This document shows positions 1 to 64,000 of a stretch of 64,000 nt of DNA, in pieces (positions within the stretch are counted from its first letter, which is position 1; each line of letters opens with the position of its first letter). The stretch comes from Siphonodentalium dalli (lineage: Eukaryota; Mollusca; Scaphopoda; Gadilida; Siphonodentaliidae). A program made the position numbers and the translations under genes. Below the pieces are notes generated by a model. That model made no database searches, was not told the DNA's origin, and saw only the letters and a program-made list of their open reading frames with translations. Where the stretch lies: positions 20,696,134-20,760,133 of the forward strand of contig CP136065.1 in assembly GCA_032622095.1 (NCBI GenBank), written 5' to 3'.

Positions 1-465
1 AACGTGTTTTAGAAACGAGAAATCGGCGAAAATTCGGCTTAATATTTTGATTTTTTATTCGAGCTTGGCGGTTCGGTGGTCGGTCATCTAAAAGTCAAAA
101 ATTCTTTGTATATAATGTTCAAAACCGCCAAACCCGATTATATTTGTGAAGAATGATAATCAGTTTACACGTTTTTACATAAAAACTAGATGGAACGTGT
201 TTTAGAAACGAGAAATCGGCGAAAATTCAGCTTAATATTTTGATTTTTTATTCGAGCTTGGCGGTTCGGTGGTCGGTCATCTAAAAGTCAAAAAATCTTC
301 GCATATAATGTTAAAAACCGCCAAGCTCGACTATGAGAGTGATAAATGATAACCATTCAACATGTTTCGAATAAAAAACTTAGTCCAACTGATGTTTAAA
401 AAGAGAAATCGACCAAAAACCGACAAGAAATCTGCGTAAAAAGACGATGTTTTGATTTTGTGACC
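1..465. repeat. 193-bp tandem repeat, about 2.4 copies
   Basis: The segment starting AACGTGTTTTAGAAACGAG at 1 recurs almost unchanged at 194, giving a 193-bp period. A decayed third partial copy runs from about 387 to 465. The window edge cuts the array, so its true length is unknown. No coding potential is visible in either strand of the unit. Confidence 0.85.
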
Positions 466-994
466 ACGCCCCCTATTAACCAACCAATCGGGGACATTAC
501 TGCCACTATTGTCGATTAATTTACGAAAATGGGCCATATAAGTAATTAACTGGTGCTATTCCCGCATAATTCACCCGAAAACAGCGTTTAAAAGGCTTTT
601 TAAAAATTTGAAAACGCCAAGCTTGTCTTTTAGTCACCTGCCTTAAAAACTGCCAAGCTTGGCGCCAAGCTTGCATTTTAGCCACTCTCCCCCTGGGGCC
701 GTATATATTCACCAAGTGGGTTTATTTTATAAACCACGTAGTTCATTTGGTAGCGGCTGAACGCACAAGGTATCTTCGTTATATAGCGTTAACGACACAC
801 GCTTAGTAATCGATGAAGTGATTGATAATCGGATTCCTTATGTCATTTTGCATTTTTGGTTTGTTAAAAGCGATCTGAAAACGGATTATGTATGCCTAGT
901 ATGTGTGTTTTCAGGATTCACTTGTTTCCATTCTTGAATTTTGGCGGGTCGGCCTAAATCGGGGTCAACATAATTTAGAGAGCGTTTCGTATTT
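466..994. other. Unassigned AT-rich stretch
   Basis: No exon, RNA gene or clear mobile element is seen here. Around 645-690 the short word GCCAAGCTTG occurs three times within about 60 bp. It resembles the GCCAAGCTCG word of the adjacent 193-bp array and may be a decayed extension of it. Confidence 0.4.
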
Positions 995-1340
995 ACAGAA
1001 AACGATAGATGGTGCCATCTGGCGTATGGTGATCTGTACGATTTGAAACTTCTCCAAAATACTAGATATGACCGTTACATGTATTTTTGAATTTTTTTAT
1101 GTGATCGGTTCATTCTTGTTGGCTACAGTTGTGATCAAAATTTAACACTGAGCCCTATGGAGATTCTAGTACTTTGGATAAATGGCGCCATTTTGCGTAT
1201 TATGATATGCGCGTACTGATATTCCTAAAAAATACTAAGTATGAAACACAGACGTGGTTTTAAAAAGAATGGATGTGATCAGATGATTCTTGCTGGGTAC
1301 AGTTGCGATCAAAATTTAACACTTAACCCTATGGAGAATT
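995..1340. repeat. 173-bp tandem duplication
   Basis: Two diverged copies lie head to tail. GGTGCCATCTGGCGTATG at 1011 matches GGCGCCATTTTGCGTATT at 1184. GATCAAAATTTAACACTGAG near 1134 matches the same word 173 bp later. It is noncoding. Confidence 0.8.
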
Positions 1341-3138
1341 TCGTGTTATGCTCAAACGTTGAATGTAATATCACTTATTGGCAATCGTGCGCAACTAATA
1401 TGTAGACTAACACTCGTGTTTGACCCACTGTAACTATTCGTGATTTAATAGATGCAATATAATTATGATATAGTTATGCATCAAGATACAGTAATTGGCA
1501 AAAGTAAGTGTCGAATGGTTTTGTAATTTCGATAATATGCAGCCTGTTGAATCAAACGAAAATATTCACAACAAGACTGTTCACGATGTGATTACATATT
1601 ATATTATTGTTTTATTTGATACTTGTCTGTCTTGTTGTCCACTGACTAGTTTTTAAAACCACATCGTTGATCATAACGGGATGTAGTGTAACACATACAC
1701 AGGTATAGATGGTATTTGTTCGTTATCATTAACTCAATCGTTGTCATCGGAGTCTATCCCACATGCACTAAGAGAATCTGTGTTTTCGCAGTATTTGTGC
1801 TACTGATAAATGGACATTTCGGTGCAGCTGAGATCTTTACAATAGCGGTATAGGCTTTGCTTTCATACAGTTAATCTCCACGCTTCGTGTATAGCTGTGA
1901 AAATCAAGTAAATTCGAATTTCAACTAAAGTAGAGCTTAATGAGTAAAATAGATATCAACCATAGTTGCATTTTCCTGCAAATTCCGAGTAGGTGCTTAT
2001 TAACCGTTACTAAGGAGCTATCGGGACCGGTGGCAAAGTCTCCCGATCTTATAATGATCAGGGCCTATGCAGAGCATGGCTGCATAGTTTTAGACATACA
2101 TGTGCCCAACTTTGAACAAAACCAGCACCATGTGAGTAGACACTGACTATATTAAGGCAATACCAATGAATGATTAGTACACCATTGTGGCATTGGATTA
2201 GCAACTTTGCTAACCTTAAATAAGACATATGGTTCACTTTGACGGCCAGGTATATCTCAAATTTCACATTTGGGTATTAACTGCATCGTAAACGCAAACG
2301 TTGAATTACGACCCTATCAGCTACAATATTATAATGATCAATGGCCCATGGGGCACTAACATGTACAGTTTCATATCTGTGTCACCATTTGAACATAACC
2401 AATACCATCCGACTATAGACACTATCTAATTTACGGGAAAATACCACGACCCAGAGTGTTGATCGGTTCAAAGCCAAGTATGTTATTGGGAGAGAACGAT
2501 CCATTAATCCTAAGTCGATGGTTTGTTCGCAACAGATGGAGTCATGATACATTATGAAGGATGATGGAAGGGTCCCCTGAACTATGTTCTTCGACACAGT
2601 ATTGTCCCAGCACTGTGTCACTTGCATCTTACTGTGTTGTACTATATATAAGACCAAGCACATAATGCACATATATATCTTCTTATAAATAAATTATCCC
2701 TTAGAAAATGTCCAGAGATGTCTTGCCTATTTATACTGACAATTTATTTCTATTCTTGTGGCAAAGGATTTGAGGGAGTGATTTGTTATGTTGACTAAGG
2801 TGTTAATTTAGTATGTGAAACATGTATCCCGGGGGACGTATCGAGTGGACGGAGAAAGTGTTTTCTTTATCATCAGATGAACATAATTTAAACTCCCAAT
2901 TTTGATAAACCCGACCAGGAATTATAGAACAACCATCTATATATGCCCAGCAATATTTAGCAATACATATGGACATGATAAGTGTTTAACATTTTAAACA
3001 ATACCACCCTATCCACATGCGTGGCTAAACTTATCATTGGCATAGATGAGTTGTTGTAGTTGTTACATTGATGCTGGTCGGGTTTCTCCAAATTTAATAC
3101 TAAAACAGAATGATCCATAAGCTACGGTGGCTGGTTTA
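1341..3138. other. Low-information stretch with a diverged duplication
   Basis: The only structure I see is a diverged direct duplication offset by about 280 bp. ATAATGATCA and an AGTAGACACTGACTATA-like word recur at about 2049-2170 and 2329-2450. Open frames here (1940-2146 plus, 2058-2267 minus, 2382-2672 minus) match no family I recognise and have no convincing splice context. Confidence 0.45.
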
Positions 3139-4723
3139 GGACATGGGAAATTGTTTTTTTTTATTTCGTGGCCACGAAATACTAATTCGTGGCAACGAAA
3201 TGCTAATTCGTAACGAATTATAACTGATTGACCTTTGCATATATCCAGATACATTTACGGTATGGTTACACTTGATGATGTTTGAGAAACAATGCGTACG
3301 ATTGCAGAGAAGCTACTTTTAACTCCTTATGGCTCTATTGGGATATGAACGTCCAATATAAACTAGCCCAGAGAGAACGGGGAAACACGGGTCAGGTGGC
3401 TCCAAGACAAACTGAATATTCATTAGTTTTTACCACAATACATCGAATGGGAATGACATTTCACTCGGCATATTGGCCGATTTAAGTCAAATAAGTGGTT
3501 TTGTAGGGTGGGCCCAAAACAAACTTATAAATATTCATACCCTTTCAACCATACCCGATCCAAAATGGTCGCCACTCAGAAGGGGTCATATAGGGTACAC
3601 ATTATTTCTCGGTCACTTGACCGATATTGACCGATATAGATCAAATAAAGGGTGTTGTACGGTGACTCGCAAAGCAAGCTAAATTTTCAAAAAAAACCTT
3701 CAGCCATTCGAGCGAAAATGATAATTGATCAGAGGGGTCCATATATGGTACCATGCAATTGCCCCCCCCCCATTTTAGGTCGAATACAGTGTGTTGTAGG
3801 GTGACCCCTGATGAGACAAACTAAATATTCACCCGCTTTCACCATCCCCGATCCAAAATGGCCGCCCCAGATTGGCTCAAATATGGCACCTATACAATTT
3901 CTCGGCCCCTTAACCGTTTGTTGTGGTATAATTGGTGCTGTAGCGTGGCCACAAGATATACCGAATGTCGTGGGTGCGCTATGATCGGGTTGGTGAAAGG
4001 GGTGATTACTTAATTTGATTTACGGGCCACCCTACAACACCCTTTATGCCCTGAGAAGATGGCTAAATAAATATTCTGTGATTACATAATATTGAGCCCA
4101 AGGAGGGATTTGCTAGTTCACAAGACATGAGACAATTTCTCGTTCAATGGCTGTTTAATTATCTTCATTAATCAGCCGAAATAATAAAATTGTGAAGGTG
4201 GGGACCAAAAAAGGGCCCCATACAAGTCAAACAAGAGTAACAAATGTAATAAAACATCATAACACATGAGAATAACAAAACTTAACAAAATAACCATACT
4301 GGGCGGGAGGGAGGGTCAAGAAACAATTACCGATGCCCAGATGTGTATGAATTACTAATATAATATTTTAAACTACATAACTTTTGAATAACCTTCCCAC
4401 GTCCAGAGAGAGTTCTTACTGGTTTGCTAAAAGGCGACTGATAAGGAAGGCCGCTCACGTGACCGTGACGTACAGTCTCCACCAAAATTGACTGTGCATG
4501 AAACCGATCGCCAGATCTTCTCAAACATAAAAATGGTTATATATAACCTGCTATTATCTCAAATCGCCGTGGCTCGTGCCAAGATGATGGACAACTACAA
4601 CCAGATCATCTCTATCCGCGTCCATTACAACAATGAGACTGACGATCGTATATCACAATTAGTTATTTCGTGGCCACGAATTAGTTATTTCGTGGCTACG
4701 AAATAAAAAAAATATTCCCATGT
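3139..4723. mobile_element. Inverted-repeat element with GTGGCCAC-rich ends
   Basis: The left end reads GGACATGGGAAA, then a T run, then the palindrome TTTCGTGGCCACGAAA. The right end is its inverse and finishes TTCCCATGTCC. Both ends carry two further subterminal copies of the ATTTCGTGGC word, so the inverted repeat is about 75-85 bp. The interior holds a roughly 145-bp tandem repeat and no transposase. No target-site duplication is clear, so the superfamily is not assigned. It is probably a non-autonomous DNA transposon. Confidence 0.7.
3481..4045. repeat. Internal tandem repeat of about 145 bp, four copies
   Basis: Copies start near 3481, 3639, 3779 and 3926. Each contains a GTGTTGTAGGGTGACC-like word. 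Copies one and three also share CCCGATCCAAAATGG. An inverted scrap, CACCCTACAACACCC, sits at about 4028. The array lies wholly inside the 3139-4723 inverted-repeat element. Confidence 0.7.
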
Positions 4724-5340
4724 CCTCAAAGTTTTGACTAACACTTACATAAATATGACTCGCAGAATTGTTAGCACACAACTCCGTAATATGCGGTACT
4801 TCGTCCTGGCAATAAAAATTAATTTTGTCAATTGATGAAACAACAACATCAATCAACTTTACAACGACATCCTGAAACTTTAGTCATGATAAACATTACA
4901 TTTGTAGAATAATGGACATTATCACTGAAGCACGTGATTGTGATGTATATGATTGATGTGAACGACCCCCATAAGCTTTATGCTTGACGTCGGACCCCCT
5001 CCATAAACCAATATTCATAATTCACATTTTGTAATATATATTGTATTGAATTATATGGAATAAATACTGTTTACATCAACCACATTTGTATCTACCGGTA
5101 TTGTATCTGGTGTCCTGACTATATTGCAAGTTAATTTGGTAAAATCACATGTATTTACGATATATTACATGTAAGAGCCATGCATAGATGATAGCCATTA
5201 AGTTCTACCACTGTGAACATTTGAGTAAATTGTCAAACTCTCTATAGGGTCCAACGTTTGTTTTGTTCACAACTGTAGTACACTACCCGCGGAGACTTAT
5301 CTGACGACACCATTCTCAAAAATACATTTCAGAGTCATAC
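4724..5340. other. Unassigned AT-rich stretch
   Basis: No coding exon, repeat or RNA gene could be supported here. Confidence 0.4.
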
Positions 5341-5356
5341 TTTGGCATATGTGCAT

Positions 5357-5695
5357 AATTTCAACTCGCACAATTCATGAAAAAGCTAATCGTGTTAGTT
5401 AATATCTGTATAATCAGGAAACACTCTTTAAATTTTTTAAACCGTCCAAACAATTTGTTTCCACTAAAATGGCAGACTGGAAACAAGTATACTCTGAAAC
5501 TAGACCGCCATATTTGATACTTTTGTTAATTTCAACTCGCACATCTACCAGAAGGTTAGTTATGAGGATTAATATTTGTATAATAAGTAAACGCTCTTTA
5601 AATTCTTAAAACAGTCCAAAAAAACTTTTTTCCAATAAAATTTCAACTGAACACAGGTAAACTCTGAAAATAGACACGCTATTGATATATAAATA
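5357..5695. repeat. 171-bp tandem duplication with a third copy at 6168-6300
   Basis: AATTTCAACTCGCACA at 5357 recurs at 5528, with matching downstream words such as CTCTTTAAATT and ACTCTGAAA. The second copy's end is found again at 6168-6300, sharing TCTGAAAATAGACACAC and GCGCGACC words. A dispersed repeat rather than a simple array is likely. Confidence 0.7.
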
Positions 5696-6459
5696 AACCG
5701 TTCGCATGTCGTTTTAGACAATCCGAAATTGCGCGACCGTTGTTTTCGACCAAAGGAATCTGACTTGTGAAATCAGCGAGGGTGGGGGTAGGGTTAGCTT
5801 TTCTGCGATATCTTTACCAAAAATCGATGTATCGAAGTTTTGTTTGTGGCATATGATCAAGATATCATTGTAGATTGTTCATGTTCGTAGATAGGTGATG
5901 TAGCTGTTTTAAGAATATACAATACCTTAATATTTCGGAAAGAAAATTGAAATTGCAGTCATAAATACAATTCATCTGATGATTTTATGATAAAATTCCA
6001 CATTAAGATGTGTAATTAAGTAATTTGTGGCAAGATCTCTCCATGTTTTTCGATTTCTAAGAACAAAGAAAGCCATTTACCAAACTTGCTATGCGTAATA
6101 GCATGTTTTTATTACCAGGTGGACGGGACAAAAATAGAGGGGTACACAAACAAAAGCCTCACACAAACCTGTTTCCACTAAAATATCAAGCTGGAAACAG
6201 GTAGATTCTGAAAATAGACACACTGGTGGTATATAAACTGTTCTCATATCACTTTTAACATTCCGAAAACGCGCGACCATTTTTTTCGACATAAGGAATC
6301 CGACTATGACCCAATCTATCAGATTTGCAATTTGTATTTGTCAATGTATTATGGCTAAATCGCGAGAACAAACCGGCCATAATCCGCATGCATAGCGGTA
6401 TACATTATGCGTATATTGTTATATAGAGACTCAGACTGGCCGGTTTGTATATTTCTGCA

Positions 6460-7868
6460 GACTGAGTTTTGATTGAGATTTTCGAAAATTCGATAGCTAC
6501 AGGGCAATAACTCTTCTACCAGTACTGTGTAAGACACTAGAAAAAATAATATTGTTTCGCATGGAACGCAATACGCCAAATCTAATTAAAGTTCATCCCC
6601 TTCAAAACGGTTTTCAGAAAAATGACAGTTGTCTTAATATGTCGTCATAAAGCATGAACTTCACAAAGAACAACAGTCTATACTATTCGCCTGCTCTTCG
6701 ATGTACATATAAGGTATTCGATACAGTATGGATCAACGGCTTATTCTTGAAGCTACACCTTCGTGGGTTCCAAGGCAAAATATGGCTCCTCCTAAGAGAG
6801 TTTTTGAGTAATATATCATGTGTAGTCAAACATACACACATTCTGTCTAAGTCAATTGCGATAAAACAAGGCGCAAGGCAAGGGATTATTTTATCCCCTC
6901 TGTTTTATATGTTGTACATAGATGATCTGTTGTATGAACTTGAAGCTTCAAACTTTGGTTTTCGACTTTTATCCTCCAACTGCTCATCTCCAACACAAGC
7001 TGATGATATGACACTGTTTTCCCTCTCAAGTTACGGCTTACAACGTTTATGCGATATGCACATCGTATAGTCAAAAGTGGCGCTTCGTGTATAATCCTAA
7101 CAAATGTAAGGTCATCGTTTTTAACGAAACCAGAGTTGCAGCACAAGTAGGCGCTGGACTGTCGCTGGCAGTACTGTGTCCGAAACAGACGAAATCGCTC
7201 ATTTGGGCATACAATTAAGTAAATAAGTACAGCTTTATCAAAGAATTTGTTGAAGTCATTGTAGACAAAATCAGGTCAACTGTTTTCCTCTTAAGTAATG
7301 CTGGACTTTATGCCGGAGGGATCACTCCGTCGAGTTGCGCTACTATATACAAAACGATGGTGCTGCCAAAAGGATTATATGGATCTGATGGATCAGAATT
7401 TCTGTGTGGCATGTCTGTGTCAGATACTACTTCGCTCGAGAAAATCCATCGATTTTTCTTGAAACGCACTCAAGGGCTGCCTGTGAGAACGAGAACCGAT
7501 ATTGTCCTATAGGTCTCGTGGGCCTTTGCCCAATTTCCTTATTTATAGATCCACGAAAACTCTGTTTGTTTGGTAGCTTTGTCGCATATCGCCTTCCAAA
7601 GTATGCAAGGAGATTTTTGTATCAAGACTTCACATGCATCTTGCTCGGCAATATTGAATGAATTCTTATTTCTCACAACTTGAACCAATATCTTGAGCAA
7701 CTCCCAGTAGCCGGTACGTGTCCAATCCGCCCGGAGTGGAACCGACTAGTCAAAACGGAAGTCAACAGTAAGCGTGATATCGACTGGACGCAAATTGTTC
7801 AAAACGACCCAACACTAACACGCTTCTATCAAATCCAAAGTCACTTAGCCATTGATTATTTCGAGTAA
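6460..7868 (+). mobile_element. Degenerate LINE ORF2: reverse transcriptase plus C-terminal region
   Basis: Conceptual translation in pieces gives the hallmarks of a non-LTR retrotransposon reverse transcriptase. From about 6495 it reads SYRAITLLPVLCKTLEKII and then LQNGFQ. Motif A is KVFDTVW near 6705-6730. Motif B is QGARQGIILSPLF, followed by YIDDL, near 6870-6930. The catalytic pair sits in QADDMTLFS near 6995-7020. Downstream frames give YNPNKCKVIVFNE, HLGIQLSK and LEKIHRFFLKRTQGLP, then a C-terminal region to about 7868. At least four stops or frameshifts separate the pieces, so the copy is dead. No endonuclease domain, ORF1 or 3' tail is visible, and the right side runs straight into satellite DNA. 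The C-terminal motif suggests an I/Nimb-like lineage, but that assignment is tentative. Confidence 0.85.
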
Positions 7869-9893
7869 CAGGAACGGAACGAGGAACAGGAACCACTTCC
7901 GAGTAACAGAATGACTATTTCTAGTGACAGGAACGAGGAACAGATATATAAGCTCATATTTCTCGCGTTTTACGCCATGAAACAATCCATAGTATACATG
8001 ATTCGAAAGGATAGCCTCTGCACTTCATGTATATTGCAACATTTAAACACTAATTTTGATAACTAATCGTATAACTGGTCAGGAACGTCGAGCGATGAAT
8101 CGGGAATTAGCAAACACGTAAATGTTTCCGAGTACCCTGGAGTAACAGGAACTTGAGGAACAGAGATATAAACTTAATGTTCTCACGTTTTACGCAATCA
8201 AACAATACATATTATACATCAATCGAAAACATAGCCTATCCCCTTCTTTAATATTGCAACATTTAAACACCAAACACCACTTTTGAGAACTAAGCGTATA
8301 ATTGGCCAGGAACGTCGAGCGGTGAATCAGAAATTAGCTAAAAACTAAACAAATTCCGAGTAACAGGAATGAGCAACAGAGATATAAACTTAATTTTCAC
8401 GCATTTTACGCAATGAAACAATACATGTTATACATCACTCGAAAGCATACCCTCTCCACTTCTTTAATATTGCAACATTTAAACACCGCTTTTGGGAACT
8501 GGGGGTATAATTGGTCAGGAACGTCAAGCGGTCAATCGGAAATTAGCTAAAAACGTAAATTATTCCGAATGAGGAACAGAGACATAAACTTTTACGCAAT
8601 CAAAATATACTTATTATACATCCCCTTCATGAATAAATATTGCAACATTTAAACACTACTTTTGAGAACTAAGCGTATAATTGGTCAGGAACGTCGGGCG
8701 GTGAATAGGAAATTATAGCAAAACGTAAATTTTACGAGTAACAGAGATATAAACTTAATTATCTCGCAATTTACGGAATAAAAAAATACTTATTATACAC
8801 CATTCGAAAGCATGGCTTCTCCCCTTCATGAATATTGCAACAATTAAACACTAATTTTGAGAGCTATGCGTATAAATGGCCAGGAACATCGAGCGGTGAA
8901 TGGGAAATTAGCTAAAGCATGTTCTTTTCCGAGTAACAGGAATGAGGAACAGAGATATAAACTTAATGTTCTCGCGTTTTGCGCAATCAAACAATGAATA
9001 TTATATATCACTCAAAAGCATAGCCGCTCCCCTAAAAGAATATGACAACACGTGTACACTACTTTTGAGAAATAAGCGTACAATTGTCAAGGAACTTCGA
9101 GCGGTGAATAGGAAATTAGAAAACGTAAATTATTCCGAGTAACAGGAATAAGGAACAGGTATATAAACTTAATTTTCTCGCGTTTTACACAATCATATAA
9201 TACATATTATATATCTTTCGAAAGCATATCCATTCCCCTGAAATAATATTGCAACATTTATGCACTACTTCTGAGAACTAAACGTATAATGGGCAAGTAA
9301 TATCGAGCGGTGAATCGGAAATTAGCTAAATACTTAAATTGTTCCGTGTAACGGGAATGAGGAACAAAGATATAAACTTAATGTTCTCGTGTTTTACGCA
9401 ATCAAAAAATACGTATTATACACCGAATGCATGGCCTCTACTCTAAATGAATATTGCAACACATGTACACTACTTTTTAGAACTAAGCGTACAATTGGCA
9501 AGGAACGTCGAGCGGTGAATCGGAAATTAGAAAACGTAAATTATTCCGAGTAACAGGAATGAGGAACAGAGATATAAACTTAATGTTCTCGTGTTTTGCG
9601 CAATCAAACAATGAATATTATATACTATTCAAAATCATAGCCACACCCCTAAAAGAATATTGCAACATGTGGACAATACTTTTGAGAACTAAGCGTACAA
9701 TTGGCAAGGAACGTCGAGCGGTGAATAGGAAATTAGAAAACGTAAATTATTCCGAGTAACAGGAATATGGAACAGATATATAAACTTAATTTTCTCGCGT
9801 TTTACGCAATCAAATAAAACATATTATTATATATCATTCGATAGCATATGCACTCACCTAGAATAATGTTGCAACATTTATGCTATACTTCTC
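7863..9893. repeat. Satellite array, about 205-bp monomer, roughly 9-10 copies
   Basis: Each monomer carries GAGTAACAGGAATGAGGAAC, GATATAAACTTAAT, TCTCGCGTTTTACGCAATC, ATATTGCAACATTTA and GAACGTCGAGCGGTGAAT words. Monomers 8942-9142 and 9559-9759 are much more alike than neighbours are, and the following monomers match at the same offset. This gives a 617-bp higher-order period of three monomers. Short open frames in the two similar monomers are repeat by-products. The array abuts the dead LINE on its left and a 20-bp G run on its right. Confidence 0.85.
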
Positions 9894-9894
9894 A

Positions 9895-9914
9895 GGGGGG
9901 GGGGGGGGGGGGGG
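9895..9914. repeat. Poly(G) run of 20
   Basis: This is an uninterrupted G homopolymer at the satellite boundary. Similar but shorter C runs occur near 3763, 23741, 24830, 45208, 49470 and 50786. Length is error-prone in assemblies. Confidence 0.9.
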
Positions 9915-10430
9915 TCAGGAAAAAGATTACGGATACAAGGTGGAAATGTTTTTGAGTTTTGGGGACCCACAACCCGGGAGCGTAAGTATTTTCCACCCAG
10001 GTCTGGGACACCCACCGGGACCGTAAGTTTTTTCCACCAAGGTCTGGGACACCCACCCCCAAAATTGATGAAAATCTTGTAAATTCTACTAAATAATGTG
10101 TTGTTGGCAGGGTAAGGGTATCTCATTGTGTCTGCACCGGAACTGAGAGAACGCTGGTCAAGTACACCCACAAAACATAAACAAACAAAGCACATGGCTG
10201 AAAAATATGCCAACAAAACCAGTGACAAAACCTTTAAAAACCCAAATAATTATGGTTATAAAGGTAAAATACCAACTTTAACAGGATAGTGGTGTCCCTT
10301 ATTAGCAATACTAAATATGATTACGTCAGTACGTATGGACAACCCAAAAACACGAACGTCCATCTATAAAATGGTAAATCTATGTTTCATGGGAGTGCCT
10401 GTATTTCCGGCCAACTTGGGATATATGATC
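9915..10430. other. Short duplications, no gene
   Basis: A direct repeat of about 50 bp, with GGTCTGGGACACCCACC at about 9999 and 10042, precedes unassigned sequence. A TACGTCAGTACGTATGGACA-like word occurs twice (near 10322 and 10430). A 116-residue minus frame at 9878-10228 gets its proline run from the poly(G) tract and is not convincing. Confidence 0.5.
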
Positions 10431-10860
10431 ACGTCAGTACGTATGGACAGCGACATGTCTCTATTCCGAAAGTTTACTATTCCGAATGTTCACTATTCCC
10501 AAGGTTCATTATACCGAAGGTTCGCTATTCCGATGGTTCTCTATTCCGACGGTTCTCTATTCCGAAGGTTTTTGTTATTTTGAAGTTTAATTCTATCTTC
10601 TAAAGTATTGAGAGGGTTCTTTATCATAAGACTCTTTTTATGAATGAAATAACTTAAAACATTGAAACAATAAATGTGATTTTTTTTTTCGCGGGTTTCC
10701 TTGAAATTTAATGTCACGTTACGCAGCCCACACAATTGCTATGTTTCCACGGCGTTATACTAGAGGCAAGAATACACAAGCTAAAGGCGGTTTATAACAG
10801 TGGGGTTATAACGCTTAATGAATACTGGAGCGCCATAACATTGATATTCTGGTTTAATAA
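10430..10860 (-). mobile_element. Dispersed element carrying a 16-bp minisatellite (copy 1)
   Basis: Seven units of a TATTCCGAAGGTTCAC-like 16-mer occupy about 10460-10572. They are followed by about 290 bp that recur in inverse orientation at 19690-20200, including GCAATTGTGTGGGCTGC and TCCAGTATTCATT-type words. No transposase or clear termini are seen. The element is fused to a truncated TTAA MITE at about 10855. Confidence 0.65.
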
Positions 10861-11293
10861 CAATCTATGCCATAAAATATGATTAAAATACTATAATCCA
10901 TCACCATTTGAAACGTCTCAGAAGATGCCCATAGAGAAATATAAAATAGCTGAAATCATAAAAAAAATCCTCTCCCCCGTTATGGCTCCCAGAATGCAAC
11001 AGAATTCAAGCTAGAAAAAGGAATTTTCAATGGAAGTGGAATAACTCTATCTTTAAAATATAGAGTTATTCCCCCTCCATTGAAAATAATACACTTTGCA
11101 CAACAAAACCAGATGAGACTTTAGCGCAAAAACACGTCGGCAACTCAACAAAAGCATGTTCACAGTTTATTACACACGGATAAGTTGATAATACAATGTT
11201 AGAGAGCTTCCTATTTCAAATGCATGGTGTATAATATGGCATATATTTTATATATATATATATGATCTGGGGGTTCGAAAATTAAGTGGGCCT
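10861..11293 (-). mobile_element. TTAA MITE family C, copy 1 (one end truncated)
   Basis: The right end reads TTCGAAAATTAAGTGGGCCT followed by TTAA at 11294-11297. Those are the terminus and target site of the better copy at 47148-48861. This copy is in opposite orientation and lacks its left terminus. It keeps a conserved internal hairpin at about 11025-11085 with roughly 27-bp stems (CAATGGAAGTGGAATAACTC against GAGTTATTCC and CTCCATTG). Known piggyBac-type elements target TTAA, so relation to that superfamily is inferred from the target site. Confidence 0.7.
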
Positions 11294-11297
11294 TTAA

Positions 11298-11737
11298 TGT
11301 TGATGTTTCTTTCAAATACAGATTGCCAGTCCGGACAGACTGTATCACTTACACTCTTACATGTAGCGCGAGGAGTGCTGGCAATCCAGCTTGAATGGTC
11401 GTCTTTGTGGAGGCGTGATCGAAGCTTCTGTTCATTTTGCGTCAGCCTTTTCAGTCGGTCATGTCTTGGTTGTTACCCCTCCCACCCCTTAGTCCAGGTC
11501 CTCGAGGGACATTCCTCCCTGCCAGTGACTGGTGGTATGTTTTTGTTCGGCTTTGCTATATTGTATCATGTGTGGCGTGGTACACCCATGGCAGCGGCGA
11601 CAGTTTAGGGTAGCGCCACTACCCGGTAATTGTTTAACACATAATGTGGTATTTATTATGGTCGGTAGTTCTTATTAAACAATTGCCATATGGCACTTGC
11701 CTCAGTTTTACATTCTTATCCCATAAATGTAATAGGG
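11298..11737. other. Unassigned; 103-codon open frame on plus strand
   Basis: An open frame at 11297-11608 (plus) encodes a 103-residue stretch with two mildly hydrophobic segments and no domain I recognise. Local base composition is less AT-rich than the surroundings. It could be an exon, a repeat or chance. The opposite strand, which carries the lectin exon, shows no second half of a lectin domain here. Confidence 0.3.
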
Positions 11738-12578
11738 CAGCTTTAAATGGCTGGAGAGATAGGACATAATGGCTTGGGAGATAGGACATAAATGGCTTGG
11801 GAGATAGGACATACATGGCTTGGGGGATAGGACATAAATGGCTTGGGGATATGACATAAATGGCTGGGGGATAGGACATAAATGGCTTGGGAGATAGGAC
11901 ATAAATGGCTTGGGAGATAGGACATAAATGGCTTGGGAAATAGGACATAAATGGCTTGGGGGATATGACATACATGGCTGTGGGGATAGGACATAAATGG
12001 CTGGGGAGATATGACATAAATGGCTGGAGAGATAGGACATAAATGGCTGGAGAGATAGGACATAAATGGCTGGAGAGATAGGACATAAATGGCTGGGGAG
12101 ATAGGACATAAATGGCTGGAGAGATAGGACATAAATGGCTGGTGAGATAGGAAATAAATGGCTGGAGAGATAAGAAATAAATGGCTGGAGCGATAGGACA
12201 TAAATGGTTGGAGAGATAGGACATAAATGGCTGGGAGATAGGACATACATGGCTGGAGAGATAGGACATAAATGACTGGGGAGATGGGACATAAATGGCT
12301 GGGGAGATAGGACATAAATGGCTTGGGATATAGGAAATGAATGGCTGGGAAGATAGGACATAAGTGGCTGGGGAGATAGGACATAAATGTCTGGAGAGAT
12401 AGGACATAAATGGCTTGGGAGATAGGACATAAATGGCTTGGGAGATAGGAAATAAATGGCTGGTGAGATAGGACATACATGGCTGGTGAGATAGGACATA
12501 AATGGCTGTTAAGATAGGACATAAATGGCTGGGGAGATAGGACATAACATAAGTGGCTGGAGAGATTGGACATAAATA
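11738..12578 (-). repeat. 23-bp minisatellite, about 35 units, beside the lectin exon
   Basis: On the plus strand the unit is AGGACATAAATGGCTGGAGA plus GAT, with a CTTGGGAG variant concentrated on the left half. On the minus strand each unit reads TATCTCTCCAG then CCATTTATGTCC, a pyrimidine tract followed by CAG. Because 23 is not divisible by 3 and the unit has almost no stops, three overlapping minus-strand frames of 260-300 residues stay open. All read versions of the same Ser/Pro/Tyr/Cys-rich 23-residue repeat, so they are repeat by-products. The array starts about five bases into the intron after the lectin exon. Confidence 0.9.
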
Positions 12579-12583
12579 CTCAC

Positions 12584-12741
12584 TTGACCTCCTCCCATCT
12601 TGCTGAAGAAATTGAGCACATCGGTAAGTTCATCCGCTGAGTTTATCTTAACCAGTGACATACCAAGCTCTTGGCAATAGAATTCAGCATTCTTCCAGCT
12701 GTCCATTCTTGACCGCAGTATGTATCGTGGTATTGTAATAC
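12584..12741 (-). CDS. C-type lectin domain exon (partial gene)
   Basis: A 158-bp exon encodes 52 complete codons with the N-terminal half of a C-type lectin fold. RMDSWKNAEFYCQELGMSLV is followed by KINSADELTDVLNFF, the typical alpha-1 helix, first domain cysteine and beta-2 region. The acceptor is CTTGCAG before 12741 and the donor is a perfect GTGAGT after 12584. The exon starts two bases into a codon and ends on a codon boundary. The carbohydrate-binding half (EPN/QPD and WND motifs) should be in a following minus-strand exon, but none was found between here and 9.9 kb. Family members are usually secreted or membrane recognition proteins. A pseudogene cannot be excluded, although splice sites and frame are intact. 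Confidence 0.75.
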
Positions 12742-13087
12742 CTGCAAGTGCACAGAACATTAGAAAATCATAGAGCCATGCATGTAGGTATGGTTATCTT
12801 TATTCGAGGTAATATGTGTCCCGTACGTCCCACAAAATTATGTACTTTTATTACGATGTACATGTAGCTATAGGATATTGAAGTGTAACACTGCTAAATG
12901 GATCAATAGAGTGTTGCTATCTGCATTTATAAAAGCCAAGTAATGTTGCCAAAGACATCTAACATTACAATTTAAGAAAAATAATGGTGCATGTACCTTG
13001 TCTTAAATCAGTTTAGACACCAATACCATATTGCTAAATAATTTTACAACAACGAATGCAGCCGTTATTGAACATTCTTACGTGATC
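12742..13087. other. Probable intron sequence upstream of the lectin exon
   Basis: No further exon or mobile element is seen in this AT-rich stretch. By position it is the minus-strand intron 5' of the lectin exon. Confidence 0.4.
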
Positions 13088-13300
13088 TTGTATGTGCTAA
13101 CACCATAGCTAAATCATGTATGTTCTAACACCATAGCTAAATCATAGCAGAACTCACCATACAAGCATAGCTAAATCAGTAGGGCCCACCAACATCATAG
13201 CTAAATCAGTAGGGCCCACCAACACCATAGCTAAATCAGTAGGGCCCACCAACATCATAGCTAAATCAGCGGGACCCACAAACATCATAGCTAAATCAGT
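13088..13300. repeat. 30-bp minisatellite, block 1 (about 6-7 units)
   Basis: The unit is CATAGCTAAATCAGTAGGGC followed by CCACCAACAT. Unit length is a multiple of three, so the minus frame reads a 10-residue repeat of the MMLVGPTDLA type. It is the same family as 13990-14335 and resembles the ends of the foldback element at 15518-15966. Confidence 0.85.
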
Positions 13301-13302
13301 GC

Positions 13303-13440
13303 ACAGTGTTAGAATCGAGGTCCTCATTTTAATATTCATTATGACCTGACCTCGATTCTAACACTGAGCGGTGATTGGCTGTTTCCACTCGGTCAGTCAT
13401 GGAAAGGTCAGGTCACAATGAATATTAAAATTAGGAACTG
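13303..13440. repeat. Overlapping inverted repeats between minisatellite blocks
   Basis: AGTGTTAGAATCGAGGTC at 13305-13322 pairs perfectly with 13348-13365. Overlapping it, a roughly 31-bp arm at about 13321-13351 pairs with about 13404-13434. The two hairpins are mutually exclusive, so the segment could form alternative foldbacks. Confidence 0.75.
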
Positions 13441-13985
13441 TGTCACTTGACAAATTTCTTTTTTAAAGTTGGAATTATCGACAGATTTCTCCTCTATTAG
13501 AATTGTTTACTGACAATGTGTTGATTTGTATGAGTAAATAAATTATTAGCCGACAATAAATCACTAAGTTCCAGATATTTTGTTGATCGTTTGACCGATT
13601 TTTAATGATAGTAAACTGCATGGGTGGTGAATTTCGAGACACATGCGGACATTGCTGTCTGAGCTGGATCAAATCGAAAAAATACGCTCTCCGGAGACAA
13701 TATTCGGTGGTTAAAATTTTATCAAATGCAACGTGTATGAATGTTTCTGATGGGAGTTTGTTGTATTTATTGAAAGATGAATTATTTGCCGATCCATCCG
13801 TGTATATATCGTTATCAATACTGGGGTGAATGAGCTAAATTTGTGCGACTCCCGAGCGATGGTGAAACGTTGAATTTCTACAGTCACCCTTGTCTATATA
13901 ATGTTCCATTGACGCGAAGAAGGCGCGTATATAGAGGCGGCGTATATGGGCAGTGCAAATGGGGGGGGGACAGCGGAGCGCGTTA
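13441..13985. other. Unassigned stretch
   Basis: No recognisable exon was found. A 74-residue plus frame at 13605-13829 matches nothing I know. A run of G sits near 13962. Confidence 0.35.
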
Positions 13986-13989
13986 CAGG

Positions 13990-14335
13990 TCCCTGTGATC
14001 AGTGGGACCCACAAACATCATATCTAAATCAGCAGGACCCACCAGCATCATAGCTAAATCAGCGGGACCCACCAACATCATAGCTAAATAAGCGGGACCC
14101 ACAAACATCATGGCTAAATCAACAGGACCCACCAACATCATAGCTAAATCAGCGGGACCCACAAACATCATGGCTAAATCAACAGGACCCACCAACATTA
14201 TAGCTAAACCAGCATGGCCCACCAACATCATAGCTAAATCGGCGGGACCCACAAACATGATATATAACTCAGTAAACCCACTGACGCCATAGCTAAATTA
14301 ACAGTACCTACCAACAACATATCCAAATCGGCAGG
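13990..14335. repeat. 30-bp minisatellite, block 2 (about 11 units)
   Basis: Units are of the GACCCACCAACATCATAGCT plus AAATCAGCGG type, in phase, with alternating CAACATCAT and CAAACATCAT variants. Decayed units continue to about 14350 and resume at 14713-14810 beyond an inserted MITE. Confidence 0.85.
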
Positions 14336-14356
14336 ACCAAGTTAAGCCATGGCTAC

Positions 14357-14712
14357 GTGAACGTTCAGACGACCACGATTCAATCGTAAGTGGAGGAATC
14401 GGGCCCGACGAGATCGTGGATATTTTGTTCACACGACTGCCATGTCGTCGTACATTATGATATCGTAGGTTGTTCCTAAAGCATGTTATTGACTACCCTA
14501 CGGTCATCTCCAGATACGTACACACGACTGCGATTACGTCGCAAGTGGAAGTAACAAGGATACTCCACTATTTCGGATCTAAAATCAAACAGTGCTTGAT
14601 ATTATTTTTTACCTACGATTTTGACGTGAGCATGCGCAGTCCAACTAGCGGTTACTTCCTACGATGGAAATCTTTCCACTTACGATTGTATCGTGGTGGT
14701 CTGAATGTTCAC
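14357..14712. mobile_element. MITE inserted in the 30-bp minisatellite
   Basis: Terminal inverted repeats of about 38 bp: GTGAACGTTCAGACGACCAC and the following CAATCGTAAGTGG on the left match the inverse on the right, which ends GGTCTGAATGTTCAC. Minisatellite units lie on both sides. No coding capacity and no clear target duplication are visible. Confidence 0.7.
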
Positions 14713-14812
14713 CAAATCAACAGAATCAACCAGCATCATAGCTAAGTCAACAGAACCCACCAACATTATAGTGAAATCTGCAGAACCCAGCAAAATCATA
14801 GCAAAATCAAAT

Positions 14813-15158
14813 AGAAATGACGAGTAATCTTGCTCAAAGTAGTTATTTTTTCAAATATTTTATCCAAATTGACAATACACACAGTTATTGTTATATGTTA
14901 ATTAAATGCAGTGATTCTCGGTGGCGAAATCGTATTCGTTAGTTTATCTCCGATTGCTGCGTCCCGAATCAAGAAGTAAATATTTACAATTTGGAATAGT
15001 TCGGACTATGTTTTGTATGGAGTGATACGGTTGACTTGCTTGAGATTCTTGGCGATGTTAGTAGAATGCTACATTCATCCAGTTGGCATAGCGCTCGAAC
15101 ACTAACTTATCAGTTTCACGCACCCGAACAAGTCCGTAACATGTATTTAACCCTTCCA
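14813..15158 (+). mobile_element. Dispersed repeat S, copy 1
   Basis: About 340 bp shared with 60245-60580 over the full length and with 39928-40190 in part, all in the same orientation. Common words include AATTGACAATACACAC, GCGTCCCGAATC, ATGCTACATTC, TATCAGTTTCACGCAC and GAACAAGTCC. No Pol III boxes or poly(A) tail are obvious, so class is unknown. Confidence 0.7.
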
Positions 15159-15191
15159 GTGCGAGGTCCGATTTTTGTATCAACCCATATA

Positions 15192-15230
15192 CCCTGTGCC
15201 AATGCATTCTCTTATATATGCGAGTCGACC
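15192..15230 (+). mobile_element. Solo half-palindrome of element E
   Basis: CCCTGTGCCAATGCATTCTC then TTATATATGCGAGTCGACCAT, the outer arm of the palindrome-ended element E, without its partner arm. A TTAACCCTTCC word lies about 40 bp upstream, resembling the TTAACCCTTTACCC terminus that hosts other E copies. Confidence 0.7.
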
Positions 15231-15517
15231 ATGAATGGTGACATATTCATTCCATCGGCATCACACATGCAATACCTGTTACAATTGAGATGTTTATCCC
15301 ACCTCAATTACGTATTAAATAAAGCAAAATATAGACATCTATGCGGGAATCCGATGTACGCGTGACGTGACACCCCACCCCAACATATTCATATTTTCTA
15401 TGCTATGCTTTAATCTCTAAGACATGAGTTCACGTGTTACTGGCGAGATGTGCAATATTTACAAAGTGCTAAGTGTGATATATGCATATAGATAGATAGA
15501 AGAAGAAGGAATATTTA

Positions 15518-15966
15518 CACCCCTGGTCAAGTTGTCATGATAATATGTTATGATGCTAATGGTTCTGCTGAGTTGCTATGGTGCGGGTAGAGCAAACTGA
15601 TGTTGTTTTGAGAAGGTACCGTTTTTTTTCTCTAAAGTTGTCATTTTCGCGGTGTTTGGTTAATCCGAGCGATTTGAGAAAAACCAGTGTGTGTAAAAAC
15701 ATTCAAGAACATATATATTTTAGAAAAATATAATAATGCCTGCGCTGGTGTTTCTAAAATGACGTGAATAACCATTTTGATTATAGTCGATTTTCAACAA
15801 CTAATACATATGTTCAGATTATCGGAACACCGCGAAAAAGCAAAATTCAAAAAATATAACTGTACTTTAAGTTAACAGCATCAGTTTGCCCTAACAGCAT
15901 CATAGCAATTCAGGCAGAACCCAACCGCACCATAAAACATTAGCAGGACCACTTGACCAGGGGTGG
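15518..15966 (+). mobile_element. Foldback element F, copy 1
   Basis: Long inverted repeats (roughly 170 bp each) begin CACCCCTGGTCAAG and include GCAAACTGATG, TACCGTT and TTCGCGGTGTT words. A unique centre contains TCGATTTTCAACAACTAATA. The copy at 61646-62117 has the same arms and an inverted centre, so it lies in the opposite orientation. Noncoding. Confidence 0.75.
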
Positions 15967-15984
15967 TTTAACTTTTCTGATGGT

Positions 15985-16150
15985 TGGATACTCCGACTAG
16001 TATTTAGTGTTAATTTGTTGTTTTTAGACCAAAGTCGAATATTTTCATACTTTCAGACGAATTGTTGGACTGAAGTGGCCATCGGTTGTAAACGTCCAAC
16101 AGTTGAACAAGTTGAGGTGAGTTAGAAAATTTCAACATATGGGGGTACGA
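15985..16150 (+). repeat. Dispersed repeat T, copy 1
   Basis: GTTGTTTTTAGACCAAA, ATATTTTC.TACTT and a GTTGGAAACTGTCCAAC-like block are shared, diverged, with 52735-52900 in the same orientation. The upstream half of T is seen at 46990-47120 and 52560-52700. Confidence 0.5.
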
Positions 16151-18161
16151 GTGCCGTTCTATATGACTTGGAATTTTCTGTCTATATCAAGGATGGTAGT
16201 CAAGTTGTAATTAATGAATTGACACACACCCCATCCCTCCGTCCAACCCAACCAGCATATCAGTTCGGCGGACACCTGATTTTCCAACCGCATCATCCAC
16301 CCAATTAATCCACACCTAATTCACCAAACAATAAGCGGATGAATATACGTAAATATATCACATTCGGGTAAAAAAAAAGCATGCACTACATGAACTACAT
16401 TGGTAAGTTAACGCAACTTTGCCAGAAATTTTCTAATGTTGTTTCAGCATAAAATATATTAAAAGCTAGGCTGCGAACAGGCTATCGCCTTTCAACTTCA
16501 TGGAGTATGAAATACTGACGAGGGGTTAAAATAAGAGACGCCCGTCCCGCAATACAAAGAACGTGTATCCAGCTGGTCCCACTGACCAATATCCGCACGA
16601 GGAATCGGCGTGATCACGGCATGAACAATCATTAAAGGTACGGGAGGCCTTGGCGGTGGGTATGCTGTGAAAATATTTCCACCGGCCAAAAACCGCCACA
16701 AACAGAAATAATATTAAAATGTAGACAGACTTTGTCCGTATACAAATAAGAAATATTGCATAAACATTATGTTATTGTCATATGTTTGACCATTGTTATG
16801 TAAACAAAAGCATAAAAAGTTACTTTCCTGGTGTTTGTTTATATTATGATGGTAAACATAAAGAGCGTTCTTTGTTGCTTATTTCCTGATATGGAACTAA
16901 TAAAGAGCGTTTATATCATCTGTGTGTGATTAGCCAGTAATACTGTGCTGTCTTCTGTAACACAATCAGGCTCTTGCGGAGGTAAAATATAGTAGGTCTT
17001 TATGATAACATGCTGTTTACGCGATGGCCATGGTACATATGAACGAAACTGTATGCATTTTAATGTTTTTCTGTTTACAGTGTTTGGAACAAATATGAAT
17101 ATTTTCGACAACTAAGGTGCCTTTAATGCTGCATACAGTAGTAAACTTTTTTTTTACAAATATTGAATTGTTGCTGTACTATAAAACCTGCTTAGCCGGT
17201 ACATTATCAATCTGTAATTCGAGTTATTATTCTTACAAAGCTGTAGTGTTCGAGTACAAAATATGCAAAAATGAAAAGATTAAACTTTCAGTCACTGTTC
17301 ATTGAGGGTTTAACGTCGTTTTAGCCACTAGGCCATGTCACGAGTCACGACCATCCAAATAGATAAACTGTGTTGAAATATTAATTATTGAATGCTATCC
17401 AATAATAAAATGTCGCATATTGAAACCATTGTACTGTTACAGTGATTTGTCAACAAACATGCTAATCGAAAAGCTCGAATATTTTAGTCTAAATATTATT
17501 ATTAGAATATTTGTCAATGATTTTACCTTTTCCAATATTTAATGTCAAATTAAAAAACACTTTGGCATCTTAATTAATTATTCATTGATCGGCAATGTCA
17601 TTCTTTCTGACTGTAACAGTAATGTTACATAACAATGGTATCGATCTGGGAAATCTTGTCATTGGAGAGTTATTAATAATGAAAAATAGAACATTATAGA
17701 TCGTATATAGTGAACATATCATTACCCACGGTTATCCATGAATTAATAAATATACAATAATTATAATCATCTTAACATATAGTGATGTTTCCGGTAACGG
17801 AAGGAAAATAGAATAGTCGGCATGCGAAAATTACTTATTTTTTTTTCAATATGTTTTTGGAATATATGTACTTTGTACACCAGATGATATAATAGGATGA
17901 TGGTCATACGACGGCAGTTGATTAGTATTACACTCTCTATGTGATTAAACCCTTTTTGGCCTTTGACACACACGATAGCCTACATATAACGTTCGGATTT
18001 TGACAAACACAGACATTGCCGTAAGTCCGTATAATACAGCCATGCAAGATACTTTAGTTATTCAGCATCAGCCATCTGTGTTCCAGTCCGGTCAGTGTAG
18101 TATGTATGATGAGGTGAGACTGGTAACTGAGTAAACATTTTGTGTGCTGTTCGATACATAG
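16151..18161. other. Unassigned AT-rich stretch
   Basis: Apart from the possible small exon at 16526-16664 I see no structured repeat, RNA gene or coding exon. Short open frames at 16911-17111, 17117-17305 and 17767-17973 lack any recognisable motif. Confidence 0.35.
16526..16664 (-). CDS. Possible short cysteine-rich terminal exon
   Basis: After a fair acceptor (TATTTTCACAG) the minus strand has 45 codons to a TAA. They include CSCRDHADSSCGYW and then GPAGYTFFVLRDGRLLF. Three cysteines in ten residues, richer GC than the surroundings and a good acceptor suggest an exon of a secreted protein. An alternative, longer minus frame at 16498-16701 overlaps it, and only one can be real. No family is recognised and no upstream exon was identified. 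Confidence 0.25.
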
Positions 18162-18301
18162 ATAGAACCGCATGAGTGTCTGGATTTTGACGAATTATCG
18201 CACGAGATTTGTTGGCGGAGCGATACCTCGAGAGGTATCGCGATCCGCCAACAAATCTCGTGCGATAATTCGTCAAAATCCAGACCCTCGTGCGGTTCTA
18301 T
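18162..18301. repeat. 140-bp near-perfect hairpin
   Basis: Arms of about 69 bp (ATAGAACCGCA..., GGATTTTGACGAATTATCGC, ACGAGATTTGTTGGCGGA) meet at the centre GCGATACCTCGAGAGGTATCGC with almost no spacer. Only a few mismatches and one small length difference separate the arms. Open frames on the minus strand simply read through it. Confidence 0.9.
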
Positions 18302-18910
18302 TTTTATTACATATCTCCGTATCATAGTAAGTTGACTTATACAATCGTACATCTCCGGTACAGAAAATGTGAATTTAATTGAGTTTTAACGGCATTTTAG
18401 GGTTAACGCAACAATCAGACAAGGAGCCCGTCTATCCGCGAATGACCTTGACCCATCCTTAATGATGCGTTTGAAATTAAATTCTGTGCCTCGACAAACA
18501 TATTCTTGAAATGAAACTAATTGAATGAATCATCTCATCGATTGATCGCTTATTGTTACTTTATTGTCGTGATTGAAAAAGTAAAAATAGTAACGGCGAG
18601 AACCAGTCTAACAACACTGAATGAAATAGTTCCGTCGACAGATTGCACTAGTGCGATTCTGAGAATTATCACACACTCGTGCGATCATGCGAATAACGTT
18701 GATAGATATGTAACAAGAAAACCATAGTCAGAAATGGTAACGCCACCAATATCATATTATTAGCCATAAATATAAATTATAATACAATTATTCTATAAAC
18801 TAGCTTTCAAATTTTATGTGGGAAATTTGCATACTTCCATATTTCAAGTTTTCCCGTTTCTCGTGTCATACATTACTTTCTTCAAACTGTCTTCTTTATT
18901 ACGCAAGCTG
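18302..18910. other. Unassigned stretch
   Basis: No gene or clear repeat is seen. A word, AAGAAAACCATAGTCAGAAA, near 18715 recurs with one change near 29371, with about ten more shared bases, suggesting remnants of a dispersed repeat. Confidence 0.35.
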
Positions 18911-18913
18911 ATG

Positions 18914-19480
18914 GGCCCGACTTCGCCCGGGCTGTTTCCCATCTGTTTCCGGCGAGAGGCGCGATTTAACCTTCAATTGACTATTTCGAAAGTCAAGGTC
19001 AGGTCAGGGTCATGATTTGACCCGTCCAAAACACCCCCACCCGGAGAAAAGTACCCCTAGGTATCAAATTTCGTCGAAATCCGTCCGTTTTACCCAACTT
19101 GACCTTTAATGAACAATTTTGAAGGGCAATGTAAGGTCGGAGTCGTGATTTGACCCGTCCAAAACACTCCCCCGACAAAAGTACCCATAGGTATCAAATT
19201 TCGTCGAAATCCATCCGTTTTATCCGACTTGACCTTTGATTGACCACATTGAAGGTCAAGGTCAGGCCGAGGTCACGATTTGACCCGTTAAAAACTCTCC
19301 CCGGACAAAAGTATCCCTAAGTATCAAATTTCGCCGAAATTTGTCCGTTTTACCCAAATTGACCTTGCATTGACAGTTTTAAAGGTCAATGTCAGGTCGG
19401 GGTCACGATTTGACCCGTCCAAAACACTTCCCGGACACAAATACCCATAAGTATCAAATTACGTTGAAATACATGGAAAG
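18914..19480 (-). repeat. About 130-140-bp tandem units of Helitron-like origin
   Basis: Four units contain GACCCGTCCAAAACAC, AAAAGTACCC, TATCAAATTTCGTCGAAAT and CCGTTTTACCCAACTTGACC words. They are the inverse of units inside the elements at 40694-41413 and 45048-45680. The left edge contains CCCGACTTCGCCCGGGC, matching the inverse of the terminal hairpin of those elements, but the CTAG terminus is lost. This is a degenerate, minus-oriented element. Confidence 0.7.
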
Positions 19481-19539
19481 CCGAAGAGGACATGTTGGTT
19501 GCTAATTGCTAGATATATGACGCGGTATTTTAAAGGTGT

Positions 19540-19679
19540 TTCAAACTAGGAGATAGAAGTATTCTGCGTTTCAAATGGTGATGAATTATAGTATTTTATT
19601 CAAATTTTATGGCATAAATTGTTATTAAAACCGTATATATACTATAAAAAAAATGAATGACTCGAAAATTAAGTGGGCC
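19540..19679 (+). mobile_element. TTAA MITE family C, copy 2 (terminal fragment)
   Basis: About 140 bp matching the right end of the 47148-48861 copy: CAAATGGTGATGAATTAT, TTATGGCATAAATT, TTAAAACCG, then GACTCGAAAATTAAGTGGGC and CTTTAA. The left part is missing. Confidence 0.7.
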
Positions 19680-20205
19680 TTTAAACAAAGTCACAATTGC
19701 AGTTAGGCTCATCTCATACTCGTCCATTCAGCGATATTCTGCTGCGCAGTTTGTTATAGCCTCCAGTATTCATTGAGCGGTATAGCCCCAACTTATAATT
19801 CGCCTTTAGCAGGCGTACACTTGCCTCAGATTATTGAGATATTAGGTCACACGTAATCACATTAAATCGCATGGAAACATAGCAATTGTGTGGGCTGCTT
19901 GGCGTGAATATGTAATGAGAAATAAGGTCATACGTAATGACATTAAACTCAAGAAAACCCGCGAAAACAAAACAAAATCACATTTAATGTTTTAAGTTAT
20001 TTCCTTCATAAAAAGAATCTTCGTGATAATGAACCCTCTCAATAGAATATAGAATTAACCTTAAAATAACAAAAACCTTCGGAACACAGAACCTTCGGAA
20101 TAACGAACCTTTGGATTGGTGAACCTTCGGAATAGCGAACATTCAGAGAAATTTCGGAATAGTGGACCTTCGGAATAGTGAACCTTCGGAATAGAGACAT
20201 GCCCC
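19680..20205 (+). mobile_element. 16-bp-minisatellite element, copy 2
   Basis: Inverse counterpart of 10430-10860. It carries TCCAGTATTCATTGAGCGG, GGAAACATAGCAATTGTGTG, AAAACCCGCGAAAACAAA and then about seven GAACCTTCGGAATAGC units at 20080-20197. It adjoins a family C fragment exactly as copy 1 does, so the pair looks like an inverted duplication of a composite. Confidence 0.7.
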
Positions 20206-20403
20206 CCAATATTCATATTATATGCCCAGAGTTCAAAGGTATGGACCCATTAAATTCTAAACTTGGACCTTAAAATATTGAACTCCAAATTGGAGCCCAC
20301 ACAGAACATCACTTAAGTCAACTGTACCTGTGTCATGTCCCAATGCGGGAGGGTCCATATATACCACAACATTAATATTATATGCCAAGAATTCAACGGT
20401 ATG

Positions 20404-20700
20404 GGCCCACGTAATGACATTAAATCTCAAGAAAACCCGCGATAACAAAACAAAATCACATTTAATGTTCTAAGTTAAGTTATTTCCTCCTGTATCTGTA
20501 TCGGTATGCGCGCAGGATCAGTTCGGATGTGAGCGCACACTCCATAAAAAGAATCTTTGTGAAAATGAACCCTCTCAAATTAGTCTCAATATACTTTAGA
20601 ATATAGAATTAACCTAAAAATAACAAAAACCTTCGGAATAGAGAACCTTCGGAATAGCGGACCTTCGGGATAGCGAACCTTCATAATCGAAACATGTCCC
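20404..20700 (+). repeat. 16-bp-minisatellite element, copy 3 (partial)
   Basis: It repeats the second half of copy 2 about 200 bp downstream and in the same direction. Shared words include GTAATGACATTAAA, AACCCGCGATAACAAAACAA, ATAAAAAGAATCTTTGTG and four AACCTTCGGAATAG-type units. It has an extra 60-bp insertion at about 20480-20545. Confidence 0.65.
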
Positions 20701-20889
20701 CACAATTACACCGGTTACGTAAACACATGTGCTAATCTTTGTCGTACTATCGTAACTATCGGTACGATTTATACTCTAGTACGAAATAAACATAATACAA
20801 TCGCCCAGTGGATTATCGATCGACCACACAATATGAAAAACTCTACACCGGTGTACACCACTGTGTGGCGTAATAAAAGCATAATACAC

Positions 20890-21310
20890 AGAAGACACTG
20901 CCATGTGCGCTGATTTGCGCCACGAAGCGATTTTTCTGCACCAGACTGCGTTTTATGTGGTGCATTGAAACGACATTCGCCGATTCGCGATTGCGTGTGT
21001 TCGCGGTTTTACGCTCATCTCCACGTCAAAAATGCGCAACGTCCACGGTTATCCGCGATCGCGCCGCGCGCAATTCATGCAAAACTCACACTGAGAAGAG
21101 TGCAACAACTAAGAGCGCTCGTTGTTGGCTAACGTTTTTTTTATATGACAAAAACACAGAGAGCATTGGCGCTGAATAGTTCAAGCCGATCTCACCTATA
21201 TACACCGAAATAACTGAAGTATATAGAAAAAAACTGATTCCTGTAAATTCGCTGATTTTTCGTTTCCACGCATAACGGATTCACGGAATCACGCAAATGT
21301 GTTATGATGG
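20890..21310. other. CpG-rich patch
   Basis: CG dinucleotides are dense at 20910-21120 (for example GCGATCGCGCCGCGCGCAAT) compared with flanking DNA. A 74-residue plus frame lies in it. It could be a recently inserted element, an unmethylated regulatory patch or an exon. No TATA box or splice pattern is decisive. Confidence 0.35.
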
Positions 21311-21480
21311 CATCATCCAGGGAAATTATTATTTAAAGATGCTTCGACCGTTTTGACACCAAATTCTAGTCAATCTTTCCTAAGTTAATGTTCAAAACAA
21401 TACCATCGTTATAAATCGTATAATTCATTATGTTTTTTTAGCAAATTTTCCAAAAATTACCTATAATGTCCTGGGTGTCA

Positions 21481-21885
21481 TATATAATTATATAGCTAAT
21501 AGCAAATTACCAGAAAAGTATCACCGATAATGGAAGTCGTCTGCAGCATGCTTCCTGTTTTGCCATGTCGCTGTGGGGAAGGTGTCTGTTAGTAAATGTG
21601 TAGCTTTATGCTACGGTCTGTTGACATATATCTGTATTTATTGTCAAGTTTTTTTGTGTGCTTGTTTTTATTTAATTAATTATCTATTTATTTATTTATT
21701 TATTTTTGTGTGCCTGTGTGTGATTGTTTTGATGAGTGCTTGTGTTTCATGGTGGCGGGAATTACTATTTACTTTCCTTTGTAACATGTATTTTGTAAAA
21801 CATACTCTCCTAGCTGGAGGAAATAAAGATATATATAATTATGTAGCTAATAGCAAATTACCAGAAAAGTATCACCGATAATGGA
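21481..21885 (+). repeat. Direct repeat of about 54 bp flanking 295 bp
   Basis: ATATAATTATATAGCTAATA and AGCAAATTACCAGAAAAGTA plus TCACCGATAATGGAA occur at 21481-21534 and again at 21829-21882. Between them is a TTTA-rich microsatellite (21650-21705). A 29-bp word, TAGCTTTATGCTACGGTCTG plus TTGACATAT, at 21601 also recurs at 22252. Confidence 0.8.
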
Positions 21886-22283
21886 AAGTGTTTTTGTCTT
21901 CATTAAGGCAGTGACACGTGAATCAAAGATATGATGTGATAATATCTCAGACCCATATAAATAATGTTCGAGACGGGGTTCCATTGAACACACAATTTTC
22001 CTGAGAAATGTAACATGTGGAAACATGGATCATTAAAATCCATTATTAATTCACTTGGGGGAAAAAGCTTTATCATTCTCAATACAATTGGCATTGTTTA
22101 TGATACGCATTTCCAGCATAAGACTATGTGACTGTTTTCCTATAGATCTGTGACAGTCCCGAAGACCGGAGCACATGCAGTCTCTTATGGCATACCGCAT
22201 GCATGTGCACATTCTAGGGATCCACTAACTAGGCGGTGGAGTCCTATGTTTAGCTTTATGCTACGGTCTGTTGACATATGTGA
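21886..22283. other. Unassigned stretch
   Basis: No exon or complete mobile element is seen. The 29-bp repeat copy at 22252-22280 lies just before element E. Confidence 0.4.
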
Positions 22284-22332
22284 CCATGTGCCGATGCATT
22301 CTCTTATAGGTCGCCTCGCATATATAAGAGAA

Positions 22333-25311
22333 CTAGCAGGGTTACCCGGCGTTGCCCAGGTTAAAGTGATGTGAAACCCTCTGTGGATATTTGGTGGGAA
22401 TAGAGAATACTCCTGCTCTCAAAGTGTTACACGTATTCTCATAAATTGTATATCCAAATGGCATCACAAAACATGATTCTTACACATAGAATATAAGTAG
22501 TGGCTCACCTTGTCAGTTCGGAGCGATTATCATTTTGTTTATCGCGTTTAATCCGTCCCACCAATAAAGAAGTATTTATTTATTTACAACTGCGTATACT
22601 TCAGATGTTATAGCATGAAACATGAACATTATAAACATATTAGTTCGAAAAAATAAAAGACGACAATTGTGTTTTACATAAAGATGTATCAATCAATCAA
22701 TCAATCTAGTTTATCATATCTTCATGAATTTAGATACCGATGTTTTAAAGATATGTCCAGGTGCTCCTCTGTTCTGGTGTTATACATGTATACTGGCTAA
22801 TCATTTTCATTTTAAAAGAATTGATGTTATGCACGTATAGCAGCTACATGTGCCGACACAGCAAGAGTTTGAGTTGTTTATGTTAAGTGATGAGTCTGTA
22901 TCGGGCAGATATACCCTTGTCAGATGTCAATATTGGAGGATCCTGAAAAGTAATGTGCTACGGACTGCGTTTTCCTTTATCTCAGAAGTAATCATATTTG
23001 ACTGCACACTGTGACCACTATTTTTGAACAGGCTTGCTCCTCTACATTTCCATATCTCTTGGCAATTGTAACTTTTTTTGTGGAAACTATATTGAATGCG
23101 ACAGACTCAATCGTGTTATAATATATACATGAGCCATTCTAATATGCAATCATCTGACGATTCAAGGTCCCTCAGTTTGAATGAATATATGTATCTATTA
23201 AATAGATTGATATAAATATACTTTTAATGCTATCTTCTATGTATTTGTGTTGCTAAATCAGTATAGGAATGCTCTGATTTCATCCCCATATAAATATGAC
23301 AGTTGATAATATATAATTGTTGAAGTGACTTACTTCGGTCACCATTTGTCGAGATTGTGAAATTGGAATGCCAAACACTCCATAGAACGACATGGAGGTG
23401 GCCTGGGAGATGACTATATATAACTTTGTTGGATATCGGCGAATTGAACAATCTTATAAATGCTAGTGAATCTCCTCTTGTCATCCATGACCCCAAATGT
23501 GATTTAATTCATCATATCATATCATTAGAGAAGAACGTGCATGCAATTTGGTGGAATCAGTGCTAAATATATTTCAATCAACTTTGGTGCAACTCCCCTC
23601 TTGCATGACTGGAACCGCGCCACTTTTGTCATATTTAAACCACGTCTATTAGACTCATGCATGCATTATATAATGGAGATGATTATATATAGGTTTGGTG
23701 GTAATCGGCAACTAAACAAATTCTTATCATAGTTATTACACCCCCCCCCCCCATCTCTCACTCAAACGGCACCAATTTCGCGTCTTTAAATCACACGTTT
23801 ATATTCCTCGTATCACGGAGAAGAATAATATATCAATTTGGTCGAAATCTGTGCTAAAAAATAGCCCCTCCACTGACACCAACAACGTCACTATTGAAAA
23901 TTTTAACCCGCACCATTATCTTACTCGTAAAAAGTTACCCCTATTAGACCGCCTTGGTGCCATCTTGATTGCACCCTTAAAGTTATATATAGAAGTAATA
24001 GAACACAGACAGATATTCGCAAATATTTGATTCATTGTATCATTTGAGAAGAACGTGTATGAGCTTGATGGTAATTGGCACTAAACATATTTTTATAAGT
24101 TTTTGGTGACCCTCCCGTCCCTATTTCGGACTCAAGCGGCGCCACTTTTGATATCATTAAACCACACACTTAGACTCATTATAGAGATGATTATATATAA
24201 AATTTATGAAAATTGGCGAGTATACAATTCGTATCAAATTTAGGGCTACCATTTCATATCTCTCATCCAAAAGGCACCAATTTGGCGCATTTAAACCACA
24301 CGATTAGATTATTCCTATCACGGAGAAGAATATGTATCAATCATGTGGAAATCGGCGCTAAACATATTGTTTATCAATGTTTGTGTCCCTCTCACCCTCT
24401 AGGCACCCCTGACTCGAATGGCCCCACTTTTGACATCTTTAAACCACACAATTATACTCCTGATATCATGGAGATTATTATTTGTAAGTTTGGTGCTAAT
24501 CCGCGACTAAACAAATTTTTTTCAAATTATGTGCACACCCCACCCACCCCATCTCTCACCAAAGCAGCACCAATATGACGTCTTTAAAATCACACGATTA
24601 GATTCCTCATATTATGGATAAGAATGTGTATCAATTTGGTGGAAATTGGCGCTAAAAATATTGTATACATTTTGGTGCCCCTCTCCCTTTCAGTGCACCC
24701 CTGACTCGAATGACGACACGTTTGACAGCTTTAAGTCACGGTATTATATACCTCATACCATGGGGATATATTTGCATCAGTTTCGTGGCAATCGGCGACT
24801 TAACCAATTCTTATCATATTTAGTACCCACCCCCCCCCCCCCCCAAAATCTATCATCCCAACGACACCAATTTTGCGTTTTTAAATCACACAATAAGATT
24901 CCTTGTATCATGGAGAAGATCTCAGAAGAATGTGCATCAATTGGTGGAATTCGGCGCTAAAATTATTTTTGATCAATTTTGGTGCCCCTCTCCCCTTTCG
25001 GGCATCCCTGACGCGAACGGCGCGAATTTTGGCATATTTAAACCACACCATTAGATTCCTCATATTATGGGGATGATTATATATAAGTTTGGTGGCAATC
25101 GGCTACAACTTTTTTTGTTCTGCCCCTCCCCTTGTCTGCCCCTGACAACAACGGCGTCACTTTAGAAAATTCTAACCTTCACCATTATCTTTCTCGTAAA
25201 ACATTGCTCCTAGTAGACCCCTTTGGTGCCATCTAGATGGTCCCCTGTGAATTTCTATAGAACACAGACAGACAGACAGACAGACAGACATTCGCAAATA
25301 TAGATATAAGA
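22333..25311 (-). mobile_element. Non-autonomous Helitron, copy A
   Basis: Read on the minus strand it starts TCTTATATCTATATTTGCG, runs through a (TCTG)n tract and ends CAACGCCGGGTAACCCTGCTAG with a short hairpin just upstream of CTAG. It lies exactly between A and T of element E. TC start, 3' hairpin, CTRR end and A^T insertion without target duplication are the diagnostic features of Helitrons. The interior holds imperfect repeats of about 300 bp. No Rep/helicase frame is present, so mobility would need another element. A full-length inverted relative is at 36841-39927. Confidence 0.9.
23500..25240 (-). repeat. Internal ~300-bp dimeric repeats of Helitron A
   Basis: Each unit has two related halves. 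One carries AAATCGGCGCTAAA-like and GGTGCCCCTCTCCC-like words. The other carries TTGGTGGCAATCGGC-like and CACACGATTAGATTCCTC-like words. Units near 23541, 23830, 24070, 24340, 24620 and 24940 are visible with variable decay. Short plus-strand open frames (for example 24213-24578, 24646-24960) share an FGxNxRLNxFxS / PDSNxxTFxxFK pattern only because they sit in repeated DNA. Confidence 0.75.
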
Positions 25312-25769
25312 TGCATTGGCCTAACAATTTTTTATCATTTTTTTTAAATAAATGTTTCTTACAATTTTTAGGACATAAAATAAAAAAACCCAAATTGTGT
25401 TACTGGACATCTTTCGTATGATGAACGACGATAATTTTTACGAACAGCTATTTGTAGTTGTAATTTTTTTTTGGATGACCAAAACAAGCCCACACATATA
25501 AAGAAACATATAGAAGAGTGTCGTCTGCTCATGTTTGTCTGGGGCTCTGTATGGGTGAAATTATAAAATTGTTAAGGAATACAAGAAAAAATTATTAAAA
25601 TTGTAAAAAATTGTTAGGCCAATGCATTCTCTTATATATGCGAGGCGACCTATGGTCGACTCTCATATATAAGAGAATGCATTGGCACAGGGTAAACAAA
25701 AATCCCGACTTACGACTGGATGTGATATGGATTTATTATTTAAAACCCAATATATATTAATTAGATAAC

Positions 25770-26230
25770 ATGACAGGACAGTATTCCATTTCTGTGTTGA
25801 AAAAGCCAGAGTGGCATAATGTTATCGGCATGCAATTCGAACAGCATGGTACTAAACTCACTCCTAAAAGCATGGACCATGCAGCACACCATTTCCCCCA
25901 AAAAGAACGTTTAGAACTAGAAGTTGTCAAATTATTACTAATCTATGAAGTAACTATTTTCTCTTTTCTCAAACTCTTCCATGAAATGTCCCTTGACTTC
26001 GTGTTTAAACGAGTGATCCCCCTGCCAGAAAATTAAAATTTGCTCTCAAATATTTAAAAGCAGAATCACCAATTGCAACGTTCTTGTGAATTTGTAGTTT
26101 TATCAGCGTCCACTCCGATAACCTAGTTTCAATTGATCCCGGAATATTCTCGTTCTGGGTTAATACTATCTTCAAGATATGAGTGTTCATAAGTCAAATG
26201 TGTTCTAAACCGTTCCAATAACCTTGCTCC
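25770..26230. other. Unassigned; 88-codon plus frame
   Basis: The frame at 25770-26036 encodes a soluble-looking 88-residue stretch (HNVIGMQFEQHGTKLTP near its start) with no recognised domain. It may be a remnant of a transposon gene. No acceptor, donor or poly(A) signal helps decide. Confidence 0.25.
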
Positions 26231-26236
26231 GACATT

Positions 26237-26396
26237 CTGATAACGATTTGGATAACGATTTGGATAACGATTTGGATAACGATTTGGATAACGATTTGGA
26301 TAACGATTTGGATAACCATTTGGATAACCATTTGGATAACCATTTGGATAACCATTTGGATAACCATTTGGATAACCATTTGGATAACCATTTGTC
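26237..26396. repeat. 12-bp minisatellite in two homogeneous phases
   Basis: About six to seven units of GATAACGATTTG are followed by seven units of GATAACCATTTG, differing by one G/C change. All six frames are long because 12 is divisible by 3 and no frame contains a stop. A 10-bp repeat (AACAAGTATA) follows at 26424-26454. Confidence 0.95.
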
Positions 26397-26536
26397 TTCA
26401 AACTCAATTCTGGATACCGAGAGGAACAAGTATAACAAGTATAACAAGTATAACCAGTGTTTTATTTATTATCCGTTTTATCACAAATACAGCCATCCCT
26501 TCACAAGCTAGGTTATTGTCCAAGATGCACCATTAA

Positions 26537-26983
26537 CCCTTTACCCAACAGAGCGGCCCTGTGCCAATGCATTCTCTTATATATGCGAGTCGACCATAGG
26601 TCGCCTCGCATATATAAGAGAATGCATTGGCCTAACAATTTTTTACAATTTTAATAATTTGTTCTTGTATTCTTTAACAATTTGTATAATTTCACCCATA
26701 CAGAGCCCCAGACAAACATGAGCAGACGACACTCTTCTATATACTTTTATGTATGTGTGGGGCTCCCTGCAGGGTTATGGATGTTTTTTATTTTATGTCC
26801 TAAAAATTGTAAGAAACATTTATTTAAAAAAAATGATAAAATATTGTTAGGCCAATGCATTCTCTTATATATGCGAGGCGACCTATGGTCGACTCGCATA
26901 TATAAGAGAATGCATTGGCACAGGGTATTTTAGGCTGTTGAAGCTTTATTTGGCCGGTTTTGGCCGGTTTGTTGGGTAAAGGG
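26537..26983. mobile_element. TTAA MITE family P, copy 1 (contains element E)
   Basis: TTAA at 26533-26536 and 26984-26987 flank inverted ends CCCTTTACCCAACA and TGTTGGGTAAAGGG. The CCC start and TTAA duplication match the known habit of piggyBac-type elements. An intact element E occupies 26557-26925. No transposase is present. Confidence 0.85.
26557..26925. mobile_element. Palindrome-ended element E, copy 2
   Basis: CCCTGTG...CACAGGG ends. Each end carries a 69-bp near-perfect palindrome (26563-26631 and 26851-26919). The 220-bp middle is AT-rich with GAGCCCCAGACAAACATGAG, CAGACGACACTCTTCTATAT and GGACATAAAATAAA-type words in common with copies 1 and 3. Noncoding. Confidence 0.85.
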
Positions 26984-26987
26984 TTAA

Positions 26988-27260
26988 TATTTGAATGATA
27001 TTTTAGTGTATAGCTATATCACAATTAACATTAAAAGTGATATGTACTTTTAATAATATGGCTTAAATCCAAATAATTTCCGCAGAGTATTGCGGCGAGA
27101 TGGACAACGCATGTGTATTATACACGTGAGTATCTAGGGGATATACACAAGCAAAGATCGTTCGATACTATACCTGACGGCAACATAGACAAGTTTACTC
27201 CCTCGTTCGTCTAAGAGAGCCCGCGAGAGCCCGGGTGTCTTCGTGTGGTTTCGGACAGTA
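26988..27260. other. Unassigned short stretch
   Basis: No feature is recognised. A minus frame starting near 27452 and running to 27195 crosses into element E and is a by-product. Confidence 0.4.
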
Positions 27261-27261
27261 T

Positions 27262-27722
27262 ATGTGATCCGCCATATCAAATCCAGTCGTAAGTCGGGAA
27301 TTTTTTACCCTGTGCCAATGCATTCTCTTATATATGCGAGTCGACCATAGGTCGCCTCGCATATATAAGAGAATGCATTGGCCTAACAATTTTTTATCAT
27401 TTTTTTTAAATAAATGTTTCTTACAATTTTTAGGACATAAAATAAAAAACATCCATTAACCTGCCGAGAGCCCCACACATATATAAAAGCATATAGAAGA
27501 GTGTCGTCTGCTCATGTTTGTCTGGGGCTCTGTATGGGTGAAATTATAAAATTGTTAGAGAATACAAGAAAAAATTATTAAAATTGTAAAAAATTGTTAG
27601 GCCAATGCATTCTCTTATATATGCGAGGCGACCTATGGTCGACTCGCATATATAAGAGAATGCATTGGCACAGCGTAAAAAAAAATCCCGACTTACGACT
27701 GGATTTGATATGGCGGGTCACA
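27262..27722. mobile_element. Foldback flanks carrying element E, copy 3
   Basis: Outside E copy 3 (27308-27675) the flanks are themselves inverted: GATCCGCCATATCAAATCCA and GTCGTAAGTCGGGA on the left match the inverse on the right. E copy 1 has the same right flank (ATCCCGACTTACGACTGGAT at about 25705). So E either sits in a symmetrical host element or these flanks are part of a longer E version. Confidence 0.75.
27308..27675. mobile_element. Palindrome-ended element E, copy 3
   Basis: Palindromes at 27314-27382 and 27601-27669, each about 69 bp, enclose a middle closely matching copy 1 and the inverse of copy 2. The right terminus has one change (CACAGCG). Confidence 0.85.
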
Positions 27723-28829
27723 TATATTGTCAAGGCGGTGGATTCTTATCCGGTCCAGTTCCTTGTAGTCCGAACCGCTGCCAGGGCCTAACATTTTAAA
27801 CATGGTAACGTTGGTATTGCATAACATTGTAAGGATCGGATGAATTTAAATTTTTTTTTTTTATTTTATGTTTAATTAGAAGAAAGAATGAAAAAGGAGG
27901 ACAAGACAAAATGCACGCACACATTCATTCTCTCAATTCAAGGCTTGGAAGAGCGAAATTCTTCCATGCCCTGGCCTACTTTCTTACATGTGACATATAA
28001 TTAGAAAATATTTAAAGGCACACAATGTATTCGGATAATTTTAACAAAGAGTTCTCAAGCTAAAAGTAAATTGAAGCTACGATGGTATAATTTTTTCCCC
28101 AGAAAATGGGCTTTCTTTTTCTACAACAATGCTGATAAGAACAATAAATCAGTCGTTTTCTTCTGAATAATTTTAGAATTCACTTTCAGCTACATTATTT
28201 GGTGATATGTGCATATTTAATGTTTGCATAATCAAACACTATGTGCAGTTTTAAATATTTTACTGTCTGAATTTACCAAAAACAATATAACTGTATTGTA
28301 AATATTGTAGTTATTTTAATCGGATCGGATGAAATTTTAACTACAGGTGAATTCGTATTTTCGAACTACCTTGTGTGTAGTATAAAGTAATGGTGAGGAA
28401 CAGAACTGCGCACGCTCTCATGTTTGATTGTCTACGTCTATACGCGCAGTTACCAGAGAATCACAGTGTCAACCGTGTCCAGGTGCTTTCTAGATTTGGA
28501 TTCTGGCTCCAGTGAAGATATATGTCGATATTCCCCCTATTTAACCTGTCTGGGTAACACTCCATTGGACACAACGATTGTCCTGAAAACCAATGCTGGT
28601 CCTTCATTGATCATTAAAATCTATTAGGACCCGCCTTCTATAACATAATAGTTGTCAAAACACTCACCCGTATTGTGTAACGAAAAACGTCTTATCTGAC
28701 ACCTCATCACAATTTTCAACTTCAATATGTTTTTGCAATGTACTTGTTGGGATTATTGGCCGTTAGTTTAGTTTTTCTCGATAAAAATGGTTGCGTCTCT
28801 TCGTTGCGCTTTCTATAGATATCCCGATT
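27723..28829. other. Unassigned AT-rich stretch
   Basis: No exon, repeat array or inverted repeat was found. Open frames such as 28424-28627 carry no recognisable motif. Confidence 0.4.
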
Positions 28830-28833
28830 TTAA

Positions 28834-29284
28834 AGGTTCTCAATCCGATCAGAGGGTCCCCATATCATTAAGATACAACAACAACATTTCTTCAAAATGC
28901 GCTTTTGTTATCAGAATCGACTAATTGCAACAAAATATTGCTAACCACTATCAACAATAGTAACTAATTTCCCAAAACGTGTAATTTATCAACATTTTGT
29001 TCAATGAAATATGGCCGTATTATCACTTGAGAGTACTCACGAAATTTGGCCGTATTACCACTTAATTTTAGAGTTATCCATCTTCATCCGCAATTTTGAC
29101 CGAAACCATTCTTTTTTTAATGGCGTGTTTCTGGGCCACAAACAATTGAAATAACAAACTTAAAAAATCGATATCTGATCACTCTGAGCTTTGCTGGGTG
29201 GGTTCCTCGACTCGAATTAAATATTGTTTACCCCCGAAACAAAAGAAATAGTAATTTAGAAGCGTAAAATCGGATTGAGTACCT
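28834..29284. mobile_element. TTAA MITE family R, copy 1
   Basis: TTAA at 28830-28833 and 29285-29288 flank inverted ends AGGTTCTCAATCCGAT and ATCGGATTGAGTACCT. The interior (ACATTTTGTTCAATGAAAT, TATCCATCTTCATCCGCAAT, GGGTTCCTCGACTCGAAT) recurs inversely at 62256-62637. Complete at both ends, 451 bp, no coding capacity. Confidence 0.85.
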
Positions 29285-29288
29285 TTAA

Positions 29289-30180
29289 TTGCTAACTCAA
29301 TTCAGTGCCCGAAAGACGTCATCTGTTTGTCGGCGACCAGATAATATGCCGTCGCCCTGAACACCACATACAAGAAAACCATAGTCATAAATGGTAACGC
29401 GCTCAAGATCATATATTATATACCCATGATTGTAATTATAGAATATAAAATATATTGGTTTCGCGAATGACCAACTCAGAAGTCCGTTAAAATAACAATA
29501 AAAAACAGCACCTAATTAACGAACCGGTGGCCGACTCGGCCGTCTCCGACCACAACCATCAGAGGGCTGCAGAACGAAACATATCTATAAAAGTTGAAAT
29601 ATAAGACTTACAAATTATCTTTTAAATTTCTTTTATTGGTAATTGACATAGCTTGTCACAAACCAAAAATCAACATTATTGACATAATAATGTAAAGGAC
29701 AATAAACGAAATTGAAATTCCCAACTACACCTTTTACCGGACTCGGCCTCCTGGTCGCGCGGTTCGACTTTTAAACCAGAAAACCAATTATCTATAAATA
29801 AAATGCCCATAGGACCACAGATATAAACAAAATGGAGAACAGTATACACGCGGTGCGCGCTAATAAACATACTGTACTAGGAGACTTGTCTGTTTAATTA
29901 TCATCAGGAGGTTTATATATCAGGGCATGCGCAGATGCTGTTTTGGGGTCTGTTGAGGTCATAATGATACAACAAATTCACTTCAACTGTCACCAATAAA
30001 CCCGATGTGTTTCGATCACAACTGTACTCATTGTCTTCACGCGTTTTTCATATATCTAATAATTAAGCAATCATAATCAAATAATTAATTCTTCCACTTC
30101 CCCCGCTCACGAAATGGTGAGAGAGCAAACAAATATTACTAATTTTATCGATAAAGGTGTCTATTATCTCAGTATACACG
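29289..30180. other. Unassigned stretch
   Basis: No gene or structured repeat was found. A word shared with about 18715 sits near 29371. The minus frame 29676-29870 has no recognised motif. Confidence 0.35.
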
Positions 30181-30199
30181 ACAGCGTCTGGCGATCATA

Positions 30200-30345
30200 T
30201 GGGGTGCAGGACGTTTCGGCACCTAGACGTTTCGGCACCTGGTTTTCTGGACCTTTCGGCATCTGGGTTTTCAGCACTTGGTTGTTTCGGCCCAGGTGCT
30301 TGGACGTTTCGACACTTCGTCGAATACGTTTTGGCACTTGTTTCT
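30200..30345 (+). repeat. GTTTCGGCACCTGG-type minisatellite, block 1
   Basis: Irregular units of 15-30 bp built on GACGTTTCGGCACCTGG. The family recurs at 33375-33480 in inverse orientation and at 33655-33815 in the same orientation. A shared CTTCGTCGAA word lies at the ends of blocks 1 and 3. Confidence 0.75.
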
Positions 30346-30589
30346 TTTTCTTTTCTTTTCATATATAATATTGTCTTTGATGTTGGAAGCATTGAACGTG
30401 CAGCAGCGGCGTTTCCAAATATGAATACCGACAGACCAAGAAACAACAAACGCCAACAGCTTTACTTGTTCGTCATGCCCCAACCTGGTATATAAATTGG
30501 TTTCAACTTGTTCTACCGTGGGTAGGGGTACCCAACCACTTTTGAAGTTTGACCGCTGCACTATTTCTGTGGAGTAATCTTACAGCAAT

Positions 30590-31030
30590 GTCGTTATTGA
30601 TGTCTCTCTTATATATCGCGAATATAGATTGGATGGTCTGTTTAGAGAGCTATTGTATTATGAGGTAGGAGCTATCGACCAATTTGTTTCTCACATCGAC
30701 AAGACATCAACAGCCCCTTGATATAAGTGTCTGAACTTCAAACTCCTCACTCGGATGCAGTGTGAGACAGAGCTATCTGTTCAGAGAACTATCATAATAT
30801 TACGTAGCGATTCGACCAACAGAATTTTCAAATCGACACCACACCACCAGACTCTTGGTAGAAGTGTCTGGCCTTCAAGCTTCTCCCCCTCGTGCAGTAT
30901 GTGAATATCTTAGAAATATCAGTATTGATGACCCTCTTATATATCGCGAACAGAGCTATCATAACTTGACGTAGCTAATTATCCAGCATAATTTTCACAT
31001 CGACGCCGCAGCACCAGGCCCTTGGTAGAA
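30590..31030. repeat. About 150-bp tandem repeat, three diverged copies
   Basis: CACATCGACAAGACATCAAC at about 30685, the related CGACACCACACCACCAGACT at 30834 and CGACGCCGCAGCACCAGGCC at 30994 mark successive units. A CTTATATATCGCGAA word recurs at 30608 and 30935. Confidence 0.6.
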
Positions 31031-31160
31031 CGGCCAGATGTCGATATATATGAGTAAACATTGTGCATCTTGAAATACGCTGAAACCCCCGTACTATACT
31101 GAATGGATTCTCCAATTCAGTCATAAAATCATACACTGGAACGATATATTATTCATCTGG

Positions 31161-31379
31161 ATGGATGTTCAAGTCTTCATCGAAACCGCAAAGGGAAAGC
31201 CAGAACAAATCCAGTCTTCCTATCGTATTGGGAAGACAATGGAGGGTAAAATGCGACCCGTGAAGTTAACAATAGCATCAGAGGAGCTGTGGGATGAATT
31301 CATAAAAACAGGAATAAAAACAAATACTGTGAATGGCTTTAAATTCGTTGGTATCGGACTATCGGTGACGATATATTGA
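31161..31379 (+). pseudogene. Possible LINE ORF1-like fragment
   Basis: A 72-codon frame contains SYRIGKTMEGKMRPVKLTIA followed by an acidic helix (SEELWDEF). The RIGK...RPVK pattern is typical of the RNA-binding region of LINE ORF1-type proteins, where it lies after a coiled coil. No coiled coil, zinc knuckle or ORF2 is adjacent, and the frame runs into a 28-bp minisatellite at its 3' side. The call rests on that one motif. Confidence 0.4.
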
Positions 31380-31387
31380 GACCGCCT

Positions 31388-31757
31388 GTTATTATAGAAC
31401 CATATAAGTTAGCATGTTATTATAGAACCATATAAGTTAGCATGTTATTATAGAACCATATAAGTTAGCATGTTATTATAGAACCATATAAGTTAGCATG
31501 TTATTATAGAACCATATAAGTTAGCATGTTATTATAGAACCATATAAGTTAGCATGTTATTATAGAACCATATAAGTTAGCATGTTATTATAGAACCATA
31601 TAAGTTAGCATGTTTATTATAGAACCATATAAGTTAGCATGTTATTATAGAACCATATAAGTTAGCATGTTATTATAGAACCATATAAGTTAGCATGTTA
31701 TTATAGAACCATATAAGTTAGCATGTTTATTATAGAACCATATAAGTTAGCATGTTT
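31388..31757. repeat. 28-bp minisatellite, 13 nearly identical units
   Basis: The unit is GTTATTATAGAACCATATAA plus GTTAGCAT. Two or three units carry one extra T. Near identity suggests recent expansion. There are no spacers, so it is not CRISPR-like. Confidence 0.95.
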
Positions 31758-31856
31758 GTTATTGTAATAATAATGTACAGTACCAGTCTGCGCAGACTAT
31801 GTTCATTCATCCGACTGATAAATCTTAAGTTAAATGATATTGACTAATATGCAGTT

Positions 31857-31886
31857 TGTTGTTGTGGTTGTTGTTGTTGTTGTTGA
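31857..31886. repeat. GTT trinucleotide tract
   Basis: A short GTT/TTG run, followed to about 32010 by a region rich in GATGA and GACGA words. Low complexity, noncoding. Confidence 0.8.
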
Positions 31887-32147
31887 ATATAACGATGAAA
31901 ATGGTACTGGCGATTGTGACGACGAGTAGACGAAGACGTTAACGTGATGACAACGAAGACGGTGATACTGATGACGACTGCCATGATGTTGATAATGATG
32001 CCGATGAGGGAAGTTCGTGTATATATTGTACATATGCTGCAACATTCTCAATCTTTTGTATATATCTTCTAATTGTATCTCAATATCTATTTGATAAGAG
32101 AATAAACGTATTATTATTAGAAGAAGTAATATATTCAAGCCCCTTTA

Positions 32148-32545
32148 TTGCGATATTGAGTGCGCTTTTTTTTCGATAAAAGGGGCGATTATAGCGCAAT
32201 ACCCAAAATCTGTCGCGCTTATTATTGCGATATTGAGCGTAGAATATTGCGATATTAAGCGCGCTTTGTTGCAATATTGAGCGCAAAAAATTCCACACAT
32301 ACCCGATAGAGTTATATGTATATTAGATAAATACTGTGCATATAGTGTACATATAGCATTTACAACTATAGTTATATACAAATCTAAAACATTGTCTCTA
32401 TTTATGCAATCAATATAGAAGAAGCAATAATTTCCTTTAAATGTCACAATTTTGAGCTCAAGATGTCGCAATATTAAGCCCGCAATATTCAGCGCGAAAT
32501 ATTGCGATATTAAGCGCAAAATATTGCAATAATATAGCAAGCGGC
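32148..32545. repeat. Clustered ATTGCGATATTGAGCGC motifs
   Basis: Two clusters (32148-32290 and 32455-32545) repeat a 17-20-bp word centred on the palindrome AATATCGCAATATT followed by GAGCGC or AAGCGC. Spacing is irregular, with some copies diverged. The minus frame 32145-32540 reads repeats of this word and is not a gene. Confidence 0.7.
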
Positions 32546-32574
32546 GCGCTTATAAGCGTTTCCATTTATAATTC

Positions 32575-32660
32575 ACGAGAGGCGAGAGACGTCGGTAAGA
32601 AACGAGTGTGCGTTAGGGCACGAGTTTCTTATACATAAACGACTCTCGCGTCGAGTGAAA
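32575..32660. repeat. Short imperfect hairpin
   Basis: AAGAAACGAGTGTG and CACGAGTTTCTT pair around an eight-base loop near 32600-32632. Outer CGAGAGGCGAGAG and CTCTCGCGTCG words extend it loosely. Confidence 0.5.
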
Positions 32661-33374
32661 TATTTAACATAATTCTCGGAACTAACTTTTACTCTATTTA
32701 TTACACTTTGGCATCAATTTGGTTCGACAAATATGATGAAAACGCCCAGAATTAATGCATGAAAGCCTCGATTTGGAGAAAGATCAACCATCAAAAATTC
32801 AGTCTAAACATAACGTCGAGACATGACATAATTCACGAGTGACATTACCATTTTTAATTAACGGCGTTTTTAATGGAAATCGCACATACGAGTGTAATAA
32901 AAGACTACAATCCGACTACGTGTACGTTTTTATTTGTTATGTCAGCAGTCGCTGTCGAATTCGTTTTGTAGTCAGATAGTGCTATCTTTGCTAACAATAT
33001 AACGAAGAACGTCTCCCTGGAATTAAGCCACCGTCGCTGGGTTTTATTAAAATTGGTCTTTTCAAATTCTACCAATGGGTGCATGTCTTGAAGAATATAA
33101 TACGTTATCATTAGTTTCAAAAGTTCGAACAAAAGTAGGGCAAACGCTCTTTATTGTCTCAATTATCAGGATTTTATTTACTGAACAATGCGCAAAGTGA
33201 AGATGTACAATGCTATATCGCTTAGTAAGCACTTCGGGACCGCAGCTTATCGTATCGTAGTTTGTATGATTGGTGATAGTTATGTTCACCAACATCGTTA
33301 TCAAGTGTTCCGTTATAACATTTTATTGAAATAAAGAATGCATTTCTATTCATCACCGGTAGTTTCGTTGGTCC

Positions 33375-33815
33375 GAAAATTACCAGGTGCCGAAACGTCC
33401 GACGTGCCGAACAATCGTGTGCCGAAACGTCCAGGTGCCGAACCACAAACACGGGTGGTGAAACGTCCATGTGCCGAACCGTCCAGCATCCACCACTTGC
33501 ATCATCCGACCATCGTTACATGGAAGCGCCTGTCTGGAGTTTGAAGTTGAACGTGGTCGATCTAAATCTCTCTATTAAGCAGGCTGCGAACAACAAGTTC
33601 CCGTCCAAACGGCCAAGACAAATCAACCGTGGGAAAAACACATTCCTCATGAGGGTGCAGTACGTTTCGGCACCAGCTGGTTTTCGGGACGTTTCAGCAC
33701 CTGTGTTTTCGGCACTTGTTTTGGCCCAAGCGCTTGGACGTTTCGGCTCTTCGTCGAAGACGTTTCGGCACATGATTTATTTACGAGGGTGCAGGACGTT
33801 TCGGCATCTGGGTTC
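33375..33815. repeat. GTTTCGGCACCTGG-type minisatellite, blocks 2 and 3
   Basis: Block 2 (33375-33480) reads CCGAAACGTCCAGGTG-type units. Block 3 (33655-33815) reads the inverse. About 175 bp of other DNA separates them. A 150-residue plus frame across this region (33469-33921) is composed mainly of repeat translation. Confidence 0.75.
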
Positions 33816-34026
33816 TATGATCTATATGCTGTATAATAAACACATTCTGTGTTGTGTAGCTTTGTCACACGAGACCGTGTACATTGTGTCACATTTATGT
33901 GACAAGAACGAAGTAAGTTGATTCAATGATTTACTACTATGACACGATTATAATTTGATAACATATACCTGCTATTTTCGTGCTGACGTACGTCACGGTA
34001 TTGTGTTTGTTTTGATATCGAATGAG

Positions 34027-34265
34027 TATTTATTACATGATCCTACCTTTATTCCATTCATTAAACCCATTCTATAAATTGTGATATTAAACGTTCGTTT
34101 GAAAAGTTTTGTCATTAATTATAAGCCATTAAATACACCAAAAAGTCTTTATTTATCTGGGACTATTTCTTTACGCGGGAAAACTACGCATAAATACGTG
34201 AAACGTCACCGTATGCCTTATATAAGCCGATGTTAGTTTCGCGTCCCATTTGTTTATCTAGCGGT
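34027..34265 (+). repeat. Dispersed repeat U, copy 1
   Basis: TATTTATTACATGATCCTAC, TTATTCCATTCA, ATATTAAACGTTCGTTT and GGGACTATTTCTT words recur in the same order at 36290-36650. The second copy has about 125 extra bases after CGTTCGTTT. Confidence 0.75.
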
Positions 34266-34329
34266 CAGATGCTCGTAGCCCGTTTATATAACCATGTGTA
34301 TATGTTATTCTGAATTATATATCCACTAC

Positions 34330-36160
34330 TATGGCGTCCAATGTGCTTTGGTGTATTTCCAAAACTGGGTGGATAAACTGAACACCAGAAAGTCGTTGAT
34401 AGAGTGTATGCATGTGCGTGTATGTCGTATATGCGAGAAATACACAACGAAAACACAATTCACAGTTTGGATCGATAGGCCTTGCCCTGTGTATTTTGAT
34501 GTTGCGTTTTTTGACAATCGGTCTTTCGTATCCTTTCTATAACACAATTATCGTGTTTCTTGCAGCACGAAGTTACCGTGTGATCGCCACGGAAGCGTTT
34601 TCATTCAGAGTATGGATATATTGCCGCCGATGCAGTGTATTCTCGGATAGAAAACAAGTACGCCGATTCCGAAAGCAGAAACTAAGTCGCGAGGGTCACC
34701 CCTGGTTGAGTCTGGGATATTTGGCACTCGGGACTTGGCTAGAGGGTTTTCGTTGGGGTTATCTCCACCTTGGAATTTCCAACTGTACCCCACCCCATTG
34801 AACCGCACCAAACTCACAAGTTTGCGTAATTTAATTTGCACACCCCCCTCCCGGTGCTTTGATTTTCCCCAAATGTTCCCTCACAGACTACTAGATAGTA
34901 GCCTATTATAAATGGACCAGCAGTCTTGTGGCCACTGGCCATGCAAGGGGATGAAAATGATGGTTTGGCCCAGTATGGGATTAAAAAATCCTAACATCTA
35001 GTGGTATAACGCCAGACAAATTTACACCCCGATTTATTTTTTCTTAAATTAATTAGCAAGTAACTACTGGCAAGGCACAGAACACACGAGTCGGCCGATG
35101 GTTAGACCCGATGTGAGAACATTTTGAAAATCTGAACATGAACTTTCGACAATCCTAGCATCTACCCTTGTCTCAAGCTTTACAATTCGGGGAAATTTTC
35201 AAAATGACACTCACTCTTAGTTTTGAAAATTGCCAACTGATGGGCATTTCAGTCCAGAATTTTGCAAATAAAAGGGAGATATGCAAATGTTGGTCTAAAA
35301 AACAAGAAATTCGTCACTAAGAAATTGTTGGAAAATCAAGCTACGAGAACAATTTCAACTTAATTTTGGTGTGAATTTTCCAATTAACGTTGCATTAGGT
35401 TTGACTACAGTTTGGGGGTAAGACCCCTTCCTAACCACCCCTGCCGACACGTCCCTGCTTGGCACTCCATACTAAGAGCGCGGTCTTGCATTCACTGAAG
35501 ACGAGAAATCATCGATACTAAATTACGGGGAGGAGTCAGGGGACTACATCCCCACCCTGCCGGGGAGGGATAGCCACCCCCGTCAGTGAGGTCTGCAATG
35601 GTCAACCCGGTAGCTAAAGCCCGCTCCCTGCCAGGGAATCGTATATAGCCCCTGCGTCGGGAATATCCTGGCGCAACCCCTGTTTGAAATCATATAGAAA
35701 TTTTAAAGGAGAAGACCACATATGGAGCAGAACTCGGGGAAATGAGCTCTCATAACCACAAAACTACACTAAAGAATCCCAATAAATCCAAATCGGATGA
35801 AGTCGCATAGAGTATATATGGTATCGTTCTGTTGGCCTCTCTATATCATATAAATACTTTTTCTAAAAACCCTTAAATCAACTCGACGTGCGATTTCCCT
35901 GCGCTCCTGTTGCACAAATAATAGTATAAAAAACGTTCAAACAGTAAATATGACCAGACAAGACATAGAAACCGCTAATCTCATTACCAATCTAACAACA
36001 CCAGTCGAACATGATTACCTTTCAAAGCAATAACACCGGGCATCAGGTTACGGACATCCACAGGCACACACACCATGGATAAATAAACGGTCAAAAGAAC
36101 GGCGTTTTTTGTACGTTTATATCTAGCATATACCCATGGTTATATATAAACGGGCTACGA
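34330..36160. other. Unassigned, probably unique stretch
   Basis: The largest repeat-free part of the window. A 129-residue plus frame at 34412-34801 and others lack recognised motifs. GC-richer text at 35500-35690 has several GGGA/TCCC words but no clear gene. Confidence 0.35.
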
Positions 36161-36163
36161 CAC

Positions 36164-36302
36164 CATGTAATAAATAAAATCAGTTTATAGCGGAATTTAC
36201 AAAACTCACACAAAGGCTCGGTCCAGACCTAATTTACTGGACTCGTTTTGTAAATTTCGCTATAAACTGCGGACTCGTTGTAGATCCTCTATTTATTACA
36301 TG
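36164..36302. repeat. Hairpin element H, copy 1
   Basis: Outer CATGTAATAAATA pairs with TATTTATTACATG. Inner TTTATAGCGGAATTTACAAA pairs with TTTGTAAATTTCGCTATAAA. The centre contains GGCTCGGTCCAGACCTAATT. Sits at the left edge of repeat U copy 2. Confidence 0.75.
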
Positions 36303-36650
36303 ATCCTACCCTTATTCCATTCAATAAACCCGTTCTATAAATTGTTATATTAAACGTTCGTTTAATAACAGGAAATAGTTCCAGGTGACCTTCGACTTCC
36401 GGTTTGTCGTCTGTTTACATTCTCTATGCTACGTCTCAAAATACTATGGCTTCCAATATTGTTCCAACAAACTATAAAGAATTAAGAGTTTGAAAAGTTA
36501 TGTCATTAAATATACGCCATTAAATACGCCAACGAGTCTTATTTATATGGGACTATTTCTTCACGCGGGAAAACATCGCATAGTTACGTGAAACGCCATC
36601 GCATGCCTTATTGAAGCCGGTTTTAGTTCGCGTCCATTTGTTGATGTACG
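36290..36650 (+). repeat. Dispersed repeat U, copy 2
   Basis: Counterpart of 34027-34265, with a 125-bp insertion at about 36365-36490. The upstream boundary is the H hairpin, which is absent from copy 1. Confidence 0.7.
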
Positions 36651-36673
36651 TATGTTTTGTCGAGGTTTTGGAT

Positions 36674-36840
36674 CATGTAATTAATATAATCTACAGCTCG
36701 TCCACAGTTTATATTGGAATTTACAAAACTCGTCCAGTAAATTAGGTCTGGAGACCTCGCCAAAGGCTCGGTCCAGACCTAATTTACTAGACTCGTTTTG
36801 TTTTTCCGCTATAAACTGGGGACTCGTTGTAGATCCTCTA
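36674..36840. repeat. Hairpin element H, copy 2, interrupted by Helitron B
   Basis: Arms of about 65 bp (CAGTTTAT, GGAATTTACAAAACTCGTCC, AGTAAATTAGGTCTGG and their inverses) around an AGACCTCGCCAAAGGCTCGG centre. The element breaks at GATCCTCTA (36840), where copy 1 continues TTTATTACATG. The break is the A side of a Helitron A^T insertion. Confidence 0.75.
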
Positions 36841-36860
36841 TCTATATCTATATTTGCGAA

Positions 36861-36899
<39 letters not shown>

Positions 36900-39800
36900 G
36901 TTCTATAGAAATTCACAGGGAACCATCTAGATGATGCCAAAGGGGTCTACTAAGAGTAGCTTTTTACGAGAAAGATAATGGTCGGGGTTAGAATTTTCTA
37001 AAGTGACGCCGTTGTTGTCAGGGGCAGAAAGGGGGGAGGGGCAGAAAAATAAATTGTCGCCGATTGCCACCAAACTTATATATAATAATCCCCATGATAT
37101 GAGGAATCTAATGGTGTGGTTTAAATATGGCAAAAGTCGCGCCGTTCGCGTCAGGGGTGCCCGGAAGGGGGATGGGCAGATTTTTTTTCTGTCGCCGATT
37201 TCCACCAAACTTATATATAATCATCCCCATGATATGAAAAAACCAACGGTGTGGTTTAAAAGTGGCGTCGTTCGAGTCAGGGATGCACGGAAGGGGAGAG
37301 GGGCACCAAAATTGAAAAACTAATTTTAGCGCCGATCTCCACCAAATTGATATATATTCTTCTTCATTATACAAGGAATCAAATTGTGCGCTTTAACAAT
37401 GCCAAATTGTTGTCTTTTGGTTGAGAGATTGGGAGGGTGTGGGCTCTAAATTTGATAATAATTGGTTTAGTCGCCGATTGCCACCACACTTCTACAAAAT
37501 CATCCCCATGGTATGAGGAGTCTAATGGTGTTGCTTATATCTGTCAAATGTGGCCTCATTCGAGTCAGGGTTGCATTGAAAGGGACAGGGGCACCAAAAT
37601 TGATGCACAATTGTTTTGCGCCAATTTCCACCAAATTGATACACGTTCTTATCCAAGATACGAGGAATCTAATCGTGTGATTTAAGGACGCCACAGTGGT
37701 GCTGTTTGTTTGAGAGATGGGGTGTGGATTGGCACCAAATTTGATTAAAAAAAATTGTTTAGTCGCCGATTATCACCAAACTTATAAACAATCATCTCCA
37801 TGATATCAGGAGTATAATCGTGTGGTTTAAGGGTGTCATAAGTTGGGCCATTCGAGTCAGTGGTGTATAGAGATGAGATGGACACAACAAATTATATCTA
37901 TATGTTTAGTGCCAATTTCCACCAGATTGATACATATTTTTCTCTGTGGTACGAGGAATTTTATCGTGTCGTTTAGATACACCAAATTTGTGCCCTATTG
38001 GTGAGAGATATGGGGACCTTAAATTTGATACGAATTTGTATACTCGCCAATTTTCATCAATTTCATATATATGCATCTCTAATCGCTAAGTCTTAGTGTG
38101 TGCAGCTTGAGACTGAAATAGGGACGGGAGGGTCACCAAGACTGATGCAAAATATTTTTAGTACTAATTACCATCAAATTCAGACACGTTCTTCTCAAAT
38201 GATACAAAAAATCAAATCGTGCTGTCTGTCTGTCTGTCTTTCTGTCTGTCTGTGTGCGTTCTATATATAACTTCACGCGGTACAATCGAGATGGCACCAA
38301 GGCGTTCTAAGAGGGGTAACTGTTTACAAGGAAGATAACGGTTTGGGTAAAAAAATTCTAAAATGACGCTGTTGGTGTCAGGGGAAGAAAAGGGGGAGGT
38401 CGGCAAAATTAAAAATATATCGTGAAATAGTTTTGTCGCCGATTTCCACCAAACGAATACATAATCACCTTCGCAATATTGCGTTGTTCGAGTCAACGTT
38501 GCATCAACAATTGATTTAATAAACTATTTTTAGCCCAGATTTCCACCAAATTGATATATTATTCTTCTCCATGATACGAGGAATATCATCGTGTTATTTA
38601 AAGACGTCAAATTGCTGTCGGTTGGGTGAGAGATATGGGCCATAACTATTCTCAGAATTTGTTTAGTTGCTGATTACCACCAAACATATATATAATCATC
38701 GCCAGTATATCATGCATCTATGAGTCTAATGGGAGTGGTTTAAATATGTCCAAAGAGGCAAACGCTGGTACAAATTTATTTGGCACCAATTTCCACCGAA
38801 TTCATACACGTTTTTCTCTAATGATATACCATGAATTAAATAACATTTGATGTCGTTTGCGTCCCGGATGGCGAGCGGATATACACTATCATTGATAAGA
38901 TTGCTATTCGCCTTTATATACAGTCACCCAGGCCATCTCCATATCATTTTAAGTAGTTTTGGACGTTCACATTTAAGTCAATTGAACAATTATATATTCT
39001 TAACTGTCATATTTATATGGGAATAGCAGTCAGGGCATTCACAAAATGAGCTAGCAAAAAGAGATACATAGAAGAAGCATTTAACGTATATTTATCATTC
39101 TATTGAAGAGATACATATATTCGTGCAAACTGAGAGACCCCGAACCGTCAGAGGATTGCATATATATTATAACAAAATTGAGTCTGTTCCATTCAATACA
39201 GTTTCCACAAAAAAGTTACAATTTGTCAAGAGATATGGAATGCCTGCTCTAAAATAGTGGTCACAGTGTGTAGTCAAATATAGTTTCTTCTGATATATAA
39301 GAAAATGCAGTTAGTAGCATAAGACTTTTCTGCACATCTGACAAGGGTTTTATAACAGACTCTTCGACTGACATAAACAACTCAAAATCTCGCTCTGTAA
39401 CTGGCACATGTAGCTAAGATTTATGCGCATCAACATTTCGTTTAAACTGATAATATTTAGCCAATATATAGCACCATGAACAGAGGAGCACCTGGAAATT
39501 TCTTTGAAACATCTGTATCTTCACGGAGATAGCCAGGTGTCCTCGAGAACTTAGTCCCACCCACTACATTGATTGATACATCTCAATATTCAAAACCCAA
39601 TTATCATCTTTTATCAAACTAATGTGTTTATGATGTTCATGTATCATATTATAACGTCTAATGTATACGCAGTTGTAAATAAATACATACTTCATTATTG
39701 TTGGAGCGGATTAATCGCGACAAACAGAATGACAATTGACAAGGTGAGCCACTACTTATATCCCATGACTGTAATAATCATGTTTTATGATGCTATTTGA

Positions 39801-39927
39801 ATCTACAATTTATGAGAAACCGTCTAACACTTTTAAGCAAGAGCATTCTCTATCCCCAACAAATATCCACAGCATACAGAGGTTTTCTCATCGCATTAAC
39901 CTGGGCAACGCCGGGTAACCCTGCTAG
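36841..39927 (+). mobile_element. Non-autonomous Helitron, copy B
   Basis: Starts TCTATATCTATATTTGCG after an A, then a (TCTG)n tract, and ends GGGCAACGCCGGGTAACCCT followed by GCTAG and T. It is homologous to copy A along its length in opposite orientation, including the ~300-bp dimeric repeats and the 3' part. The right flank is repeat S rather than the rest of hairpin H, so this copy either formed by recombination or lost flanking DNA. No replicase. Confidence 0.85.
38221..38340 (+). repeat. Second 5'-like module inside Helitron B
   Basis: A (TGTC)n tract, TTCTATATATAACTTCACG, ATCGAGATGGCACCAAGGCG and CAAGGAAGATAACGG repeat the module found at 36858-36985. Copy A has the same internal second module near 23930-24020. 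The duplication therefore predates both insertions. Confidence 0.7.
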
Positions 39928-40190
39928 TATATTAATAAATGCAGTTATTCTAGATGGCGAAATCGTTTTCATTAGTTTCTATCCGTTTTACGCGTCCCAA
40001 AACGAGAAGTAAATATTTACAATTGAGCGTATAGTTCGGACTATGTTTTGTATGGAGTGGTACGGTCGATTTGCCAGAGATTTTGGCGACCTTATAATAG
40101 AATGCTATATTCCTCCAGCAAGCATCGCGCTTAACTACTAACTTATAAGCTTCACGAACCCGAACAAGTCCATAATATGATGATTTGTAT
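39928..40190 (+). repeat. Dispersed repeat S, copy 2 (5' truncated)
   Basis: Begins TATATTAATAAATGCAG at the end of Helitron B and matches 14905-15158 and 60330-60570. The T right after CTAG is the first base of the flanking repeat. Confidence 0.7.
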
Positions 40191-40264
40191 TTGTGAGCAT
40201 TTAAAATTTGGCAACAATTGAGCACACGGTCGAAACAGAAAATGGATAGTTTTCGGGCAATTCG

Positions 40265-40309
<45 letters not shown>
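40265..40309. repeat. (AT)n tract, left part
   Basis: About 22 AT units ending in A at 40309, immediately followed by the TC start of a Helitron-like element. Continues at 41414. Confidence 0.9.
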
Positions 40310-40314
<5 letters not shown>

Positions 40315-40693
40315 CCTATATATTTTGATACAATCTGTCTCTGTTTGTCTGTCTGTCTGTCTGTCCTTTATACAAATCTACGATTCTCGACCGATCGGGA
40401 CGAAACTTGGTACGTGTGTGTAGTTTGACCAGGCGGTCGTCGTTGTCGTATTGGCGAGCCCGTGCGACGCCCGTGCAGCGCATGCGCAGACGAGATCTCG
40501 GAAACGGGTGGAGCTATCGACTTGAAATTTCGTATGTGAATGTATCTTGCCCCGGATACGAATTTTATCGGGTCGCCGAGCCCGTGCGACGCAAGCTTCG
40601 CGCATGCGCAGACTAGATCTCGGAAACGGGTGGAGCTATCGACTTGAAATTTGGTTTTTGAATAGCCCGGACAACGTCGGGCTCATCGGCTAG
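40310..40693 (+). mobile_element. Short Helitron-like element HN1
   Basis: TCTCTCCTATATATTTTG start, (TGTC)n at 40340-40365, an internal duplication (GATCTCGGAAACGGGTGGAG twice) and an end with hairpin AGCCCGGACAACGTCGGGCT followed by CATCGGCTAG. A 5' part of the same family is at 50811-51058. Open frames on both strands are by-products. Confidence 0.8.
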
Positions 40694-41412
40694 TCTATTA
40701 TATTTAGAGGAAGATATGTGTGTGTGTGTGTCTGTGTGTGTGTGTTCGCGATGAACTCGAAAACGGCCAAGCCGATTTCGATGAAACTTGGTATGTGGGG
40801 GTATTTTCGGCCGGGGGTGGCATGGGCCTATTAATTTGTCCGTGCGACGTGACCTTGACTTGAAATCGGGTAATTTCAAGGTCAAACGCCCGAATATCAC
40901 GGGATTTCGATGAAACTTGGTATGTGGGGGTGCCTAAGTCCGGGGAGTGGCATAAACCTATTAATTTGCCCGTGCGATGTGACCTTGACCTTGAAATCGG
41001 GTCATTTCAACGTAAAACGCCCGATGAAACTTGGTATGTGGTTCTTTCGTATGGGGAGTCTCATAAGCATATTCATTTGCCCGTGCGACGTGACCTTGAC
41101 CTTGAAATCGGATCAATTCAAGGTCATATCGCCAATTTTGATGGGATTTCGACGAAATTTGATACGTGGGGTTACTTTTGTCCACTGAGTGTTTTGGACG
41201 GGTCGAGTCATGACCCCGACCTGACCTTGACCTTCAAAATGATCAATTCAAGGTCAAATCGGGTAAAACCGGATGGATTTCGACGGGCACGTTTGTCGGG
41301 TACTTTTGTCCGGGCAGTGTTTTGGACTGGTCAAATCGTTACCCCACTTGACCTTGACCTTCAAAATGGACAATTCAGGGTCAAAGCCCGGACGAAGTCG
41401 GGTCACCTTCTA

Positions 41413-41413
<1 letters not shown>
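40694..41413 (+). mobile_element. Short Helitron-like element HN2
   Basis: Begins TCTATTATATTTAGAGG directly after the CTAG of HN1. It contains three repeats of a CGATGAAACTTGGTATGTGG unit, then two 130-bp GGGTCAAATCG / TGACCTTGACCTTCAAAATG units. It ends with hairpin CCCGGACGAAGTCGGG and CTTCTAG. T and the rest of the (AT)n tract follow. Confidence 0.8.

Positions 41414-41457
<44 letters not shown>
41414..41457. repeat. (AT)n tract, right part
   Basis: Starts with T right after CTAG at 41413. Together with 40265-40309 it makes one (AT)n tract of about 44 units if the HN1-HN2 pair is removed. Confidence 0.9.
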
Positions 41458-41458
<1 letters not shown>

Positions 41459-41584
41459 TTGTTTTTGGCTGACATTTTCTGGGAAAATATTTTTTCAAAC
41501 TTTAGTGTTGACAATTTTTCTCTTGTTACTTATTGTCATCCAATAAACCTTAATGTTACTTTGCATGAAAGTTTTGTGTTACGA

Positions 41585-41975
41585 TGTTAATGGAAAGGTT
41601 AGATATAGGGCATCACTAATGAGTCGAATTTCTATACGAAATTTATTAACCGAGTACACTAAATACTGACTGAGTTTAAACAAAATTAATATTGATTTCC
41701 TTATCACAATCAAAAAGGAAGTAAAGACCCACTCAAGAAAACTTATAGTTCCATTTTAAATGTGTCTTTTCGTGTCGACATAATTGTTCAACCACCCTTA
41801 TCACACATATTTATCTCACAGTCAACACTAAATAACCCAACACAAATTAAATATCATAGTTATATTATAATTAACATAATAATAACATTGATCGGTGTCA
41901 TTGCGTTGTCCGTGCAGATAATACACGTGTGTCTTACTAAAAATACGAGGCCGGGTTTAGTTGCTAATTAAGTTA
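41585..41975 (+). repeat. Dispersed repeat X, copy 1
   Basis: CTAATGAGTCGAATTTCTAT, TTAACCGAGTACACTA, AATATTGATTTCCTTAT, GTTCAACC.CCCTTATCA and GAGGCCGGGTT words recur in order at 54690-55100. Copy 2 has an extra insertion of about 120 bp. Confidence 0.7.
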
Positions 41976-42435
41976 TATATTTATGTTGCATCTTAGTTAT
42001 ATGGTGAATATGTGTTACGTAAATGTTACAAAGATGCTTGTATATTATGTTTGGCTCTGTTCTAGCTTTGTCAATAAACAATCGATTAGGATAAAGACAG
42101 ACTGCTGAACGGGATGGAGCTAGGATAAAATGTGTCTATCCGTGCACTCTTCGATCTGAGAGATGCGAGTTGAAACTCAGTATGAAGCACAGTATGTCAT
42201 CTTAAATTCATAGCGCATATATACGTCCGCGAAGCACGAGTCGGAAATCCCGTGAATCAGTATATACCTCGGTGTCCTTACTTACCCCAATCTAGCAGGT
42301 ATGTGGTATAAATCGGCCGGACCCAGAACTACCTAAGAACACACGACTCATTGATAATTTATTTTCCTGCACAAGTGTTCAATATTCTCCCGAGTCGGTT
42401 TTGTTAAACAAATCCGTAAACTGTCGGTCAGCAGG
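41976..42435. other. Unassigned stretch
   Basis: No gene or structured repeat could be supported. Confidence 0.4.
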
Positions 42436-43046
42436 TCTTAAGACAGATCACGCCACGAATCTCTACTATGGCTAGCACCCGTATAGATCATATTCCACCA
42501 GTTCAAAACATGGGAACGTTTGAATAATTATAATAATAATAATGACCAGTTTTACAAGCGATTAACCAATTATTAGCTCTAACACGCTTGGTACAATTGA
42601 ATGTTTGACTAATTAAGTCGAAAAAATAACACGGGGAATATATCTCTTAGTTATTAGCTGTTCCTTGATAATGTACTTCACACTAGGTGAAGGTCCCAAA
42701 TCGATATTGCAAGCATGGTTTCCTGTGACTTTTGTGAGCCGATATCGCAATAAACATTGAATAAATTACCCAGGAGTAATTCCATATTGTAAGCGACGCA
42801 AAGCAAAATCGCTCACAAAGTCACTTAAATCCTGAAATTTAGAGTTGGGACATTCACCTAAAGTGAAGTACATTATTAATGAACATATAATAACTAAGAA
42901 ATATTTTCCCCATGTTATTTTTTCAACTTTATAATGTTCCCTGTCAAAACTTCAAAATGTTCCAAGGGTTTGTACTCAGTGGAATGTGATCTCTACGGGC
43001 GTTAGTCAGAGTAGGGATTTATGGCATGATCTAGTCGTAAGATAGA
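42436..43046. mobile_element. Nested foldback element K
   Basis: Outer arms of about 85 bp (42436-42520 and 42960-43046) share AGATCA.GCCA.AAT, CTACT.TG.CTA.C.CCCGTA and AACATGGGAACGTTT-like words. Inner arms of about 84 bp (42615-42700 and 42846-42929) share AAAAAATAACA.GGGGAA, TTAGTTATTA and AATGTACTTCAC. This is probably one foldback MITE inside another or a single element with stepped arms. Noncoding. Confidence 0.75.
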
Positions 43047-43133
43047 GAGTGAGCGATGGTTTTATTTCTAAATTTCAGAAGATTATGTTACAAGGGATAT
43101 ATACATGTATATGTATATACATTTTATTTTTTA

Positions 43134-43786
43134 TCTACTTTATATTTTGAGAACTACGTATATCCATATATATATATATCTTATATATATCCTTTATAGA
43201 ATCGAAAACGGCTGGACCGATTGAGACCAAACTTCCTGTCTAAGGTTAAAAAATTAGGGACAGTGCATAGCACAGCTTCTGAGAGCGTCCGAGCACTCAT
43301 TCTCCACATCCCAGTCACCGTCATTGGCACTGTGGGGTTAATCGCGTTGATGGTTAAAGAGCGTTCGTATCCGCAGTGTCGTTGATAAAGAGCGTCTATA
43401 TACACGACGAGTATAAATATGGCTCCATTGACCGTCTCGATGCGAAATTTCAATGATCTTCACCTTGAAACGGGTACCCACAAATGATATATATGTGTGT
43501 GTCCTTTATAGACTCGAACCGATTGAGCTCAAACTTGCTACCTACGGGAAGTGTCATGGACAGGTTAAATTGTGACCCCCGACCTGACATTGACCTTGAA
43601 AATGATCAATTCAAGGTCAAATCGGGTAAAATTGAAAAACAAAAAATTAAATTAAAAAATTAAAAAGGCACAATTAACTCATTGAAAAAAAAAAAATTAA
43701 TTAAAAAATTAATTATCAAAATTAATTAAAAATTAAGAATTGTCATGTTTCTGACGATTGCCGCCAGTGGCGGGCTAACCTGCTAG
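43134..43786 (+). mobile_element. Short Helitron-like element HN3
   Basis: Starts TCTACTTTATATTTTGAG after A. Ends with perfect hairpin CCGCC-AGT-GGCGG, GCTAACCTG and CTAG. Internal words GAAAACGGCTGGACCGATTG, GACCAAACTTCC and AAAGAGCGTT are shared with HN4. Confidence 0.8.
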
Positions 43787-45047
43787 TCTACTATATATTT
43801 TGAGAACTACGTATATCCATATATATATCCTTTATATAATCGAAAACGGCTGGACCGATTGAGACCAAACTTCCTGTCTAAGGTTTAAAAAAACTAGGGA
43901 CAGTGCATAGCACAGCTTCTGAGAACGTACGAGCACTCCACATCCCAGTCACCGTAATTGGCACTGTGGGGTTAATCGCGTTGATAGTTAAAGAGCGTTT
44001 GTATCCGCAGTGTCGTTGATAAATAGCGTCTATATACAACGAGTATAAATACGGCTCCATTGACCGTCTCGAGACGAAATTTCGTATTTAGGGGTTCCAA
44101 GGAACGGGCACTGCAATGGTTAATAGTCTCTTTGGTTTGTGTGAGCCGATGCAGGATGGACAACTCTATATTCACAAACGTATTCAAGTCAACGATATCG
44201 AAAGTAATCGTAAAATACGCACACATATGTCTTAACGTGTAGGCTATTTAAGAGCGTTTATCTACTTGAGTGAAAATACGGCATTTGCCGGCTCAGTCCC
44301 AAAATATAGCATTTACAATTTCTGATATATACATTTTTGTTACAGCTGATGTTCTTAGTTTATTTTGGATACATTTATATTTTTATGCTATTTTCCACAC
44401 CTCACTAAGTGCTAAGTCATGTAGAGTTAGGTCGCGGGTAAAAGTTCGCTAAATATGATCTGGAATCTGACCCAAATATAAAGGGGAGCGAATCGGTGCC
44501 TAGGTCTGGAATCTGGACTCGGGTAAAAGTGGATCAAATCCATTTACCTCAGATGGCTTCCAGAATGGCCTGAATTTTGGTAAAAGCTGTGTAACAGAAT
44601 TTAGCTGTTTCTTGGCTATAAGTTTGGTTTATTTTCATTGAAATTGGTTACTAATTAATGAGCGTGTGTCTATGAGGCGTCGCTATTAAAAAAATTATCT
44701 ACTTGAGTGAAAATAAAATCGGGTAAAACTGGCGGATTTCGACGGACGAAATTTGATACCGTGCGACGACTCCTTCACCCCTTCTTACCTACTTAGGGCT
44801 TCCTAGGAACGGGGGACATTTTCATCGGGTCAGTTTTTCCGCCCGAGGTGATCTTCACCAAAAAATAAATGAAGAAAAAAAAAAATAATTAAAAATTTAA
44901 TTAAAAAAATTTATTTCAAAAGCCAGTAAATTAAAAAGGCACAATTAACTCGTTGAAAAACATAAAATTAAATTAAAAAATTTATTTAAAAAAATAAAAA
45001 TTGTCATGTGTCTGACGATTGCCGCCAGTGGCGGGCTAACCTGCTAG
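43787..45047 (+). mobile_element. Short Helitron-like element HN4
   Basis: Begins TCTACTATATATTTTGAG immediately after the CTAG of HN3. It has the same subterminal words and ends with the same CCGCC-AGT-GGCGG hairpin and CTAG at 45044-45047. The interior 44060-44880 includes unrelated sequence (for example 44100-44450), possibly captured DNA. Confidence 0.75.
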
Positions 45048-45680
45048 TATAATATATATTTTCGGACTTCTGTCTGTCTGTTTGTCTGTTAGCTATGGCC
45101 TGGAAAACTGTCGGACGGATTGAGCCCAAACTTCCTATCTAAGGGTAAAATTCCAGATGGAATGTCATCGCACCGCTTCTGAGAACGTCAGAGCACTCAT
45201 TCTCCACCCCCCCCCCGCCACCACAATGGGTAGTTCATGGGTTAATCGCGTGATAGTTAAAGAGCGTTCGTATCCGCAGTGTCGTTGATAAAGAGCGTGT
45301 ATGTGTCCAGACATGAGCGTGTTGTGTCTGTGTACAGACAAGATGGTGTTGTGTGATTCTGTGTTCGTACTTAGGGGTTCCTGGGAATGGGGGAGAATTT
45401 CATCGGGTCAGTTTTTCCACCCATGGTGACCTTCACCTTGAAACGGGTACCCACTACCCACAAATGATCTAATATATATTTTGGGACTTCTGTCTGTTTG
45501 TTTGTCTGTTTTCTATGGCCGGGAAAAACTGCTGGACGGATTTCGACGAAATTTGATACCTACGGGTAATTTTGTCCGGGGAGTGTTTTGGACGGGTCAA
45601 ATCGTGACTCCGACCTGACGTTGACCTTCAAAATGGTCAATTCAAGGTCAAAGCCCGGACGAAGTCGGGTCACCTGCTAG
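45048..45680 (+). mobile_element. Two further Helitron-like segments HN5 and HN6
   Basis: HN5 starts TATAATATATATTTTCGGAC after CTAG. A second start-like TAATATATATTTTGGGAC near 45471 marks HN6. The chain ends with hairpin CCCGGACGAAGTCGGG, TCACCTG and CTAG (45677-45680), followed by T. HN5 lacks an evident 3' hairpin, so it may be truncated by HN6. Confidence 0.7.
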
Positions 45681-45935
45681 TCTTATTTAAAACAAATCTG
45701 TCATCTGATGTAACTACCTAATTCCCATGATACATAATTGGTTGTTGGGTGTTGCTAATTGAATTTCTCATTAAGTCCGAGTTATTCAAAATTCTGATTG
45801 CCAATATATATAGACAGCAGTGTTGTACGTAATCAATATACATGAATATGGTTCTCTTAGGTTGTGATTTAGCTTCCCCCACACACGAAAATTTCGACGG
45901 TGGACATAGGAAAGGGTTCTGAAAAGTGTTTGGGT
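45681..45935. other. Unassigned short stretch
   Basis: Flanking DNA of the Helitron-like chain; nothing recognised. Confidence 0.4.
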
Positions 45936-45939
45936 GTTA

Positions 45940-46350
45940 TTTTGAACAACTATAAACGGATTTCAAAGATTTTTGGTATATGCGGTCACAAGGGCAAGAT
46001 CGGAACGGAGTTCGCAAGCCCTGCAGGGCCGACCAGAGATTTACACCAAGTTACGGCCCTTTTATTGTAAATTTTTTAGCATTTAGCACCCACTAAAAAA
46101 TGTACAGGGGTTATTTCGTAATATTATGGACGGATTTCAAAAATTGCTGGTATGTGAGTTCACGAAAGGAGTATCTGAAACAAGTTCGCAAACTAGGCCC
46201 GGTCATACATTTTTTACCAGAGTTTCGGTGTCATTTTGTTGGCATTTAGCACCCACGAAAAATTGTCCAGGGTTTATTTGGAACAATTATCAACGGATTT
46301 GATCCGGCTTTACATTTTTACCAGAGTTACAACTTTTTGACTGTAATTCT
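45940..46350. repeat. About 170-bp tandem repeat, three copies
   Basis: ACGGATTTCAAAGATTTTTG at 45956, ACGGATTTCAAAAATTGCTG at 46129 and CAACGGATTTGATCCGG at 46291 mark units. AGCATTTAGCACCCACTAAA and its GGCATTTAGCACCCACGAAA version recur in phase. Confidence 0.75.
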
Positions 46351-46751
46351 TTTTGCATTGCAAATCTCAAACAAATATAACTGATTTAAATTATTTTTTA
46401 ACATCCCAAACTTGCCAACCTGGGCGGGGGAATACCGCTGTCGGCGACTGCTTATTTTTTCTATAATATGAATTTTAAACATTGTTCAATATATTCTTAG
46501 TTTTACAGTTGCCAGCTTCTCTTCTCCAGGTATATTGAAAGCGCATTTGCTTTGTTGGTTCACATTCTCATAACGATTATTGCAAATTCAGGTATAATTT
46601 GTGTTTTAAAATGGATATGAAGAATCGGCCCTACATTGTTGTCTTTACTAGAATTGCAGTGATCACTATTCGCTATGAGCCTGACGTGGTGCAAAGACGT
46701 AAATTTCTATTGCAGTGGGTCATATAACATCAAAGGCTTCGGCGTAATTAC

Positions 46752-46819
46752 ATCCCGGGGCTCTTATTGGTTTGTCTAGCCATGTATCCCGGGGCTCTTA
46801 TTGGTTTGTCTAGCCATGT
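46752..46819. repeat. Perfect 34-bp tandem duplication
   Basis: ATCCCGGGGCTCTTATTGGT plus TTGTCTAGCCATGT occurs twice without change, then once more in part. It begins the open frame 46767-47147, which otherwise contains repeat T sequence and no known domain. Confidence 0.9.
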
Positions 46820-46989
46820 ATCACGGGGAAATGAAGCCATTGCACATTATTATGCTACAGTAAAACAGATAACATGCTACACTATCAAAGGAATGGGTAC
46901 TCACACAGTTGGGCACGAGAACAGCTTAGAGAAGGCAAAAACAGTTCGTGGATCGGATGGAAGTCGGCACATGCGCCACTGGTCACGTG

Positions 46990-47125
46990 ACTGGTGGCCA
47001 TCGCCCAGGCACGTGGCGACATGCGATTGGGGCATCTTTGGTCAAATTTTACAACAGTTGAAAGTGGCATGTCTGACACACCAGTTGGAAGTTTCACTCC
47101 AAAAAAGGGTTAGTTTTATTTTCCA
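46990..47125 (+). repeat. Dispersed repeat T, copy 2
   Basis: CAACAGTTGAAAGTGGCATG, TCTGACACACCAGTTGGAAG and TTTCA match, diverged, CAACAGTTTAGAATGTCATG and CTGATACAACACAAGTTTGA at 52640-52700. Confidence 0.5.
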
Positions 47126-47204
47126 ACCATGCAGTATATGCTTTTAAAGGCCCATTGAATGTTCGAACCTCCAGATCATTTTATATAAAATATATGCCAT
47201 AGTA

Positions 47205-48441
47205 CAGTCGGGGAGAGCTTTCCGATGAATGCAACAAGCCATATTTCCGACTAAATCCTGAAAATTTATGTGAATAATGAGTTACGCAATATATTTGCTT
47301 GGTGCTGTAGCAATAAGTTAGTGATCAATACTAAAAAAAGCGACTATATGCTAATACACCCAGAGAACAATGATGACAAATGGAACTTTATAAAGGTTTA
47401 CTTAAATAATAAGGAACTAAACAAGATAGGAAATCTTGAGCACGAATCCTCCACAAAATTCTTAGGAATCCATATAGATGAAAACCTGACTTTCAAAAAA
47501 CATGTGTCCTCTGTTTGTTCAAAAATGGTGAATGCCATATACCACATCAATAAAGTTAAACACTTCTTTCCTGGTAGCGCACTTAAAACATTATATTATG
47601 CTCTAATACAAAGCCATCTCGTCTACGGTGTTCAAATATGGGGACACGTCCCTGCGGTCAAAAATAAATTCATGCTTCAAAAACGCGCGATACGAGTTTT
47701 ATGTAATAAGAAATATAGAAGCCACACAGAACCTCTCTTTAAAAAAGAAAATATACTCAAAATCTACGACATCCACAAAGTACAAGCGGCTGTTTTCATG
47801 CATGATTGGTATCATATGCGCTTTTAAAACAACCAAGAACATCTTGGTCCCAACAACTACCATTCCATTCTTTTCCAACTATATGGAACAACTTAGATAA
47901 CGAATTGACATCATACCAATCCAGACACACATTCAAACGGCGTTTACATGCCGATTGCATTACAAAATATGCTGCAACAATTAAATGCAACAATCAAAGA
48001 TGTCCCGACTGTGTGGTAGCTCGTCAATAAGTGACTTCCCCTATATCGCAATCCTCAACCTCACTCAGCACATTCCTACTCGACTTACAAGGAACATCCC
48101 ACTGACAAGAAAGAGACAAACCATCGAGTAACCAATAAGCGATTTATCTAGACGTATACCCTCCATGTATATAACCCAGTTAAATGCAACCATTGTGTGA
48201 TACATAATTATATAGCCGTGCATTGTACAAGAAATCTTGACCGCCTATCGTAACATCTTTTCTTCTTTAAGTGGGTGGCAGTAAGACAGTCTAGTCTGAC
48301 TATGCCACCCCCTCAAATATACAATATAATATTTGTCAAATGTATTATGCATTAATATGTGTATATTGAAATAAAATATCCTATCCTATCCTATCCCATA
48401 ATTCTGTTGTGGTTAGAAGTCGATTAATTAGAGCATTACTG
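47205..48441 (+). mobile_element. TA-flanked mariner-like MITE M, copy 1, hosting a LINE
   Basis: TA at 47203-47204 and 48442-48443. The right end CCCATAATTCTGTTGTGG...GCATTACTG matches the terminus of M copy 2 (59559-59700). ATATTTCCGACTAAATCCTG near 47250 matches its centre. The left arm (CAGTCGGGGAGAGC) starts CAG but does not match copy 2's CAGTAATGCCC, so it is rearranged. Confidence 0.6.
47264..48398 (+). mobile_element. 5'-truncated LINE with (TATCC)n tail
   Basis: A 185-codon frame (47270-47827) gives the end of a non-LTR reverse transcriptase: WCCSNKLVINTKKSDYMLI, STKFLGIHIDENLTFKKHV, then LKTLYYALIQSHLVYGVQIW and LQKRAIRVLC. After a frameshift near 47810 another frame continues with FPTIWNNLDNELTSYQSRHT and FKRRLHADC to about 48030. 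A 3' UTR follows, ending in AATAAAATATCCTATCCTAT repeats. The catalytic domain is absent (5' truncation). The (TATCC)n tail and motif style suggest a CR1/L2/Daphne-type lineage. Known members of those groups end in short microsatellites. Confidence 0.85.
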
Positions 48442-48865
48442 TATATGCAATTTGAAAGAGGAAGCTCCAAAACATTGTATTATCAACTTATCCGGTGTAA
48501 TAAACTGTGAACATGTTGTATTTTGTTGAGATATCGACGTGTGTTCTGTGTCCAAGTTTCAATATTTTCAATGGAAGGGGAATAACTCTATATCTTAAGA
48601 TATGGAGTTATTCCCTTTCCTTTGAAATTAAATTTTTTTTTTTGAATTATTTTGCATTATGGGAGCCATAACAGGGGGGTTGTTTCTATAATTTCAGCTT
48701 TTTTCTATTTGTTGTAGGCACCTTCTGAGACACAGACGTCGCAAATGGTGATGAATTATTATATTTTAATCATATTTTATGGCATATATTATTATTAAAA
48801 CCGTAGATCAAGGCACTATAAAAAAAAATAATAATCGGAGACTCGAAAATTAAGTGGGCCTTTAA

Positions 48866-50660
48866 CAATTCCTATTCTAAATGGATTATCCCGTCGCTTA
48901 TAAAAGTATCTATTTGAATAGCCTATTATTCATCTGAGTGATGGCCATGAAATATAAGCAGACGACAGACAGAAAAACATAATATAAGGGCAGAAAGATT
49001 CATGTTCATTGGTGAGAAGTGCTCAGATAATGAGTGCAACAAACGAATATTTCCCAAGTGAGCTGCTCGTAAATGAGTATTCAGACAGGGGGTGGTGTCT
49101 GCAAAAAAAATCCGTATATAGGGCCGTACCAGAGGCCGAAAAAATCGTGCTTGTAATTTTTTTCCAAAATGGGTTTTTTTTTCTTCAAACAATTTACAAG
49201 TACTGACCATGTAATGTTGTTTGTAAGCATGTTAGTACCATGCTTGTTGGTATAGGTCTATATAGGCAGCTATAGTGACTCTTTAGCCTCAGATTTAGCA
49301 ACATTCTGGATTTCACAGGATCCCAGCCCACTTCACAGTGGACCACTGTAATAGCGTTCAGGAAACTTATGATCAACGCCTGCGTTATCAGATGGATTTA
49401 ATATGTGACTGTCAGATACTTTCGAAAAGCGCCCCCGATAACAACTATTATAACATTTCAGGCCTATGCCCCCCCCCCCCCGACGACAGCCGACACTCAC
49501 AATTAATGGTAATTATCAGTGATTATCAGAAAATGCAGCAAAACATGTGTACATTTACATGTACCAATCAGTACCAATAGGCACAATTATTAATATTTTG
49601 CCTATTGTTACAAGTCAACAAAGGACAATTACTCTGGCGTGCATTGATGGGCGAAACCTGGGATATGTGCATATTCGTTCGCTGATGCTGGTCTATATAT
49701 TACCCGTACCAAAGAACATCAAAATCTGTTAACCCATGGTTGAGTTATAATAATGCAAAATGTGTTTATGGATGGAATAGGCCGGTAACTCTGGTATGCA
49801 TTGACATGCGAAACCTGTGATATGCAGCAATATGTGCATACATCCTTACCTTATCCGTTCTTCTGAAATATATTATAGATATTTTTCGTTTGTTTAAAAG
49901 TCACGCTTCCAGTTTCTGTGATGCCAACAACCTTTTTAGACTTCCCGCACGTGGCCCGCAATGAAACTGTCATGATTTTTTTTCACTGACAGACCACTTA
50001 TAGTCATAAATACCCACTATTGACATCAATGTACGGCCCAGACATTTCCATCAGACATATTTCTAAATTGACATGGGTGTTTTTCATAATTTCAAACTTA
50101 GTCAAGTCAGCCATTTTGGAACTCCACGAAGCACAACTCATCAGGGCGCCAATCTGCCATGTTCAAGATGTTTGCACTACGCCTACGCCACTAGCCTGAC
50201 TAGTCCTAGTCTATAATCAATGTTATTATAGCCTTTATACCTTGTACTTACTGATTTCAGATATAAATTCTTTGAACAAAATTCAACAAATCCACTTGTT
50301 TTGTTCCTTTATTTTCATTTTTTTCACGCCGTCTATAAGGATGTCCCCGGGCCGACATTTTGACACCGCGCGATGTGAACTTGTGTTGCACGTGACACCA
50401 AATCTCAAAACTGCGCATGCGCAAGATTTAAGATATTTTACATGACAACAAGGGACCCTACAAACACACAATAAACAAATTAATTACACAAAAAAAACGA
50501 AAACATTTCAGAGCGGGGACTTTTATTAGAAACGAGTTTTATTGGGGTTTTAGGTACCCGGAAAGACGTTCCAGCACCGATTACGACCGGGGACGTCCCC
50601 GGTTGGCAGATGTCCCCGGATTGAAGGTTTTTAACTGAAAAAGGTCCCCGGTGGTCGGTC
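48866..50660. other. Unassigned stretch
   Basis: No convincing exon. CATTGATGGGCGAAACCTG at about 49642 and CATTGACATGCGAAACCTG at about 49799 are a short diverged duplication. GTCCCCGG words cluster at 50343-50655. A C run sits near 49470. Confidence 0.4.
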
Positions 50661-50675
50661 ATTACTAGTCCACCC

Positions 50676-50810
50676 TCTCACACACACACACACACACACA
50701 CATCCAACGGACACACACACTCCCTCACACACACATACACACCCACACACACACCCTCACACACCCTCACACACACACACCCTCACACCCCCCCCCCCCA
50801 CACACACACA
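50676..50810. repeat. (CA)n microsatellite with C runs
   Basis: CACACA tracts interrupted by CCCTCA words, ending in A immediately before the TC start of a Helitron-like element. Confidence 0.9.
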
Positions 50811-51058
50811 TCTCATATATATTTTGAAGACCTCTGTCTGTCTGTCTGTTTGTCTGTCATTTATACAAATCTACGATTCTCGACCGATCGGGACGAAACT
50901 TGGTACGTGTGTGTAGTTTGACCAGGCGGTGGACGTTGTCGTTTTGGCGAGCCCGTGCTACGCCCGTGCGGCGCCCGTGCAGCGCATGCGCAGACGAGAT
51001 CTCGGAAACGGGTGGAGCTATCGACTTGAAATTTGCTATGTGAATGTATCTTGCCCGG
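50811..51058 (+). mobile_element. Helitron-like element HN7, 3' truncated
   Basis: TCTCATATATATTTTGAAG start, (CTGT)n, then ATTTATACAAATCTACGATT, TCTCGACCGATCGGGACGAA and ACGGGTGGAGCTATCGACTT, as in HN1. It stops at CTTGCCCGGG without a CTAG end. Confidence 0.75.
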
Positions 51059-51235
51059 GTTATCACAACAAACGTACATAGTATGCAGGTGTAAAACTTT
51101 ATTCAACAATATATCTATGTGACATATTCAGTAATCAATGGTTCCATATATGAGTGTTCTGTAATAACATACCCGAGATATCATAGCTTTATAAAATTTA
51201 TCACTCACCGCCATTTATAAAAATCAATTACACAC

Positions 51236-51573
51236 CAAGCCTGATTTAGTGTAACTGTCATTTGCAGAATGAGGTCCCCAGAGGGAGAATTTAGTGACGC
51301 TATTCCACACACCGGGCTAGCATCATCAAATTCACCCTCTTGCCACCTCATTCTGTATGCCCCCTTTTTAGAGAGAGTGTTTGTGGGGTGGGGGGGCTAA
51401 CCCCGGGATTCTCGAATGGGCCTCATCTGCTATTGGATAATTAGACTCAGATTGAAGTTCCCAAATGGTGAATATTGTGATGTACACCCAGCGGGAATCT
51501 CGATTATGCAATGTGTCGTCTGCCTCTGGGGACCTTGTTTTGCAAATGACAGGCACTTTAAACTCAGGCAGGA
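51236..51573. mobile_element. MITE with 36-45-bp inverted ends
   Basis: TGTCATTTGCAGAATGAGGT and CCCCAGAGG on the left match the inverse of CCTCTGGGGACCTTGTTTTG and CAAATGACAG on the right. The similarity extends outward to AGCCTGA/TCAGGCAGG. About 240 bp lie between. Noncoding. Confidence 0.65.
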
Positions 51574-51697
51574 TTGTGTTAGCTCACTATGAAACGCTTC
51601 CACATATAAATACGACTGTTGACAAGATATAGGTGTGTAAGTGACTTCGGTTAACATATTTCGAGGTTTTGAAATTTTAACGCCAAAATCTCATTAA

Positions 51698-52060
51698 CCC
51701 TTTACCCAACAAAACGGCCAAAAACGCCCAAATAAACCTTCAACAGCCTAAAATATCATCGGTCTGTCTCAATAACACCACACAAATATTGATATCATTG
51801 GAACCGGTTCATTGACCACATTGTGATGGTTACAGTTATGCCCTGTGCCAATGCATTCTCTTATATATGCGAGTCGACCATATAATTTTTTCTTACATTT
51901 TTTAACAATTTTTATAATATTTTTCTACATTCTTTGACAATTTTATCATTTTAAATATGTGTTAAGCCAATGCATTCTCTTATATATGCGAGGCGACCTA
52001 TGGTCGACTCGCATATATAAGAGAATGCATTGGCACAGGGCCGTTCTGTTGGGTAAAGGG
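51698..52060. mobile_element. TTAA MITE family P, copy 2 (contains element E)
   Basis: TTAA at 51694-51697 and 52061-52064. Inverted ends CCCTTTACCCAACAAAACGG and CCGTTCTGTTGGGTAAAGGG. Element E copy 4 fills 51841-52040. Confidence 0.85.
51841..52040. mobile_element. Palindrome-ended element E, copy 4 (deleted form)
   Basis: The left end has only one palindrome arm (CCCTGTGCCAATGCATTCTC to GTCGACCAT). The right palindrome at about 51967-52034 is complete. The middle is shorter and AT-rich. Internal deletion derivative. Confidence 0.8.
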
Positions 52061-52559
52061 TTAAAAAACATGTTCGACGTCTCTTTTGTTTTACTAATAT
52101 CCGAGATGAAGTATTGGAATAGCTCATTAGTCTAATAGCTTGCTGATATACATTTGGAAAAATTAAACAAAACCAATGTTGACATTGCCAGGGGAGATAT
52201 TCTGCCGCCATTTTCAAGAGGATTATGACGTAGATTCACGGCACTGGAGACGTCCAGATAAATCTGATATCCCGATATGTGATATATCTCACTGACTGCA
52301 AACGACGTTTTGAAACAATGTGCCCGAAAAAATAGAAACCTTTATTTTTACCATTGAACCAAATATCTTCCGGTATCGAAATGCACATAGTAGTGTCGTG
52401 GTGTTAAATCGGAGGGGGCACATTTAAACTTACAGGGTTCATAGTGACTTGCCAATGAAACGTGAAACACGTTGCTCAGCATAACCATCTTCATGATGAC
52501 GTGCATATGTTTTACACTGTCTATATGTCTAGGTGTTCATCGGTTGAATGTAACTGATG

Positions 52560-52900
52560 TATACGGCCCATGGTTCATGGACATGGCGACAAGGGGTGTG
52601 GGGTTTGTCTCACGGTCTCACCCTCCTACCAACTTTGAGAAACATTTTTCAACAGTTTAGAATGTCATGCCTGATACAACACAAGTTTGAAATTTCAGTC
52701 AAAATAACAGGTTGAAATTGTTCTCATCTAGCATGATTTAATAAGTGTGGAATTTGTTGTTTTAGACCAAAACATGCATATTTTCCTACTTCTTGTCAAA
52801 TGTTTAGACAAGAGACATCAGTTGGAAACTGTCCAACTTTAGGGGTGAGGTTGGAAAGTTGAGATTGAGGTAACAGTTTCAAATTTCTAACTCAAGGGGG
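52560..52900 (+). repeat. Dispersed repeat T, copy 3
   Basis: Joins the halves seen separately elsewhere: the CAACAGTTTAGAATGTCATG part (also 46990-47125) and the TTTGTTGTTTTAGACCAAAA part (also 15985-16150). Confidence 0.5.
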
Positions 52901-53049
52901 TGGAATGTATGCAAATGGAATTTCACTTGCGAGTTTGGTCTGGTTCAAGGGTGGCATCAGAATTTTCAAGGTGGACATCCCCAATGGAGACCATCTAGCC
53001 ACGTCCCTGGGCCCACAGTTCAGTCATCTTCCCAGTTCACAGTCATGGA

Positions 53050-53279
53050 CTATTTGTAGAGCTTGCAGCAGTTTCCAACTCCTTGCTCGTATGAAACCCT
53101 CTTGCATCCTGGTGTCTCCATGCATATCACAAGACAATCTTCAAATAAGTAATTTTGTGGATTCACCGTTCCCTTCGGATAACGATTAGAAGTTGATTCT
53201 CGTTGTGCAACCCCAAGTAAGCCTTCCTCAGAGAGAACCCCGGTTTCGTAGTTGTAGAACATTTGTGGTTTTCCAGAAG
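53050..53279 (-). CDS. PAN/Apple domain terminal exon (partial gene)
   Basis: After acceptor TTGTTTCAG the minus strand encodes 75 residues and a TAG. CLVICMETPGCKRVSYEQG followed by VGNCCKLYK carries the PAN/Apple signature: C-x3-C, a P-x-C step, an aromatic strand and a final C-x-LY. Cysteines are at residues 48, 52, 58, 70 and 71 of the exon. PAN/Apple modules bind proteins or sugars in secreted proteins. In lophotrochozoans they often occur with lectin or other extracellular modules. Upstream exons would lie above 53.3 kb. None is recognised. The exon phase equals that of the lectin exon (starts two bases into a codon). Confidence 0.75.
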
Positions 53280-54689
53280 CTGAAACAATGGCATAATCAG
53301 TTGATCATAGTTATCAACACGGAAGCATAATCGGATTCACAAATTACGTTTTACGCAGATATAAGAAAATGTACACCTAGTTCTTTTTGCCAATTTTGAC
53401 CAAAATTAAAGACCGACACTCAGGAAAAAAGAACAAAACAAAACAAACAGACAAATATAGAACAAAAACAAAACAAAACAATTTTTTGCGAAAGGATAAT
53501 AAAACTCTCATTGCTCTCCTCGCAAGATGTCTAGAAATGGCATCTACTGTGATTCCCTTACGTTTGCTAGATTACAATAAAATCTATTTATAATGCAAAT
53601 CTTACAAGTATAGTTCAAAATATGGGAACGTTTTGATGTTCTGACATTGAAAAACAAATGCCGCTAATATACTATAAACACATCAAAAACGTAAGCCCCC
53701 CCCTGATATTTTCGAGGATAATTTCAGATGTGGTAACAAAAATGTGATGAAACTTTTCGAGTTAATCTGTTATATTTGACCGACATATCTTATAACTAAT
53801 GATGTGGCGAATGGCTACACGCTTGAATGTAAACCAATTGAATGGGAAGACTCAACTTTCCAAAAATCACAGAATCACTTAATTCACTTTCACCTATATG
53901 TTGATGTATAAATTAATCTCGTTTAATGTCATTTAAACCCGGAAGCTACAGGGTGTGTGTGGGGGGTGTCTCATACTGTCCCATAATTTTCAATAGTTGA
54001 AAATTTCATTACTCAAATTCCAATAGTTGTACTTATACTTATACATTGATATACTTATCTCATAGCAGTATATTACTCAGTTTATTTTAATTTATCCTGC
54101 AAGGTAGCAATGTAATGTCAATATTACAAGTTAAAACACAGTCATATGAGTAATACATTCCAGAAATGCTCATTACCTGAACACATATATGAAATTGAAA
54201 GCAACGTTCATACTGGTATGTTTTACCAACCATATATTCACGGTCACTATTATATTAGTAATGTCAAACCTCCATATCTTTCTGAGGACAGCTTTCACAA
54301 TATAACAATCATTCAGCATGCATACGTGTTACCATTGTGTGCGTTATAAATTGTGACTCCTTGGAATTTGAATACATATAACTCGTATTCGTTCCTCAAC
54401 CATATTCTGATTATTATCATGTATAATTTACTGCTTGCACAGTGTACCCAATACATGAAACATGGTTCAATGCTATATCATTTTTGTTACTATTGTCTTT
54501 ATTTACACAGCCCATCAGCCCATACTCTTAAAAAGAACATATAGAAATCCAAAATTTTAATTCATAAAGCCAATATTGAAATTTTGCATTACTCAACACC
54601 AAATCCTGTACAGTTGGACATTTTATCAGACCAAATCCTACATAGTTGGACATATTTTAGTTGGAACCCCCTGGCAACGTCCCTGTTTA
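53280..54689. other. Unassigned; possible intron of the PAN gene
   Basis: AT-rich, with CCAAATCCT.TACA.TTGGACAT-like words repeated at about 54600 and 54640. No upstream PAN exon was identified. Confidence 0.35.
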
Positions 54690-55100
54690 TCGTATCACAT
54701 TAAGATTGAATATAGAGGACCTCTAATGAGTCGCAATTCTATAGGAAATGTATTAACCGAGTGTACTACATTCCATACAAGCCGAGACGCGAATCGAATT
54801 TAGAGGACGAAGTTAATAAATTTCTTATAGAACAGCGACGAATTTTATATCCCGTTTATCACATAACACATTTTAGCAAGGAAATCCAATCTCGAAACGG
54901 CTGGGGTTAAAACAATTAATATTGATTTCCTTATAGAGAAAGTAAAGACAGCTTCAAGAAAAAGTGTAGTTCCAATTTAAATGTGGCTTTTCATGTTGAA
55001 AACAACTCGTTCAACCGCCCTTATCAACATATTTATCTCACAATCAATACTATATAACACAATACTAAAATATGAGGCCGGGTTAGGGGGTTAATTATAT
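54690..55100 (+). repeat. Dispersed repeat X, copy 2
   Basis: Counterpart of 41585-41975 in the same orientation, with an insertion at about 54790-54905. Confidence 0.7.
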
Positions 55101-55502
55101 GATAAATATTCACCAGTTGACTTCGCTTGTGGAATCCAAACTGATATTGATTTGGAATCAGTCCACGCACATAGAGATATCTTTATTACCTCCAAGTATA
55201 GGAGAGATCTATATACATGACATATAATTACAGTTGGATTAAAGTGGGCTCCCCTGGTCAGTGTGATGGGCCGTTATTTACAAGTATGGAGAGGTGTTGG
55301 AAACCACGAGAGTGAAGCATATATGCACTTGAATGTTCACTACAGCTTTTGTTGCAGGAAATTCTTATTTGTCCAATAGATATGAAAGTTAGTCGTTACA
55401 ACACGGGTTGATGAACGCCATTCCTGATCATTGTACTGAGAACGTACAGGAACTTCGCAGAATATAGTATTAGTTCCTTGAGGCAGTGGGATATGTGTTC
55501 TG

Positions 55503-56350
55503 TTAGGGTTTCCAGAGAACTTCCGATGAGGTTGCTACCAAGTCATCTTTGGCTAACGACGTAAGGTAAAAATATTCGGGTATGCCGAAACGAGAGATAA
55601 TCTCTTCCCAAAAAGAGTTTCTGATGATGAGAGCGGATGGAAAAGAGCATACGAACAGGGCGTGTTCGATTTCGTTCGAGTACACCGAGTACACTTCGCT
55701 GCAGAGATGACACGCTAAATTGTTGGCATACGTTGTCCTGTTGAGAAGCAGTACTAAGTTTTCGAGATATTTCGACATGTAAGCGTTTCCATGGAGAAGT
55801 TTCCAGACAGTCCAGTTTGAGAGGGGATTAGGGTGAACTTTCCACATAATTCGCAAGGAGGAAATGAACGTTCCCCTGACAACTGCCTTCACAAGAGTTA
55901 TCCACGTTGACAGTTTTGGGAAGACCCCATGGTCCAGGTAGTCGTTCAAATTGTCCAAAATATCGTATTTGGCTAATATGGAGAACATTTCCTGGACAAA
56001 ACCACTGGATTATTGAGACCATAACAACCTTTTGTGCCCATATTTGACATATTTAACAGTTAAAATCATATTATCACTACCAAAACACCATGTATGTTTT
56101 ACTGGACCTCATATAAGTTTTTATGTGTAAGCAATATTTGCTAAGTGGGTGTCTGACCAGGTAACACGTTGTCCGAGACGTAGTGAACACCAAACCTGGC
56201 ACACCAGAATGACAAAAACAAGTCAAAGTGAGATGCCGGCAGGTAGACCAGAGGCCTTTTGGAAAAGTCAAATGAGGATAAGAGCAAAAAACGGCTTAAA
56301 ACATATTTGTCAAAAGAATCGTTCACGCAATACTGCTGGACACAAAACAC
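55503..56350 (-). mobile_element. LINE ORF2 C-terminal remnant
   Basis: The minus frame 55988-55503 (161 residues) contains NLACHLCSEVYSVYSNEIEH, then ALFVCSF and RNSFWEEI. This is the Cys/His zinc-binding tail common at the end of LINE reverse transcriptases (C-x2-C...E-x-x-H-x3-x-C...FW). A shifted frame upstream to about 56350 (FWCARFGVHYVSDNVLPGQ) may be part of the same protein. Frameshifts and stops show it is dead. No 3' tail was identified at 55500. Confidence 0.65.
56084..56118 (+). repeat. Single 32-bp unit related to 58290-58415
   Basis: AACACCATGTATGTTTTACT plus GGACCTCATATAA, identical over most of its length to the tandem unit 2.2 kb downstream. Confidence 0.8.
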
Positions 56351-56412
56351 ACAGGCTATGTTGCAATGTCTCCTCTACACACACTATGCTTGGCAATATT
56401 TTAAGTTCCCGT

Positions 56413-56705
56413 CCCGATGACTCAGTAAGTAAGGCACATGGTACTAAATGGAGGGGACCTCGATGACCCAGTCAGCAAGGCGCACGAACTCCCACGCGGA
56501 AACCCCGATGTCCCAGTAATCAACGTGTATGACCCTCTTACGGGTTGGATCCCGGTGCCTCAACCGGTAAGGTGCATGGTATTCTCATGGAAGGACCCGG
56601 GTGATATAATTAGTAAGTCGTATACAATATTATGGAGGGGACCCCGGTATCCAATATTACTACGGAGGCGGCCCCGGTGCTTCAACCACCAAGGCACATG
56701 GCCAT
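56413..56705 (+). repeat. About 47-bp degenerate minisatellite, 6-7 units
   Basis: Units start near 56413, 56461, 56508, 56551, 56599, 56647 and 56678 with CCCGATGACTCAGTAAGTAA, then GGCACATGGTA and ATGGAGGGGA-type words. Open frames 56149-56466 and 56438-56707 read across it. Confidence 0.7.
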
Positions 56706-56993
56706 AAACCTTAAATTCTTATCTGGTACCCAACATAAATCAGTTTGTGGTGTATCTATGACACAAAGTTTTGTCAGCCACCAAGTAATGTAATTATATA
56801 TATATTTATAATATCAAATAACATATATGTAGTGGGGTTGTATATAGTCCAAAGCAACCCCGAAACTCAACACTAGGTCTAGGATGTGATACTAACATAA
56901 GATAATAAATTGTTTGTATATTATATTAATAAATGTGTTAAAGTCTATACATATTATAATAATGCCATATAGGCAGTGTGCTTGTTAAAAATA

Positions 56994-57060
56994 ATAACAG
57001 GTAGTAAAGTTCCTCAAAGTAGTAACAGGTAGTAAAGTTCCTCAAAGTAGTAACAGGTAG
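56994..57060 (+). repeat. 28-bp tandem repeat, 2.4 copies
   Basis: TAACAGGTAGTAAAGTTCCT plus CAAAGTAG, perfect between copies. Confidence 0.9.
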
Positions 57061-58285
57061 ACTAGTTTATAGAATTTATAGTTAATAAGTGATGGAAAAG
57101 TCTAGTTTATAACTATGCCCTTGTTGTTATCGGGTGGTATCTGAATCCAACGAGATCGCATCGCGCGTATAAATTCCTACATTTTAAATATTTCCGCGCT
57201 ATCATATATGCGAATTTACATATTAAATATCGGTATACACAAATTATGGCATCCAGGTGAGACATAAAAATCTTTTGCGGAAAACAGACGAACACGGACG
57301 GACGGGCGGACTGAACAAACGGCAGACACGGAATGTCGGCCACAAAACGTTATCCGACATTATATTAAATATGTATTAGCGACTTTTATGTGTCAAGGAG
57401 TTGATTGTATGCGCGGCTGGAGCTGGACCGTTGGAGTCCGCAATATTTATAACAACCAACGCTATCCAAATACATGCACACGCACGTGTTTATATGCTTG
57501 ACACTCTGGGGTCCGGAGCCCCCGTCTTTGTATAAATATGTAAACCATAATATTTATATACTTATTAAAAGATACCAAGACTGATAATTTTAAATTATCG
57601 AATTATCCACACTATCGTGACAGGTTATTTCGTTTACGTGATCAAGTGAGGTCCCGTTGTTTGATCATCGGCAACCATAAGTCCGTATTAAAATAAATAA
57701 TAAATAAACAAATCCTCATGCAACACAGCAGCCCCGGGTCAAAGGCCAAACATGCAACAGGCATCCACACATCACACGACAACATGTCCATCTTAGTTCT
57801 TACACTTGTCATGATAATTGATAAATAGGGCTGTTGTTAGTAAGTAATTCAATTACAAACCTATACATATGACATGGTGAACGCTCTTACTTAGAGTATA
57901 TAACAGTTACGTATATATATGGTACATCGGTTGGAATTGTGTTCAAAGTTCTAATGCATACAATTTGTTATCGTGATAGCAGACAAAAGCGTGGGCCATC
58001 CCACATACATGTATACAATCAACATCCATACGTTAAATGGTTTGTTGGTTAACGGGTCCTGTTTCTAAAGTGGTGTTGACATGTGGAACTATGTAAACAT
58101 GTCATATTTACTGTATTTGAGTGTTTGTTTTTTGACTTATCGTACTAGCTTGATAACACAGAAGGAATCAATTGTTTGGAAAATGTTTACTAAGTCCGTT
58201 CCGAAATCATATTTTTGTACCGAAAGTTGGTCCTATAAAAAAATGTTTGGCCACAGCAGCTCATCAGGTACACCTCTGGTCTATA
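57061..58285. other. Unassigned stretch
   Basis: No structured repeat or recognised exon. The minus frame 57113-57343 has no known motif. Confidence 0.35.
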
Positions 58286-58289
58286 ACAG

Positions 58290-58415
58290 ATATAAAGCAA
58301 TCTTACTGGACCTCATATACACCATGTATGTTTTACTGGACCTCATATAAACACCATGTATGTTTTACTGGACCTCATATAAACACCATGTATGTGTTAC
58401 TGGACCTCATATAAG
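58290..58415 (+). repeat. 32-bp tandem repeat, about 3.5 copies
   Basis: ACTGGACCTCATATAAACAC plus CATGTATGTTTT. Two short open frames run across it. Confidence 0.9.
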
Positions 58416-59556
58416 CCTCAGTTTAGATGGCATTAAGCTGTGGGATGTTGCATATGGGATGGTGGGGTGAATTCGGCATGGCTATTTTTAGTAACACATT
58501 ATAGTTTAATCTGGAATCATATTTTCATCATAATATAAATTAAAATAGGATGGAGACCTTCACCAATCATGCAAATAAAACAGTTCAGAAAATGTATAAC
58601 TAAATAAATTAGGTTTTTCTTGATTAACTTATGATATAACATTGAGACTAGAAACTTCTAAAATGTAAAACTATATAAAATAAACTTATATCTTTCTTGA
58701 TAAAACTGACATAATATTATAAAACATACACTCATAAATCAAAGAGATTGTAAACTGCAACAGTCTTGTAAATATAAAAAGCTTCGAGAAATGTAGAACT
58801 GAAATAAATAAACTTGCCCTGATGTAACTATGGCCTTTAAGTCTAGGTCACTCTGTGCATGGCAAAAGAGCGAGCACCAGTTTACTGTCTCAAACATTAA
58901 TGTGAGTTTATAATGTGACTAGCAATATGTATCAATAGATAGATATATATATAGATAAATAGATAGATTTATCACTATTTTCATCGACAAGATATATGAG
59001 CATGAACAAAAGGAAGTAAACTGGCTAGAAAATAACTGTCATTAGTGTATCAAGCCAATCAGTGAATTATTTGTATGTCTATCAAATCAGATGATATGTT
59101 ACTCTCACAACCCCTAAACTATCCAAGTCTGCATGGAATGTGTACTTGATTTGAGTTCTGGAACACATAAGGCACAACAAACCAAGAAAGTCGGGACCAA
59201 AATAGATTTAAACTGTCATTTCAACTAAAGTAGATAATAGTCAAGTCATATGAATGATATCAGTAGGCTTTTATGCGATTTTGTTTTACCAAAATATTGA
59301 ATTTGTGTCCACAAATTGGAAATAAAAAAAACGGCACACCTTCCTGAGATGTGTTTAGTATCCACCCCCTGGGTAGGCTAACATATAATCAAACGTTTTT
59401 CTTTGTTGTGATTACTTCATCTAATATGCCAGTTTGAAATATACAGATGATCTGAGTGAATATTACGGAACTTGTCAATTTAGTCTTGGTCACATTGCAA
59501 TTTACAAAACGACAGCTCAGAAAAATCCAGAAATGGAGAATTCGAGGCAGATGATA
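58416..59556. other. AT-rich, weakly repetitive stretch
   Basis: Diverged units with AAATGTA.AACTA.ATAAA and TTCTTGATAA words near 58575, 58655 and 58795. A GATA/TAGA tract lies at 58936-58970. No gene recognised. Confidence 0.4.
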
Positions 59557-59558
59557 TA

Positions 59559-59700
59559 CAGTAATGCCCAAACTAATCGACCCCTTAACCACAGCAGAAT
59601 TATGGGTAATGTTTAAGCTTTTTATATTTCCGACTAAATCCTGAAAATCTTACCCATAATTCTTCTGTAGTTAAGGAGCCGATTAGTTTGGGCATTACTC
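59559..59700. mobile_element. Mariner-like MITE M, copy 2
   Basis: TA at 59557-59558 and 59701-59702 flank inverted ends CAGTAATGCCCAAACTAATC and GATTAGTTTGGGCATTACTC, arms about 58 bp, centre about 25 bp. CAGT termini and TA duplication are typical of Tc1/mariner-type elements. Confidence 0.8.
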
Positions 59701-59704
59701 TATA

Positions 59705-60093
59705 CAATAAAGACGTTGTATAATGCTTGGACCGTCGTTCGATACAATATAATGATTGGACAGTCGTTCGATACAATATAATGATTGGACAGTCGTTCGA
59801 TACAATATAATGCTTGAACCGTCGTTCGATACAATATAATGATTGGACAGTCGTTCGATACAATATAATGATTGGACCGTCGTTCGATACAATATAATGA
59901 TTGAACCGTCGTTCGATACTATATAATGCTTGAACCGTCGTTCGATACAATATAATGATTGGACAGTCGTTCGATACAATACAATGAGTGGACCGTCGTT
60001 CGATACAATATAATGATTGGACAGTCGTTCGATACAATATAATGAGTGGACCGTCGTTCGATACAATATAATGATTGGACCGTCGTTGACACT
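59705..60093 (-). repeat. 29-bp minisatellite, about 13 units
   Basis: Unit GTCGTTCGATACAATATAAT plus GATTGGACC, with ACC/ACA and GATT/GCTT/GAGT variants. 29 is not a multiple of 3 and the unit lacks minus-strand stops, so three overlapping minus frames (up to 165 residues) stay open as by-products. Starts directly after MITE M copy 2. Confidence 0.95.
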
Positions 60094-60095
60094 TC

Positions 60096-60190
60096 ACTCA
60101 AATTTAGTGCCCATCGGGAGTGATGTATAGTTTCCTCCGCTTCGCGTTGGGAAGTACATCACTCCATCGGGACACTAAATTGGCACCACC
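60096..60190. repeat. Imperfect hairpin beside the 29-bp array
   Basis: AATTTAGTG and GAGTGATGTA on the left pair with TACATCACTC and CACTAAATT on the right around a 27-base CG-containing loop. Confidence 0.65.
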
Positions 60191-60244
60191 AACTCCAAAT
60201 CATGCTCTATCCATTATGTGAAAAACTCCAGTAGGGTGATAAAA

Positions 60245-60580
60245 AAGAAATGGAGAATAATCTTGCTAAAAGTTATTTTTACAAATAATATATCGAAATT
60301 GACAATACACACCGTCATTCGTATATATTAATTGAATGCAGTGACTCTCGAAGTTGAAACAGTTTTCTTTAGTTTATCGCAGATAGTGCGTCCCGAATCT
60401 AGAAGTAGATATTTATATTTGAGCATAGATCAGACAATGTTTTCTATGGTGGTTTTGCTTGATATTTTCAGCGATGTTACTAAAATGCTACATTCTTCCA
60501 CTTGGCACAGCGCCTGCATAGTAACTTATCAGTTTCACGCACACGAACAAGTCCATAATATGTCTTTAAATATTTACCAG
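60245..60580 (+). mobile_element. Dispersed repeat S, copy 3
   Basis: Full-length match to 14813-15158 in the same orientation. A short end-like word (GAACAAGTTCGTAATATG) also occurs at about 63094. Confidence 0.7.
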
Positions 60581-60589
60581 TGAGTCCAC

Positions 60590-61459
60590 CATTTTTAGAT
60601 GTTCCGATGTAGAGTTGTCTGGTGTTCGCTGAGCTTGTGTTCTTGAAAAATGGAACAGCGGGAGCAGCAAGGTATGCAGCATCTGAAAATGTTTGAATAA
60701 TAATCGTTGCGTTTTGGTTTCACGATTGTTGACCAGGGACAGCATCAACATCGTGTTATTATCACAAAACAGTCGATAAAGTTTAACATTTGGTTGACTA
60801 TATGCCTGCCTCAGTGCTGCGCGTTGTTAGTAAGATAACGGAGAGAACTGTCCATGGCCAACGTTATGCCCACATCCGGCGTAAGGATTTTTTCTTCAAG
60901 TTTCAATCTGGCTCAAGAAAGGCACGTTCAACTGACTCATATTTAATATGCTCGACTAATCCACATAATACGCACAAGATCGCATGATTACAAAGCGAAA
61001 ATTTCTTAATCGGGGTTCAGTTTTACATAGCGAATGATATTCAATCGCAGTAACACGTTCCACGCGAAGTTAGGATTATATTTCGAAATGAGTAACCTGA
61101 GTTAATCGGAAGGGTGATAACTATATATATTTACACACTAAGTGTTATTATCACTAAATCCAGCATTCTGATTGGTCGGCGCCCACGTGGCTGGTTGCAG
61201 TTATTTCTTGGTGAATGCGCAACAGCGTATAACTGCAAGCTCATAACAACATCGATACGTCATTTGGGTTTGGAAAGACGAACGCGTAATGTTTTGGGCG
61301 CATTTGGATTCGCGCAGGATTGACTTAATAAATCATCGGGTTTCAATTGTTCCTGTTCACTTTTGCCAAGGGTGCTATGGGATATTTTGGGCTTGTTTTG
61401 TCACGATACACTTTTCGATATAAATACATTTATACAAAAGTGGCTTTTTCGCTAAATGT
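60590..61459. other. Unassigned stretch
   Basis: No gene or clear repeat. A less AT-rich patch at 61160-61320 includes an open plus frame (61114-61323) with no recognised domain. Confidence 0.35.
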
Positions 61460-61636
61460 ATATAAATATAAGGATTAACTGTCATGTGGACTGTTTTTAT
61501 GGAGATGTAACCGTGAGGTAAGTGGTCATAACTTGTATGTAAAACCCTTCGGGTTTTACACAAGTTATGACCACTTACCACACGGTTACATCTCCCTAAA
61601 AACAGTCCACATGACAGTTAATCCCTATATAATATA
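61460..61636. repeat. 177-bp near-perfect hairpin with TTCG loop
   Basis: Arms of roughly 86 bp (AGGATTAACTGTCATGTGGA, CTGTTTTTATGGAGATGTAA, AGTGGTCATAACTTGT and AAAACCC) meet at TTCG, with about three mismatches and a two-base indel in the best 75 bp. It lies directly left of foldback element F copy 2. Confidence 0.9.
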
Positions 61637-61645
61637 GAGCAAATG

Positions 61646-62117
61646 TACTATGATGCTGTTGGGTGAATTGCTATGATGCTGTTTGGACAAACTGATGCTG
61701 TTAACAAAAAGTACCGTTATATTTTTTTAATTTGTCTTATTCGCGGTGTTCCGATAATCTGAACATATCCATTATGCGTATCAAACATATACAAAAACAT
61801 ATTTATTGCGAAATAGTTTTAATACTGGTTGTATTAGTTTGTTGAAAATCGACTAATATCATAATGGTTATTAGCATCGTTTTAGAAACACCAGCGTTGG
61901 CATTATTATATTTTTCAAATATATGTTCTTGAATGTTTCATGCACACACTGTTTTTTTTTCCCTCAAATCCCTCGGATTAGCCAAACATCGCGAAAAACT
62001 TTAGAAAAAAATAACGGTACTTTTTCGTAACGGCATCAGTTTGCCCTACACGCATCATAGCAATTCAGAAGGAACACCAGCATCATAGCATATTAGCAGG
62101 ACCACTTGACCAGGTGT
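61646..62117 (-). mobile_element. Foldback element F, copy 2
   Basis: Inverted arms with CTATGATGCTGTT, CAAACTGATGCTGTTAACAA, GTACCGTTAT and TTCGCGGTGTTCCGATAATC. The centre is inverted relative to copy 1 (15518-15966). Its right end, ACTTGACCAGG, matches copy 1. The left outer arm is shortened beside the hairpin. Confidence 0.75.
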
Positions 62118-62255
62118 GTATCAACTTTGGTCGGACATATAATCAAATTCTCCTATTGGATGGGTGGGTGGGTGGGCTCGGAGAGCTTAGGGGAACGCTC
62201 TTTAAAATCACTACTTCAAATATCTCCGTTATTTCGTCAATAATCCTAACCTTAA

Positions 62256-62637
62256 AGGTACTCAATCCGAATCAATGCTCGCAAATTATCTTGGCTTCGG
62301 GGGTAAATAATATTTGATTCGAGTCGAGGAACCCACCCATCAATGTACAGATTGATCAGATAGCGATGTTTGAAATCTATTATTTTTAATTTTTTAAGTG
62401 GCCCAGTAAACAATCGACGAGAAGACTTATGTGACCAAATTGCGGATGAAGATGGGTAACTCTAAAATCAAGTGGCTTTTTTGTGTCAGATATTTGTCAA
62501 ACCGACAAAATTTCATTGAACAAAATGTTGACAAATAACAGGTTTTGGGAAATTATAAACTGTAGTTGAATGTGTGGTTAGCATTATTTTTTGGGCAATT
62601 ACTAGAATTTGATAACCGAAGCGGCATTTACAAATAT
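62256..62637 (-). mobile_element. TTAA MITE family R, copy 2 (one end lost)
   Basis: TTAA at 62252-62255, then AGGTACTCAATCCGA and the inverse of the interior of copy 1 (28834-29284) as far as about 62637. The distal terminus is not recognisable. Confidence 0.75.
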
Positions 62638-63250
62638 ATATATACATGTTATATAAATATGCATGCAAATGTTGTACTAATCACAATATTAATATCACAG
62701 TGTTTACGCCATGTCACACGCATGCGGCCAGGTTCTAACATTTTCAAATTTCAAGTGTTAGTGAGGTCGGGGATAATCAAATATAGAATTTAGAAATGGG
62801 AAGGCATACATAGAAGTGCCTGAATACTAGTTGCCCTTTTAAAAAACTGAATAGAAATATGACATGAGTGTGACCAAGCGAAATAAAACTTCAAATAAAA
62901 TATTTACTGGACATCAACGTTGAATATTGGAACATGACAATGTGTGTCATCATATTACCTTATTTAGTTAAATTAGACAAAGGTTTCAGTCATCGAATTC
63001 AGAAAGTAGCATATATCATATGGAAATTACCTATATAAGAACTGGAAATAAAGAGTACCAAAGAAAATAAAGGGTTATTTCCTAGGTCTACTGAACAAGT
63101 TCGTAATATGATTACCGCAATGTCATTGGTTTATTACGCCACATGGTGGTGTAAGTTGTTTCGGAGATTTTGATTTTCTGTGGTCGACTGGGCGAATGTA
63201 TTGTGAGAGATTTTTTGTTTGTACCTTACTCAACCGTACCGATAGAATAA
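62638..63250. other. Unassigned stretch
   Basis: Short AT microsatellite near 62635; nothing else supported. Confidence 0.4.
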
Positions 63251-63259
63251 CGTAGATGC

Positions 63260-63405
63260 TGAAATTGTAAAGTTAACGCCACCGGTGTATAATATGTTTT
63301 TTGAAAATCGTATCGATAGAGTCATGACAGGCTGAAATTGTAAACTTAAAGTCACCGGTGTAATAATATGTTGTGAAAATATAAATAATCTGATAGCCTG
63401 AAAAT
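63260..63405 (+). repeat. About 74-bp tandem duplication
   Basis: GCTGAAATTGTAAAGTTAAC plus GCCACCGGTGTATAATATG at about 63260 recurs as GCTGAAATTGTAAACTTAAA with a TCACCGGTGTAATAATATG tail near 63333. Confidence 0.75.
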
Positions 63406-64000
63406 AATGTATAACCCATTGGGACCCCCTGGTGTAGTGAAGTGAATTATGGGTGATTTTATAGGAGTGCGCATGCCTGTTCTGTTGGAGTAATCGCGAT
63501 CTTTTATTTTCTGGTCATCAAGTCAAAATTGTATCGTATACACAATGTGTTTGTACCGATGCATGTCTCCGAATTTTTCACTTTTACTTTTCATTTTACC
63601 ACGCAAAGCGACCTTAGTTGACACATATATATATATATGACACACTGGCTGAGTCCATGACACATAGTTGATATATAGCAATGCTTCTTTCATTTAATTA
63701 AAGCTCACCTCGTTAAAACGCATGTCAAACGTATTTGTTTACAAATTCCATTGGGTGCGACAATTTGCAGTAGGTCCCTATTTGCGGAGGTCACTTTGCG
63801 GAAGTCCCCGAATTCGCGGATGCCTTTAAAATGGGTGATATATGTAGATTTTAATGAGGAAACGGGTGCGTATATGTCAATTGATACGTATTTTAAACAA
63901 ATAACGACACGACCATCACAATAGAGGTCTAGCTGTTCTATCAATTATATATGCGCCGAGTTCACTTGGTGCAAATCAAACGGCGATAAATATTCTCGTG
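63406..64000. other. Unassigned window end
   Basis: A short (AT)n sits at 63625-63640. TTTGCGGAGGTCAC and TTTGCGGAAGTCCC words repeat at about 63781-63800. No gene recognised. Confidence 0.4.

Follow-up and report, generated by a model that had tools for sequence, protein, structure and literature searches.

Canonical Helitrons, as defined in the cited sections of the literature, begin with a 5' TC, end with a 3' CTRR, carry a palindrome of 16-20 nt located ~11 nt from the 3' end, and insert between A and T without duplicating the target (PMC4067079, PMC8969392, PMC4778049). For Helraiser, the section cited here describes 10 sequenced insertions, in which TC was joined to A and CTAG to T (PMC4778049). 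In oysters, the corresponding sections describe tandem Helitron copies that are cut short at the 3' end, as well as elements with central satellite arrays (PMC7492417, PMC8268682), and elements of this layout are there assigned to the Helentron/HINE type (PMC7492417). Here, we analyze a 64-kb stretch of DNA, referred to throughout as the window, in which the minus-strand segment 22333-25311 (hereafter, H1) is almost certainly a non-autonomous canonical Helitron of the Helitron1 type, inserted at A^T in one arm of a palindromic end of another repeat, E, with the target neither duplicated nor deleted.

The insertion and its empty site

H1 spans 2979 bp in the arrangement A^TC...CTAG^T. Read on the minus strand, it opens with TCTTATATCTATATTTGCGAATGTCTG and closes with GGCAACGCCGGGTAACCCTGCTAG, is preceded by A and followed by T, and in its coordinates, length, terminal TC and CTAG, and neighboring bases agrees with the description in the earlier note. 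The flanks belong to an interrupted copy of E, of which the left part, a palindromic end, occupies 22284-22332 and the right part 25312-25692 (both on the plus strand). When 22306-22332 is joined to 25312-25387, the resulting 103 bp are found without a single mismatch at 27347-27449 (plus strand), which is an intact empty site, and match an E copy in the opposite orientation, 26784-26886, with 99.0% identity over 103 bp (BLAST), bearing out the proposal that the joined flanks restore a continuous E sequence. The exact empty site identifies H1 as an insertion at A^T without target-site duplication. The H1 segment is absent from the intact E copies at 26557-26925 and 27308-27675 and from the short E copy at 51841-52040; that is, none of the three other E copies examined natively holds the 3-kb segment. 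The ends of H1, its empty site, and H2, a further copy described below that shares these ends but has different flanks, were all observed directly.

Exactly two placements of H1 restore the empty site, 22332-25310 and 22333-25311, which are one base apart, an ambiguity inherent in A^T insertions whenever the element starts with T. The latter placement was chosen because it conforms to the A^TC/CTAG^T convention. The earlier note had held that the edges are fixed to the base by evidence inside the window, and the 103-bp join and H2 uphold this, save that the convention is needed to choose between the two placements. The BLAST match to E runs 8 bases into H1 (from 25304) because the 5'-terminal TCTTATAT of H1 closely resembles TCTCTTATATATG in E. 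This likeness of the first 8 bases to the target is due to chance, and the 5' edge is settled despite the overrun by the exact join and by the second copy.

With up to three mismatches allowed, the 18-base 3' end and the 24-base 5' end each have two matches in the window, both in H1 and H2, against a mean of 0.00 in shuffled sequences (n = 100 in each case), and chance is therefore excluded. The counts from a fuzzy regular-expression census of the ends, which was faulty, were discounted: for the 3' ends, it missed the end of H2 and yielded 3 matches against a Markov mean of 7.95, and for the 5' ends, it yielded 32 matches against a Markov mean of 30.45; of its output, only the sequence of the decayed end near 18904 is used below. 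A text search of the literature found the literal 17-base 3'-end string in no paper, and we claim no absence beyond that search. The 3'-end pattern had no match in collections of viral and genome contigs, patterns for the E palindrome arm, the repeat unit, and the 5' region had none among the viral contigs, and blastn gave no match in phages; as such collections would hardly include animal genomes, these negatives carry no weight for the family.

The interrupted E copy is unlike the others in that 17 bp are missing from its left palindrome and an extra stretch is present in its middle. In BLAST, it matches intact E in one piece of 103 bp (100% identity) and another of 202 bp (97.0%), which is a better guide than the E-to-E identity of 326/351 because the latter takes in the misaligned extra stretch. 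Each end of the copies at 26557-26925, 27308-27675, and 51841-52040 is a near-perfect palindrome of ~69 bp, and the two ends mirror each other; one such end (75 nt) has a folding energy of -36.1 kcal/mol versus a shuffle mean of -6.9 (z = -14.3). The E copies within 26533-26987 and 51694-52064 are framed by TTAA-CCCTTTACCCAACA...TGTTGGGTAAAGGG-TTAA, and these TTAA-framed units look like miniature elements (MITEs) of what we take to be the piggyBac type. The copy at 27308-27675 has a different outer inverted repeat, with TA at both edges. Half of an E palindrome stands alone at 15192-15232, sharing 41 identical bp with E and having no second arm adjoining.

A second copy, the shared ends, and the 3' palindrome

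A BLAST search with H1 against the 64-kb window identified a second full-length copy of the family, H2, at 36841-39927 (plus strand; 3087 bp, A^TC...CTAG^T), 11.5 kb away from H1, so that two full-length copies with the same ends in differing flanks are found within the window. The two elements share 82.7% identity over 2761 aligned columns (K2P distance of 0.197; 544 gapped columns). Clear similarity ends at TC and CTAG, outside of which only the target A and T are common; homology extending into the flanks, which would have spoken against the boundaries proposed in the earlier note, is absent in H2, the sole other full-length copy in the window. TC...CTAG termini, that is, a 5' TC and a 3' CTRR, are present in H1, H2, and a 213-bp mini-Helitron of another family at 45468-45680 (plus strand; A^TC...CTAG^T), which has a palindrome of its own, located 10 nt from the 3' end. 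The neighbors of both H2 and the mini-Helitron are likewise A and T, and no empty site for the mini-Helitron was found in the window.

Conservation between H1 and H2 is uneven. Of 298 aligned positions in the first 300 bases, 270 are identical (90.6%); the value for the last window of the comparison is 88.4%, and those for the eight windows in between range from 74% to 84%; over the final 32 bases, there is no difference at all. With the ends more conserved than the interior, it is probably the ends that the Rep/Hel protein recognizes. The close match of the interrupted E copy to intact E (100% and 97.0%), set against the 17% difference between H1 and H2, makes it more likely that H1 and H2 represent two old sub-lineages than that they are copies from one recent burst; from this one comparison, we also infer that H1 inserted into E after E had spread.

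Near its 3' end, H1 contains an imperfect palindrome of 18 nt, ACCTGGGCAACGCCGGGT, at 22344-22361 (minus strand), 11 nt before the terminus, and the palindrome of H2 at 39899-39916 (plus strand) is identical. The stem in H1 is 6 bp long and includes one T.G pair. The 3' hairpin noted earlier is therefore correctly placed as an imperfect palindrome but weak by energy, with z-scores no better than those of shuffled sequences (-0.89 and -0.03 for 50 and 40 nt of H1, respectively, and 0.08 for H2). Other stem sequences, folded with RNA energy parameters, occur 10-13 nt before the terminus of the mini-Helitron (45680), of a lone end at 45047, and of a decayed end at 18904-18932, which speaks in favor of the hairpin of H1 and H2. 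That hairpin is probably real. In the cited section on Helraiser, the hairpin is described as acting as a terminator, and without it transposition fell to 8.8% but not to zero (PMC4778049), a result that bears on the weak palindrome of H1.

Several other features of the window resemble parts of Helitrons. The core of the mini-Helitron resembles 130-bp tandem units at 18969-19470, which adjoin the decayed Helitron-like 3' end at 18904-18932. At 45040-45100, a 5' start resembling that of a Helitron, with a GTCT run, comes immediately after a Helitron-like 3' end (...TGCTAG, 45047), and this could be arranged head to tail with the element at 45468. Two copies of another sequence, at 40312-40558 and 50811-51062, also have a Helitron-like 5' start and a GTCT run, and these are 88.0% identical over 258 columns. 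The window further contains long tandem arrays at 11744-12577, 31387-31756, and 59719-60087, with units of 23, 28, and 29 bp, a reverse-transcriptase fragment at 6651-7070, and many dispersed repeats. These last two features give it a eukaryotic look, and the style of its repeats may hint at a mollusc; Rfam and tRNA scans of the window gave no matches.

Satellite-like interior and coding content

The interior of H1, all of it described here on the minus strand, has several parts. Just inside the 5' end lies a (GTCT)n microsatellite (25264-25290), followed by a first satellite-like block at 24025-25103 (element positions 209-1287), a partial internal copy of the element's own 5' region at 23752-24026 (69.9% identity over 302 columns, E-value of 6e-32), a second satellite-like block at 23406-23852 (element positions 1460-1906), and a unique tail of ~1 kb at 22362-23405, of which a 93-bp stretch occurs a second time at 51599-51687 (76%). 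Units were counted with a repeat-unit profile, a full unit being one that covers at least 90 profile positions. By this count, the first block holds 7 units and 1 part unit with a pitch of ~146 bp (start-to-start distances of 139-159 bp, with four of the six steps at 146-148 bp), and the second block holds 3 units and 1 part unit. The order in H2 is similar: a first block of 8 units and then a part unit precede the same internal 5' region, after which come two units and two part units. Each 5' region itself contains a unit-like stretch (111-195 and 1382-1445 in H1, 123-211 and 1484-1578 in H2), which was left out of the unit counts. These stretches enter into the comparisons of 5' regions: the match between the 5' region of H1 and the internal 5' region of H2 (73.4% over 237, E-value of 1e-34) partly includes the unit-like part, and the 69.9% match within H1 likewise takes in some of it.

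The internal copy begins without the terminal TC and ~10 nt in H1, and from the GTCT run on in H2. A clean head-to-tail Helitron with its own TC was considered for this region and rejected, the profile placing the TC in question in the preceding satellite unit; what we claim is only a partial internal duplication of the 5' region. This duplication probably predates the split between H1 and H2, because both copies have it.

Stop-free frames of at least 40 aa number 29 in H1 and 38 in H2, the longest being 122 and 114 aa, respectively. Of these 67 frames, the five longest from H1 and the five longest from H2 were compared with Pfam, and none of the 10 had a match at the cut-off; two sub-threshold matches among them scored 14.7 and 14 bits versus cut-offs of 27 and 32. 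No Rep/Hel gene was found among the 16 window frames scanned, the scan of the wider window having covered 6 of the 14 frames of at least 130 aa (of the other eight, five lie in tandem-repeat arrays); that none turned up in the 10 frames of H1 and H2 accords with their being non-autonomous. As no gene was seen in H1, the element would have to draw on Rep/Hel from elsewhere.

By analogy with published Helitrons, the element would be mobilized by a Rep/Hel protein whose gene lies at another site in the genome; this protein would nick at the 5' TC, peel off or copy one strand, stop at the 3' palindrome and CTAG, and join the product into an AT dinucleotide. In this reading, the interior of H1, namely, the microsatellite, the ~146-bp satellite-like units, and the partial internal 5' copy, is cargo. 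The internal 5' copy is the sort of product one would anticipate if rolling-circle copying, or recombination, fused a truncated copy with its successor.

Alternative readings and comparison with known systems

Several points count against the classification of H1 as a canonical Helitron: its palindrome folds no better than shuffles do, the 16 frames scanned revealed no Rep/Hel gene, the two full-length copies both lie in one window, the boundary is ambiguous by one base, the 5' end resembles the target by chance, and H2 has no single empty site in the window. H1 might instead be a Helentron or Helitron2-type element (HINE), akin to the oyster elements with a microsatellite and central repeats, and its layout, in which the 5' end is followed by a microsatellite with 4-nt units, satellite-like repeats in the center, and a 3' palindrome, indeed matches that of Cg_HINE in the cited part of PMC7492417. 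HINEs, however, are characterized in the sections cited here by subterminal inverted repeats of 11-15 bp and by TT or T-rich sites (PMC7492417, PMC4067079), whereas, when the first 60 bases of the element are compared with the last 100, no exact inverted match is longer than 7 bp, a length equaled or exceeded in 83 (H1) and 73 (H2) of 500 shuffles (exact repeats only), and all three intact elements combine an A^T site with TC and CTAG ends, none of them at TT. Given that neither subterminal inverted repeats nor a TT site were found, H1 is best described as a canonical type with a HINE-like interior, and its assignment to the HINEs appears very improbable. Still more remote is the explanation that no insertion took place, the segment having been lost from the other E copies or brought in by a rearrangement or an assembly join. 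The structural variability of the E family, exemplified by the shortened palindrome and extra middle stretch of the interrupted copy, lends this explanation some color, but it would have to account both for H2, a copy of the 3-kb unit with the same termini in a different setting 11.5 kb away, and for joined flanks that equal an intact E copy at 103/103 bp.

The flanks of H2 pose a separate question, which has no bearing on H1. The left and right flanks derive from different repeats, L and R, respectively, and the window yielded no joined empty site for H2. From its first base on, the right flank matches R copies at 14894-15143 (81.5%) and 60324-60562 (72.4%; both on the plus strand), which continue upstream of the point where the flank is cut at A|T; because these two copies are also alike upstream (82.1% over 84 bp), R is cut at this point, at A|T. 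On the left, an L copy at 36211-36291 (plus strand) matches the 81 bp adjoining H2 with 92.6% identity, and the match stops at A. An inverted L copy at 36670-36752 has 15 bp more in common with 36222-36306 (84.7% over 85), which suggests that L, too, was cut at the H2 edge. The copy at 34027-34100, by comparison, shares only sequence beyond the L/H2 point and begins two bases before that point, suggesting that L has a natural edge at a TA.

These observations could reflect recombination between a Helitron insertion in L and another in R, or a single insertion at a pre-existing L-R junction. Recombination is favored by the R flank being cut exactly at A|T where two other R copies continue, and by the L flank stopping exactly at A where the inverted copy goes on; it is disfavored by 34027-34100, which suggests that L may simply end at a TA, by the possibility that L adjoined R before H2 arrived, and by the missing left half of R, which was found nowhere else in the window. 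Taken together, we judge the odds of recombination to be slightly short of even. A stronger version, with the locus plainly recombined and both repeats cut at A|T, was set aside, being weakened by the start of 34027-34100 two bases before the point. Near the left edge of H2, foldback-like repeats composed of L and its inverted copy (36160-36306 and 36655-36840) are interleaved with a segment of which another copy lies at 34027-34260. In a more far-reaching scenario, a canonical A^T/CTAG lineage would have taken on the HINE-like layout of microsatellite plus satellite, and would copy its own 5' region within itself through incomplete rolling-circle rounds, spread satellite units, and serve as an exchange site between chromosomal repeats, as at the H2 locus. 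We regard this scenario as rather unlikely.

With H1 read as a canonical non-autonomous Helitron, its likeness to the elements described in the cited sections of PMC4067079 and, for Helraiser, PMC4778049 lies in the TC, the CTRR, a probable palindrome ~11 nt from the 3' end, the A^T site without duplication, and the lack of terminal inverted repeats, with the CTAG of H1 being as in Helibat1; H1 differs in its short, imperfect palindrome (a 6-bp stem with one T.G) and in having no known autonomous partner in the window. The Lep1 Helitrons of insects, as described in the main text of PMC4038834, are likewise short and non-autonomous, with a 5' TC, precise A/T insertion, and CTRR at the far end, but have a consensus of 134 bp plus acquired sequence, unlike H1, and the word 'tandem' is absent from that main text. 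Helitron ends are hard to fix because no target duplication is left; in this case, the ends of the family can be annotated with confidence, since the 64 kb contain an exact empty site together with a second full-length copy and a smaller relative.

The nearest published kind, on the evidence of the sections cited here, is that of the oyster Helitron/Helentron elements with central satellite repeats. Cg_HINE and Helitron-N_Cgi (PMC7492417, PMC8268682, PMC11136912) share with H1 the order of terminal segment, short microsatellite, satellite-like block, and terminal segment, and the internal 5' copy and satellite block of H1 fit the oyster descriptions (PMC7492417, PMC8268682). The oyster microsatellite is described as built chiefly from 4-nt units such as GTCY, and that of H1 is (GTCT)n. 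By contrast, the subterminal inverted repeats and TT preference of Cg_HINE were not found in H1, the commonest oyster units are given as 164-166 bp (CgiSat01) versus ~146 bp in H1, and the H1 array, unlike those described for the oyster elements, is split by a partial second 5' region. H1 provides a tangible instance of a rolling-circle element that carries satellite-like repeats, as reported in oysters; the family of H1 belongs to a known kind, and its value lies mainly in its clean boundaries.
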